Shown here piece after piece: positions 1 through 42,368 of a stretch of 42,368 nt of DNA (within the stretch, counting starts at the first letter, position 1; every line of letters starts with the position of its first letter). The DNA is taken from the IMG/VR virus record IMGVR_UViG_3300035698_022899, positions 1-42,368 of that record. One strand, written 5' to 3'. The notes beneath the pieces were generated by a model that was given only the letters and a program-made list of their open reading frames with translations, did no database searches and was not told where the DNA came from. The DNA is from a virus. Position numbers and translations under genes: made by a program.

Positions 1-650
1 GACTACTTCGACTTCGACTACTTCGACAAGTACGACGAGTACGACATCGACTTCGACTACTTCGACCAGTACGACGAGTACGACATCGACTTCGACTACT
101 TCGACCAGTACGACGAGTACGACGAGTACGAGTACGACATCGACTTCGACTACTTCGACCAGTACGACGAGTACGAGTACAACCAGTACGACATTAGAAT
201 GAAGCACAAGTACGACTTCGACGACCAGTACATCGACATCTACTACTTCGACCAGTACGACCAGTACGAGTACGACGTCTACTTCGACGACCAGCACGAC
301 CAGTACGAGTACGACGTCTACTTCGACGACCAGTACGACCAGTACGAGTACGACGTCCACGAGCACGACGAGCACAAGTACGTCTACGACAACGATAGAA
401 GGAAGTACGAGCACGACGAGTACGAGTACGACGAGTACGAGTACGACGTCCACGAGCACGACGAGTACGAGCAGTACGACCAGTACGAGTACGACGTCCA
501 CGAGCACGACCAGTACGTCTACGACCAGTACGACCAGTACGACCAGTACGAGTACAACGAGTACAAGCACTACGACGACGTCGACAAGCACTACGAGTAC
601 AAGCACTACGACGACGTCGACAAGCACTACCTCAAGCACTACGACGACGC
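1..650 (+). repeat. Thr/Ser-encoding low-complexity repeat tract 1
   Basis: This stretch consists of ACG, AGT, TCG, ACC and ACT triplets in short recurring modules. Bases 130-180 are identical over 51 nt to bases 16832-16882 in an M-like tail gene. Such long identity in degenerate codons suggests recent copying, slippage or gene conversion between tracts. The repeat is almost stop-free in all frames. It reaches the window edge, which probably explains why the sequence begins here. Confidence 0.9.
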
Positions 651-721
651 TGCCATCGTTTGATGATGTGTCTGTCTTTAAAGATTTAACATATAATTAT
701 GAATTTACGGAGGACATATAA
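2..721 (+). CDS. Thr/Ser-polymer structural protein, 3' end only, with an internal stop
   Basis: The frame starting at base 2 encodes an almost pure Thr/Ser polymer (TST/TTS units) ending in a short unique tail, LPSFDDVSVFKDLTYNYEF, and a TAA at 719-721 that overlaps the ATG of the next gene. The 5' end lies outside the window. The frame is interrupted once by TGA at 200-202, in the context TTLE-stop-STS. At equivalent places in other tracts the motif reads TIEGS, so a GGA-to-TGA change is the simplest explanation. No start codon in this frame lies soon after the TGA. The same polymer occurs in tail and head proteins further along, so a virion location is inferred. The Tyr/Asp-rich reading of the same DNA in another frame is rejected as a shadow. 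Confidence 0.6.
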
Positions 722-1017
722 TGAAAAACGTTTATTACGAAAATGATGATATTACATTCCGGGGGCAGTTTGAAATAGACAACGTTGCACAGACACCGGA
801 TGCAGGATCAGCGTTAATAAAGATTATGGAAAAAGGAAGGTCTGTACCGTACTTGTCAGAAGTTGCTGCATCGATAACTGGAACGCAATTATACTATAAA
901 AAAACTGATTTACGTAAAGGCGTATTCCGCGCTTTTTTCACTGCGTCATATGGGACCGGTGTTGATCAAAGAACCGGGACAATTAATTTTATAGTTAAGA
1001 CTAAGGAAGGAAGGTAA
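721..1017 (+). CDS. small beta-rich phage protein of unknown function
   Basis: This 98-residue protein starts with ATG at 721 behind a good ribosome-binding site (ACGGAGG, 7 nt upstream) and overlaps the TAA of the preceding Thr/Ser gene as TAATG, so the two are probably translationally coupled. Its alternating hydrophobic pattern with a TPDAGSALIKI segment in the first third resembles small immunoglobulin-like or beta-sandwich domains found beside phage tail and fibre genes. I do not recognise a named family. Its place just before the terminase genes and directly after a fibre-like gene suggests a virion accessory protein, which is inference only. Confidence 0.7.
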   Translation: MKNVYYENDDITFRGQFEIDNVAQTPDAGSALIKIMEKGRSVPYLSEVAASITGTQLYYKKTDLRKGVFRAFFTASYGTGVDQRTGTINFIVKTKEGR

Positions 1018-1023
1018 TACACT

Positions 1024-1533
1024 ATGGCACGAGTCATGAACCCAAACTCATTGAAAAATTTAGGCACTAAAAAAGATCGCAAAGATGGGTATGGGCATAT
1101 GTACGCAATCCCTCAAGAGAAGATAGATAAACTGTATAAGCTCCTTGCCGACGGTGATACGCTGTATAAGGCAGCTAAAAAAGTTGACATATGTTTTACT
1201 ACAGCGAAGAAGTATTTTCTGCATGGCGATCCCCGGCGTGGAATTAAGCCGATCAAGGTGCGCATAGAGATGCTTCAGGATACTATCTCGCGTGAATTCG
1301 ATAAAGAGATAATAGAGCGAAGACGGCATCTTGTTGATGTTATTGTTAGAGCTATTGATCAGATAGAAGAAAAGATAGAAGCAAATGTTTTATCAGACAA
1401 GGCCACATATGCTAATTTAGTTTCTTTGGCAAGATTAGAAGTTTTCTTGCGAGGAGGAGGTGTAGAGACACGTGAGCGTAAAACTATTGAAGCCACAAGT
1501 GCCGAAGACATTAGATCAGCAGCAGAAGGATAG
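1024..1533 (+). CDS. terminase small subunit (putative)
   Basis: This 169-residue protein has a helix-turn-helix-like segment around residues 40-65 (DGDTLYKAAKKVDICFTTAK) followed by a long charged helical region, the usual plan of phage small terminases, which recognise the packaging site and regulate the large subunit. The gene directly precedes and overlaps the large terminase by 62 nt, which is the main support for the call. The ATG at 1024 follows an AAGGAAGG ribosome site. Family membership is inferred from architecture and position rather than from a diagnostic motif. Confidence 0.7.
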   Translation: MARVMNPNSLKNLGTKKDRKDGYGHMYAIPQEKIDKLYKLLADGDTLYKAAKKVDICFTTAKKYFLHGDPRRGIKPIKVRIEMLQDTISREFDKEIIERRRHLVDVIVRAIDQIEEKIEANVLSDKATYANLVSLARLEVFLRGGGVETRERKTIEATSAEDIRSAAEG

Positions 1534-3037
1534 GCAATGGATGATTCAGGAGTATCAGCGGTGCAAAACCGACGTAGAATACTTCATTGAAAACTATTGC
1601 CATTTTATCAATTCAAAAAAGCCTGAAGCACAGCGTGTTGGCCTGATGAAATTATGGCCGCATCAAAAACGGCATATAGCACAGCTGATAAAATTTATGG
1701 ATACGTTTGCCGAGAAGTCACGCGAGATGGGCATAAGTTGGTGTACGATGGCGTTTGAGCTGCATCAATCAATGTTTACTAACTACTTCACCTCTCTCAA
1801 CCTGTCGCGTAAAGAAAATGAAGTTCAGGATTCAGGATGCACGTATCATTCATTGATGGGCCGTATTAGGTTCATGCACGATCGGCTTCCTCCGTTCTTG
1901 AAGTTACGCGTGCATAGTCCGTTTCTCACATTTCATGTCTTGGCGACTCACTCAGTAATAAAAGGAGAGTCGGCAAATAAGAATGCCGGCCGTGATACGC
2001 AGTATAAATTTATATTCGTTGATGAAGCTGCCCATATTGATGTATTCCCTATTATGTGGAAGGCATTACGGAACGCGTCAGATTCGATCTTAGTTAACTC
2101 GACTCCTCCGGAGGACCCGCTTGATAACAAGTATGTAGAATTAAAGAACATGACCGGTAAGAATTTCAAGCTCATGAGATACCATTGGTCAGAGCATCCC
2201 GATAAAGATGAGGCCTGGTTTAAGAAGAAAACAGAATTGATGACTGCAGAAGAGATTGATCAGGAATTAGAGATAGGATATACACGTCGGGGAAGTGAAC
2301 GTTCATACGTTGAATTCACTGACGACATCCATAGAAGCCGGCATAAGATTTACCTTAATAAAAACTACCCATTGATATTAGGATTTGATTTTGGCTTAGA
2401 GATGGAAGTCATTGTTTTCATGCAGCAAGATAAACATAAGCGTCTTTTCCTCTTTGATGTATATCGCAAAACGAATACGTTAACCCCTGAGCATTATTCA
2501 AATCTACTGAAGGTATTAAGCAAACTAAGATATTCAGGCAAGGTGTCAGATATTATAGCCTGGGGTGATCCGTTTCATGGTAAACGAAGAGATAGAACAT
2601 CTAAAAGAAATGTAATAGATGAATATGCGTCAGTGTCAAAAGGCTTATTGCAGATTCGGACGCAGTACGTTTCGTTTGACGAAAAACGAAGAGCTGTCAA
2701 GCAGGTATTAAAAGACAGGGTTAACGGCCTTCCGCGTTTTGTGGTAAATTCTACATGCGAGATATTTTCCACTGCAATGACAAGTTTGAAGATGAATAAG
2801 CAGGGAGCAGATCATGTTGATAATAAGTATACTCATGAAGTCAATGCATTTGAGTATCCCACTGCCGTATTATATCCGGTAGTTAAAGCTCAGAGTATTA
2901 ATATATCACTTACGTCTAACGGTACGGATGAAGATAGCGACGAAGAAAGCGAGCCTGATGTGTATCAAGGTCATCGCAGGTCGCTGCGATCAGTAATTAA
3001 CAATAGCGGTATCATGAGGAGGAGGATCATATCATGA
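1472..3037 (+). CDS. terL: terminase large subunit (DNA packaging ATPase/nuclease)
   Basis: This 521-residue motor protein would translocate DNA into the prohead and cut it. The ATPase part shows a Walker A-like SREMGISW at residues 83-90 (the SRxxGxSW variant of T4-gp17-type terminases), Walker B IFVDEA at 181-186 and a coupling motif VNSTP near 208-212. The RNase H-like nuclease part has GFDFG with Asp306, a second acidic site in AWGDP (Asp366) and an HxxD/H-rich segment near the end. The start is GTG at 1472 behind AGGAGGAGG at 1452-1460. It overlaps the small subunit at its 5' end and the portal gene as ATGA at its 3' end. Confidence 0.93.
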   Translation: MSVKLLKPQVPKTLDQQQKDRQWMIQEYQRCKTDVEYFIENYCHFINSKKPEAQRVGLMKLWPHQKRHIAQLIKFMDTFAEKSREMGISWCTMAFELHQSMFTNYFTSLNLSRKENEVQDSGCTYHSLMGRIRFMHDRLPPFLKLRVHSPFLTFHVLATHSVIKGESANKNAGRDTQYKFIFVDEAAHIDVFPIMWKALRNASDSILVNSTPPEDPLDNKYVELKNMTGKNFKLMRYHWSEHPDKDEAWFKKKTELMTAEEIDQELEIGYTRRGSERSYVEFTDDIHRSRHKIYLNKNYPLILGFDFGLEMEVIVFMQQDKHKRLFLFDVYRKTNTLTPEHYSNLLKVLSKLRYSGKVSDIIAWGDPFHGKRRDRTSKRNVIDEYASVSKGLLQIRTQYVSFDEKRRAVKQVLKDRVNGLPRFVVNSTCEIFSTAMTSLKMNKQGADHVDNKYTHEVNAFEYPTAVLYPVVKAQSINISLTSNGTDEDSDEESEPDVYQGHRRSLRSVINNSGIMRRRIIS

Positions 3038-4491
3038 GTAAAAGAATATCTACGAACAGGAAAGCTACAACAAGGAAGAAAAAGGATAGTCCTGCATCAA
3101 GGAAGTTAACTGAGTCAACGCATAAGATAAAAGTTAATAGGGAATCACTTAAAGAAGCATATCCTATGGTCGGTGTTGAGACTAGCGAAGATGCTCAATG
3201 GCGTAGTTTGACTCAGGTTGCTCAACGTGACCTCGGTCCATTAACCCAGAAAAGAATGCAAGAGATAGCATTTTACTTATACGATTCAAATCCTCTTGCT
3301 CATAGGATAACTGAAATAACACGCGATTTCGTAGTCGGTGACGGCATACGGTTTAAGGCCAGAAACGAAGCAGTCAATAAAGTGTTAAGAGACTTTTGGG
3401 ATGATCCTGATAATGCATTAGATATAAAGCAAGACTCTAAAGTTCTTGAATTGGGATTATGGGGTGAACAGTGTTATCCGGTATTCGTCAATGCGCACAA
3501 TGGCCATGTAAAACTTGGGTACCTCGATCCAGGTGCGATCAGTAAGGTTGTTGTTGATAAGGATAATCCTGAAAGAACGAAGCAAGTTGTCTGGATGAAA
3601 AGAGGGAAAGCCCAGAAGTTAGATGTTATTAATGTAGATAACAGGAAGAGATCCATCACCGCAGGAAAGTTAGTCGGCGATTGCTTTTATTTTGCGATCA
3701 ATAAAGTCGTGTGGTCAACAAGAGGCAGAAGCGATCTTCTCACTCTGGCGGATTGGATCGACGGATACGATCAATTTCTATTTGCCAGACTAGAAAGAGC
3801 CTTTTACTTAAATAACTTTATATGGGACATCCTGTGTGAAGGAATGTCTAAGGCTGAGATAGAAGAATTTGCTAAGGACATTCGTGCTCCGAAACCGGGA
3901 TCATTAAGAATACACAATGAAAAGATTACGTGGAATATCATTAATACAAAATTAGAAGCAGCCGATGCGTCAGCTGAAGCAAAGCTGTTTAAGAATCAGA
4001 TATTAGGCGGCGCCGGATTCCCGAGCCATTGGTTCGCCGAAGGTGAAAAGACAACACGAGCTACGGCTATGGAGATGGGCCTTCCCACACTGAAGAAGCT
4101 AAAAACACGCCAGAGATATGTTAAATACATGTTTACTCACATATTCAATTTTGTTATTGACCAGGCAATAATACATAAAATGTTACCAGCAAACGTTGAC
4201 AGAACGTTTATCATCGTACCGGCACCAATTATAACCAAGGATGCAAGGGCATTAGCGCTGACCGTAGACAAATTCGCTAACGGAATGTCAACAGCGGTAG
4301 AAAAGAATTGGCTTTCAGAAAGATCGGCAAAAGACGCATTCAGCACATTCATGGTTCAGTTAGGTATCGAGTTAGATGAGCTCGAACAGATGCAGGGCGA
4401 TTACGACGACGCCAAGGGAGGTAATAAAGATGTCAAAAAAGAAGAGCCAAAAGACGACAAGAACAAAGACAAAGACAAAAATGACGTATGA
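3034..4491 (+). CDS. portal protein
   Basis: This 485-residue protein follows the large terminase and starts inside its stop codon (ATGA), with AGGAGGAGG upstream. The N-terminal 35 residues are very basic. The following segment, with RMQEIAFYLYDSNPLAHRI and then FVVGDGI, is typical of portal proteins that form the dodecameric ring at the capsid vertex and the channel for DNA entry. Length and gene order (terS, terL, portal) fit. The C-terminus is a highly charged Lys/Asp tail in DNA that also holds the start of the next gene. Confidence 0.9.
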   Translation: MSKRISTNRKATTRKKKDSPASRKLTESTHKIKVNRESLKEAYPMVGVETSEDAQWRSLTQVAQRDLGPLTQKRMQEIAFYLYDSNPLAHRITEITRDFVVGDGIRFKARNEAVNKVLRDFWDDPDNALDIKQDSKVLELGLWGEQCYPVFVNAHNGHVKLGYLDPGAISKVVVDKDNPERTKQVVWMKRGKAQKLDVINVDNRKRSITAGKLVGDCFYFAINKVVWSTRGRSDLLTLADWIDGYDQFLFARLERAFYLNNFIWDILCEGMSKAEIEEFAKDIRAPKPGSLRIHNEKITWNIINTKLEAADASAEAKLFKNQILGGAGFPSHWFAEGEKTTRATAMEMGLPTLKKLKTRQRYVKYMFTHIFNFVIDQAIIHKMLPANVDRTFIIVPAPIITKDARALALTVDKFANGMSTAVEKNWLSERSAKDAFSTFMVQLGIELDELEQMQGDYDDAKGGNKDVKKEEPKDDKNKDKDKNDV

Positions 4492-5743
4492 TCAGCTATA
4501 TAGTACGTTAGAAACAATCAAAGAGAGTATAGACAGGAGTTATTCAGCTGAGGCTGCCTTAATGCATTTGATGAAGATATCAAAAAACCTCGGGCTCACA
4601 GAAGAAATATCCCCGTGCTTTATTCAGCAGGAGTTTATCGGTGTAGATTGTATCGTAACCAGGAAAGACGGGGCCATTAGCATATCAATAGCAGACGGCG
4701 TCGACGTTACAAATAAGTTCCCAGCAGTGTGTGAATCGTTTTCTACTCTCAAGTATGATGCATTCTCATTCAAGGCAGTGCTCGAAGATCACATCAATGG
4801 CGTTATTAGTAATGAGGCGGTATTATTAGAGAGTATTAATACAGAGACGTTTGACGATGCCACTATAATGGCACAATGTTATGACGTTATTATTAATCCT
4901 ATTAATAACGATGATGTGTCAGGGTTAACATTCAAAGAACGATTCAAAATTCTATCATCGATAGATTTCCCGCAGTCTAAATTCTCTCTTGATATAAGCA
5001 AGCATGTTAACCTTGCCCCAACATCATTTGTCTCTAACCCTGATGAGTTAAAGAAAGCGTTTACTTATTTCACAGAGAACACTGTTCATCCGATGAGGAT
5101 CAATGTTCCGATAGATGGATTGCCGTTCGATCACATGATATCGGCAAATAAGGAGTCACAGCATAAGAATTCTCAATGCATGCAGTGCGAGGCAAAGCCT
5201 ACATTTGAATACTTATGGGCCGAAGGAATGGCCCATGCCTGGTTTTGCAGTGTTCATGCTAAGCAATGGGAAGCAGAACATAAAGATGATGTTAATTCTA
5301 AAAAGGAGATTAAGGACGGCCTTGCAGTATCTAAGTTCTCTGACAATAAGAACCCTAACATATTAAGCGAAAACGTATACCCGTATTCACTTATTCATCA
5401 TTGGTGGAGTGATAGCGAAGTAGAACAATGGGAGTTAATCGTCAAAGATAAAAGTATGCGTTATATACTTAACGCTAATATATCAGAAGCTAACGCTACT
5501 ATATTCTATACTACTAAGTTAACAGAAGAAATATCATTAATAGGTGGTTCAGTTGCTAAGATTCAAGAAAGTAATGGATCGCCATCTTGGATGTCCAGGG
5601 TAACTCACGGAAAAATGCGCATCATCTCAAGCGACAACATACATAAAGAATTTGAGTTTCTGTCTGGATTAGTGTCCGGAGTATGGCACGCCTCCAGAGA
5701 AAAAGACAATAGCTCATTGTGGAATCTGTCACTTAAAGAATAG
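4430..5743 (+). CDS. degenerate ATP-dependent DNA-ligase-like protein of the head module
   Basis: The chosen start is ATG 4430 (437 aa), because AGGGAGGT lies just upstream; it overlaps the portal gene by 62 nt. After a Lys-rich start, the order of segments recalls the nucleotidyltransferase fold of ATP-dependent ligases: a DGVDVTNKFP strand near residue 95, a YDVIINP...LTFKERFKIL segment near 155-180, and an end like the FEGLxxGVWxxxRE...W motif seen in LigD-related phage proteins. A clear catalytic KxDGxR is not visible; the nearest is RKDG. A probable zinc site is present (CMQC, then WFCSVH). Enzymatic ligase activity is doubtful. A structural role beside portal and protease is more likely. 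Confidence 0.45.
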   Translation: MSKKKSQKTTRTKTKTKMTYDQLYSTLETIKESIDRSYSAEAALMHLMKISKNLGLTEEISPCFIQQEFIGVDCIVTRKDGAISISIADGVDVTNKFPAVCESFSTLKYDAFSFKAVLEDHINGVISNEAVLLESINTETFDDATIMAQCYDVIINPINNDDVSGLTFKERFKILSSIDFPQSKFSLDISKHVNLAPTSFVSNPDELKKAFTYFTENTVHPMRINVPIDGLPFDHMISANKESQHKNSQCMQCEAKPTFEYLWAEGMAHAWFCSVHAKQWEAEHKDDVNSKKEIKDGLAVSKFSDNKNPNILSENVYPYSLIHHWWSDSEVEQWELIVKDKSMRYILNANISEANATIFYTTKLTEEISLIGGSVAKIQESNGSPSWMSRVTHGKMRIISSDNIHKEFEFLSGLVSGVWHASREKDNSSLWNLSLKE

Positions 5744-5750
5744 TTTTTTA

Positions 5751-5780
5751 TTGACAGGCAAACGTTTTTGTGTATAGAAT
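5751..5780 (+). promoter_or_regulatory. sigma70-type promoter for the capsid gene
   Basis: A perfect -35 TTGACA at 5751-5756 is followed after 16 nt by TATAGA, or after 18 nt by TAGAAT, within TATAGAAT (5773-5780), with a TGTG extension just upstream. It lies in the 76-nt gap before the protease-capsid gene, giving an untranslated leader of about 30 nt. This would add transcripts for the most abundant virion protein inside the late operon. Confidence 0.75.
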
Positions 5781-5819
5781 GATTCAAAGATGGTATAAAG
5801 TACACCGCTGCAATGAGAT

Positions 5820-8507
5820 ATGAAAAAAAAGAATTTACGTTCGCTTATTCCAATTTCACTGCTTGAGAGTAGTGACGGCGGTAGTACATATAAAGTAGTC
5901 ATTATAGAAGAAGGACTTTCTAAGAACGGTCGCTTCTACCCACCCGAAGTACTCAAAAAATCATTACATTTATTCGAGAAAGCAAAAGTATGCTTTTACG
6001 AATTTGCCAACAAACACTTTAATCACCTGCCAGTTAAAGTTGAGGAAATTAGGCCAGAAGGTTTCCCTCTTCAAACTGCCGGGTTTTTAGATAATGTTAA
6101 ATATGAAAGTATTGCCGTCGAAGGCAAGGAAGTCAATGGGCTAACAGGACTGTTGCATCTTTTTGACAATGATAAGATCAACCAATTGAAAGATTTGATA
6201 AAGAGCGCATGGGATAGTGGGCTCAAACAATTGCTTGGCTTATCAATAAATGCAGAAGGACCGCAATCAGTACAATTACTCAATGGTCGTCCGTTGTCAG
6301 TAGTGAATGCTATTAATAAGGTGTTGAGTGTAGATATCGTATCTAATCCGGCTGCTGGCGGCCAACTATTGCAATTGGTAGAAAGTATTAACGAATTTGA
6401 GAGGAGGGACGCAGAGATGTTTAAAGTTATTATTGAAGCTTTAAAAAAGGCACGACCTGATCTGTTAGAGGGATTGAATTTAGAAGAGATAAAAGAAGAA
6501 AATATCTCTACCATATTCGCTACCTTGTTATCAGAGGCAGCTGCCAAGACTAAGGAAGCTCAGACTGCAAAAGAGCAGGCTGATGGATTAGTAAAAGAAA
6601 AGAATGATTTAATTGCTAAGGCTGAAGAAACCGAGCTCGATGAAGCTATCAAAGCAGCCGACGCGGCAATGACAGAACAGGGTGTAAAAGAGAAAGACTT
6701 CCAAGAAGCATCTAAATCTGAATCGATCTTCAAGCAGGTATCAACATTGTTAGAAGCTAAAAAGTTTGCCCATGCTTCTGTCCTTTTGCAGAAATGCTTC
6801 AAGGAATCAAAAGCTCCGGCGAAAAAAGAAGTTCCTGCTATTAAACCGGCAAAAGAAGCGGTTAGCCCAGAACTTCAAAAAAGAATCGCTGCTCTTGAGA
6901 ATGAGAACAAACTTGCTGCATGTGGAAATAATCTTAATGTATTACTTGAAAGCTCAGGTCTTCCCATACCGGTGAAAGATAAGGTTCGCAAGCAGTATGC
7001 AGGTAAGGTTTTTGCAGTAGCAGCATTAACAGAGTCTATTAAGGAAGAGAAAACTACATTGGCAGCATTATCCGATAGTGGCGACATTATCGATCTCGGC
7101 GATGATAATGTAATGAATATTCATGTTCGCAGATCCGGCAACGAGAGAATGCAGGCTAGTCTTGACCTGACACTCGGCGTCGAACCTGAAGAATCTGAAA
7201 AAGAAGAATATGCCGGTGTTGATGGTTTTTCAAGTATTCGAGAAGCATATGTTGCAATCACCGGTGATGTTGAAGTTTCCGGTCAGATGCCAGCAAGTAG
7301 AATGCATGAAGCAGTCACTTCTGGAAGTTTCAGTTACATGCTTGGATATTCTATAAACAGACGGATGCTTAAAGAATATAAAAAGCTCCCTGATTTATGG
7401 AAAAATATTGCCAATACTGTACCATTGAAAGATTTCAAAATGCAGGAATTAATTAGATGGGGCGGATTCGGTGTTTTACCTACAGTTACCGAAGCACGGT
7501 CAACTCAAGGTACTGCAACTGACTCAGCTACTCCTAGTTACCCAGAATTAGGTTTCCCTCTGGATACAGAGCAGACATATGCTATCGCGACTAAAGGTGG
7601 ATTAGTCACCGTAACACGACGGTCTATCATCAATGATGATTTACGTCAGTTACGCAAAGTCCCTACAAAGTTAGCGCGAGCAGCAAGTAGAACTCTGAAC
7701 CAGTTTGTTTTTGATTTGATGTTAGGTTACACAACAAGCGGTATAAACGCTAATGCGTTATGGCCTGATGAGTATGGCGTTGCAAGTCAGACAGCCCTGT
7801 ATGCAACAATCCATAACAACTATGCAACTACAGCGTTGAATTTTGATAATATCAATACTTTAATGAGTAAAGGATATTATCAAGGCGAAGACGGTTATGC
7901 ATCAGCAACAGACGATGCTTCGATCAACGCAAGTGTTACTACAGTGAATGTGACTGCTGGGACCGGAACATACTTTAAAGCTGGCGATATCATCCGAATA
8001 GGCGGCGAGTATATACGCGTATCAAGCGTTTCTACCGATGCCTTAACGGTTGTTAGAGCTCAGTATGGTACAACGGCAACGGCTCATAATATAAGTGGAA
8101 CTACTTATCCGCAGGTATTTAAGATTAGTGATATTCTTGGCTTGCAGAATGCAATACTTTGGGTACCAAGAGGTCTTAAAGGAACAGCTTTGCAGATCGA
8201 GAATTCTACATTGCATCCTGAGAGTGGCGAAAATGCAGTCAATACTCTTAAAGGTGCATTTAAAACAATGGTATCTCCTTACTTGCGCGGTGATGAGAAT
8301 AATTACTACATCAGCTATGGTAAAGATGAGATCGATCTTATTGAAGTCGGTTTCCTTAATGGTCGCGAAGTACCTGAAATATTGGTACAGGACCAGCCAA
8401 CAGTCGGCAATGTATTTGTGTACGATACAATTAGGTATAAAGTTCGCCATGAATATGGTGGGGTTGTGCCTGATTTCCGTGCCTATGCGGCTGGCGTAGT
8501 TGCTTAG
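5820..8507 (+). CDS. prohead protease-scaffold-major capsid polyprotein
   Basis: One open frame of 895 residues contains three normally separate functions. Residues 1-190 look like a prohead protease: LSKNGRFYPPEVL at 33-45, His66/His69, a GLS segment with Ser142 and DIVSNPAAGG at 172-181. Residues 200-465 are charged, Ala/Glu/Lys-rich and coiled-coil-like, as in scaffolds. Residues about 490-895 match the Mu gpT-like capsid pattern (VTRRSIINDDLRQLRKVP near 598-615, then ARAASRTLNQFVFDLML). Residues about 693-770 form an inserted small domain ending in a GTTATAH motif. The ATG at 5820 has only a weak ribosome site. An internal site at 6399-6419 could make scaffold-capsid alone. Maturation cleavage sites are unknown. 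Confidence 0.85.
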   Translation: MKKKNLRSLIPISLLESSDGGSTYKVVIIEEGLSKNGRFYPPEVLKKSLHLFEKAKVCFYEFANKHFNHLPVKVEEIRPEGFPLQTAGFLDNVKYESIAVEGKEVNGLTGLLHLFDNDKINQLKDLIKSAWDSGLKQLLGLSINAEGPQSVQLLNGRPLSVVNAINKVLSVDIVSNPAAGGQLLQLVESINEFERRDAEMFKVIIEALKKARPDLLEGLNLEEIKEENISTIFATLLSEAAAKTKEAQTAKEQADGLVKEKNDLIAKAEETELDEAIKAADAAMTEQGVKEKDFQEASKSESIFKQVSTLLEAKKFAHASVLLQKCFKESKAPAKKEVPAIKPAKEAVSPELQKRIAALENENKLAACGNNLNVLLESSGLPIPVKDKVRKQYAGKVFAVAALTESIKEEKTTLAALSDSGDIIDLGDDNVMNIHVRRSGNERMQASLDLTLGVEPEESEKEEYAGVDGFSSIREAYVAITGDVEVSGQMPASRMHEAVTSGSFSYMLGYSINRRMLKEYKKLPDLWKNIANTVPLKDFKMQELIRWGGFGVLPTVTEARSTQGTATDSATPSYPELGFPLDTEQTYAIATKGGLVTVTRRSIINDDLRQLRKVPTKLARAASRTLNQFVFDLMLGYTTSGINANALWPDEYGVASQTALYATIHNNYATTALNFDNINTLMSKGYYQGEDGYASATDDASINASVTTVNVTAGTGTYFKAGDIIRIGGEYIRVSSVSTDALTVVRAQYGTTATAHNISGTTYPQVFKISDILGLQNAILWVPRGLKGTALQIENSTLHPESGENAVNTLKGAFKTMVSPYLRGDENNYYISYGKDEIDLIEVGFLNGREVPEILVQDQPTVGNVFVYDTIRYKVRHEYGGVVPDFRAYAAGVVA
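6399..6419 (+). promoter_or_regulatory. internal ribosome-binding site and in-frame ATG for scaffold-capsid
   Basis: Inside the polyprotein gene, GAGAGGAGGG at 6399-6408 precedes ATG 6417-6419 by 8 nt. The ATG is codon 200 of the long frame, exactly at the junction between the protease domain and the coiled-coil scaffold. Translation from here would give a 696-residue scaffold-capsid protein. This parallels lambda C/Nu3, where the scaffold is made from an internal start in the protease gene. The internal site is clearly stronger than the one at 5820. Confidence 0.7.
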
Positions 8508-8520
8508 TTTACGATTTCTT

Positions 8521-8558
8521 AAAAGGGCAAGTCTCAGCATAGGGGCTTGCCCTTTTTT
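8521..8558 (+). terminator. Rho-independent terminator after the capsid gene
   Basis: AAAAGGGCAAG (8521-8531) pairs with CTTGCCCTTTT (8546-8556), giving an 11-bp stem with a 14-nt loop, followed by a T-run. It lies 13 nt after the capsid stop codon and would limit read-through into the tail module, or attenuate it. Confidence 0.85.
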
Positions 8559-8594
8559 ATTATCAGCTTTTGAATATAAAGAGGAGGATACACG

Positions 8595-8960
8595 ATGGAA
8601 CACTTGTCAAATAAAACTAGAATGCCTCATGGTGTTAGTGAGAATAACACTATTTTGGCAAAGAGTGACGACGCTACGCTGACACAAGCAGAAATTATGG
8701 ATGCAAAGAAAGTTACACAAAGTGGAACTGGTAAAACTATTACATTCCCGGCTGCAGCTGCTATTTATGCAGGCGTGTCATTAATCATTGCCAGTATTCA
8801 TGCATCATCTGCTACGAACAAAGTTTATGTTGCCGCAGGATATAATGGCGGTGGAGCCAGTTATGGCTATATTACATTACCGGCGTTAGGTTCTGCAATA
8901 GTACAGTGTGATGGAACGTATTGGTCAGTGATAGGCAATATGGACCCAGCCTCATCTTGA
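8595..8960 (+). CDS. capsid decoration-type protein (putative)
   Basis: This 121-residue protein has a strong ribosome site (GAGGAGG) before ATG 8595. After a polar N-terminus comes a compact Ala/Gly/Thr-rich beta pattern (KTITFPAAAAIYAGVSLIIA, then a Gly-rich loop and CDGTYWSVIGN), a repeat style seen in small phage decoration and fibre-tip domains. It sits directly after the capsid gene and its terminator, the usual place of head decoration or stabilisation proteins. No specific family was recognised, so the role is inferred from position. Confidence 0.5.
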   Translation: MEHLSNKTRMPHGVSENNTILAKSDDATLTQAEIMDAKKVTQSGTGKTITFPAAAAIYAGVSLIIASIHASSATNKVYVAAGYNGGGASYGYITLPALGSAIVQCDGTYWSVIGNMDPASS

Positions 8961-9000
8961 TTATTGTAATGTTTCCTAGTCATTATAACGAGGAGGTGAA

Positions 9001-10230
9001 ATGGCTATAGAATATTTACTCCCAAATGCTAGTGGTAACGAAACAGCTATAGCCGCGCAGTTTCCCGATTCAGGAGATCATTATGATAAGGTAGATGACA
9101 TTGTTCCTAATGACAGTGATTATGTCTATACTTTTTCTACATCGTATGAGCGTGACTTGTACGGTGCTCAAGATTCAGGAATTGGTGCGGGCGGCATAAC
9201 AAGCGTTGCAGTTGCCATACGTGCTTCGGCTGGAGGATCTGGTGGTAAGGCTTATTGTTCATTACGAACAACTTCTGCTACTCATGATGGTTCTACTGAG
9301 CATACGTTAACAGCTGCGTTTCAGGAATTCAAAGAAACATGGACAGTAAATCCAGAGACAAATAAAGCATGGACGTGGGCGGAAATCGATCTTCTCGAGA
9401 TCGGCGTTCGAATGAAAACAGATAGCGTAGAAGACGCTGCACGATGCACAAGAGTTTCCCTTGAGATTAATTATGCAGGGACATCAACTTCGACGACAAC
9501 GACCACGAGTACGAGTACAACGAGCACGAGTACGAGTACAACGAGCACGAGTACGACCAGTACGAGTACAACGAGCACGAGTACATCTACTACGAGTACG
9601 AGTACAACGAGCACGAGTACGAGTACAACGAGCACGAGTACGACCAGTACAAGCACAACGAGTACGAGTACAACGACCACGAGTACGAGTACAACGAGTA
9701 CGAGTACGACGAGTACGAGTACGTCGAGTACGACGAGTACGAGTACAACGACATCGACTTCGACTACCTCGACCAGTACGACGAGTACATCTACTACGAG
9801 TACGAGTACGAGTACAACGAGTATTACGACATCAACTTCGACGACAACGACGAGTACATCTACTACGAGTACAAGTACAACGACCACGAGTACATCAACA
9901 ACTTCAACTACTTCAACTACTACTACTGGAGACAATTTTATACACAATAATCCTTTAGTAGCGAATAAAGCTGGCGAGCTCGTCCCGGCTAATCAAAGAG
10001 TAACGATAGTCGGAATGTGCTTAGTGGCAGGGACCGATGCTGATTCTGTTGAATTAAGAACACAAACATTACCGAATGGTAAACATGTATGGAAAGCAAC
10101 AGCCGGTGACATATCAGTATACGGTAAGAATGTTAATGGTCCAGGTCTAGGGGCTCCGTTTACTGTGTCTGGATTATATGTTCAGCGCATTTCAACTGGA
10201 GCAACATTATTCGTTTATACGTTACTGTAA
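9001..10230 (+). CDS. fibre-like virion protein: beta-sandwich, Thr/Ser polymer, C-terminal domain
   Basis: The 409 residues form three parts. Residues 1-159 are a beta-sandwich-like domain common in phage virion proteins, with a YVYTFSTSYERDLYG segment and an ending of the type TRVSLEINYAG. Residues about 160-309 are an uninterrupted Thr/Ser polymer. Residues 310-409 form a second globular domain (VPANQRVTIVGMCLVAG and so on). The polymer probably works as an extended linker or mucin-like spacer that projects the outer domain. GAGGAGGTGA stands just before ATG 9001. The position between decoration and connector genes suggests a head-associated fibre. Confidence 0.65.
   Translation: MAIEYLLPNASGNETAIAAQFPDSGDHYDKVDDIVPNDSDYVYTFSTSYERDLYGAQDSGIGAGGITSVAVAIRASAGGSGGKAYCSLRTTSATHDGSTEHTLTAAFQEFKETWTVNPETNKAWTWAEIDLLEIGVRMKTDSVEDAARCTRVSLEINYAGTSTSTTTTTSTSTTSTSTSTTSTSTTSTSTTSTSTSTTSTSTTSTSTSTTSTSTTSTSTTSTSTTTTSTSTTSTSTTSTSTSSTTSTSTTTSTSTTSTSTTSTSTTSTSTSTTSITTSTSTTTTSTSTTSTSTTTTSTSTTSTTSTTTTGDNFIHNNPLVANKAGELVPANQRVTIVGMCLVAGTDADSVELRTQTLPNGKHVWKATAGDISVYGKNVNGPGLGAPFTVSGLYVQRISTGATLFVYTLL
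9480..9930 (+). repeat. Thr/Ser-encoding low-complexity repeat tract 2
   Basis: This is a dense array of ACG/AGT/ACA/TCT triplets encoding about 150 Thr/Ser residues. Long alternative frames are open through it on both strands (Arg/Val-rich and Val/Leu-rich), a consequence of composition rather than real genes. Modules such as AGTACGAGTACAACGAGCAC recur several times. Confidence 0.9.
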
Positions 10231-10244
10231 TAGAGAGGTGATTA

Positions 10245-11033
10245 ATGTCAACGTCAACCAGCAGTTCATCAACGTCAACTACGACGACTAGCACTACGTC
10301 TACGACATCAACGTCTACGACGCAAAGTAACATTACAATAGAAGATTTTCGCACAAAAATAGATTTCAATTTACAAGACGACGCTGAGAGGTTGACGCCT
10401 ACTGACAAGGAACTTTCCATTAATCATGCAGTACGTATGTATTCACGAGACAGACCACTTGAAAAGATCCACGATGATTCAAACGGCGATGGATCAACAT
10501 ATGATTTCACTCTCCCCTATGATTGGGATTCTAAATTTTCTCAGATCATAGGGGAGATTGAATATCCGGTATCATCAGATCTTCAGCAACCGCAGTATGT
10601 TGACGGTAATAATTGGCTTATATACAAAACTGCGAGTAGCCAGGTATTGCGCTTTTTGACATTTATGCCATCAAGTGCATATTCGTTTAGGTACCATTAT
10701 TTAATTACCCATGTCGTCACTGATGATAATTGCACAATTTGCGAGAACGATTTTGATGCAGTGTGTGCTTTGGCAACCGGTTTCTTATGCCAGGCGTTAG
10801 CGGCAAAGTTTGCCCAGACCGAACAGCCGACAATAGAAGCCGATGTTATTGATTACCAGAGAAAAACAGATGTATACAGCGATCTCGCTAAAGCGTATTT
10901 TCAGCAGTATGATGATCACATGGGGGTAGGAGATAAAACGTTAGAACGAAAAGGAGCTATGGCCACCAAGGATCTTGATATTCAATTTTCTTGGACGGAA
11001 GGGTATATTACCCATCCAAAAAAATGGCGATAA
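10245..11033 (+). CDS. head-tail connector (adaptor) protein with N-terminal Thr/Ser tract
   Basis: Of 262 residues, the first 27 are a Thr/Ser polymer and the rest is a helical protein starting ITIEDFRTKIDFNLQDDAER, with DKELSINHAV and a central beta part. This plan (an N-terminal helical pair then a beta hairpin) resembles phage adaptor/connector proteins that bridge portal and tail. The gene starts 14 nt after the previous stop with AGAGAGGTG upstream. A low-complexity tract at the extreme N-terminus of a ring-forming protein is unusual and would give a ring of flexible arms. The connector assignment rests mainly on order. Confidence 0.55.
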   Translation: MSTSTSSSSTSTTTTSTTSTTSTSTTQSNITIEDFRTKIDFNLQDDAERLTPTDKELSINHAVRMYSRDRPLEKIHDDSNGDGSTYDFTLPYDWDSKFSQIIGEIEYPVSSDLQQPQYVDGNNWLIYKTASSQVLRFLTFMPSSAYSFRYHYLITHVVTDDNCTICENDFDAVCALATGFLCQALAAKFAQTEQPTIEADVIDYQRKTDVYSDLAKAYFQQYDDHMGVGDKTLERKGAMATKDLDIQFSWTEGYITHPKKWR

Positions 11034-11080
11034 TGCCGGCGCCGAACGCGTAATAACCCGGTATAAAGGCGGCGATAACA

Positions 11081-11527
11081 ATGAGTCTATCTACAGTCAG
11101 AGCGGAAGTTAAGTCTATTGTCGAAGACGTGTCGGGGATTGGCGACGTACATGATTACGAACGTTATTCAAAGGCATGGGAAACATATAAAGATTTATTC
11201 AAGTCAGGCGCCCACGTAAACTTCACTCAAATACTCCGTCCTTCTTTTGTCCGTGATGTCCACGGATCAGATTCCACCGAACGAGTAACCCATACTTTTA
11301 TGATAAAAGGCGCGTATTCATTACGCGATGCTGATGCGACAGAAAAGACATGCCAGGATTTAGTCGAGGCGATATGTCAGCAATTCAGGAATAAGCCCAA
11401 ACTTAACGATGAGGCTGAGGTTGTGAAGTACCCTATTCAAGGAAGAATATACAATGGCATGTTCGGCAATGTTCTTTGCCATATTTACGAAATAGATATA
11501 TCAATACGGGAACGATTAGTTTTTTGA
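11081..11527 (+). CDS. tail terminator / tail completion protein (putative)
   Basis: This 148-residue protein begins with a helix (STVRAEVKSIVEDVSGIGDVH) followed by alternating strands and a central helix (EKTCQDLVEAICQQFRN). This alpha-beta pattern is seen in tail terminators that cap the tail tube and join it to the head. It lies between the connector and the tail tube genes, as expected. The ribosome site is AAGGCGG with ATG 11081. No diagnostic motif was seen. Confidence 0.5.
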   Translation: MSLSTVRAEVKSIVEDVSGIGDVHDYERYSKAWETYKDLFKSGAHVNFTQILRPSFVRDVHGSDSTERVTHTFMIKGAYSLRDADATEKTCQDLVEAICQQFRNKPKLNDEAEVVKYPIQGRIYNGMFGNVLCHIYEIDISIRERLVF

Positions 11528-11541
11528 TAAGGAGGAGATTA

Positions 11542-11742
11542 ATGTCATACGAAGATTTATACCCAGCTCAAGAAGCACAAGAACCAGGACAGGGGCAAGG
11601 TGTAGGTAAACCACGACAAGGGCAAGGTGGATTTGATTCCTGCGCCTGTCCTCAATGTGGTTATCAAGTACCGCATCAACGCGGTGTATCATGTAATACT
11701 TTACAATGTCCGAAATGTGAGGTTTCTTTAATTGGTAAATGA
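11542..11742 (+). CDS. 66-aa zinc-ribbon protein
   Basis: The start is ATG 11542, preceded by AAGGAGGAG; an upstream in-frame ATG at 11476 lies inside the previous gene and is unlikely. The N-terminal half is a Gln/Gly-rich linker (EPGQGQGVGKPRQGQGG). The C-terminal half holds a zinc ribbon, CACPQCG then QCPKC, with the motif YQVPHQRGVSC between. Small proteins with a Gly/Gln-rich linker and the CPxCGYxxPHQRG signature occur in many anaerobic bacteria, so this may be a host-derived gene. Why it sits between tail genes is unknown. Confidence 0.7.
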   Translation: MSYEDLYPAQEAQEPGQGQGVGKPRQGQGGFDSCACPQCGYQVPHQRGVSCNTLQCPKCEVSLIGK

Positions 11743-11762
11743 TTATTTAAGGAGGTGTACCG

Positions 11763-12761
11763 ATGGCTACTATATTAACGAGGAGAACACAGGTAGCGAT
11801 TTCAATTGAAAATACCAAAGGAACAGCTGAGACATTGACAGCGAGCGAGGCGACTCTCCTTGCTTATGAACCTACTTTCAATTTTAATCCCGAGCAATTT
11901 AAAAGAGATCCATTCAGGAAGACACTATCTAGGATGAACTCCGTACCCGGAACGCGTCCATGTGAATTGACTCTTAAGTGTGAATTAATGGGCCCTCCAT
12001 TTGCCAGTAAAGGAACAACAACTCCTTTATCCAGGCTAATGCGTGCATGCGGTTTTAAAGACACATTATCAGTTGGTGTCTCGAATACGCTGACTCCCAT
12101 ATCAACCGGATGGGAAACAATCACCATTGCAGTTTTTGAGGATGGTTTGAAGAAGGTAATATCCGGTGCGATGGGCAACGTCAGAATCGTATTAAAAGTC
12201 GGCGAGCCTATCATGTGTGATTTTACAATCGTAGGTAAATACGCATCACATTCAGACACGGCCATGCTTTCGCCTACATACCCTGCGTCAAAACCTCACA
12301 TATTCCAGAATGCAACCGTGACTGTGTTCACTGATGAGTTGCTGATTGAGAGTATGGAAATTAATATGCAGAATGAAATACGGCTTCGTTCTAAACCACA
12401 GGACGCAAGCGGTATCTATTACGCTCAGATCGTATCACGCAATCCTGTGCTTACATTTGATCCGGAGCAGGAATTAGTCGCGACGCATGATTTCCTGTCT
12501 AAACTTCTATCCACTGATGAAGCAGCTGTCAGTATTGTTACAACAGCAACAGATCAGACGGAGTTGACAATGAGTATGCCTAAAGCTCGATATACCGGCT
12601 TACAGACCGGCGATCGTGACGGAATAAGAATATACTCTGCGGTGTGTGAGCTTAATATGAGCTCTGGTGATGATGAAGTTAGCATTGCTCTTGCTGGTAC
12701 ATCAACCAGTACGACTACAACGTCAACAACATCAACCAGTACGACTACAACCACTTCATAA
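11763..12761 (+). CDS. major tail tube protein with C-terminal Thr/Ser tract
   Basis: This 332-residue protein starts MATILTRRTQVAISIENTKGTA and contains long beta segments (ELTLKCELMGP, ITIAVFEDGLKKVISGAMGNV, SMEINMQNEI), the hallmark of siphovirus tail tube proteins that stack as hexameric rings. Its size fits this family, and it lies upstream of the chaperone and tape-measure genes. The last 21 residues or so are a Thr/Ser polymer. As a tube subunit is present in very many copies, such tails would line the outside of the tail. The ribosome site is AAGGAGGTG before ATG 11763. Confidence 0.7.
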   Translation: MATILTRRTQVAISIENTKGTAETLTASEATLLAYEPTFNFNPEQFKRDPFRKTLSRMNSVPGTRPCELTLKCELMGPPFASKGTTTPLSRLMRACGFKDTLSVGVSNTLTPISTGWETITIAVFEDGLKKVISGAMGNVRIVLKVGEPIMCDFTIVGKYASHSDTAMLSPTYPASKPHIFQNATVTVFTDELLIESMEINMQNEIRLRSKPQDASGIYYAQIVSRNPVLTFDPEQELVATHDFLSKLLSTDEAAVSIVTTATDQTELTMSMPKARYTGLQTGDRDGIRIYSAVCELNMSSGDDEVSIALAGTSTSTTTTSTTSTSTTTTTS

Positions 12762-12762
12762 T

Positions 12763-13266
12763 ATGGCAAAATGTTTATTTAAAGCTAAGATCGAAGTTGA
12801 CCGGGTGGGCCATCTTAAGAAATTGGCAGATATTGATATCCCGATGAAAGAGATATCACAGGATATTGTTAATAAGATTAAGGGCAACATACGCAAACGC
12901 GTTACATACCTCGGTCAACCGGTCAAAGCTCTAGCAGAATCAACGGTAAGACGTAAAGTAGCTCTTGGCTCAAAGTTTCCTGACTTACCATTGTACCGTA
13001 AAGGGGTAATGTCTAATGCGATACGCTATTATAGGGTTAAGGCAAATCGTTATGAAATAAGAATTTCTCCTCGCGGTAGACCAAAACGTGATGTAGTTGC
13101 TTATAGGCATCAAGTAAGAGGCGTCGGTCCGAATCAGGTGTTGCGGCCTTTCTTTGGAATAACGCCGAAAGACATGAAGAAAGCGGTAAAGAGAATGCAG
13201 AGGTGGATTAAATTATCGGTAGCGCAGGCAAAGCGCGAGAAAGTAAAAGTAACCTGGAGGTTTTAA
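12763..13266 (+). CDS. gpG/gpS-like tail completion (virion morphogenesis) protein
   Basis: The start is ATG 12763, one base after the tail tube stop, so re-initiation is likely; no ribosome site is visible because the upstream bases encode the Thr/Ser tail. The 167-residue basic protein has an N-terminal helix (EISQDIVNKIKGNIRKRVTY) and a signature near the end, VLRPFFGITPKDMKKAVKRM, which resembles the RxFLGxS pattern of the phage virion morphogenesis / tail completion family. Such proteins act at the head-tail joint. Confidence 0.65.
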   Translation: MAKCLFKAKIEVDRVGHLKKLADIDIPMKEISQDIVNKIKGNIRKRVTYLGQPVKALAESTVRRKVALGSKFPDLPLYRKGVMSNAIRYYRVKANRYEIRISPRGRPKRDVVAYRHQVRGVGPNQVLRPFFGITPKDMKKAVKRMQRWIKLSVAQAKREKVKVTWRF

Positions 13267-13680
13267 ATGATTAACGGAATAGCATACAAAGAGGTCGTGG
13301 AGTATACGTTGCCTGAAGATACTGTAAACCCTACAGTGTGGCTCATTGGGGCACTCGATTCAATCACTCAGGACAGGATGACAAAGCAGTATATGGAATT
13401 TGACATGAACGCTCCTGAAAAACGTCCGACTATTAAAGCTGACTACGATCCTTTCGAGCAGGATAAGCTCACTGTTAAAATAGGGTTGAAGGGTTTTAGA
13501 AACTTCAAAGTGCTCGGTAAGGACATTAAATTTGAGACAGAAGAAATTGAAATGTTTGGCGAGAAAATGATCGTCATGACCGATGACGTATTAAAACGTA
13601 TCCATTCAGCGGCAATACATAAATTGGCCCGAGTGATATGGGATGAGAATTTAGTAACTCCGGAAGAAGAAAAAAACTAA
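13267..13680 (+). CDS. tail assembly chaperone, G-type product
   Basis: This 137-residue protein starts right after the previous TAA with CTGGAGG upstream. It is acidic with beta strands followed by a C-terminal helix (LKRIHSAAIHKLARVIWDENL) and ends in EEEKN. It directly precedes the tape measure region, like lambda G, which coats the tape measure protein during tail assembly and is absent from the virion. The last codons contain the slippery heptamer A AAA AAC, which would allow synthesis of a longer GT product. Confidence 0.75.
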   Translation: MINGIAYKEVVEYTLPEDTVNPTVWLIGALDSITQDRMTKQYMEFDMNAPEKRPTIKADYDPFEQDKLTVKIGLKGFRNFKVLGKDIKFETEEIEMFGEKMIVMTDDVLKRIHSAAIHKLARVIWDENLVTPEEEKN

Positions 13681-13719
13681 CACTGGCAATTCATGTATCG
13701 CGTTTCGGTCTGAATTGTC
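13671..13719 (+). promoter_or_regulatory. programmed -1 ribosomal frameshift site (slippery heptamer and stem-loop)
   Basis: A AAA AAC lies at 13671-13677 in the correct zero-frame phasing (gaA AAA AAC), directly before the TAA of the G-like gene. Seven nucleotides downstream, GGCAATTCA (13685-13693) pairs with TGAATTGTC (13711-13719), a 9-bp stem including one G-T pair, with a 17-nt loop. Heptamer, spacer and stem all match the classical -1 frameshift design of lambda-type G/GT genes. Confidence 0.85.
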
Positions 13720-13991
13720 GGAAATGTAATGAGAAAGAAAAAATATATCGCGGTTGCGAGGGAAATCCGAAACAAGATTATTTCTTAGAAATAAATGGAA
13801 AGAGAGAACAACTAACAAGATGTCCGGTTAAACTGCTTCACCCAATGTCACTACAGCATTTGCATTGGTACAAATATTACAAGAACGGTTTTCTACCATT
13901 TGCCGGACCGATTACAAAGCAGCCTGCTAAGCTGCTGGCGATATTTGACATAATAGAACGAGAAATTGATTTATCACAAGGAGAAAAGTAA
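13677..13991 (+). CDS. T-type extension of the tail assembly chaperone (made as GT by -1 frameshift)
   Basis: In the -1 frame, 104 codons continue from 13677 to TAA 13989-13991. There is no start codon near its beginning, so it would be read only as a fusion of about 241 residues, joining 13267-13677 to 13677-13991. The extension has possible metal-binding cysteines (CRKC near the start, then RGC and RCP) and the segment LQHLHWYKYYKNGFLPFAG. The stop overlaps the tape measure ATG as TAATG. In lambda the GT product recruits the tail tube protein to the tape measure complex. Confidence 0.85.
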   Translation, partial: LTLAIHVSRFGLNCRKCNEKEKIYRGCEGNPKQDYFLEINGKREQLTRCPVKLLHPMSLQHLHWYKYYKNGFLPFAGPITKQPAKLLAIFDIIEREIDLSQGEK

Positions 13992-15994
13992 TGGCTGACG
14001 AAAAAATGAGGATCATTCTCGAGTTCCAAGATAATGCCAGCGCTGAGATGAAGGCTGCAGCGAGAGCAATAGAAGCAGCAATTAAACGTACAGGATCACA
14101 GACACAGCAACAGGGTGAGCGCATGGCTCGCTCTCTTGACAAAACAGCGCAGGCAACAAAACGTTTATCATACCAATTCAAGGGCATGCGGGGAGTTACG
14201 AGCGGATTACGTGAATCTGTCGGTCGGTTACGTAACGCTTTGCTTGTAATGTTCTTTGTCATCAGGCCCATCTCATTAGAACTTCGTAAAATAACAAGAG
14301 CAGCATTGGCTCAAGAGAGAGCAGAGAATAAGCTCCGTCTTGCTCTAAAAGGATCTGGCCTTGCATCTAAAGAGCAGACAGATGAAATGATGCGGTATGC
14401 CGCCGAGCTGCAGAAGACAACTGTATTCGGTGATGAACAGATCATTAATGCTCAGGCGATGCTTGCGACATTTAAATTAAATGCTGAACAGATTAAAGAA
14501 GCGACTCCCCGCGTATTAGATATGGCCAGGGCGACTACGCGCTTGACCGGTAGACAAGCTGACTTACAGGCAATAGCATTAGCAGTTGGTAAAGGGTTGT
14601 CAGGACAGGTTGGAATCTTAAGTAGATATGGTGTAAAAATATCTGATTCAGCAAAGAAGTCAGGAAAGTTTTCTGACATCATTAAATCATTAGATGAGAA
14701 CTTTAAGGGAATGGCGCTTGCTCAACTTAATTTTTCTGATCAACTCGAACAAACAAAGAATGCACTCGGTGACTTTAGGGAGGCTCTTGGTAAGGTAATC
14801 ATTGAATCGCCGGTTGCCATAGCAGCATTGCTTATAATTAAAGAAACACTCACCGACCAGAAAGAAGCGCTTGATGAGGCTCGTGATGCAAATGATAGTT
14901 TTCTTAAGCAGTGGCAGACTACAGCGAACGCGTTGATTGGTATCAACGCTACAGTAAAAACAGGTTTTGATTTTTTATCGGAAGGGTTCAAAGGGATAGT
15001 ATACATATTGGCTGGCATCTTTGAGGGGGTGGCGAGGGTAATCGCGCTTGGTGTAGAACATGTTATGAAGACAATCGCTATAGCATTAAAAGACGTGGCT
15101 AATTTAATGTTTCATTTGCGTGATTTGCCTGGCTTTGGAGATAAAGCAGTGGAACTTGGAATGAAATTAAACGCTGCAGCAGTTGGTATTATGAAGAGCA
15201 GGAGAGGTATTGGTGATTCACTCAAGGGCGCAGCTGATGAGGTAGCAAAATTTCGCGCCGAGCTCGGGTTAGAAGTAAAAGATGCCGGAGACATCATGGA
15301 GGAAAATTTTAATAGGATGATAGATGCGGCATCGTATTTCGATAAAGTAATTTCCAAGGTCAAAGAAAAGATGAAAGACTTCATTGATGCAAAGAATTTT
15401 AGCGAAGGGCGGAATAGACTGATTAAATTCTTTGCTGATTACGAAAAGGAATTCACTAAAGTAACGCAAGGTATGGAAAAAGCATTTTCAGATATCTTCT
15501 ATGATTCAGCAGTGAGAAAGTTTAAGAGCCTTAAAGAATACGCTGCTGATTTCGGAAGAACATTATTACGAATAATGTCTAACCTTGCAGCAGAGAAGTT
15601 AGTTGGCCAAGTATTTGGATTTTTATCAGGGCCGACAAGCTCAGTAGCAGGCCAAGTGGTAGGTGAAGCTGCCGCTCGTCATGACGGCGGAGCAATGAAG
15701 CCGTACCCATATGCCAGGCGTTTTCAAACAGGCGGTGTCGTGCCGGCATTATTAGAACCGGGTGAAGGTATTATTAATAATAGAGCTATGGCCTCCCTCG
15801 GCAGTGATGGTTTAAATGAGATTAACGAAGGCAGGCCTTCGCAGGATAAGGGCGGTGGCCAACCGGTAGTCGTCTTACAGTTATGGGATATAAGTGATGT
15901 CATGAGACATAAGGATGCTGTCATTGCGATTATAACCGAAGCAATGCAGTCAAACAGTCCGATGCGCAATGTAATGAGAGAGTATGTCAGCTAA
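13991..15994 (+). CDS. tape measure protein
   Basis: This 667-residue protein is mostly alpha-helical, starting MADEKMRIILEFQDNASAEM, with long helices, hydrophobic segments around residues 80-100, 265-280 and 330-365, and a C-terminal region like lambda-family tape measures (RRFQTGGVVPALLEPGEGII, about residues 577-596). Such proteins set tail length and are ejected with the DNA. It is short, which would predict a tail of about 100 nm by the usual 0.15 nm per residue rule. ATG 13991 overlaps the T stop, and the 3' end overlaps the next gene by 11 nt. Confidence 0.9.
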   Translation: MADEKMRIILEFQDNASAEMKAAARAIEAAIKRTGSQTQQQGERMARSLDKTAQATKRLSYQFKGMRGVTSGLRESVGRLRNALLVMFFVIRPISLELRKITRAALAQERAENKLRLALKGSGLASKEQTDEMMRYAAELQKTTVFGDEQIINAQAMLATFKLNAEQIKEATPRVLDMARATTRLTGRQADLQAIALAVGKGLSGQVGILSRYGVKISDSAKKSGKFSDIIKSLDENFKGMALAQLNFSDQLEQTKNALGDFREALGKVIIESPVAIAALLIIKETLTDQKEALDEARDANDSFLKQWQTTANALIGINATVKTGFDFLSEGFKGIVYILAGIFEGVARVIALGVEHVMKTIAIALKDVANLMFHLRDLPGFGDKAVELGMKLNAAAVGIMKSRRGIGDSLKGAADEVAKFRAELGLEVKDAGDIMEENFNRMIDAASYFDKVISKVKEKMKDFIDAKNFSEGRNRLIKFFADYEKEFTKVTQGMEKAFSDIFYDSAVRKFKSLKEYAADFGRTLLRIMSNLAAEKLVGQVFGFLSGPTSSVAGQVVGEAAARHDGGAMKPYPYARRFQTGGVVPALLEPGEGIINNRAMASLGSDGLNEINEGRPSQDKGGGQPVVVLQLWDISDVMRHKDAVIAIITEAMQSNSPMRNVMREYVS

Positions 15995-18038
15995 ATTTAC
16001 ATTAGAACCTGACTTTGTAATTGAAGAGGAACCGTCATTTGATACGCTAGTCTCTGAAGGCATAGGTCTTGAACAGCGTAGATCAAAACGTGAACATTCA
16101 ATACGTTCATGGAAATTAGTTTTTCGTAACAGAACTCAAACAGAGGTTGATACAGCTAAGTCTTTTTTCAATGCCCGCCTTGGATCATTCGATTATTTTG
16201 AATGGGAAAATACAATTGATTCAGTAACATATACTGTTCGATTCGAAAAAGATTCATTCACATATAAAGCGAAGCAATACGGCGTGTATGACTTTGATAT
16301 TGTCCTTGCAGGATTGCTGCATTGGTCAACGACATCGAGTACGAGTACGACGAGTACATCTACGACGACTACTTCGGTTGAGAGTACGAGTACGACGAGT
16401 ACGAGTACGACGACTACTTCGACCAGTACGACGAGTACGAGTACGACGAGTACGAGTACGACGAGTACGAGTACGACGAGTACGACGAGTACGACATCGA
16501 CATCGACTACTTCGACCAGCACGACGAGTACGTCTACGACATCTACGACCAGCACGAGTACGTCTACGACATCTACGAGTACAACCAGTACGAGTACGTC
16601 TACGACCACTATTGAAGGAAGTACGTCTACGACATCGACGAGCACGACGAGTACGAGCACGACATCGACATCGACTACTTCGACGACATCAACGACATCG
16701 ACATCGACTTCGACTACTTCGACCAGTACGACGAGTACGAGTACAACCAGTACGAGTACAACCAGCACGAGTACAACCAGTACGACATCGACATCGACTA
16801 CTTCGACCAGTACGACGAGTACGAGTACGACGAGTACGACATCGACTTCGACTACTTCGACCAGTACGACGAGTACGAGTACGACGACAACGACTAGTGA
16901 AACACCATCGGGTGAGTTTGATTATCTCCAGTCGGCTGCGGATACAGCTAATTCAACCGTGTACACATTCTCAGACCAGAACTTAGGGGTGGCTGATGCT
17001 GATAGATATATTATAGTTACCGCAGCATCAAGAAAAGCTGGTTCAACATATACGTTAACAAGCATAACTATTGGTGGTGTTTCAGCCACTATAGTTGAAC
17101 AGGCAACTGGTCATAATTCTAATGCTGATTGTGCTGCCATTGCTATAGCTAAAGTACCAACAGGCACAACTGGTGATATTGTTGTAACATGGAGTGCAGG
17201 TTGTGTCCGTGCTGCCATAGGTGTCTACCGTGCAGTTGGCAACAGTCTTGCAGCTTATGACTCTGGTTCAAGTGTTGCAACTGATCCTACATACGATCTC
17301 GATATAACTGAAGATGGGTTTGCTATAGGGGCTGGGGTTTCAGGACTATCTACTTCAGCTGTGTGGACAGGCTTAACTGAAGATGCAGATGCGGTTGTTG
17401 AATCCAATATGACATACACATGGGGTAGCGACAAAAATATGTCTGCTGAAACAGATAGAACGATACTCATAAATATCAATTCCTCAATCGAAGTGGCAGG
17501 TGTCTTTGCTTCATGGGAATGTAGTAAATCAGGGAGTACGACGAGTACGTCTACCACTAGTACAACCAGTACGAGTACGACGAGTACGACATCGACATCG
17601 ACTACTTCGACCAGCACGACGAGCACGAGTACAACATCTACGACATCTACTTCGACGACATCTACATCTACGAGCACAACGACGTCATCGACGACAAGCA
17701 CATCGACAACAACAACTCTTGAGGTACCAACGATATCGATCGATGCGATATCGACACCGCAATCTAATGTTGTCTCAGTAACATATGATTTGACTACATC
17801 CCTGGCTGCAAAATGCTCTATAACATGGGATTATGATGATGGTGGGTGGCAGACATGTACCGGATCACCGCAAACAAACGTAAGTGAAGGCACGGGAAAG
17901 ACTTTCAATTGGAATTCAGGAGTGGATGTTTCATCTGACATAACAACAAAAATGCGAGCTCGAGCAACAGATAATCAATCGCCACCGCAGGTAAGCGCTT
18001 ATGATGAATCGAATGAGTTTGATCTTAATAATGCATAA
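15984..18038 (+). CDS. M-like minor tail protein expanded with two Thr/Ser tracts and two extra domains
   Basis: Of 684 residues, 1-114 form a beta-rich domain (DFVIEEEPSFDT, SIRSWKLVFRNR, FDYFEWEN) that resembles minor tail M / DUF2460-like proteins that cap the distal tail. Residues about 115-305 are a Thr/Ser polymer. Residues 306-515 form a beta domain with SITIGGVSATIVEQATGHNS. Residues 517-579 are a second Thr/Ser polymer. Residues 580-684 form a fibronectin- or PKD-like domain. The next gene is a paralogue of the first domain. This looks like tail tip architecture in which two display domains hang on flexible polymers. Confidence 0.75.
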   Translation: MSAKFTLEPDFVIEEEPSFDTLVSEGIGLEQRRSKREHSIRSWKLVFRNRTQTEVDTAKSFFNARLGSFDYFEWENTIDSVTYTVRFEKDSFTYKAKQYGVYDFDIVLAGLLHWSTTSSTSTTSTSTTTTSVESTSTTSTSTTTTSTSTTSTSTTSTSTTSTSTTSTTSTTSTSTTSTSTTSTSTTSTTSTSTSTTSTSTTSTSTSTTTIEGSTSTTSTSTTSTSTTSTSTTSTTSTTSTSTSTTSTSTTSTSTTSTSTTSTSTTSTTSTSTTSTSTTSTSTTSTTSTSTTSTSTTSTSTTTTTSETPSGEFDYLQSAADTANSTVYTFSDQNLGVADADRYIIVTAASRKAGSTYTLTSITIGGVSATIVEQATGHNSNADCAAIAIAKVPTGTTGDIVVTWSAGCVRAAIGVYRAVGNSLAAYDSGSSVATDPTYDLDITEDGFAIGAGVSGLSTSAVWTGLTEDADAVVESNMTYTWGSDKNMSAETDRTILININSSIEVAGVFASWECSKSGSTTSTSTTSTTSTSTTSTTSTSTTSTSTTSTSTTSTTSTSTTSTSTSTTTSSTTSTSTTTTLEVPTISIDAISTPQSNVVSVTYDLTTSLAAKCSITWDYDDGGWQTCTGSPQTNVSEGTGKTFNWNSGVDVSSDITTKMRARATDNQSPPQVSAYDESNEFDLNNA
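16327..16900 (+). repeat. Thr/Ser-encoding low-complexity repeat tract 3
   Basis: About 570 nt encode about 190 Thr/Ser residues, broken only by VES near the start and IEGS near 16612. It contains the 51-nt segment (16832-16882) that is identical to 130-180 at the left edge of the window. Long alternative frames on both strands are composition artefacts. Confidence 0.9.
17534..17720 (+). repeat. Thr/Ser-encoding low-complexity repeat tract 4
   Basis: This second tract within the same M-like gene encodes about 62 Thr/Ser residues between the GGVSATIV-containing domain and the C-terminal fibronectin-like domain. It ends in TTTLEVP; compare TTLE followed by the stop at 200 in the first tract. 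Confidence 0.9.
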
Positions 18039-18053
18039 TAGGAGATAATACAA

Positions 18054-18620
18054 ATGTCTGACTTTTCCTTACAACCTGATTTCGTTATCGAAGAGACACC
18101 TGAATTCACAACAGATATTAAAACGTTTGAGGGTGGGTCAGAGCAACGGCACTCTAAGCAAGCAAGTCCGTTGCGCAAATGGCGTCTTAGATTTATTAAT
18201 AGACAGCAAACAGATTTCACAACATTGCGTGATTTCTTTTTAGCACGAAAGGGAAAATATGATTCATTCACTTGGACAAACCCGATCGATGACGTTGAAT
18301 ATGAAGTAAGGTATGATAAAGATAGCTTAACATATAGATTAAAAGCGTATCAGGTATATGATTTTGATTGTGTATTTAAACAAATAATTGCTTGGACAAC
18401 GAGTACGACGAGTACGACAAGCACGAGTACGAGCACTACGACGACGAGCACGAGTACTACGACGACGAGTACTACGAGTACGACAAGCACGAGTACTACG
18501 AGCACAACTAGCACGAGTACTACGAGCACTACGAGCACTACGAGCACGAGCACATCAACATCGACGACGACGACGACAATAAGCACTACGAGCACTACGA
18601 GCACTACGACAACTGTATAA
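18054..18620 (+). CDS. M-like minor tail protein, paralogue with C-terminal Thr/Ser tract
   Basis: This 188-residue protein is a clear paralogue of the first 114 residues of the preceding gene: DFVIEE, EQRxSK, a WxLxFxNRxQT segment, then YDSFTWTNPIDDVEYEVRYD and YQVYDFDCVF align throughout. Residues about 116-188 are a pure Thr/Ser polymer ending at the stop codon, with no distal domain. ATG 18054 follows TAGGAGATAA. The pair is a tandem duplication in the lambda M position, between the tape measure and gpL. The bare polymer end may be the ancestral state or a loss of the display domains. Confidence 0.75.
   Translation: MSDFSLQPDFVIEETPEFTTDIKTFEGGSEQRHSKQASPLRKWRLRFINRQQTDFTTLRDFFLARKGKYDSFTWTNPIDDVEYEVRYDKDSLTYRLKAYQVYDFDCVFKQIIAWTTSTTSTTSTSTSTTTTSTSTTTTSTTSTTSTSTTSTTSTSTTSTTSTTSTSTSTSTTTTTISTTSTTSTTTTV
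18398..18616 (+). repeat. Thr/Ser-encoding low-complexity repeat tract 5
   Basis: About 73 Thr/Ser codons form the entire C-terminus of the second M-like protein. AGCACTACGAGC-type modules dominate, a different codon mix from tracts 1-4, which suggests independent local expansion. Confidence 0.88.
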
Positions 18621-18632
18621 GGAGCATTGATT

Positions 18633-19247
18633 ATGCCGAGAGTTATTTCAGCAACCTACATATCCGAGAAGAACAAAGAACAGAATAAACCAATATTCCT
18701 GTACACAATACACGAATATGATGGTACACATAACCTCACTTTTGCCGGATATGATTCAGATATTGTTTATGACGGAGTAACGTATGCGTCATTTCCGATA
18801 TCGCATGAATATATTGATGAGAACACCAGGGGCGAATTACCGTCAGTCAAAGTAACCATTGCTAATATATCGCGATTGATACAGGCTTATTTAGAAGAAT
18901 ATGATTTCAGAAAAAAGAAAGTGACAATTACGCAGGTATGGGCAAACTTGCTCGATGACGCTACTGCAAATATTGATTATGTTTACAATATTAATAATTA
19001 TACAGCCGATCAATACAACGTTGAATTATCCCTGCGAAGTAAGTTAGATATATTAAATGTTTCAATCCCATCAAGAACTTATTCGCGTAACTATTGTTCA
19101 TGGGTATTTAAGGGAACAGAATGTACTTATGCCGGATCTGAGTCATCATGCAACAAAACATTAACCAGGTGCCGAGAATTAAGCAATGAAGAAAGGTACG
19201 GTGGGTTCCCGTCAATACCGAGCAAAAGAATATACGGAGGTTGGTAG
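18633..19247 (+). CDS. minor tail protein L (tail tip, four-Cys metal or Fe-S site)
   Basis: The start is ATG 18633, preceded by AAGGAG; a TTG at 18627 is less likely. The 204-residue protein matches lambda gpL: a beta-rich N-terminal domain, then four cysteines in the C-terminal part (Cys155, 164, 173 and 180; CSWVFKGTECTYAG and SCNKTLTRC) and the closing motif RYGGFPSIP. In lambda gpL the cysteines bind an iron-sulfur cluster. The protein is part of the tail tip between M and the gpK/I/J complex. Its stop overlaps the next GTG as TAGTG. Confidence 0.85.
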   Translation: MPRVISATYISEKNKEQNKPIFLYTIHEYDGTHNLTFAGYDSDIVYDGVTYASFPISHEYIDENTRGELPSVKVTIANISRLIQAYLEEYDFRKKKVTITQVWANLLDDATANIDYVYNINNYTADQYNVELSLRSKLDILNVSIPSRTYSRNYCSWVFKGTECTYAGSESSCNKTLTRCRELSNEERYGGFPSIPSKRIYGGW

Positions 19248-19684
19248 TGGTTTCAGAAAGTGACATCATGCGTCTTTTTGTCGGTGTACCCTACAAACAC
19301 CACGGCAGAGACTTAGAGTCAGGTGCAGACTGTTGGGGATTAATCATGTTAATCTATAAGTCAATGGGATATACGTTATTTGATATCAATGAAGAATACG
19401 ATGAACATTGGGGATCAAAGGATAAGAATTATCTCATAGAGAATTATTACCGAGAGTGGGAGCCTATTGAAAAGTATAACTTTCTTGATATGGTTATGTT
19501 TAACAATAGGAAAGGTAAGGTTGACCATGCCGGGTTAATGTTAAAATACGGCAGGTTCATTCATGCCTGCAGGAAGACAGGGTCGGTTGTGTCGCGATTA
19601 AATGATAAAAGGTGGGGCAACTCAGTTAACGGGTTCTACACATTAAGGAAGATAAACAATGATAGCAGTAAAATACATACCTAA
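19247..19684 (+). CDS. NlpC/P60-family tail protein (gpK-like peptidase)
   Basis: GTG 19247 is preferred (145 aa) because CGGAGG ends 6 nt upstream; a TTG at 19241 would lie directly against that site. The catalytic Cys29 lies in SGADCWGL and His94 in KVDHAGLML, as expected for NlpC/P60 cysteine peptidases. Lambda gpK-like proteins carry this domain and are needed for tail tip assembly. They may also cleave peptidoglycan during DNA entry. The separate JAB-type domain of lambda gpK is absent. It overlaps the J-like gene by 26 nt. Confidence 0.85.
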   Translation: MVSESDIMRLFVGVPYKHHGRDLESGADCWGLIMLIYKSMGYTLFDINEEYDEHWGSKDKNYLIENYYREWEPIEKYNFLDMVMFNNRKGKVDHAGLMLKYGRFIHACRKTGSVVSRLNDKRWGNSVNGFYTLRKINNDSSKIHT

Positions 19685-22600
19685 TATTATTAGCAATGAA
19701 GACAGAGAAATAAAGGCCCTGACATTCTTGCGGCGTAAGCATTTGTCTGACTATCTGAAAGAGTCCGGAATCGATCATGCGGATCATACGATAATTTTAT
19801 CAGGGAAAAATGTTACTTCCGAAGATGAAGATTATTCAAAAATATTCGTCAATGATAATGAAGAAATATTAATCGTAAAAGAAGTTAATGCTCTGACCCT
19901 TTACGGCTTATGGGTTTTGATTAAGGTACTTTGGATTTATTACGTCCTGCCGAACTTATGGCAGACTATTGTATTCCTTGCATCAGTCGGATACTCAATA
20001 TATGCAGCACGGCAAAAACCAAAGATGCCTTCATTCGGGAATAGCCAAGACGAACAGTCGCCTACATATGGATGGGACGGACCAGCGACAACGCAGGATG
20101 TTGGCATACCTGTTCCTTTATTTTATGGAACACATATTGCTGCAGGAAATATTATTAATGCATTTGTTACTACCGATGAAGATAAGAACTATCTTAATGT
20201 ATTGGTAGCGTTATGCGAAGGTGAAATAAGTAGCATCAGCGATATTAAAATAAACGACAACCCTATTGCAAATTATGACGGCATAACAACCTACACAAGA
20301 ATGGGCACTAATACGCAGTCAGTCATACCAAACTTTAATGATTTGCATGACTTGCACGCAGTTAATGCTGCATTGACGAAAGATAATCCGTATATTTATA
20401 CTACCGTAGGGACAGAGATCGAGGGGTTCAGAATTCATTTGCAATTTCCCTCTGGCATATACAATATCAATGCTACCAGTGGCGCCGTTGGACCATACGA
20501 CGTGACCTATACTGTACACTATAGATCAACTGGAGTTGGGGCGTATATCAGTCTTGGCTCTACTACTGTGCACGAATCATCACGTACAGTTGTAAGAAGA
20601 ATATACGAGAAAATAGGAATACCAGCTGATCAATACGATATTAAAGTGACGAAAACATCGGCGGATTCGACGTCTGCAAACATTGGTGAAATGTCATTGC
20701 AGAGCATTGATGAATTAACTCCTGACGATCTTGCTTATCCCAATACAGCATTGCTCGGCATTAAGGCTCTTGCATCAGAACAGCTGTCAGGCGGAATGCC
20801 TAACTTCACAGTCATATTAGAAAGTTTACTAATAGATGTCCCGAAGGTAATGAACGGAGCATCAGAAGCTTCGTGGGCTGATTATTATTGGGACGCCGAC
20901 GCAGAAGAATATAAGTTATTATCAGATGATACATCACTAACATTCGACGGAAGTACATACGTCAAAAGATTCAGCGGAAACCCGATATTCTGTATGAAGG
21001 ATTTATTTTTGAATAACCGCTACGGCATAGGATCGTATATCGATTCTACAGAGGTTGATGATGACATGTTCCTTGAGATGTCGCGCTACTGTGAAGAGAA
21101 AGTCCCTGACGGTTCCGGCGGTTACGAAAAACGATTTATACTTGATGTTGCAATTGATAGTAGAAAGAAAGCCCTTGATTGGATTCTTAATTTATGTGCT
21201 ACATTCAGAGGGATGCCATTCTACGCAGGAGATTCAATAAAATTAAGAATAGATAAACCTGCTACTGCTATTCAGTTATTCACCATGGGGAATATGATAA
21301 AGAATACATTCTCCCAGTCATGGAAATCAACGAGTGATGTACCTAATACCCTTCAGGTGCAATTCATGGATAAGGATAAGAACTACGAGCAGGACACGAT
21401 AGCCTATATCGATGAGACTGCGTTAGCCGCCGGAGATCCGCAAAAAGAAATGCAACTAAGATTATACACGACACGATTAAGCCAAGCAATAAGAGAAGCC
21501 CGGTATGCGTTAAAGGTTGCAAAACATATAAATAGAACCATAGCGTTCTCTGTAGGTTGTGACGCTGTTGCTGTTTATCCGGGTGATCTTATTAGCGTAT
21601 CTCATGATGTGCCTCAGTGGGGGTTCTCCGGAAGAATTGCCCGCGGTTATTCAACGCAAGTAATGCTAGATAGAACGCTTACTATTGAAGAAGGATATAC
21701 TTATGCGATATTAATAAGAATGAGTGACGACACTCTTGAAGAAAAAACTGTAACGAATGCTGCCGGCGATACAAACATACTCACTGTGAGTTCTGCGTTT
21801 ACAAAAACACCTCAACAATATGATGTTTACTCGTTTGGGAAAACAAGCATTGTGGTAAAGGATTTCCGCGTTGTCGGCCTACAGAAGAACGGCACACAGG
21901 AAATACGCATAGACGCGATAGAGTACAACTCAGGTGTATACGATGATACGGCAATAGATTTGCCGGTAACAAATTATTCAGCCCTCGATATATCAATACC
22001 GCCTGTTGAAAATATTGCTCTCACAGAACGGTTGGTGAAATTGGCCGACGGTACGATTTCTGATGTAATCGATGTTTGGTGGAAGAAACCGAACATGCCT
22101 AATTACGTCCAGACAGTAAAGAAATTCTACATATATATTACGCAAGACACTACACAGGGAGTATGGACGAAAGCTGGTGAAACAAACTCAATGTCCTTCT
22201 CGATAACTGACGGCATCGAGGATCTACAAAAATATTATGTTGCAGTTACAACAGTAAATGCATTCGGCGAAGAGGCTGCTATTAACCAAAGCTCTCAAGC
22301 TGAGATAACTATAGTAGGTAAGTCGGCGGCGCCGAGCGATGTTACTACATTTCTCGTTAACCAGGCAAGAGATAAATTATACTTTGGCTGGACTGAAATA
22401 TCAGACGTTGATAGATCAAGCTATGAAATCAGAGCCGGATCAGATTGGGAGTCAGGCGCGGTGATAGTGTCTGGTATCAAGAGTGATCATTACACCACGA
22501 TCGATTTCAGGACCGGTGCAGACCTTCCTTACTGGATTAAAGCAATAGATACAACCGGTCATTATTCAGAGAATGCGCTCGAGGTAACAATTACAATAGA

Positions 22601-23291
22601 TACGATACCCTTCCAGAACATTATCAAGAATTACAATGAAGAGTCTGATTGGACTGGCACAAAATCTGGCACAGAAAAAGACGGCAACAACCTCATAATC
22701 ACTGCAGGGATATTAAGCGGAGCATATATTACGCCGATACGTGACGTCGGATATGTGGCTACATTCAGGGTCGGCCTTGAAGTTGTTACTTCTGTAAGCC
22801 AGGGCAGATCGTTTGATACTGACGGAACAACACAGTTCGATACGTTTGGAAGCCTACGTTTTACAGGGGAAGAAATACCCGGAGCTACTGCATTTCAAAT
22901 TAGAACATCCAATGATAACGTTACTTGGAGTGCTTGGGCGACATGGCAGGCCGGTGATTATAGATGTAGATACTTCCAGCTAACAATGACTATGGCCAGG
23001 ACAAACGTTGATTCTGCGCTTAATTGTTCTCAACTCGAGTACTATGCTGACTTGCCAGACGTCGATGAAAATGGTGAAATAAGAGTTGTTAATGCAGCTT
23101 CAGGAGGCACAGTAACTTTTGGAAAAACATATCATGAAGATCCGGTGGTGAACATATCAATATTAACTGGAGGCGGAGTGTATTATAGGTTCAGTTCAGT
23201 TCCGGATACAGTAGGATGTACATTTCAGATATACGACGCTGCCGGAAACAAGAGAACAGGAACATGTCGATACCATGCTCATGGAATATAA
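19659..23291 (+). CDS. tail tip host-specificity protein, fused gpI-gpJ type
   Basis: This 1210-residue protein is the largest in the window. Residues 1-75 recall the ubiquitin-like domain of tail assembly protein I (HTIILSGKNVTSEDED, NDNEEILIV). Residues about 80-115 form hydrophobic helices. From about residue 140 comes the gpJ pattern (DVGIPVPLFYGTHIAAGNII, then LNVLVALCEGEISSISDIKI). Later parts include the VAVYPGDLISVSHDVPQWG segment near 640 and fibronectin-like modules from about 790, ending in beta-rich display domains. gpJ forms the tail tip and binds the host receptor. The far C-terminus would determine specificity. The ATG at 19659 lies inside the K-like gene. Confidence 0.88.
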   Translation: MIAVKYIPNIISNEDREIKALTFLRRKHLSDYLKESGIDHADHTIILSGKNVTSEDEDYSKIFVNDNEEILIVKEVNALTLYGLWVLIKVLWIYYVLPNLWQTIVFLASVGYSIYAARQKPKMPSFGNSQDEQSPTYGWDGPATTQDVGIPVPLFYGTHIAAGNIINAFVTTDEDKNYLNVLVALCEGEISSISDIKINDNPIANYDGITTYTRMGTNTQSVIPNFNDLHDLHAVNAALTKDNPYIYTTVGTEIEGFRIHLQFPSGIYNINATSGAVGPYDVTYTVHYRSTGVGAYISLGSTTVHESSRTVVRRIYEKIGIPADQYDIKVTKTSADSTSANIGEMSLQSIDELTPDDLAYPNTALLGIKALASEQLSGGMPNFTVILESLLIDVPKVMNGASEASWADYYWDADAEEYKLLSDDTSLTFDGSTYVKRFSGNPIFCMKDLFLNNRYGIGSYIDSTEVDDDMFLEMSRYCEEKVPDGSGGYEKRFILDVAIDSRKKALDWILNLCATFRGMPFYAGDSIKLRIDKPATAIQLFTMGNMIKNTFSQSWKSTSDVPNTLQVQFMDKDKNYEQDTIAYIDETALAAGDPQKEMQLRLYTTRLSQAIREARYALKVAKHINRTIAFSVGCDAVAVYPGDLISVSHDVPQWGFSGRIARGYSTQVMLDRTLTIEEGYTYAILIRMSDDTLEEKTVTNAAGDTNILTVSSAFTKTPQQYDVYSFGKTSIVVKDFRVVGLQKNGTQEIRIDAIEYNSGVYDDTAIDLPVTNYSALDISIPPVENIALTERLVKLADGTISDVIDVWWKKPNMPNYVQTVKKFYIYITQDTTQGVWTKAGETNSMSFSITDGIEDLQKYYVAVTTVNAFGEEAAINQSSQAEITIVGKSAAPSDVTTFLVNQARDKLYFGWTEISDVDRSSYEIRAGSDWESGAVIVSGIKSDHYTTIDFRTGADLPYWIKAIDTTGHYSENALEVTITIDTIPFQNIIKNYNEESDWTGTKSGTEKDGNNLIITAGILSGAYITPIRDVGYVATFRVGLEVVTSVSQGRSFDTDGTTQFDTFGSLRFTGEEIPGATAFQIRTSNDNVTWSAWATWQAGDYRCRYFQLTMTMARTNVDSALNCSQLEYYADLPDVDENGEIRVVNAASGGTVTFGKTYHEDPVVNISILTGGGVYYRFSSVPDTVGCTFQIYDAAGNKRTGTCRYHAHGI

Positions 23292-23303
23292 GGAGACTAC
23301 AGT

Positions 23304-23546
23304 ATGTCAAAAAAAATAATACCACATAGAATGATCATAGACCTTAATCCTGACGGAACATTCAAAACAGGAATCCTGCAGTATAGACTGCGCCATAACG
23401 GTGCCGGCGACAATAAGTTTTATACAATGGCTATTGACGGGGGGATAAGCCTCCCGACTATTAATACATTATTAATAAAAAGCAAAGAACATGTGGAAAT
23501 CGGCGAGAAAATTCGTCCGAACGTAAGTGATGGGAGGCCTTTATGA
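23304..23546 (+). CDS. hypothetical 80-aa protein downstream of the tip gene
   Basis: This small basic, beta-rich protein (MIIDLNPDGTFKTGILQYRL) starts at ATG 23304 behind AAGGAGAC and overlaps the next gene by 4 nt. I do not recognise a family. Its position directly after the J-like gene suggests a tail-tip accessory or fibre attachment protein, but nothing in the sequence proves it. Confidence 0.7.
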   Translation: MSKKIIPHRMIIDLNPDGTFKTGILQYRLRHNGAGDNKFYTMAIDGGISLPTINTLLIKSKEHVEIGEKIRPNVSDGRPL

Positions 23547-23887
23547 TCAAAGATAATGCATTATGTTGCGACAGATGCAAGAAACCGGTGATGAAAGACA
23601 CAGCTTATATCGCGGTAAGCGCTAGTGTTATCATGTTTGATAACAATATCAAACCAAACGTATTTACCTGCGTTGAGCAAATGTATAATTATGCTCAAAA
23701 GATAATAATGCATCCGCAGTGCTGGGTAAATACTCTGGCTGATCACGGAATTGAATTATACGATATGAACGAAGTCGCTAAAGGGTACAAGCAAAAACGT
23801 AAAAGAGAAGGCAACCCGCCGATTAAAGAATTATATAAGTGGTGGGAACGCCTATTCATAAGGAAATTAAAAAAGAAAAAGACTTAA
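23543..23887 (+). CDS. hypothetical zinc-binding 114-aa protein
   Basis: The ATG overlaps the preceding stop (ATGA). A CCDRCKKPV knuckle near residues 8-15 and a second pair in MHPQCW near residue 58 form a plausible zinc site of C2HC type, like prokaryotic treble-clef proteins. The C-terminus is strongly basic (FIRKLKKKK). The function is unknown. The basic tail could bind DNA or membrane. Confidence 0.7.
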   Translation: MIKDNALCCDRCKKPVMKDTAYIAVSASVIMFDNNIKPNVFTCVEQMYNYAQKIIMHPQCWVNTLADHGIELYDMNEVAKGYKQKRKREGNPPIKELYKWWERLFIRKLKKKKT

Positions 23888-23899
23888 GGAGGAATAGCT

Positions 23900-24856
23900 A
23901 TGGCTTGGGATAATGCAATACCTTCAAACGATGAATTATTAGTAAACTTTCCTGCTCTATGCAGGGCTAATTGGGGTGCTGTTGAAGCATTTACAGATGC
24001 ATCATTGCAGATAACTAATGGTAAGGTTGCCCCAGGTGCAGGCATAGCTGATTCAAAATTAGCCCAAATAACAACAGCATCGAAAGTACATGGAACGGCA
24101 CTAACCGGCATGGCAAGCGTACCGGCTGCGGCTGGCGTATTGCCGTCTGCTAACTCACCAAACAAACTAGCGGCCGATGCCGCGGATACCACTCCTCAGT
24201 ATTTAGATAGCTTGATCAATACTGATATGTTCGAGGTATCTGCTGGTGATCTATTAGAATTAAAAGACGGCGGTATCGAGGCTGAAAAGTTTGAGAGCGG
24301 ATCAGCTGCCCCCGGCAATTGGAAGTTCTATGGGACAAGCGCTGCAGGAGCATTCGGCTTTCGCTCTCCTGATCACGGTAATTTAGTTGGCCTCACTGAT
24401 GATGATCATGATACCGGCGCAAACGCGTATTTAAACGTAGCACGCCATGACGCTGATCCTCATGCCGGACTCTCTATTAGCCAGGCGCAACATGCCGATT
24501 ATGTAGCGGGTGGTGTACGAATTGCCGAGTCTGACGATGCCGTAACAGGAGCAGCAGCAGCTTCCTACGTAAAGTGCAAAGAAATTTTGCTAGATGCCGG
24601 CGGAGAGTTGAGAATTTATTTTAAACTTACATATGCTCCCGCTCCAAATGGAACACCTAAAGCAAGAATCTATCGTAACGGCGTAGCTGTAGGAACCGAA
24701 CAAACTGCCATATATGGAAATTCAGAAGATATAGCAGGGTGGAGCGTAGGTGATTTGTGTCAGTTGTACCACAAAGGAGACGGGTTCGTTGCGCCTTCTT
24801 CATCTAATTTCCGGCTTTCTGCAACTGTTAGAAAGTCGATAAGGGTTATTTCTTAA
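23900..24856 (+). CDS. tail fibre-like protein
   Basis: This 318-residue protein has a strong ribosome site (TTAAGGAGGAATAGCT). It is Ala/Asp/Gly-rich with short repeated hydrophobic patterns (ITNGKVAPGAGIADSKLAQI), a GLTDDDHDTGANAYLNVARH segment that resembles shaft-to-head transitions of phage fibres, and a C-terminal beta-sandwich (GELRIYFKLTYAP). Its place after the tip genes fits a receptor-binding or side fibre. No enzyme motif was seen. Confidence 0.7.
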   Translation: MAWDNAIPSNDELLVNFPALCRANWGAVEAFTDASLQITNGKVAPGAGIADSKLAQITTASKVHGTALTGMASVPAAAGVLPSANSPNKLAADAADTTPQYLDSLINTDMFEVSAGDLLELKDGGIEAEKFESGSAAPGNWKFYGTSAAGAFGFRSPDHGNLVGLTDDDHDTGANAYLNVARHDADPHAGLSISQAQHADYVAGGVRIAESDDAVTGAAAASYVKCKEILLDAGGELRIYFKLTYAPAPNGTPKARIYRNGVAVGTEQTAIYGNSEDIAGWSVGDLCQLYHKGDGFVAPSSSNFRLSATVRKSIRVIS

Positions 24857-24900
24857 TCTATATAGTAATCAACTATAAAAGACACGACAAAAAGAGCGTA

Positions 24901-25491
24901 ATGATCAGCGAACAGGAATTCAAAGAAATTTCAGGGCAGATCAAGGTGATTATCAAAGAAATGGAACGCTTGAAAAATGGCAAGGATAATGGGCGTAACA
25001 TTACGCCTCATGTTATGAAGATCGATAAGCGCTTAATAGAGCTTGAGACAAAATTCGATCGGCATGAAGAGCACTCTAGTAATAGGTGGACGAACCATGA
25101 CAAAGAAGCTCATCTGCGGTATCAGGTTCTTGCCAATGACATAGCTCAAAGCATAAACACAACAGTCGATAAACTGCGTGATCATGTCTCAGGAACATTT
25201 CATGAGTTGTTTGCTAAGATAGAAGAATCAAGAATGGTTATGGACAAAAATCTAAAAGAAACAAATGTCGCTATAGTTGCCCTTCCTTGCAATACACACA
25301 TAGAACGTATGCACGGATTCAGCACACGGCTTCATTGGCTATGGATAATATTATCCACTGTAATAATATGCGGTATCGTATTGGGTATATGGGCAAAAAA
25401 CGTATCTCACCATAGCGAGGAGTTGATGGATTTATGGAAGAAAAATCAAACACGTACTCAATTACACGAGAACGAATCAAAGAGCTCATAA
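24901..25491 (+). CDS. membrane-anchored coiled-coil protein
   Basis: This 196-residue protein has charged coiled-coil helices for residues 1-130 and one hydrophobic segment near 144-166 (LWIILSTVIICGIVLGIW), followed by a polar tail. The layout recalls XhlA-like or Rz/i-spanin-like accessory lysis proteins, and it lies immediately before two small genes including a holin candidate. The ribosome site is weak (AAAGAGCG). The lysis role is an inference from topology and position. Confidence 0.6.
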   Translation: MISEQEFKEISGQIKVIIKEMERLKNGKDNGRNITPHVMKIDKRLIELETKFDRHEEHSSNRWTNHDKEAHLRYQVLANDIAQSINTTVDKLRDHVSGTFHELFAKIEESRMVMDKNLKETNVAIVALPCNTHIERMHGFSTRLHWLWIILSTVIICGIVLGIWAKNVSHHSEELMDLWKKNQTRTQLHENESKSS

Positions 25492-25757
25492 ATGATATTG
25501 AGGCTATAAAGGCTTTTAATTATAAGCAGTTTAAAGAGCTGTCATCTATCTCGAGTGTCCTGCTCGAAGATGAAGACCGAGATGAAAAGTCAGACGTAGT
25601 CATCAATTCGATAAGAGAAGTCCTGGCGTTTAATTTCAAGCAGTATAAGAAACTGAATAAGATGTATTATTATATGATGAAAACTTTGGACCCAAAGTGG
25701 GAGCCAAGACAATATATTATTAAGAAAAAAGGAGGTGAACGTGATGCAGCTAAATGA
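25434..25757 (+). CDS. hypothetical 107-aa helical protein
   Basis: This Lys/Glu-rich helical protein is encoded in another frame over the end of the previous gene (58-nt overlap), with GAGGAG 10 nt upstream of its ATG. It contains two imperfect repeats of an AFNYKQFKELSSI / AFNFKQYKKLNKM type (near residues 28-40 and 66-78), suggesting an internal duplication. The next gene starts inside its 3' end. Function unknown. Confidence 0.6.
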   Translation: MEEKSNTYSITRERIKELINDIEAIKAFNYKQFKELSSISSVLLEDEDRDEKSDVVINSIREVLAFNFKQYKKLNKMYYYMMKTLDPKWEPRQYIIKKKGGERDAAK

Positions 25758-25971
25758 GATTTTTTCTAACTTCAACGTGGGTAAGGGGATGGGCAAATTC
25801 ATTCTCGGCGCATTGGCTACTGGACTTGCCTATTTAGTTCAGAACCCAGAAACAGTAACTCAGCTTATTCCTAGTCATATTGCAACAATGACAATAGGTG
25901 GGTTAGCACTAGAATTGATTGATTATTTATTGTTACTTATCAAGAAAGCAACCGCTAAACCGACAATATAG
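25744..25971 (+). CDS. small two-helix membrane protein, holin candidate
   Basis: ATG 25744 (75 aa) is chosen because AAAGGAGG lies 8 nt upstream; a GTG one codon earlier is possible. Two hydrophobic segments (FILGALATGLAYLV and MTIGGLALELIDYLLLLI) and a charged Lys-rich end match class II holins. It is the last gene of the rightward module. No classical endolysin is adjacent; the RlpA-like protein at 40137-40895 could be a partner, but this is speculative. Confidence 0.55.
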   Translation: MQLNEIFSNFNVGKGMGKFILGALATGLAYLVQNPETVTQLIPSHIATMTIGGLALELIDYLLLLIKKATAKPTI

Positions 25972-26007
25972 TTATCTAGCATACTCTTCCCCCATTTTCC
26001 CCATGTT

Positions 26008-26040
26008 CGGCCCGGTGCCCCCAATCTCCGGGCCGTTATT
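26008..26040. terminator. hairpin terminator between convergent modules
   Basis: CGGCCCGG (26008-26015) and CCGGGCCG (26028-26035) form a perfect 8-bp GC-rich stem with a 12-nt loop, followed on the plus strand by TTATTATTTT. It sits between the rightward structural module and the leftward rmlB gene and can serve at least the plus strand. Confidence 0.75.
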
Positions 26041-27004
26041 ATTTTACTCTGTCTATCCACCATGGCATATGTTCTAGGTACCAGTGTATTGTTTTCGCCA
26101 ATCCGCTCTTAAAATCAGTCATTGGTTTCCAACCGAGAGATTTAATTTTGTTTGAATTCATTTTGTATCTGAAATCATGACCAGGGCGGTCGTCTACGTA
26201 CTCAATTAAATCATGAGAGGCTTCCATTATGTCAAGAATATTAATAGTAAGCTCGTTATTATTAATAATTTCGTCACTGCCAATATTGTAACATTCGCCT
26301 GGCGCCCCTTTATCGATTAATAATGAAATCGCCTGGCATGTATCGGCAACAAACATCCATTCACGCTGCTGCCTGCCTGAACCATATACCGGAAGCTTTT
26401 TATTATTAATAATATTAGTAATGAATAACGGTATAATCTTCTCCGGATACTGGTATGGCCCATAATTATTCGACGGCCTGACCACAATGACCGGAAAATT
26501 GTATGTTTTATTATACGCTCTGCATAATAATTCGCCGCTTGCCTTTGACGCTGCGTATGGAGAATTAGGCCTGAGATGTGAATCCTCTGTGAATTCACTG
26601 TGGACTGTGCTTCCGTATACTTCATCAGTTGATATCTGGATGAACTTTTTTACTTTATACTTCCTGGATTCAGCCAGGAGCGTAAAGGTTCCGTTGATGT
26701 TTGTCTCAATAAAATTGGCGGCGCTTAATATCGACCTGTCTACATGCGTTTCTGCTGCAAAGTTAATGACAATGTCAGGTTGGTATCGATCAAATACTAA
26801 CCGCATTGCTGCGTTATTACAAATATCCGCACGTTTGAAGATATGCCGTTCGTTTTCAGGGATGTACTGTATGTTTTCAAGAGATCCGGCATACGTCAGC
26901 TTGTCTATATTAATAATCCTGTAGTCATTATTAATACTGAGCATATGCTTAATGAAATTTGATCCTATAAAGCCGCAGCCGCCGGTAACAAACATCGTTT
27001 TCAT
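26039..27004 (-). CDS. rmlB: dTDP-glucose 4,6-dehydratase
   Basis: This 321-residue extended SDR enzyme converts dTDP-glucose to dTDP-4-keto-6-deoxyglucose, the entry step to dTDP-rhamnose and related sugars. Visible signatures are the NAD-binding TGGCGFIGS (7-15), STDEVYG (125-131) with Asp127/Glu128, YAASK with Tyr150/Lys154, and RPSNNYGPYQYPEK. The start has TAGGAGGG upstream. No rmlA, rmlC or rmlD lies nearby, so it either boosts a host pathway or feeds a special sugar. One candidate use is glycosylation of the Thr/Ser tracts in the virion or alteration of host surface sugars (inference). Confidence 0.92.
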   Translation of the reverse strand: MKTMFVTGGCGFIGSNFIKHMLSINNDYRIINIDKLTYAGSLENIQYIPENERHIFKRADICNNAAMRLVFDRYQPDIVINFAAETHVDRSILSAANFIETNINGTFTLLAESRKYKVKKFIQISTDEVYGSTVHSEFTEDSHLRPNSPYAASKASGELLCRAYNKTYNFPVIVVRPSNNYGPYQYPEKIIPLFITNIINNKKLPVYGSGRQQREWMFVADTCQAISLLIDKGAPGECYNIGSDEIINNNELTINILDIMEASHDLIEYVDDRPGHDFRYKMNSNKIKSLGWKPMTDFKSGLAKTIHWYLEHMPWWIDRVK

Positions 27005-27061
27005 GTGACCCTCCTAACTACTAAATTAGTAATTATTAGTAGCGATTAGTATTTCAAAGAA

Positions 27062-27158
27062 CGGCAGGGGAAGGACTCGAACCTTCCTTACCAAATCATC
27101 GTTAACCGTCAACGCTTGATAAAACTAGTATAACCAAGCCGGCAATAACTACCCCGCC
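27062..27158 (-). tRNA. tRNA-like element, non-canonical; anticodon not assignable
   Basis: The 3' half is an excellent tRNA end: T arm GAAGG-TTCGAGT-CCTTC followed by acceptor strand CCCTGCC and discriminator G; CCA is not encoded. GGCGGGG, 7 bp with one G-T pair, completes the acceptor stem 97 nt upstream. In between I cannot fold a proper D arm and anticodon arm: the best helices are GCTTGGT/ATCAAGC with a 12-nt loop and CGTT/AACG. It is therefore a degenerate tRNA, a tRNA-like decoy, or an unusual class II tRNA. It starts 6 nt after the upstream gene stop. Confidence 0.45.
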
Positions 27159-27164
27159 TTTTAC

Positions 27165-27872
27165 TTAACCAGAAATCCACCATTTAAACATATCTTCACC
27201 ATCTTTCCAGCGGTCTACAGATTTTTTGCCTTGTTTTTTCCTGTTGTTGTATAATTTAATAAATGCTTGAATGAAAGCATCCGTATATCCTGGGTATCGT
27301 TGGACTTCTATCATGCGTTGTTTTGGACTCTTCATTGGGCATAGTAAACAACCTAATCGCTTTAATCCTTCATTATATAACTTACAATATGGCAAATTCC
27401 TATTGCCTATGAACCACCATACTTCTCCTTCGGTCCAATCTAATATGGGACAAAGCATACGTTTATTTTTTGGCATACAAGTTGATACTATTTTCCAACG
27501 GTCTTTTCTCCTTGGCGATTCATCACTACGTATACCTAAAACAACGAATCTTCCTTCACCTCCATGCTCTTTATACTGTTCACAGCACCATCTTCTTTGA
27601 CGAATAGGGAATCCTTTATTCACCAACCTAGTTAAAAATGGTTCCTTTGGTCTATCCCAGATGACATCTTTATGATGCTCACGAATAAAATATATTAACT
27701 CCGGTGGATCGATCGTCGTTACGCTGTAGTGAGCATCAAACTTCACTCCCGCTGCGATTGCTAAATGCTTTATAACAACACTATCTTTTCCTCCGCTGAA
27801 TGCAAGATAGTATCCTTCGGATGGCTCAAGATCACGAAAGATTTGAATCGCATTGTTTATTTTCTTGATCAT
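27165..27872 (-). CDS. PP-loop ATP pyrophosphatase, PAPS-reductase/DndC-like family
   Basis: This 235-residue protein has the PP-loop SGGKDS at residues 26-31, the adenylation site of the PAPS reductase / ATP sulfurylase-like family. Cysteines at 96-97 (RRWCCEQ), 132, 141, 163, and 175/178 (GCLLCPM) could hold an iron-sulfur cluster, as in DndC-like proteins. GIRSDESPRR near 113 is typical of phage members. Possible roles are sulfur transfer to DNA or tRNA, or sulfate assimilation. A tRNA-like element just downstream makes RNA modification worth considering, though no dnd operon is present. The ribosome site is weak. Confidence 0.75.
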   Translation of the reverse strand: MIKKINNAIQIFRDLEPSEGYYLAFSGGKDSVVIKHLAIAAGVKFDAHYSVTTIDPPELIYFIREHHKDVIWDRPKEPFLTRLVNKGFPIRQRRWCCEQYKEHGGEGRFVVLGIRSDESPRRKDRWKIVSTCMPKNKRMLCPILDWTEGEVWWFIGNRNLPYCKLYNEGLKRLGCLLCPMKSPKQRMIEVQRYPGYTDAFIQAFIKLYNNRKKQGKKSVDRWKDGEDMFKWWISG

Positions 27873-27874
27873 GC

Positions 27875-28021
27875 CTAGTCTTCTTTCTTCTTACTTCTCC
27901 AACGCATCCTGAGCCATGCGAGCAAGATGCCCCCCAGGATCGGGACCAACGCCAGGGCGAATGCGAAGAGCTTACTATTATCTTTTACTGTCTCGATTAT
28001 TATCTGATGAACCGTTGCCAT
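27875..28021 (-). CDS. tiny 48-aa single-pass membrane protein
   Basis: This short frame encodes an N-terminal polar segment, one hydrophobic helix (LFAFALALVPILGGILLAWL) and a basic tail ending KKKED. It overlaps the end of the neighbouring 45-aa gene by 44 nt in another frame and has no clear ribosome site, so translation would depend on coupling. Composition and positive-inside topology support a real small membrane protein. Function unknown. Confidence 0.5.
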   Translation of the reverse strand: MATVHQIIIETVKDNSKLFAFALALVPILGGILLAWLRMRWRSKKKED

Positions 28022-28115
28022 AAAAGAATGATATCAGCCGCTTCTCTGTGTCATTCTCGCTTTCAAGCTTCAGGACAATCCTGCCGTTAGCATACTGGTG
28101 TAGTGATAGCTTCAT
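27978..28115 (-). CDS. tiny 45-aa hypothetical protein
   Basis: ATG 28115 has AGGAG 4 nt upstream (revised from the minus strand). The product starts MKLSLHQYANGRIVLKLESE and is beta-like then polar. It lies 20 nt after the helicase stop in the same leftward operon and overlaps the following 48-aa gene. No family recognised. Confidence 0.5.
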   Translation of the reverse strand: MKLSLHQYANGRIVLKLESENDTEKRLISFFYGNGSSDNNRDSKR

Positions 28116-28135
28116 AAAACTCCTGTTATTAATAA

Positions 28136-29284
28136 TTACGGTTTAATTATTAATAAATTCTTACGTGCCCGTGTGATTGCTGTGTAAAGCCACTTCCTCC
28201 AGAGGGGCTCTTCCCGGTAGATGCGTTCTTCGATGACAATGACATTGTCGTATTCGCTCCCTTGAGATTTATGAGCTGTAATACAGTAGGCAAAATCAAA
28301 TAAGTCCACTGTAGCTCCGTGCTGAGGCTTCTCATCTCCGAATTGGGCTTTCAATATTTGGCCTTCATAGACAAAGTCACCCATGTCGATCGATGCAAGA
28401 TAACAGAACTCAGTCTCACGTATGATGCGTAAGAAAATGCCGATATTGCCGTTAAAGATGTGCTCTTCCCGGTTATTTCGCAGACAAATTACCGGTTCTC
28501 CCTCTTGGGGGAGCCCTGAAATTCCAATTCTCTTACGTATATAGTTATTTACGTAAACACGCATACGGTTTGTTCCACATATAATCATAGTATTGGGGTC
28601 GTATTCCTTCAAAGTAATGTTCCTGATGCCGTGAACCTTCTTAACTACCGGCTCATCGCCCTTGCCGGTGAGCTTAACTGAGTAATCCCCGAATGGTATA
28701 ACGCCCTTTTGCCGAGCCATAATCGACAAAGCGACTATCGGGTTGCCTTCTTCTTGCCGGATTATCTCATCAAGGATAATATCAGGCGACTCCATGAGGT
28801 TGAATGTACCGTTTATCGGCGGTAGCTGGCCGTGATCGCCTACGGCAAGGATAGATATCCCGAATGAACATAGGTCATTATACAGTTCTTCGTTAATCAT
28901 CGATGCTTCGTCTATAATAATGATGTCATATTGCACCTGTTCCGGCTCAACGAGCTCAAATAATATGTGCTTTTTGTACTTATTAACCGTAACTTCTTCG
29001 ACTTTCCTGTAAATAAGGCCATGAATCGTACCGCAATAGTCATCAGCGGCCAAGGCATCATTAGCTAGTAGTTTTTCCCGCAGCACACTGCTCGCTTTGC
29101 CAGTGTAAGCACAGAAGGCGACCTTGGTATGGCCAAGAGTCATAACGTCCAACTCAGAGGCAATACTGGCGATTAACGACGTCTTTCCGGTACCGGCGAA
29201 GCCTCCAAGAGTGATTACATCCGATGACGTGTACTTCTTGATGACGGCGTCTCGCGCTTTCTTCTGCTGGTTATTCAATAACAT
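28136..29284 (-). CDS. SF1B helicase, RecD/Dda-like
   Basis: ATG 29284 is chosen because GGGAGGG lies 7 nt upstream, giving 382 residues. Motifs: Walker A GFAGTGKT (28-35), Walker B DEAS (125-128), motif III GDHGQLPP (149-156), and C-terminal motifs YCITAHKSQGSEYDNVIV and LYTAITRARKNL. This compact plan matches phage T4 Dda and other RecD-like 5'-3' helicases that remodel forks or start recombination. The gene follows the HTH regulator with 2 nt between and shares the leftward operon starting at the putative origin. Confidence 0.88.
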   Translation of the reverse strand: MLLNNQQKKARDAVIKKYTSSDVITLGGFAGTGKTSLIASIASELDVMTLGHTKVAFCAYTGKASSVLREKLLANDALAADDYCGTIHGLIYRKVEEVTVNKYKKHILFELVEPEQVQYDIIIIDEASMINEELYNDLCSFGISILAVGDHGQLPPINGTFNLMESPDIILDEIIRQEEGNPIVALSIMARQKGVIPFGDYSVKLTGKGDEPVVKKVHGIRNITLKEYDPNTMIICGTNRMRVYVNNYIRKRIGISGLPQEGEPVICLRNNREEHIFNGNIGIFLRIIRETEFCYLASIDMGDFVYEGQILKAQFGDEKPQHGATVDLFDFAYCITAHKSQGSEYDNVIVIEERIYREEPLWRKWLYTAITRARKNLLIIKP

Positions 29285-29286
29285 AT

Positions 29287-29664
29287 TTATACCCTCCCAT
29301 TTTTCTTTAAACAACATAACAAATCAAGCAATTTTGCCATGTTTCCCATATTTGGTAAATGTCTATTGCCAATCCAATCATAAACTGACTGTCTCGGCAC
29401 CCCAATTTTCGTTGCGAGTTCTGTGTTTGATGAATTCGTTGACTTCTTGATTGTCTCGATAACATCGACTATTGACATTTTGTCTATCTTGTTCAGCGGT
29501 ATCTTGACAACTTTACCATTGTTTCCATTCGCTGAATCATATCGATAATAGTGATTTTTACGGTCAATTCTCTTGTTTAAAATTACTGATCTTCGCTTTA
29601 ACATTCTTCTAATTATTTCAATTGATATTCTTCTGCGGGCTATGATTTTACGTATTTTTTCCAT
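29287..29664 (-). CDS. HTH regulator with basic N-terminus
   Basis: This 125-residue protein has an extremely basic N-terminal 40 residues (KIIARRRISIEIIRRMLKRR) and a C-terminal Xre-like helix-turn-helix: TELATKIGVPRQSVYDWIGN with a second helix pair ending MAKLLDLL. It is encoded next to the iteron region, with its start about 25 bp from the outermost iteron. It could be an iteron-binding initiator or a regulator of the helicase operon. Both are inferences. Confidence 0.7.
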   Translation of the reverse strand: MEKIRKIIARRRISIEIIRRMLKRRSVILNKRIDRKNHYYRYDSANGNNGKVVKIPLNKIDKMSIVDVIETIKKSTNSSNTELATKIGVPRQSVYDWIGNRHLPNMGNMAKLLDLLCCLKKNGRV

Positions 29665-29808
29665 TTAGTTTTTTTCTCTTTTTCCACTAAACCGTTATAC
29701 CGTTATGGTACTTTGAGTTGCGTAAACCGTTATAACCGTTATGGGCACCATAACACCTACGCTTTTCAGACAACCTTGTTGTGGCGCAACGACTTATGTA
29801 AAAAAGTT

Positions 29809-29855
29809 GTAAACCGTTATACCGTTACGCTAAGAGAACAGGCTCTTTTTTTTTT
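29809..29855 (+). repeat. iteron plus hairpin/T-run module, plus-oriented copy
   Basis: The iteron at 29809-29828 is followed by GCTAAGAGAACAGGCTCTT and a run of ten T. A matching minus-oriented copy runs from 29968 down to about 29922, with GCTGAGAGAGCAAGCGC and nine T. The pair forms a long imperfect inverted repeat around the AT-rich centre. Confidence 0.75.
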
Positions 29856-29921
29856 GGATGTTTTTATGTCATTTATTAATGTAAAGATGTTTTAAATGTC
29901 GTAAAGAAAAAAGCGAGGTGT

Positions 29922-29968
29922 GAAAAAAAAAGCGCTTGCTCTCTCAGCGTAACGGTATAACGGTTTAC
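29922..29968 (-). repeat. iteron plus hairpin/T-run module, minus-oriented copy
   Basis: This is the mirror partner of 29809-29855: an identical 20-nt iteron followed by a diverged short hairpin and T-run, pointing toward the centre of the segment. Confidence 0.75.
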
Positions 29969-30045
29969 AAAAAAACGCGAGAAAGCATTGAAAACAAAGG
30001 AAAACGCTAAAAAAGCGTAGGTGTTATGGGTGTTATAACGGTTTA

Positions 30046-30097
30046 CACTTCTGTAAGTCACTGTGGCGCAACGACTTACAGAAGTGGTCTTTTTTTT
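30046..30097 (+). terminator. perfect 14-bp hairpin with T8 (terminator or small-RNA end)
   Basis: CACTTCTGTAAGTC (30046-30059) and GACTTACAGAAGTG (30073-30086) are exact inverted repeats with a 13-nt loop, followed by GTC and eight T at 30090-30097. By sequence this is a strong plus-strand terminator in an area with no plus-strand gene. Its loop and right arm belong to TGTGGCGCAACGACTTA, which is repeated at 29780-29796. Confidence 0.7.
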
Positions 30098-30182
30098 ACA
30101 TAACCCATTGAAAACAAACGAGTTACGAAGAAAAAAATAGTTTTTTTCGCGGTAAAACGCTAAACCGTTATTTTTAAATTTA

Positions 30183-32816
30183 CTAGTCAAAACCAATAAC
30201 GGTATCACGGTTTACGGTTCCTTCTTTTTCGTCGTTTTCCTTACTGGTATTAGGTTTTTCGTCTTTCACTTCATCAAACAATCCGGCTATCGAACCGGTT
30301 ATTGGGTTATAGAAGAGGTTTTTGTCGCATGGGTACTTGTCATATAGCTTTTTAATTGGTGGCAAAAATACACTCACGAGCTCTTCATTCTTTGTGAATC
30401 CATGCTTCGCAATCATGAATTTTGCTGCCTTCCCACGTCCTCCGCCGGTGCCTGAATACTCTATGACTCCGGCCTTGAGCAAAGAGATAGTCCACTTCTT
30501 AGTCTTGTCGTATTTCCAATCGATTATTTCCATGATTTCTTTGTAGCCAAACTCAAATTCGTCCTGAGTTCCCTTACCAATGGCATCGTCATGCATCTTT
30601 ACTATTGTAGACCATATTTCTTTTGATGATGGGCCGATTTCATAAATAGTCTCAAGTAATGTGTCCTCGGCTATGATTTTTGCCAAGTAATAATCCGCCA
30701 ACGTGGACCTGAGATATATTAGTCCGTTTTCGTCTTTGTATTGCTCACGGTGGTACTGGTGCAGGATTGTTATTACCTCGATGAGCATGCGGAATCGTTC
30801 TCGATCACGACGAATTCTTACTGGTTTATTGGGGAATCCCTTGAATACATCTCCAGCGAAAGACATTATGACTCTGTAGTCAGGACTTAGTAAGCGCTGT
30901 GCATTCTTATAAAGATCAAGAGTAGGCTTATCTACTTTGAAATCCTCACCCTTTGCTTTCCTAATTGTTATGTCGCCTATCTTGTCTGTCTGCTCGGGGG
31001 AATCGTCGGAAAATAGAGAGAAATTACGCGTTTCATTCTCATTGTGTATATTACTCTGTGTCGTTGTGACTAAGAATCCGGCCGGTCCCTTGACTGTTTT
31101 ACTCTGCGTTACCATGTCCCCGCTTTGTGGGTTCTTAATCGGCAACATCAATACAAGATCGCCTTCTGTCTGAGCACTACGTATTGAATAATCTGCCTGC
31201 TCTGAACCGGGTAACTCATTGATGTATATAATCTTATGTTGCATTGCGAACTCAGGAAGATGAAAGAACGCTTGAGCTGTCGCTTTGGTGATAAAAAACA
31301 CACCTTCCTCTGGTATAAGGTCTATTATTTTCTTTGGTATATACGATTTTCCGCTTGATGATTCACCCTTAATAGTTATGCTTAACGGCTCTTGCGTTAT
31401 TCTTGATGTGAAACAAAGATACACCATAGACCGTATTGCGTATTCTCCTATAATACCCATTTGATCAGTCAATGCGAGTATGTGCTTTAGGATATCCGGC
31501 TTAGATTTCAGAAAAGCAAGAGCTTCATTCTTCTCTGTTTCAGTCATAATGTATAACTGTTTTGGCTTTTCGAGTCGCTCTTTTTCTTCTTTCTCGATCT
31601 GCTTTCTAACAAGGTCTTCTATTTGTATTAAATCATCGTTGATTTCTTTGTTCTTAGCTGCTTGAACAAAACGCTGTCGGTGGCTTGCTCGATCTAATGA
31701 TATAGTGTCTTTAAATATCAACGAGCCGTCACGAGACAACGTCACTGAACATTTCAAAGTGCCGGCCTTTGTAAATTCCAAATGAACAAGCCTGTATTCA
31801 AAATTCTTTTTGCGGAATACTATTATATTAGGATCGCGGAATACAATAGTGATGATTCCCTGCTCGATCTGCGCTCTCTTTTGCTGTGCCATAATAATAG
31901 GGCATATTTCTTTGTCGCAGAAGTCTAATATTACGCCGGTGTCGCATCCGTATGATTTGTAGTTTCCCTTAAAGACTGAATCAATGATGGTGAGCATTTC
32001 TCTATCGGGCATGGGTGCTTCGTTCTTCTTATTCCATGAAGCTATTAACGTTTCTATGTCTGACCTTACGATGCCTTTCTCTTTAAGGTAGATTACAAAC
32101 CTGAAAGCACACTCGTTTCTCTGGCCTTTCTTTACTCCTTGTCGTATTTTTTCGATACACGGCAATTCATGATTCGGTACTTTGTGAGAAGTACTTACCG
32201 ATACCGTACCATCGTCTTTTGGTGTTTCTCGTAATAATCCATTAGTCTCGACTATGTCTTTGAGAGTGGCTGCCGAGATACGTTTTATTATTGATAGTTT
32301 GTCTGAATTATTAATAATGACGTTATCTGATACATCAACAAAAACGGTCTTACCCTCTCCTGTGCTTCCGCCAAAAAGAGGTAAGAATATAAAGTTCCCA
32401 TACGGCCTATCGTCGGTGACTCTATCTTGCTTCGGGAATACTTCACACTTCAGATCAACATCGCTCATGACCATTTCGGTGACAAGCCTAGCGTCTACTG
32501 CTAAAACCGGTTCCTCAAAGAAAGTCCAGCAATGAAAACCTTTTGATTTAGACCGTTCTACGTATGTGTCGATACCAAGGTGTTGCATACCTAAAGCATA
32601 ATCCCGTGCTATTGTGAAATTGTGTTCATCAATATCAACAGCGATGAAGCGCGTGTATTTATAATCGATTAATGGATATACGCCAATACGTTGTTCGCCT
32701 TTTAGATGTGATTCGTATATATCTTCGGTTAGTTTTTCTTTTACGCAGAATTGATTTGAATGACCATAAGCATCATCCCTTCCAGAAAAAAGTTCTTTAA
32801 ATAGTTGTACATTCAT
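30183..32816 (-). CDS. AEP primase fused to an AAA/D5-like helicase-type ATPase
   Basis: ATG 32816 gives 877 residues; an upstream TTG would add 25 unlikely residues. Residues 1-150 form an archaeo-eukaryotic-type primase: AVDIDE with Asp61/Asp63, SKGFHCW with His95 and EVFPKQD (125-131), resembling TOTE-type primases. Residues about 218-305 hold a PriCT-like segment and Cys291/300/305. The ATPase has Walker A GESSSGKS (484-491) and Walker B IIYINE (529-534). The C-terminus has winged-helix-like segments. This is a single-protein primase-helicase for phage replication. The last codons overlap one iteron, and it flanks the putative origin. Confidence 0.85.
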   Translation of the reverse strand: MNVQLFKELFSGRDDAYGHSNQFCVKEKLTEDIYESHLKGEQRIGVYPLIDYKYTRFIAVDIDEHNFTIARDYALGMQHLGIDTYVERSKSKGFHCWTFFEEPVLAVDARLVTEMVMSDVDLKCEVFPKQDRVTDDRPYGNFIFLPLFGGSTGEGKTVFVDVSDNVIINNSDKLSIIKRISAATLKDIVETNGLLRETPKDDGTVSVSTSHKVPNHELPCIEKIRQGVKKGQRNECAFRFVIYLKEKGIVRSDIETLIASWNKKNEAPMPDREMLTIIDSVFKGNYKSYGCDTGVILDFCDKEICPIIMAQQKRAQIEQGIITIVFRDPNIIVFRKKNFEYRLVHLEFTKAGTLKCSVTLSRDGSLIFKDTISLDRASHRQRFVQAAKNKEINDDLIQIEDLVRKQIEKEEKERLEKPKQLYIMTETEKNEALAFLKSKPDILKHILALTDQMGIIGEYAIRSMVYLCFTSRITQEPLSITIKGESSSGKSYIPKKIIDLIPEEGVFFITKATAQAFFHLPEFAMQHKIIYINELPGSEQADYSIRSAQTEGDLVLMLPIKNPQSGDMVTQSKTVKGPAGFLVTTTQSNIHNENETRNFSLFSDDSPEQTDKIGDITIRKAKGEDFKVDKPTLDLYKNAQRLLSPDYRVIMSFAGDVFKGFPNKPVRIRRDRERFRMLIEVITILHQYHREQYKDENGLIYLRSTLADYYLAKIIAEDTLLETIYEIGPSSKEIWSTIVKMHDDAIGKGTQDEFEFGYKEIMEIIDWKYDKTKKWTISLLKAGVIEYSGTGGGRGKAAKFMIAKHGFTKNEELVSVFLPPIKKLYDKYPCDKNLFYNPITGSIAGLFDEVKDEKPNTSKENDEKEGTVNRDTVIGFD

Positions 32817-32841
32817 AATATTACATCTTTCTTGGTTATAA

Positions 32842-32872
32842 TGGTGTGGCCAGGCCGACCCCAGCCACACCA
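32842..32872 (-). promoter_or_regulatory. stem-loop in the leader of the primase gene
   Basis: TGGTGTGGC (32842-32850) and GCCACACCA (32864-32872) are exact 9-bp inverted repeats in the 81-nt gap upstream of the primase ATG. No T-run follows on the minus strand, so a regulatory or RNA-stability structure, or a protein-binding palindrome, is likelier than a terminator. Confidence 0.5.
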
Positions 32873-32897
32873 GGGTAAAGATATGGGTCAAATATTA

Positions 32898-33692
32898 TTA
32901 GATGTCCGGTGTATCGGCATTCTCCGAATCGAGATCGACATTAATGTTTGATCCCTTTAAACGCTGGTACCACGTTTTAGCAATTGCATACTCTTCGTCT
33001 GTTGTCTTTCCAGCAAGTTCGAACATCGGAACAAAATAGATACCTTTCTCGCCTTCTTTTTTCTGGATAATCATTTTGCACTTGCGAGCAAAGAAATCTT
33101 CTCCTGTGAAAACAAGCATCGAGTTCAGGTTACGGCCTGCTTTTAATGCTGTCTTCATAAGGGAAATTGAGGATGGGAATTGTTTTAGATTCTTAACATC
33201 TAAAACAGGATAGTTATAAACGATTGAACACGGCGGGCCTTCTTTCTTGTCTCCCCCTGTTGGCCACTGAGAGTCAGGGCACTGCATGCAATCGTCGCCG
33301 GGCATATGTATATTGTCACTGTTGAAGGAACATTCTCTTCCATCACGAGAGAAGCAAGATAGTCCTTTTCCTTCAATGAACATTGCTCTGCTCTTAAATA
33401 CAAACAATGGTATAAACGTAAAATCGTCGCCGTATACTTCCATTGTTAAGAGATTAGCAATTTTTCCTGCTGTAGATTTTCCGTCCATAACCAACTTAGA
33501 CAAACCCTGCAGGATTGCGATACGTGGTATTTGCACATCCTTCTGCATGTCTAACGCTTCGGCCCCGGCCGGAGATCCGTCTACTCCGGATGAGCGTGTT
33601 GCCGGTAATGTATTTGGATTATTAAGGAGTGACCCCCCTGTCGGCTGTTCTTGATCTGGTTGCTCTTCGTTTTTTTTCGTTTCTTCTAACAT
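32898..33692 (-). CDS. phage replication/recombination accessory protein with Cys cluster (putative)
   Basis: This 264-residue protein has a good ribosome site (AAGGAG) before ATG 33692. After a polar, Gly/Pro-rich start it contains VQIPRIAILQGLSKLVMDG, beta strands, and a cysteine cluster (LSCFSRDGRECSF, DDCMQCPDSQW, PPCSIVYNYPVL) that could bind zinc or an Fe-S cluster. Proteins with this layout are frequent next to phage primase or recombinase genes and are sometimes suspected to bind single-stranded DNA. That role is uncertain here; position in the replication operon is the main argument. Confidence 0.6.
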   Translation of the reverse strand: MLEETKKNEEQPDQEQPTGGSLLNNPNTLPATRSSGVDGSPAGAEALDMQKDVQIPRIAILQGLSKLVMDGKSTAGKIANLLTMEVYGDDFTFIPLFVFKSRAMFIEGKGLSCFSRDGRECSFNSDNIHMPGDDCMQCPDSQWPTGGDKKEGPPCSIVYNYPVLDVKNLKQFPSSISLMKTALKAGRNLNSMLVFTGEDFFARKCKMIIQKKEGEKGIYFVPMFELAGKTTDEEYAIAKTWYQRLKGSNINVDLDSENADTPDI

Positions 33693-33749
33693 TTTTTTCT
33701 CCTTTTTGGTAAGTTGATATAATATTAATAACCTACATCAATGACTATC

Positions 33750-34151
33750 TCACGTATTCCTACGTATTGCGATACTCGGTTGAAAAAAGGTTCGTATCAA
33801 CTCTACCGGTACAGTCTCACCTTCTTTTACTAAACCGCTAATGAATGTCTGCAATGTCTTATGATGAATAGTTCTCTTAATTAAATCAGGCCGACCTTTA
33901 TCTTCATCGACCCATTTAAGGACATCCTGTTGCATCCCGGGTTGTGTACTGACGCGTAATGTCTCTTTGCGGGAAACGAGTATACCGTCTTCCGTTTTAA
34001 ATGACATTTCTTCTGTGAGCTCCATAAGCTCACGTAGCTTTGCTTCTGCCGAGTCCTTCTCTTTCTTTGCTGTAGATAACTTCATCTCTAGTTCAGAGAC
34101 AGTATCTCTGCTTGAAAGAACACGATCTAACAATTCTCTCTTTTCTGCCAT
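33750..34151 (-). CDS. hypothetical coiled-coil protein
   Basis: ATG 34151 is chosen for its strong AAGGAGGTGG site (133 aa). Residues 1-50 form a charged coiled coil (SELEMKLSTAKKEKDSAEAK). The remainder is mixed and ends in a basic AIRRN tail. The size and coiled-coil start recall phage accessory proteins near recombination genes. No family is assigned. Confidence 0.65.
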   Translation of the reverse strand: MAEKRELLDRVLSSRDTVSELEMKLSTAKKEKDSAEAKLRELMELTEEMSFKTEDGILVSRKETLRVSTQPGMQQDVLKWVDEDKGRPDLIKRTIHHKTLQTFISGLVKEGETVPVELIRTFFQPSIAIRRNT

Positions 34152-34174
34152 GGTTTCCACCTCCTTTTTCAAGA

Positions 34175-34540
34175 TTATAAAAACTTTTCTGCCCTATGCT
34201 CATGTGTTAAATATTTGCAAAAAGCAGTTTTGAGTATACTATGCTGTTGTTTGTATATGATATGTAATAGTTCGTCCATGTCTTCGTTCTCGTTTACTAT
34301 TATAGGTATACCACCAGACTCTAATATTTTATTTAAAAAATACTTCTGATGTTTCTTTACGCGATCAGTAATAGTCTTAAATTCAATAGCGTAACAAGTT
34401 CCGTTGTATAATAATACAGAATCAAACGGCCGTAAACCTCCAAGCCCCTTTGTGTCCGGTATCTTATAAAGGAAATAGTCATCATCTAATACCTTACGAG
34501 CAATGCGATTAAACTTAGAAACCATTTGTTTATGATTCAT
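34175..34540 (-). CDS. PD-(D/E)XK nuclease, VRR-NUC/resolvase-like
   Basis: This 121-residue protein has the nuclease core GLRPFDSVLLYNG with Asp40, AIEFKT with Glu53 and Lys55, and a downstream helix with Gln65 (KKHQKYFLNKI), matching D-(x)-ExK...Q enzymes such as VRR-NUC and archaeal Hjc resolvases. The Gly-rich GLGGLRP lead-in is typical of VRR-NUC. It would cut branched DNA in replication or recombination, or resolve concatemers before packaging. It overlaps the upstream gene by 11 nt. Confidence 0.75.
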   Translation of the reverse strand: MNHKQMVSKFNRIARKVLDDDYFLYKIPDTKGLGGLRPFDSVLLYNGTCYAIEFKTITDRVKKHQKYFLNKILESGGIPIIVNENEDMDELLHIIYKQQHSILKTAFCKYLTHEHRAEKFL

Positions 34541-34745
34541 GAGTCTTACTCTTTTGTTTCATTACCCTGTATTTTTTCAGGTAATTCTTGTTATAATCAG
34601 GGAAATCCTTATGCCACTGCTCCTGTAAACCGCGTGAGTTCTTCTTTTGACATAGCAATCTACCGCATGTCTTTTTCTGGTTCATGTGTTTAGGCTCATA
34701 TTCTTTTCCGCATATTACACATATTCGCATTTGTTCATTCTTCAT
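34530..34745 (-). CDS. small zinc-finger protein
   Basis: ATG 34745 (71 aa) overlaps the end of the upstream gene and has AAGG upstream. CVICGKEYEP followed by TCGRLLCQKK gives a CxxC...CxxxxC zinc site close to those of phage HNH-associated or ribosomal-like fingers. The C-terminus is basic and rich in Lys/Tyr. Probably nucleic-acid binding. No catalytic motif. Confidence 0.65.
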   Translation of the reverse strand: MKNEQMRICVICGKEYEPKHMNQKKTCGRLLCQKKNSRGLQEQWHKDFPDYNKNYLKKYRVMKQKSKTHES

Positions 34746-35094
34746 CTGATTTGGTTTCCTTCGCTTCCTCAATTAATGCTCTTAATAATGCAAGGTATAA
34801 GCGCTCATCTTTTATTCTACCCTCTATGGGTTCGCTTGATACCCTTCCCGAATTGATAAAATTAACTATGCTATCAAAATGTTTCCAAAGATACACTAAC
34901 AAGATTACGCGCGGGCCTAATGATTTTGCGCAGTGCGGGCATTTAATTTTTTCGCCGAGGCGTTTAAAGTTATCGAGCCGATCATTTATTTGCTCACCAA
35001 AATTTAATGTATACTCTTTACCCTTCGTTCGTGATGTAGCATTCTCTTCATCAAACATCTTTTTTAATAAGACATCAAAATCATGTTGGTTCAT
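34735..35094 (-). CDS. nucleotide-modification-associated-type protein with zinc knuckle
   Basis: This 119-residue protein opens with MNQHDFDVLLKKMF and continues SRTKGKEYTLNFGEQINDRL and a SSEPIEGRIKDERLYLALL segment. This is the pattern of a common phage family associated with nucleotide modification (Nmad1/DUF1599-like). A CPHC insertion in the middle suggests that one half of a zinc site is added. The biochemical role of the family is not well defined. It overlaps both neighbours. Confidence 0.5.
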   Translation of the reverse strand: MNQHDFDVLLKKMFDEENATSRTKGKEYTLNFGEQINDRLDNFKRLGEKIKCPHCAKSLGPRVILLVYLWKHFDSIVNFINSGRVSSEPIEGRIKDERLYLALLRALIEEAKETKSDEE

Positions 35095-35510
35095 GTACCA
35101 TCCTTTTTTGTTTTTTCAAAAAATTGAAGATCAATGTCCCAATTTTTTGTCTCAGAAGTTTCAAAACCCATAAAATTATTGGATTCTTCTGGAATGTCAA
35201 GATTGTTAAAATAGCCCAGGCATTCCAGATCTGTTGTTAAAAAAAGCATTACTGGATCTTTATCTTGATCTCTCCACATGCCGTTATTACGAAAGTAATC
35301 CGATGTCTCAGGGTCAACATTATTGTTATTTTTATTGCACCGTAGTTGTTTACGAACTTTACCGATAAAAAATATTTTTTCTCGATAGAGTCTATCAGGA
35401 GACTCTTTATCGTAATAAACGGCATAGATGGTCATGTCGCTGGGTAAAGGTGTAACATCTATTAACACATATCTCTCATTGAATATCTTGCGAGAATATT
35501 GTTGGATCAT
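35091..35510 (-). CDS. hypothetical 139-aa protein
   Basis: Strong ribosome site (AAGGAGG) before ATG 35510. The sequence is mixed alpha/beta (ERYVLIDVTPLPSDMTIYAV, DKDPVMLFLTTDLECLGYF) with an acidic C-terminus. I recognise no family. It lies between the SNF2-type helicase and the Nmad-like gene in the replication operon and overlaps the latter by 4 nt. Confidence 0.65.
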   Translation of the reverse strand: MIQQYSRKIFNERYVLIDVTPLPSDMTIYAVYYDKESPDRLYREKIFFIGKVRKQLRCNKNNNNVDPETSDYFRNNGMWRDQDKDPVMLFLTTDLECLGYFNNLDIPEESNNFMGFETSETKNWDIDLQFFEKTKKDGT

Positions 35511-35532
35511 AATAACCTCCTTCTCTTATTTT

Positions 35533-37167
35533 TTACTGTTTCAACATCTGTAAGCATGATTCCGACAATGCCTCTTTACTGTTTAAAGCCTTTAATATTA
35601 CTTCATCAACAGAGTTCTGAGCAAGCAAATGTATGTACGTACATTTATTATTCTGCCCATGCCGGTAAATCCTGTCGTTTGCTTGGTAATAATCCTCCAG
35701 CGAGTAACTAAGCGAGAACCAGATCATATAGCTGCAGTTTGTAAAAGTAAGCCCCATACCGCCTGATTTTGGGTGTGATATTAATAATCTACTCTTTCCC
35801 GCCTTGAAATTATTAATAGACTCTTCTTTATCTTTCTGTTTCATGTCGCCGTATAGTAGCGAGTAATAATTATTAATATCAGCCGTGACCCCCTTAATAT
35901 TAGAGTGTATCCACTCACGTATCATCTGTATTTCGTAATGGAATTGTACCCAGATAATAACTTGCCGGTCATCACCGATGCTGTCAAGCAGTTCTCCGAG
36001 TACGGATATTTTCTTGTCAGAAATCTTAAAAGGCATACCCTGTATGGATATTGCGAACCCGGCGGTTATCTGGCGTAACTTCATAAGTTTAGCGAGTTCA
36101 TTCACACCAAGAACAGTATTGTCCTTGAATGCCATGATGTTTTCTTTTAACATCTCATCATACTTCGTTCTCTGGATGTCATCCATAACGATACTGCGAT
36201 TCTGAAACGTCCTCTCCGGAAGGTCAAGACAGTCTTCTTTCTTAATAAAGAAGGCCCGCTGCTTAATAGTATCCATAATATATTGCTTTGATTCACTGAA
36301 TGGTTTGTAAGCGTAACCGCCGTAACCACTTGAGTAAAAATACTTATTACGGAACTTATAAAAGTTCCCTTCGAGTATCTCCGGGAGGATGAATTCCATC
36401 TGGGCCCAATACTCTAAAAGGTTATTCGGCGCCGGTTTTCCGGAAAGTATTAATCGATTACTAATAGTAGTGTTGTACTTTAATAACTCCTGAGAGATTT
36501 TGCTCTTAGGATTCTTCATCTTGCTGGATTCGTCTATGATAAGAAATTGTATTTTCTGTGCTATGTCGCGAGTTTTTGATAGTTTCTTGAATTGTTCATA
36601 ATTAATCACGTACACATTATAATCTTTATCAAATGCTTTGAGATTATGCCATAGGTTAACCACCGTTAGGTCAGACCACTGTGGTACCTCTTTCATCCAC
36701 ACTGATTCTATGATTGATAATGGCGTGACTACCATTGTGGGGACTTGCTTAAGTTCGATGAGCTTTATGGCGGTTAAAGTTTTTCCTGTTCCAGTATCCA
36801 TAAATAATGCATACGAATTAAACAAAGCACCAAGAGCTACCCCCTGTTGTTGATGCTTAAAACACATGCTGGTGTCAGCTCCGTTGTGATTATCAAAGAC
36901 TAATTCTTTATTAATTTTGATATTATTCGCTAAGTCTAGCTTGCCGGCATTTGCTTTTTCTATGTTCTTAAGAGTGATGTAACAATCGATCGTTGCGCCG
37001 TCAGCTTGGATATTCAGCTTTTCTATGATAGGAATAAGACGTGACATGGGAAATTCCCATGTCTTGTTAGAGCGATTAAACCTATAATTACCAATAGATT
37101 TCACGGTTTCCTTCTCTGAGAAATCACATGTTACTACTGCTTTATTCTGGTGTATTACGACTCTCAT
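35533..37167 (-). CDS. SNF2-family DNA helicase/translocase
   Basis: This 544-residue protein has the SNF2 motor: Walker A MDTGTGKT (123-130), motif Ia MVVTPLSIIESVW, DESS (212-215), a motif III segment LILSGKP near 240, and motif VI QANDRIYRHGQ near 503-513. An N-terminal 90-residue region resembles the HARP-like domain that some annealing helicases carry, but this is uncertain. Phage SNF2 proteins are thought to act in replication restart or protein displacement. It is the first gene after the consensus promoter at 37226-37253, so it is likely early. Confidence 0.88.
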   Translation of the reverse strand: MRVVIHQNKAVVTCDFSEKETVKSIGNYRFNRSNKTWEFPMSRLIPIIEKLNIQADGATIDCYITLKNIEKANAGKLDLANNIKINKELVFDNHNGADTSMCFKHQQQGVALGALFNSYALFMDTGTGKTLTAIKLIELKQVPTMVVTPLSIIESVWMKEVPQWSDLTVVNLWHNLKAFDKDYNVYVINYEQFKKLSKTRDIAQKIQFLIIDESSKMKNPKSKISQELLKYNTTISNRLILSGKPAPNNLLEYWAQMEFILPEILEGNFYKFRNKYFYSSGYGGYAYKPFSESKQYIMDTIKQRAFFIKKEDCLDLPERTFQNRSIVMDDIQRTKYDEMLKENIMAFKDNTVLGVNELAKLMKLRQITAGFAISIQGMPFKISDKKISVLGELLDSIGDDRQVIIWVQFHYEIQMIREWIHSNIKGVTADINNYYSLLYGDMKQKDKEESINNFKAGKSRLLISHPKSGGMGLTFTNCSYMIWFSLSYSLEDYYQANDRIYRHGQNNKCTYIHLLAQNSVDEVILKALNSKEALSESCLQMLKQ

Positions 37168-37206
37168 ATCCTTGGATTTTCTCCTGAAAACATGTTAAAC
37201 CTTTCC

Positions 37207-37253
37207 AATGACCATGATTACGGTCATTATACTATGACAAAATTTTTTGTCAA
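37207..37253 (-). promoter_or_regulatory. consensus early promoter with two palindromic operators
   Basis: On the minus strand, TTGACA (37253-37248) and TATAAT (37231-37226) are both perfect and separated by 16 nt. The spacer and -35 are covered by the inverted repeat TGACAAAA/TTTTGTCA (37236-37253 on plus). Just downstream of the -10 lies AATGACC/GGTCATT with an 8-nt spacer (about 37207-37228). Both are well placed for repression. The promoter drives the SNF2 and replication operon. Confidence 0.82.
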
Positions 37254-37264
37254 GGGTAAATATA

Positions 37265-37438
37265 TTATATTTTTGTTCCTACCTTGCGGAGTGCCTCCAT
37301 GTCTATTAGAGTTCTGATTACTCCACCGCGTGACTTCTTTTCTGGGAAGCTGGGGTTTATTTGTGTCTCTAAAAATTTGATTTGTTTCTCAGTAAGGAAT
37401 ATGTTAATCATGACTTTTCGTTCGCTTTTTAACCGCAT
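37265..37438 (-). CDS. ribbon-helix-helix-like regulator (putative)
   Basis: ATG 37438 is chosen for its AGGAGG site (57 aa). The N-terminal strand KVMINIFL, a helix TEKQIKFLETQI, a turn with SRGG and a second helix VIRTLIDMEAL form the ribbon-helix-helix pattern of CopG/Arc-type DNA-binding proteins. The gene ends 12 bp upstream of the promoter with two palindromes, so it is the obvious candidate for their repressor. No direct proof is visible. Confidence 0.6.
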   Translation of the reverse strand: MRLKSERKVMINIFLTEKQIKFLETQINPSFPEKKSRGGVIRTLIDMEALRKVGTKI

Positions 37439-37658
37439 AATAGTTAACCTCCTGTAAAGACCTTCGTCCAAATTTGTATACTGCAATTGTGTATAATAAT
37501 ACTGCAAACCAGTGTATAGTCTTAAAGTAGACTATTGCATCGCCTAACACATGCTCCTCATGCATGACATCTATCATGGCCGGCACCGCCTCCATGACGC
37601 CTACGCCTAATATAGACAGCAAAAGGACGCCTGCGTACTTGTTATGTCTTGTGATCAT
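37404..37658 (-). CDS. small two-helix membrane protein
   Basis: This 84-residue product has two hydrophobic segments, AGVLLLSILGVGVMEAVPAM and IHWFAVLLYTIAVYKFG, with a basic C-terminus (KKRTKSH). The ATG overlaps the upstream stop (ATGA), so translation is probably coupled, and the 3' end overlaps the RHH gene start by 35 nt. It might affect the host membrane early in infection or exclude superinfecting phages. Function unknown. Confidence 0.65.
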   Translation of the reverse strand: MITRHNKYAGVLLLSILGVGVMEAVPAMIDVMHEEHVLGDAIVYFKTIHWFAVLLYTIAVYKFGRRSLQEVNYYAVKKRTKSHD

Positions 37659-37837
37659 TCTTTCTCATTTTCTTGTACTGTTACTAGTATTGACTGAGGC
37701 GGTTTCTCGCTCAGTGAATATTTCTTGATGTACAAATATTGTATCGCCGGAGCTCCGCCTTCTAATACTTCTTTGTACCTGAAGCAACTTTTTAGTTCTT
37801 TCTCTTCGAGTGCCATCTTTACAACTATTGGTTTCAT
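37655..37837 (-). CDS. hypothetical 60-aa protein
   Basis: This short protein has GGGAG upstream and overlaps both neighbours by 4 nt (ATGA at each end), a strong sign of a real gene in a coupled cluster. Sequence MKPIVVKMALEEKELKSCF and later YLYIKKYSLSEKPPQ suggest a small alpha/beta fold. No family recognised. Confidence 0.6.
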   Translation of the reverse strand: MKPIVVKMALEEKELKSCFRYKEVLEGGAPAIQYLYIKKYSLSEKPPQSILVTVQENEKE

Positions 37838-37995
37838 GTTTTTTCTCCCTTGATTAAAGCAATATTAATTGCGCCCTCCGTGGCAATCCATTTGCATGTT
37901 TCGCTCAGGCCGGGATGTCCGCACTGCCGGAATATTAACATGCAAAACCCATATGTTTCTTTTTCATGAGACTTTGATAAATATATACATTTCAT
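37834..37995 (-). CDS. small Cys-rich 53-aa protein
   Basis: The frame runs from ATG 37995 to TGA 37836-37834, overlapping the upstream gene stop and the downstream ATG by 4 nt each. This perfect fit between coupled neighbours supports it despite its size. Four cysteines (3, 18, 25 and 34) include FCMLIFRQCGHPGLSETCKW, a zinc-finger-like arrangement with a His. Function unknown. Confidence 0.65.
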   Translation of the reverse strand: MKCIYLSKSHEKETYGFCMLIFRQCGHPGLSETCKWIATEGAINIALIKGEKT

Positions 37996-38345
37996 GATGT
38001 AATCTTTTCTATACTTAACACTTCTCGCTTAAAAATTTCAAGGCCTTTTTTGTAAGCGAGCAATGGTTCAGAGGCTTTGTGCTCTGGCGTAGTAAGATAT
38101 ACACGCATATCGTCGGCAGTAAGGGCCCATTTAATTGCCAATTCCCTCACGCGTCCAACATTAGCTCCCAATGCCAGTGCTTCAATAACGAGCTTCCAAG
38201 CATTGGCCCGATTTGTTAGGTCTAATAACCACACCTTACTAACAAACGTGCTATCAAAATAATGTTTGTCGTGCACAACCACAAGTGGGTTCTTGCTGAT
38301 CAGGTCGCCGTTAGTGTGTAGATAGTAATACCATTCTCTTTTCAT
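37992..38345 (-). CDS. hypothetical 117-aa phage protein
   Basis: ATG 38345 follows GAGGTGA. The N-terminus MKREWYYYLHTNGDLISKNP and the following VVHDKHYFDSTFVSKVWLLD are seen in small early phage proteins of unknown function; later parts are helical. The stop overlaps the next small gene. No catalytic motif. Confidence 0.65.
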   Translation of the reverse strand: MKREWYYYLHTNGDLISKNPLVVVHDKHYFDSTFVSKVWLLDLTNRANAWKLVIEALALGANVGRVRELAIKWALTADDMRVYLTTPEHKASEPLLAYKKGLEIFKREVLSIEKITS

Positions 38346-38375
38346 GATTCACCTCGTTATTAATACCTATTAGTA

Positions 38376-39611
38376 TTATTCCTGATGATTCTCGCCTGAT
38401 GAGTTAACATTGCATGCATCATTCAAGCTCCCGGCGATAGAGATTAGGCCCTCATGCGCTTTTCTTGCTATTCGCTTGATGTCGCGATCCTGAATAGAGG
38501 GAAAGCGTAATGCTTCTATATCTTTGGCGAACCCTCTTAATTTTTCAATATCAGGCTTCAATTCTTCAATACGAAACGCCTCTTCTTTTGCTTTTTGTTC
38601 TTTTTCTTCAAGTTCCCGCTTCACACCTTCGGCAATTTCGATTTCTCTTGCCTTAGCGCGTTCTTCATCCAGTACTCGTTGTCTTTCTGCTTCTTGATCT
38701 CGTCCAATTTTTGCTAAACGTTCGCGCTCTTCGGCAAGCTCTGCTTCCTTCTTTGCCTGCTCATCAGCAATGAGTTTATTATACTTGGCAATGCGTTCGC
38801 GCTCCTCGGCTAATTCTGCGTCTTTCTTTTTCTGTTCCTCGGCTAAGAGTTCGCGCTCCTCAGCTAATTCTGCGTCTTTCTTTTTCTGTTCTTCGGCAAT
38901 GCGTTCGCGCTCTTTGGCTAATTCTGCGTCTTTCTTTTTCTGTTCCTCGGCTAAGAGTTCGCGCTCCTCAGCTAATTCTTTGTCTTTCTTCTTCTGTTCT
39001 TCGGCTAAGAGTTCGCGCTCCTCAGCTAATTCTTTGTCTTTCTTCTTCTGTTCCTCGGCTAAGAGTTCGCGCTCCTCAGCTAATTCTTTGTCTTTCTTCT
39101 TCTGTTCTTCGATCATGGCCTGACGTTCTTTGACCAATTCTTCTTCTTTCTTCTTCTGCTCCTCAGCGAGGCGTTGTTTTTCTTCTTCGATGATACGTTC
39201 CTGTTCTCTTTTAACGGCATCTTCTTTCTCTTGCCGTCGTCGCGCTATATCATCTTCAACGACTTTACGTTGACCGTACAAATGGCTTTCGATCTCAACC
39301 ATAGCAACTGTCAATCTCTTTGCTTCAGCATCAACTGCCTTGCCAAACTTCAGGCAATCTATTTTTAATTCTTTGCGCTTCAGTTCAATATTAAACCGAA
39401 CACCCCGCACCATCTGATGAGCAGTCTTGCAGGCATCGTAATTAGCTACATCTTGCGGATCATTCACTTTTAAGGCAGTATAAGACTGCCTCATCTCTGC
39501 GATCTTCGCATCAGTTAGATTATATTTAGTCAATTCTTTACTGATGAAGTCATCTTCTGGTGCAACATCGATTATTTCCGGCGCATTGTTCGTCTTTTCA
39601 ATATTATCCAT
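38376..39611 (-). CDS. long coiled-coil protein with tandem 18-residue repeats (DUF1351-like)
   Basis: ATG 39611 is chosen because GGGAGGAG precedes it (411 aa). Residues about 25-130 (ALKVNDPQDVANYDACKTA and ELKRKELKIDCLKFGKAVD) resemble the DUF1351-type core found near phage recombination genes. Residues about 135-330 are a continuous charged coiled coil with several copies of EEQKKKDKELAEERELLA. The C-terminal 50 residues form another helical part. The role may be as a scaffold or partner in recombination, by analogy to neighbours of RecT/Rad52-type genes, but none of these lies nearby. Confidence 0.65.
   Translation of the reverse strand: MDNIEKTNNAPEIIDVAPEDDFISKELTKYNLTDAKIAEMRQSYTALKVNDPQDVANYDACKTAHQMVRGVRFNIELKRKELKIDCLKFGKAVDAEAKRLTVAMVEIESHLYGQRKVVEDDIARRRQEKEDAVKREQERIIEEEKQRLAEEQKKKEEELVKERQAMIEEQKKKDKELAEERELLAEEQKKKDKELAEERELLAEEQKKKDKELAEERELLAEEQKKKDAELAKERERIAEEQKKKDAELAEERELLAEEQKKKDAELAEERERIAKYNKLIADEQAKKEAELAEERERLAKIGRDQEAERQRVLDEERAKAREIEIAEGVKRELEEKEQKAKEEAFRIEELKPDIEKLRGFAKDIEALRFPSIQDRDIKRIARKAHEGLISIAGSLNDACNVNSSGENHQE
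38780..39120 (-). repeat. 54-bp tandem repeat encoding the 18-residue coiled-coil unit
   Basis: About six units are seen, differing at few positions; on the plus strand they show as TTCGCGCTCCTCAGCTAATT-containing blocks. Near-identity of adjacent units suggests recent expansion, so copy number may vary between relatives. Confidence 0.85.
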
Positions 39612-39828
39612 AACGTTTCTCCTCCCTTTTTTTAACAATCATAAATCTTTCCCATATAATATCATGTGGCCGGCTCCTGCCGGATTCCCACCAGCGAATT
39701 GCCCTATCGCTTACATGCATCTTTTTCGCAAGCTTGCCTTGCGTAATCTTGTACTGCTTTCTGAAGTGGTGTATCTCTCTGCCACGTGTAAACCTCTCTA
39801 CAATTCTGTCTAGCGTTGACTTGTTCAT
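39604..39828 (-). CDS. Xre-family helix-turn-helix regulator
   Basis: This 74-residue protein is basic with an HTH at about residues 24-55: FRKQYKITQGKLAKKMHVSD and AIRWWESGRSRP, the classic Xre/Cro pattern (Q-xx-LA-xx-x-V-S-xx-xx-xWE-G). It has GGGGGG upstream and overlaps the coiled-coil gene by 8 nt, so it may control its own operon. Whether it is a lysogeny switch protein is unknown; no CI/Cro pair is seen. Confidence 0.8.
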   Translation of the reverse strand: MNKSTLDRIVERFTRGREIHHFRKQYKITQGKLAKKMHVSDRAIRWWESGRSRPHDIIWERFMIVKKREEKRYG

Positions 39829-39844
39829 GATCTTTACCCCCCTA

Positions 39845-40048
39845 TTAATATCTATGCCCGTCCTTTAATGGACACCATTTTGGAATTACCCCATCTTCAG
39901 GTCGTATTCTTTTCTCCCAATTGTAGCCACGCATACGGCATGTCACATTGTGACCGCATATTGGTTTTGCTCCGCCCTCTGTAAATGCCCCTGAATGGTC
40001 ATCATACCGACAATCATAACAACTCATTATTTCTACTGTTATTTTCAT
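39845..40048 (-). CDS. Cys-rich small protein
   Basis: Of 67 residues, MSCYDCRY (CxxC), PICGHNVTC and KWCPLKDG give five cysteines and one His, a likely zinc or Fe-S site similar to many phage early proteins. ATG 40048 follows AGGGGTAAAG, and nearly the same ribosome site precedes the next gene at 39828. Function unknown. Confidence 0.65.
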   Translation of the reverse strand: MKITVEIMSCYDCRYDDHSGAFTEGGAKPICGHNVTCRMRGYNWEKRIRPEDGVIPKWCPLKDGHRY

Positions 40049-40111
40049 ATCTTTACCCCTATGTTATTAATCATTATTACTCCTGCTTGGTGAGCCGGAA
40101 GCGTCTTCTTG

Positions 40112-40136
40112 TGAATGTCATTTATTGCGCTGAATG

Positions 40137-40149
<13 letters not shown>
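40112..40149 (-). repeat. 19-bp tandem duplication across a stop codon
   Basis: TGAATGTCATTTATTGCGC occurs twice in direct tandem. It covers the last codons and stop of the RlpA-like gene, so the stop region is duplicated without changing the product. It lies in the 88-bp gap before the Cys-rich gene and looks recent. Confidence 0.85.
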
Positions 40150-40895
<746 letters not shown>

Positions 40896-40922
40896 TGTAT
40901 ACCTCCCATGTATTATATACCC

Positions 40923-40951
40923 ATATTACCATATATATATGCTCTTGTCAA
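40923..40951 (-). promoter_or_regulatory. sigma70-type promoter of the RlpA-like gene
   Basis: On the minus strand, TTGACA (40951-40946) and TAATAT (40928-40923) are separated by 17 nt. The spacer contains an alternating AT run. The -35 overlaps the last bases of the upstream small gene, and the ATG at 40895 lies about 20 nt after the expected start. Confidence 0.8.
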
Positions 40952-41103
40952 GCTAAAAAGCAAACGTGACGTGAATATCTCTCGATATTATCGCTGGTAG
41001 CTTGTAGGTCAACTTCATTCTGGTTCTTATAAATAGTCAGTTCACAGAGAATATCGCGAGCGTAGCTCTCAGGATATAAGATTGCTAACATAAGTTCGTC
41101 CAT
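40948..41103 (-). CDS. small 51-aa hypothetical protein
   Basis: ATG 41103 is chosen because AAAGGGG lies just upstream, within the end of the previous gene. The product MDELMLAILYPESYARDILC continues polar and ends HVCFLA. Its 3' end overlaps the promoter of the RlpA-like gene. No family recognised. Confidence 0.5.
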   Translation of the reverse strand: MDELMLAILYPESYARDILCELTIYKNQNEVDLQATSDNIERYSRHVCFLA

Positions 41104-41104
41104 A

Positions 41105-41329
41105 TTAACCCCTTTTTTTATAATCGTCATCGTCATCTCTTTGCCCACCGCAAGATAAACAGATTATAGCGACTTCTCCTGTTTCAGTCGGGCACATTAA
41201 GTGGAATCCATCAGCGCAAAAACATGTCATACCGTAACGAGGCATTGTCGCGATAATAGCTGTGATGCGATCTTCTAATTCGTTGTACTCGTCCAATGCG
41301 ATCTTTAATTGTTTGTTTATTTCTCCCAT
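41105..41329 (-). CDS. small zinc-ribbon-like protein
   Basis: This 74-residue protein starts with a helix (NKQLKIALDEYNELEDRITA) and then has CFCADGFHLMCP and ICLSCGGQ, four or five cysteines that form a likely zinc ribbon. AAAGGAGTG precedes the ATG. Probably nucleic-acid or protein binding in early infection. Unknown. Confidence 0.65.
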   Translation of the reverse strand: MGEINKQLKIALDEYNELEDRITAIIATMPRYGMTCFCADGFHLMCPTETGEVAIICLSCGGQRDDDDDYKKRG

Positions 41330-41363
41330 ACTGCACTCCTTTTTGTCGTAGTGTTAATAATTA

Positions 41364-41474
41364 TTAGTTCCAGCTATTAGCGATCTCGATCTGGAATTTA
41401 AACCTCCTGCGGAGTTTACAGAATGTAAGTGTAAAGATTCCTATGTGCACTGTTTTATACGTATATTTACACAT
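41364..41474 (-). CDS. tiny 36-aa basic protein
   Basis: ATG 41474 has AGGAG upstream and begins 2 nt after the preceding stop. The product MCKYTYKTVHIGIFTLTFCK is followed by a basic KLRRRFKF patch. The fit in the operon is good but the size is small, so it is reported with caution. Confidence 0.45.
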   Translation of the reverse strand: MCKYTYKTVHIGIFTLTFCKLRRRFKFQIEIANSWN

Positions 41475-41476
41475 TA

Positions 41477-41653
41477 TTAATCTCCTATTAATTCTCTTGC
41501 CTTTATTTTGCGCACCCGTAAGAATAAATCAGAGCCGGCGCGCACTTCATACCCTTGTGGCTCAAGATTATCTCGTAACCACTGAATAAATTCAGGGCAT
41601 GACCAGTACAACTTTGCTTTTACGCCGGAATCATTCATATTCAATTTTTTCAT
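41477..41653 (-). CDS. small 58-aa hypothetical protein
   Basis: ATG 41653 has a strong AAGGAGGG site 2 nt upstream. The product contains KAKLYWSCPEFIQWLRDNLE and ends RKIKARELIGD, a compact helical protein with a basic patch. It lies in the early gene cluster, 13 nt from the upstream gene. No family recognised. Confidence 0.6.
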   Translation of the reverse strand: MKKLNMNDSGVKAKLYWSCPEFIQWLRDNLEPQGYEVRAGSDLFLRVRKIKARELIGD

Positions 41654-41666
41654 AACCCTCCTTGTG

Positions 41667-41906
41667 TTAATTGCATAATTCGCAATTGCCTTTTAAACAC
41701 GGGAAGCACTTGCCTTCATCCGCGATCAGTTCCTCCTGTGACAAGTTCTCTCCGCAACAAGTGCAAGTACTTTTCGCTTCTCGTAACGTAAAACACCCTG
41801 AATCAGCGATCTTGCTCAAATCATCAATGCTAAAAACGTCTAAGTAGTCGTGGAAATCTTCCATGAGTGATTCGATTATAGTTTCTTTTGTTACTTCTTT
41901 ATTCAT
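41667..41906 (-). CDS. Cys-rich zinc-binding small protein
   Basis: ATG 41906 (79 aa) is supported by GAGGAGGAT; a longer frame upstream overlaps the neighbouring gene. After an acidic helical half (KETIIESLMEDFHDYLDVF) the C-terminus has CTCCGENLSQEELIADEGKC and CLKGNCELCN, eight cysteines in total with GCF upstream, enough for two zinc sites. Function unknown. Confidence 0.65.
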   Translation of the reverse strand: MNKEVTKETIIESLMEDFHDYLDVFSIDDLSKIADSGCFTLREAKSTCTCCGENLSQEELIADEGKCFPCLKGNCELCN

Positions 41907-41916
41907 GATCCTCCTC

Positions 41917-42129
41917 TTAATTAAACGGTTCCAATAAATCATAATTAAACTGAGACACGCTACCTTCCATACCGTTGCTGTAGCTTGTACCGTCAATAGT
42001 ATAAATTTGTAACCATGTTTTGTACCCTTTGAGCCTTACTGCTTTCCCTTCCACGATACCGACAAATTGATACCATGAACCAGTGAGCCGTTTAGCTTTA
42101 ATTTGTTTCTTGTACTCTGCTTTATTCAT
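41917..42129 (-). CDS. small 70-aa hypothetical protein, first gene of the leftward early cluster
   Basis: ATG 42129 follows AAGGGGGAAAG. Tyr/Lys-rich: KRLTGSWYQFVGIVEGKAVR and LKGYKTWLQIYTIDGTSYS suggest a small beta barrel, like SH3- or OB-type folds. No clear promoter is seen upstream in the AT-rich gap. Confidence 0.6.
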   Translation of the reverse strand: MNKAEYKKQIKAKRLTGSWYQFVGIVEGKAVRLKGYKTWLQIYTIDGTSYSNGMEGSVSQFNYDLLEPFN

Positions 42130-42262
42130 TCTTTCCCCCTTTTTTTTGGTAAGTCGTAAAGTTATTAAATATTAAATATCAAACCACAGGATATTAGAGA
42201 TTAGAAAAAAACATGTTTAAAATGGCCATATAGCGCCAATTAAGGCTCAGCTGGGATCCTCT

Positions 42263-42368
42263 GAGCGCCTCTGGCCTCTGGCCGTGTCTCCGGCTGATCA
42301 GGAGCGCCTCTGGCCTCTGGCCGTGTCTCCGGCTGATCAGGAGCGCCTCTGGCCTCTGGCCGTGTCTC
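42263..42368. repeat. GC-rich 39-bp tandem repeat at the window edge
   Basis: Units start at 42263, 42302 and 42341 (exact 39-bp spacing), with the third cut by the window end. Each begins GAGCGCCTCTGGCC and contains GGCCTCTGGCC. GC content is far above the rest. The length is a multiple of three and several frames are open, so it may code for a 13-residue repeat. The 42130-42262 stretch before it is AT-rich and holds nothing I can name. Confidence 0.9.

Follow-up and report, generated by a model that had tools for sequence, protein, structure and literature searches.

A conserved nested start at the protease/scaffold junction of a viral gene encoding prohead protease, scaffold-like region and major capsid protein in one frame

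Introduction

A viral gene that joins a T4 gp21-like prohead protease, a scaffold-like region and the major capsid protein in one reading frame carries a strong, conserved internal translation start where the protease meets the scaffold-like region. Two co-terminal proteins are very probably made from its single message, a minority of full-length chains and a majority of scaffold-capsid chains, with release of the protease from the former. The gene occupies positions 5820-8507 (plus strand) of the window, by which is meant the whole analysed stretch of 42,368 nt, IMG/VR record IMGVR_UViG_3300035698_022899. Single genes for protease, scaffold and capsid are already known from Gifsy-2 and MD8; what is likely to be new is the occurrence of a T4-gp21-like protease in such a three-in-one gene, together with a conserved nested start as a probable stoichiometry device. 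A literature search, outside which the full Gifsy-2 paper lay, turned up no account of nested starts in protease-capsid fusions.

The Fused Gene and Its Relatives

The frame runs uninterrupted from ATG to stop over 895 codons, with protease and major capsid domains both inside it, bearing out the single 895-residue frame described in an earlier note made from the window's sequence. That note had allowed that separate genes in close relatives would expose the fusion as a sequencing error. Among 43 IMG/VR relatives recovered with the whole protein as query, all full-length members hold the three parts in a single frame, indicating that the fusion is genuine, and a sequencing error was rejected. 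Relatives recovered with the capsid profile, down to 28% identity, are likewise fused, as are copies on metagenome-assembled genome (MAG) contigs labelled Omnitrophota and Desulfomicrobium. Unfused versions occur in more distant phages, for example as genes 23 and 25 of Streptomyces phage JustBecause. The same kind of protease-capsid fusion is found in the 771-aa 'hypothetical protein' of Microcystis phage Mae-JY22 (L002, 5665-7980), whose junction start is weaker (dG -6.4).

The gene is flanked by its own sigma70-like promoter, TTGACA-18-TAGAAT (5751-5780, plus strand; 11 of 12 consensus positions), just upstream, and by an intrinsic terminator downstream (8521-8556, plus strand; a 15-pair stem followed by a T run). 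Similar promoters lie at comparable distances 5' of the homologous genes L004, L005, L006, L045 and L094. Between the portal and fused capsid genes is a 455-aa gene (4376-5743) without any family match that, as listed, overlaps the portal open reading frame (ORF) by more than 100 bases; past the terminator, a 121-aa gene (8595-8960) is matched very weakly by PHROG 122 (head decoration; E 0.03).

Three Regions of the Encoded Protein

By fold model and profile comparison, residues ~10-190 (5847-6389, plus strand) are assigned as a prohead serine protease domain resembling T4 gp21. The region matched PHROG 15531, 'head maturation protease' (E 1e-9), and PHROG 207 (E 2.5e-4), and hhalign against a profile of 35 T4 gp21 relatives gave an E-value of 7e-7 and a probability of 92%. 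In the profile alignment His69, Ser142 and Asp172 are collinear with the invariant His85, Ser140 and Asp168 of T4 gp21, a combination of similarity and residue order that places the domain with the S77 (T4 gp21-like) proteases. The putative catalytic His69 (6024-6026, plus strand), aligned with the histidine of the T4 gp21 NHP motif, and the putative nucleophile Ser142 (6243-6245, plus strand), in a G-L-S motif aligned with the G-V-S serine, are each invariant in 49 sequences. Asp172 (6333-6335, plus strand), the putative third catalytic residue, aligns with the aspartate of VD.V..P.A in T4 gp21; it is invariant in the close clade and variable in distant members.

A fold model built from the 49-sequence alignment reached pLDDT 85 and pTM 0.80, and Foldseek returned 107 matches to it in BFVD at E <= 1e-3, those with informative names being mostly capsid maturation or prohead proteases (best E about 1e-11). 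A Foldseek search of the PDB with this model gave no protease structure among the matches listed, that of T4 gp21 (5jbl) included, and HMMER searches with the protease profile brought up no relevant PDB sequence. An earlier, poor model (pLDDT 69), built on 22 close sequences, had no match in the PDB. Stand-alone relatives annotated as capsid maturation protease were found in Arthrobacter and Streptomyces phages. The earlier note had proposed structure prediction for this part and had named a fold unrelated to prohead proteases in residues 1-190 as fatal to its reading; the model of the N-terminal ~190 residues resembles viral capsid-maturation proteases in BFVD and the profiles agree with it, so that objection falls away.

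The major capsid protein domain takes up about residues 470-895 (7227-8504, plus strand), with residues 499-888 matching PF25209, Phage_capsid_4 (E 3.3e-26; 93.6 bits against a cut-off of 27). The Mu gpT family PF10124 scored 12.2 bits, under its cut-off of 20.1, which some relatives exceed; the Mu gpT-like capsid proposed earlier thus stands only as a distant likeness, the family being PF25209. An insertion within the capsid domain (residues 695-760; 7902-8099, plus strand) is shared with tail proteins, resembling PHROG tail fibre 8469 and the minor tail protein 8vjh_A (E 4.6e-5), and is apparently absent from the capsid domain of distant relatives.

Between these domains lie about 265 charged, variable residues (about 200-465; 6417-7214, plus strand), rich in E, K and A and without a family match in profile searches. 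Scaffold segments are typically charged, helical and poorly conserved, and a scaffold role comparable to that of a delta domain is suggested for this region by its position and by precedents elsewhere.

The Internal Start

No Shine-Dalgarno site precedes the first ATG of the window gene (5820-5822, plus strand; dG +1.9 kcal/mol). Where the protease domain ends, AGGAGG (6402-6407, plus strand; dG -12.5) stands 9 nt before an in-frame ATG at codon 200 (6417-6419, plus strand), the second-best in-frame ATG of the ORF having only -3.9. This is the strong site at the domain junction that the earlier note had picked out. All 34 close relatives keep the start (as GTG in L087), with an AGGAGG-like motif 5-10 nt upstream of it, again where the protease domain ends.

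The motif is kept in all three codon phases, reading GAG AGG AGG in the window, AAA GGA GGA in L009 and AAG GAG GAC in L028, so that the encoded residues change from ERR to KGG to KED and the start stays in frame. This argues for selection at the nucleotide level, and a motif driven by its amino acids was rejected on the same phase switching. Shuffling of synonymous codons recreated the site in 1 of 300 trials for the window and in 0 of 300 for each of L006 and L094, a test that is decisive in some ORFs only, since GGNGG frequently re-forms from glycine codons beside the site. A junction site of dG <= -8 kcal/mol was present in 34/34 close relatives, whereas of 770 other in-frame starts 0.65% reached that value.

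All ATG and GTG codons of 51 distinct homologous ORFs were then compared, the expectation being that the strongest start falls at random. It lay at the junction in 41 of the 51 (2.9 expected), comprising 33 of 34 close ORFs (2.2 expected) and 8 of 17 distant lineages; the ten lineages with their best start elsewhere are nearly all distant. In a MAG set independent of the idea's formation, the junction start was best in three of seven fused ORFs (L416, L417 and L423), the other four all being distant copies. These patterns are taken to mean, on sequence evidence, that the internal start is under nucleotide-level selection.

In 33 of the 34 close relatives the internal site outscores the best site of the first start, the exception being a tie in L004, which seems to use a CTG first start. 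The first start is often TTG or lacks a site, yet fair sites occur in L006 (-8.7), L007 (-9.6) and L080 (-8.9), and the weak first start claimed earlier is therefore typical rather than universal. Predicted mRNA accessibility was 0.50 unpaired at the internal start and 0.36 at the first, a difference too small to argue from.

A Model for Protease Stoichiometry

A phage head needs hundreds of shell subunits and only tens of proteases. With the nested start the virus can probably make far more shell than protease. Initiation at 5820 would yield a minority of full-length protease-scaffold-capsid protein and the strong site at 6417 a majority of scaffold-capsid protein (696 aa). Both chains would co-assemble into the procapsid under direction of the scaffold-like segment, the few full-length chains carrying the protease inside, where it would free itself and then remove the scaffold segment, as in the maturation of HK97, lambda and T4. 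A low protease-to-shell ratio would thus be obtained without separate genes. We infer that the cell uses both starts, and likewise infer their ratio and the cleavage steps. A low protease ratio has precedent in T4, with about 55 copies of the protease gp21 to about 580 of the core protein gp22 (PMC9958956).

Alternative Readings

Translation might instead begin only at 5820, every subunit starting at full length and the protease cleaving itself off, with AGGAGG a by-product of an Arg/Gly-rich linker. The single frame has no stop, polyprotein processing is widespread in viruses and, in Gly-rich versions of the gene, the site often reappears after synonymous shuffling, all of which would fit; but such a by-product does not account for a motif kept in three phases (ERR, KGG, KED) and invariably followed 5-10 nt later by an ATG or GTG in frame, nor for a first start that in the window is without a Shine-Dalgarno site and in several relatives is TTG or CTG, and hundreds of protease copies per head would be implied. 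We consider this account very unlikely. An inactive N-terminal protease, retained for structure while cleavage is supplied in trans, is scarcely credible: Asp172 does vary in distant members, but His69 and Ser142 are invariant in the 49 sequences, and none of nine other window proteins scanned matches a protease family.

It is also improbable, to a lesser degree, that the internal start is used and the middle segment is a linker or targeting segment, scaffolding being supplied by a separate, unrecognised gene. The segment's poor conservation and want of a family match would allow this, and the 455-aa gene between portal and capsid, without an assigned function, offers a candidate. Against it, poor conservation, charge and helicity are what scaffold segments typically show, and the same layout is found in Gifsy-2 and in MD8; the MD8 paper identified no additional scaffold gene (PMC8508860). 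Synthesis of two co-terminal proteins, with the scaffold-like segment in both, is the reading preferred here.

Comparison With Known Systems

A 2010 paper by Effantin et al., listed among the references of PMC7762592, reportedly describes for Gifsy-2 a tripartite capsid gene uniting protease, scaffold and capsid. Like the window gene, those of Gifsy-2, Fels-1 and mEp460 (PHROG 133) contain a protease, a middle segment and a PF25209-type capsid in one gene, and their capsid parts are related by sequence to that of the window. Their protease, however, is ClpP-like and of an unrelated fold, whereas the window protease is of the T4 type, and the moderate Shine-Dalgarno-ATG at the protease/scaffold junction of Fels-1 and mEp460, at about -6 kcal/mol, is weaker than that of the window.

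Protease and scaffold share a frame in lambda C/Nu3 and P2 gpO, as protease and scaffold-like region do here, and in lambda the scaffold is produced from a nested start. In both of those systems the capsid is a separate gene, whereas the nested product of the window carries the capsid domain, there being no stop before it. The lambda C/Nu3-like internal start proposed in the earlier note consequently holds for its in-frame position at the protease/scaffold border and for the shared C-terminus, but the product would be scaffold-capsid rather than free scaffold. T4 gp21 (S77; PDB 5jbl) is a stand-alone protease, unlike the fused protease of the window; in its record, T4 gene 21 too has an internal start of translation, but near the N-terminus and not at a scaffold junction.

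In HK97 (gp4/gp5) the scaffold is fused to the capsid and removed by the prohead protease (PMC8508860), which, unlike that of the window, is encoded by a separate gene. For gp5 of Pseudomonas phage MD8 the authors conclude that one gene encodes protease, scaffold and capsid; its protease is ClpP-like, unlike the window's, and the words 'internal' and 'start codon' are both absent from the text of that paper (PMC8508860). The thaumarchaeal proviruses Nvie-Pro1 and NCAV2-Pro1 have a protease fused to the capsid which, unlike the window protease, is chymotrypsin-like or S78; in the part of that paper covered here, from which these statements come, a nested start is not described (PMC6563490).

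Other Protease-Capsid Fusions

Junction starts were also seen in published fusions with ClpP-like proteases (F10, Fels-1, mEp460 and Pasteurella Pmp14) and with S78-like proteases (Stenotrophomonas S1, Bordetella PBb001 and Rhodobacter RcHotPocket). Of 50 ClpP-type IMG/VR relatives, 26 had the ATG with the best site at the junction (4.3 expected), as did 7 of 14 of the S78 type (1.2 expected). For these counts the junction window had been widened after inspection of the data, the sites are weaker and the codon-phase analysis covers the T4-gp21-like class only, so a junction start shared by ClpP-type and S78-type fusions is suggestive rather than proven. ClpP-type and S78-type fusions with a Shine-Dalgarno-ATG at the protease/scaffold border are found at L179-L334, L169-L175 and L003.

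Unfused protease-scaffold genes with an internal start include D_HF5_3 (codon 166, dG -11.3) and Thunderclap gp24 (codon 174, -6.0), and the nested start may therefore predate protease-capsid fusion. We lean, with some reserve, towards the view that a nested start at the junction is a general, previously unrecognised rule of protease-capsid fusions, one that was retained, or arose anew, on proteases of unrelated kinds (T4-gp21-like, HK97/S78-like and ClpP-like) because a fusion has to preserve the low stoichiometry of the protease.

Conclusion

A function can now be assigned to PHROG 29592 and to the matching protein of Microcystis phage Mae-JY22, both previously without one. For annotation, fused genes of this kind probably encode two proteins and not one. 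The nested start would provide a simple answer to the shell-versus-protease number problem posed by three-in-one capsid genes; that it turns up again with unrelated proteases suggests that the ways in which head genes can fuse are constrained.
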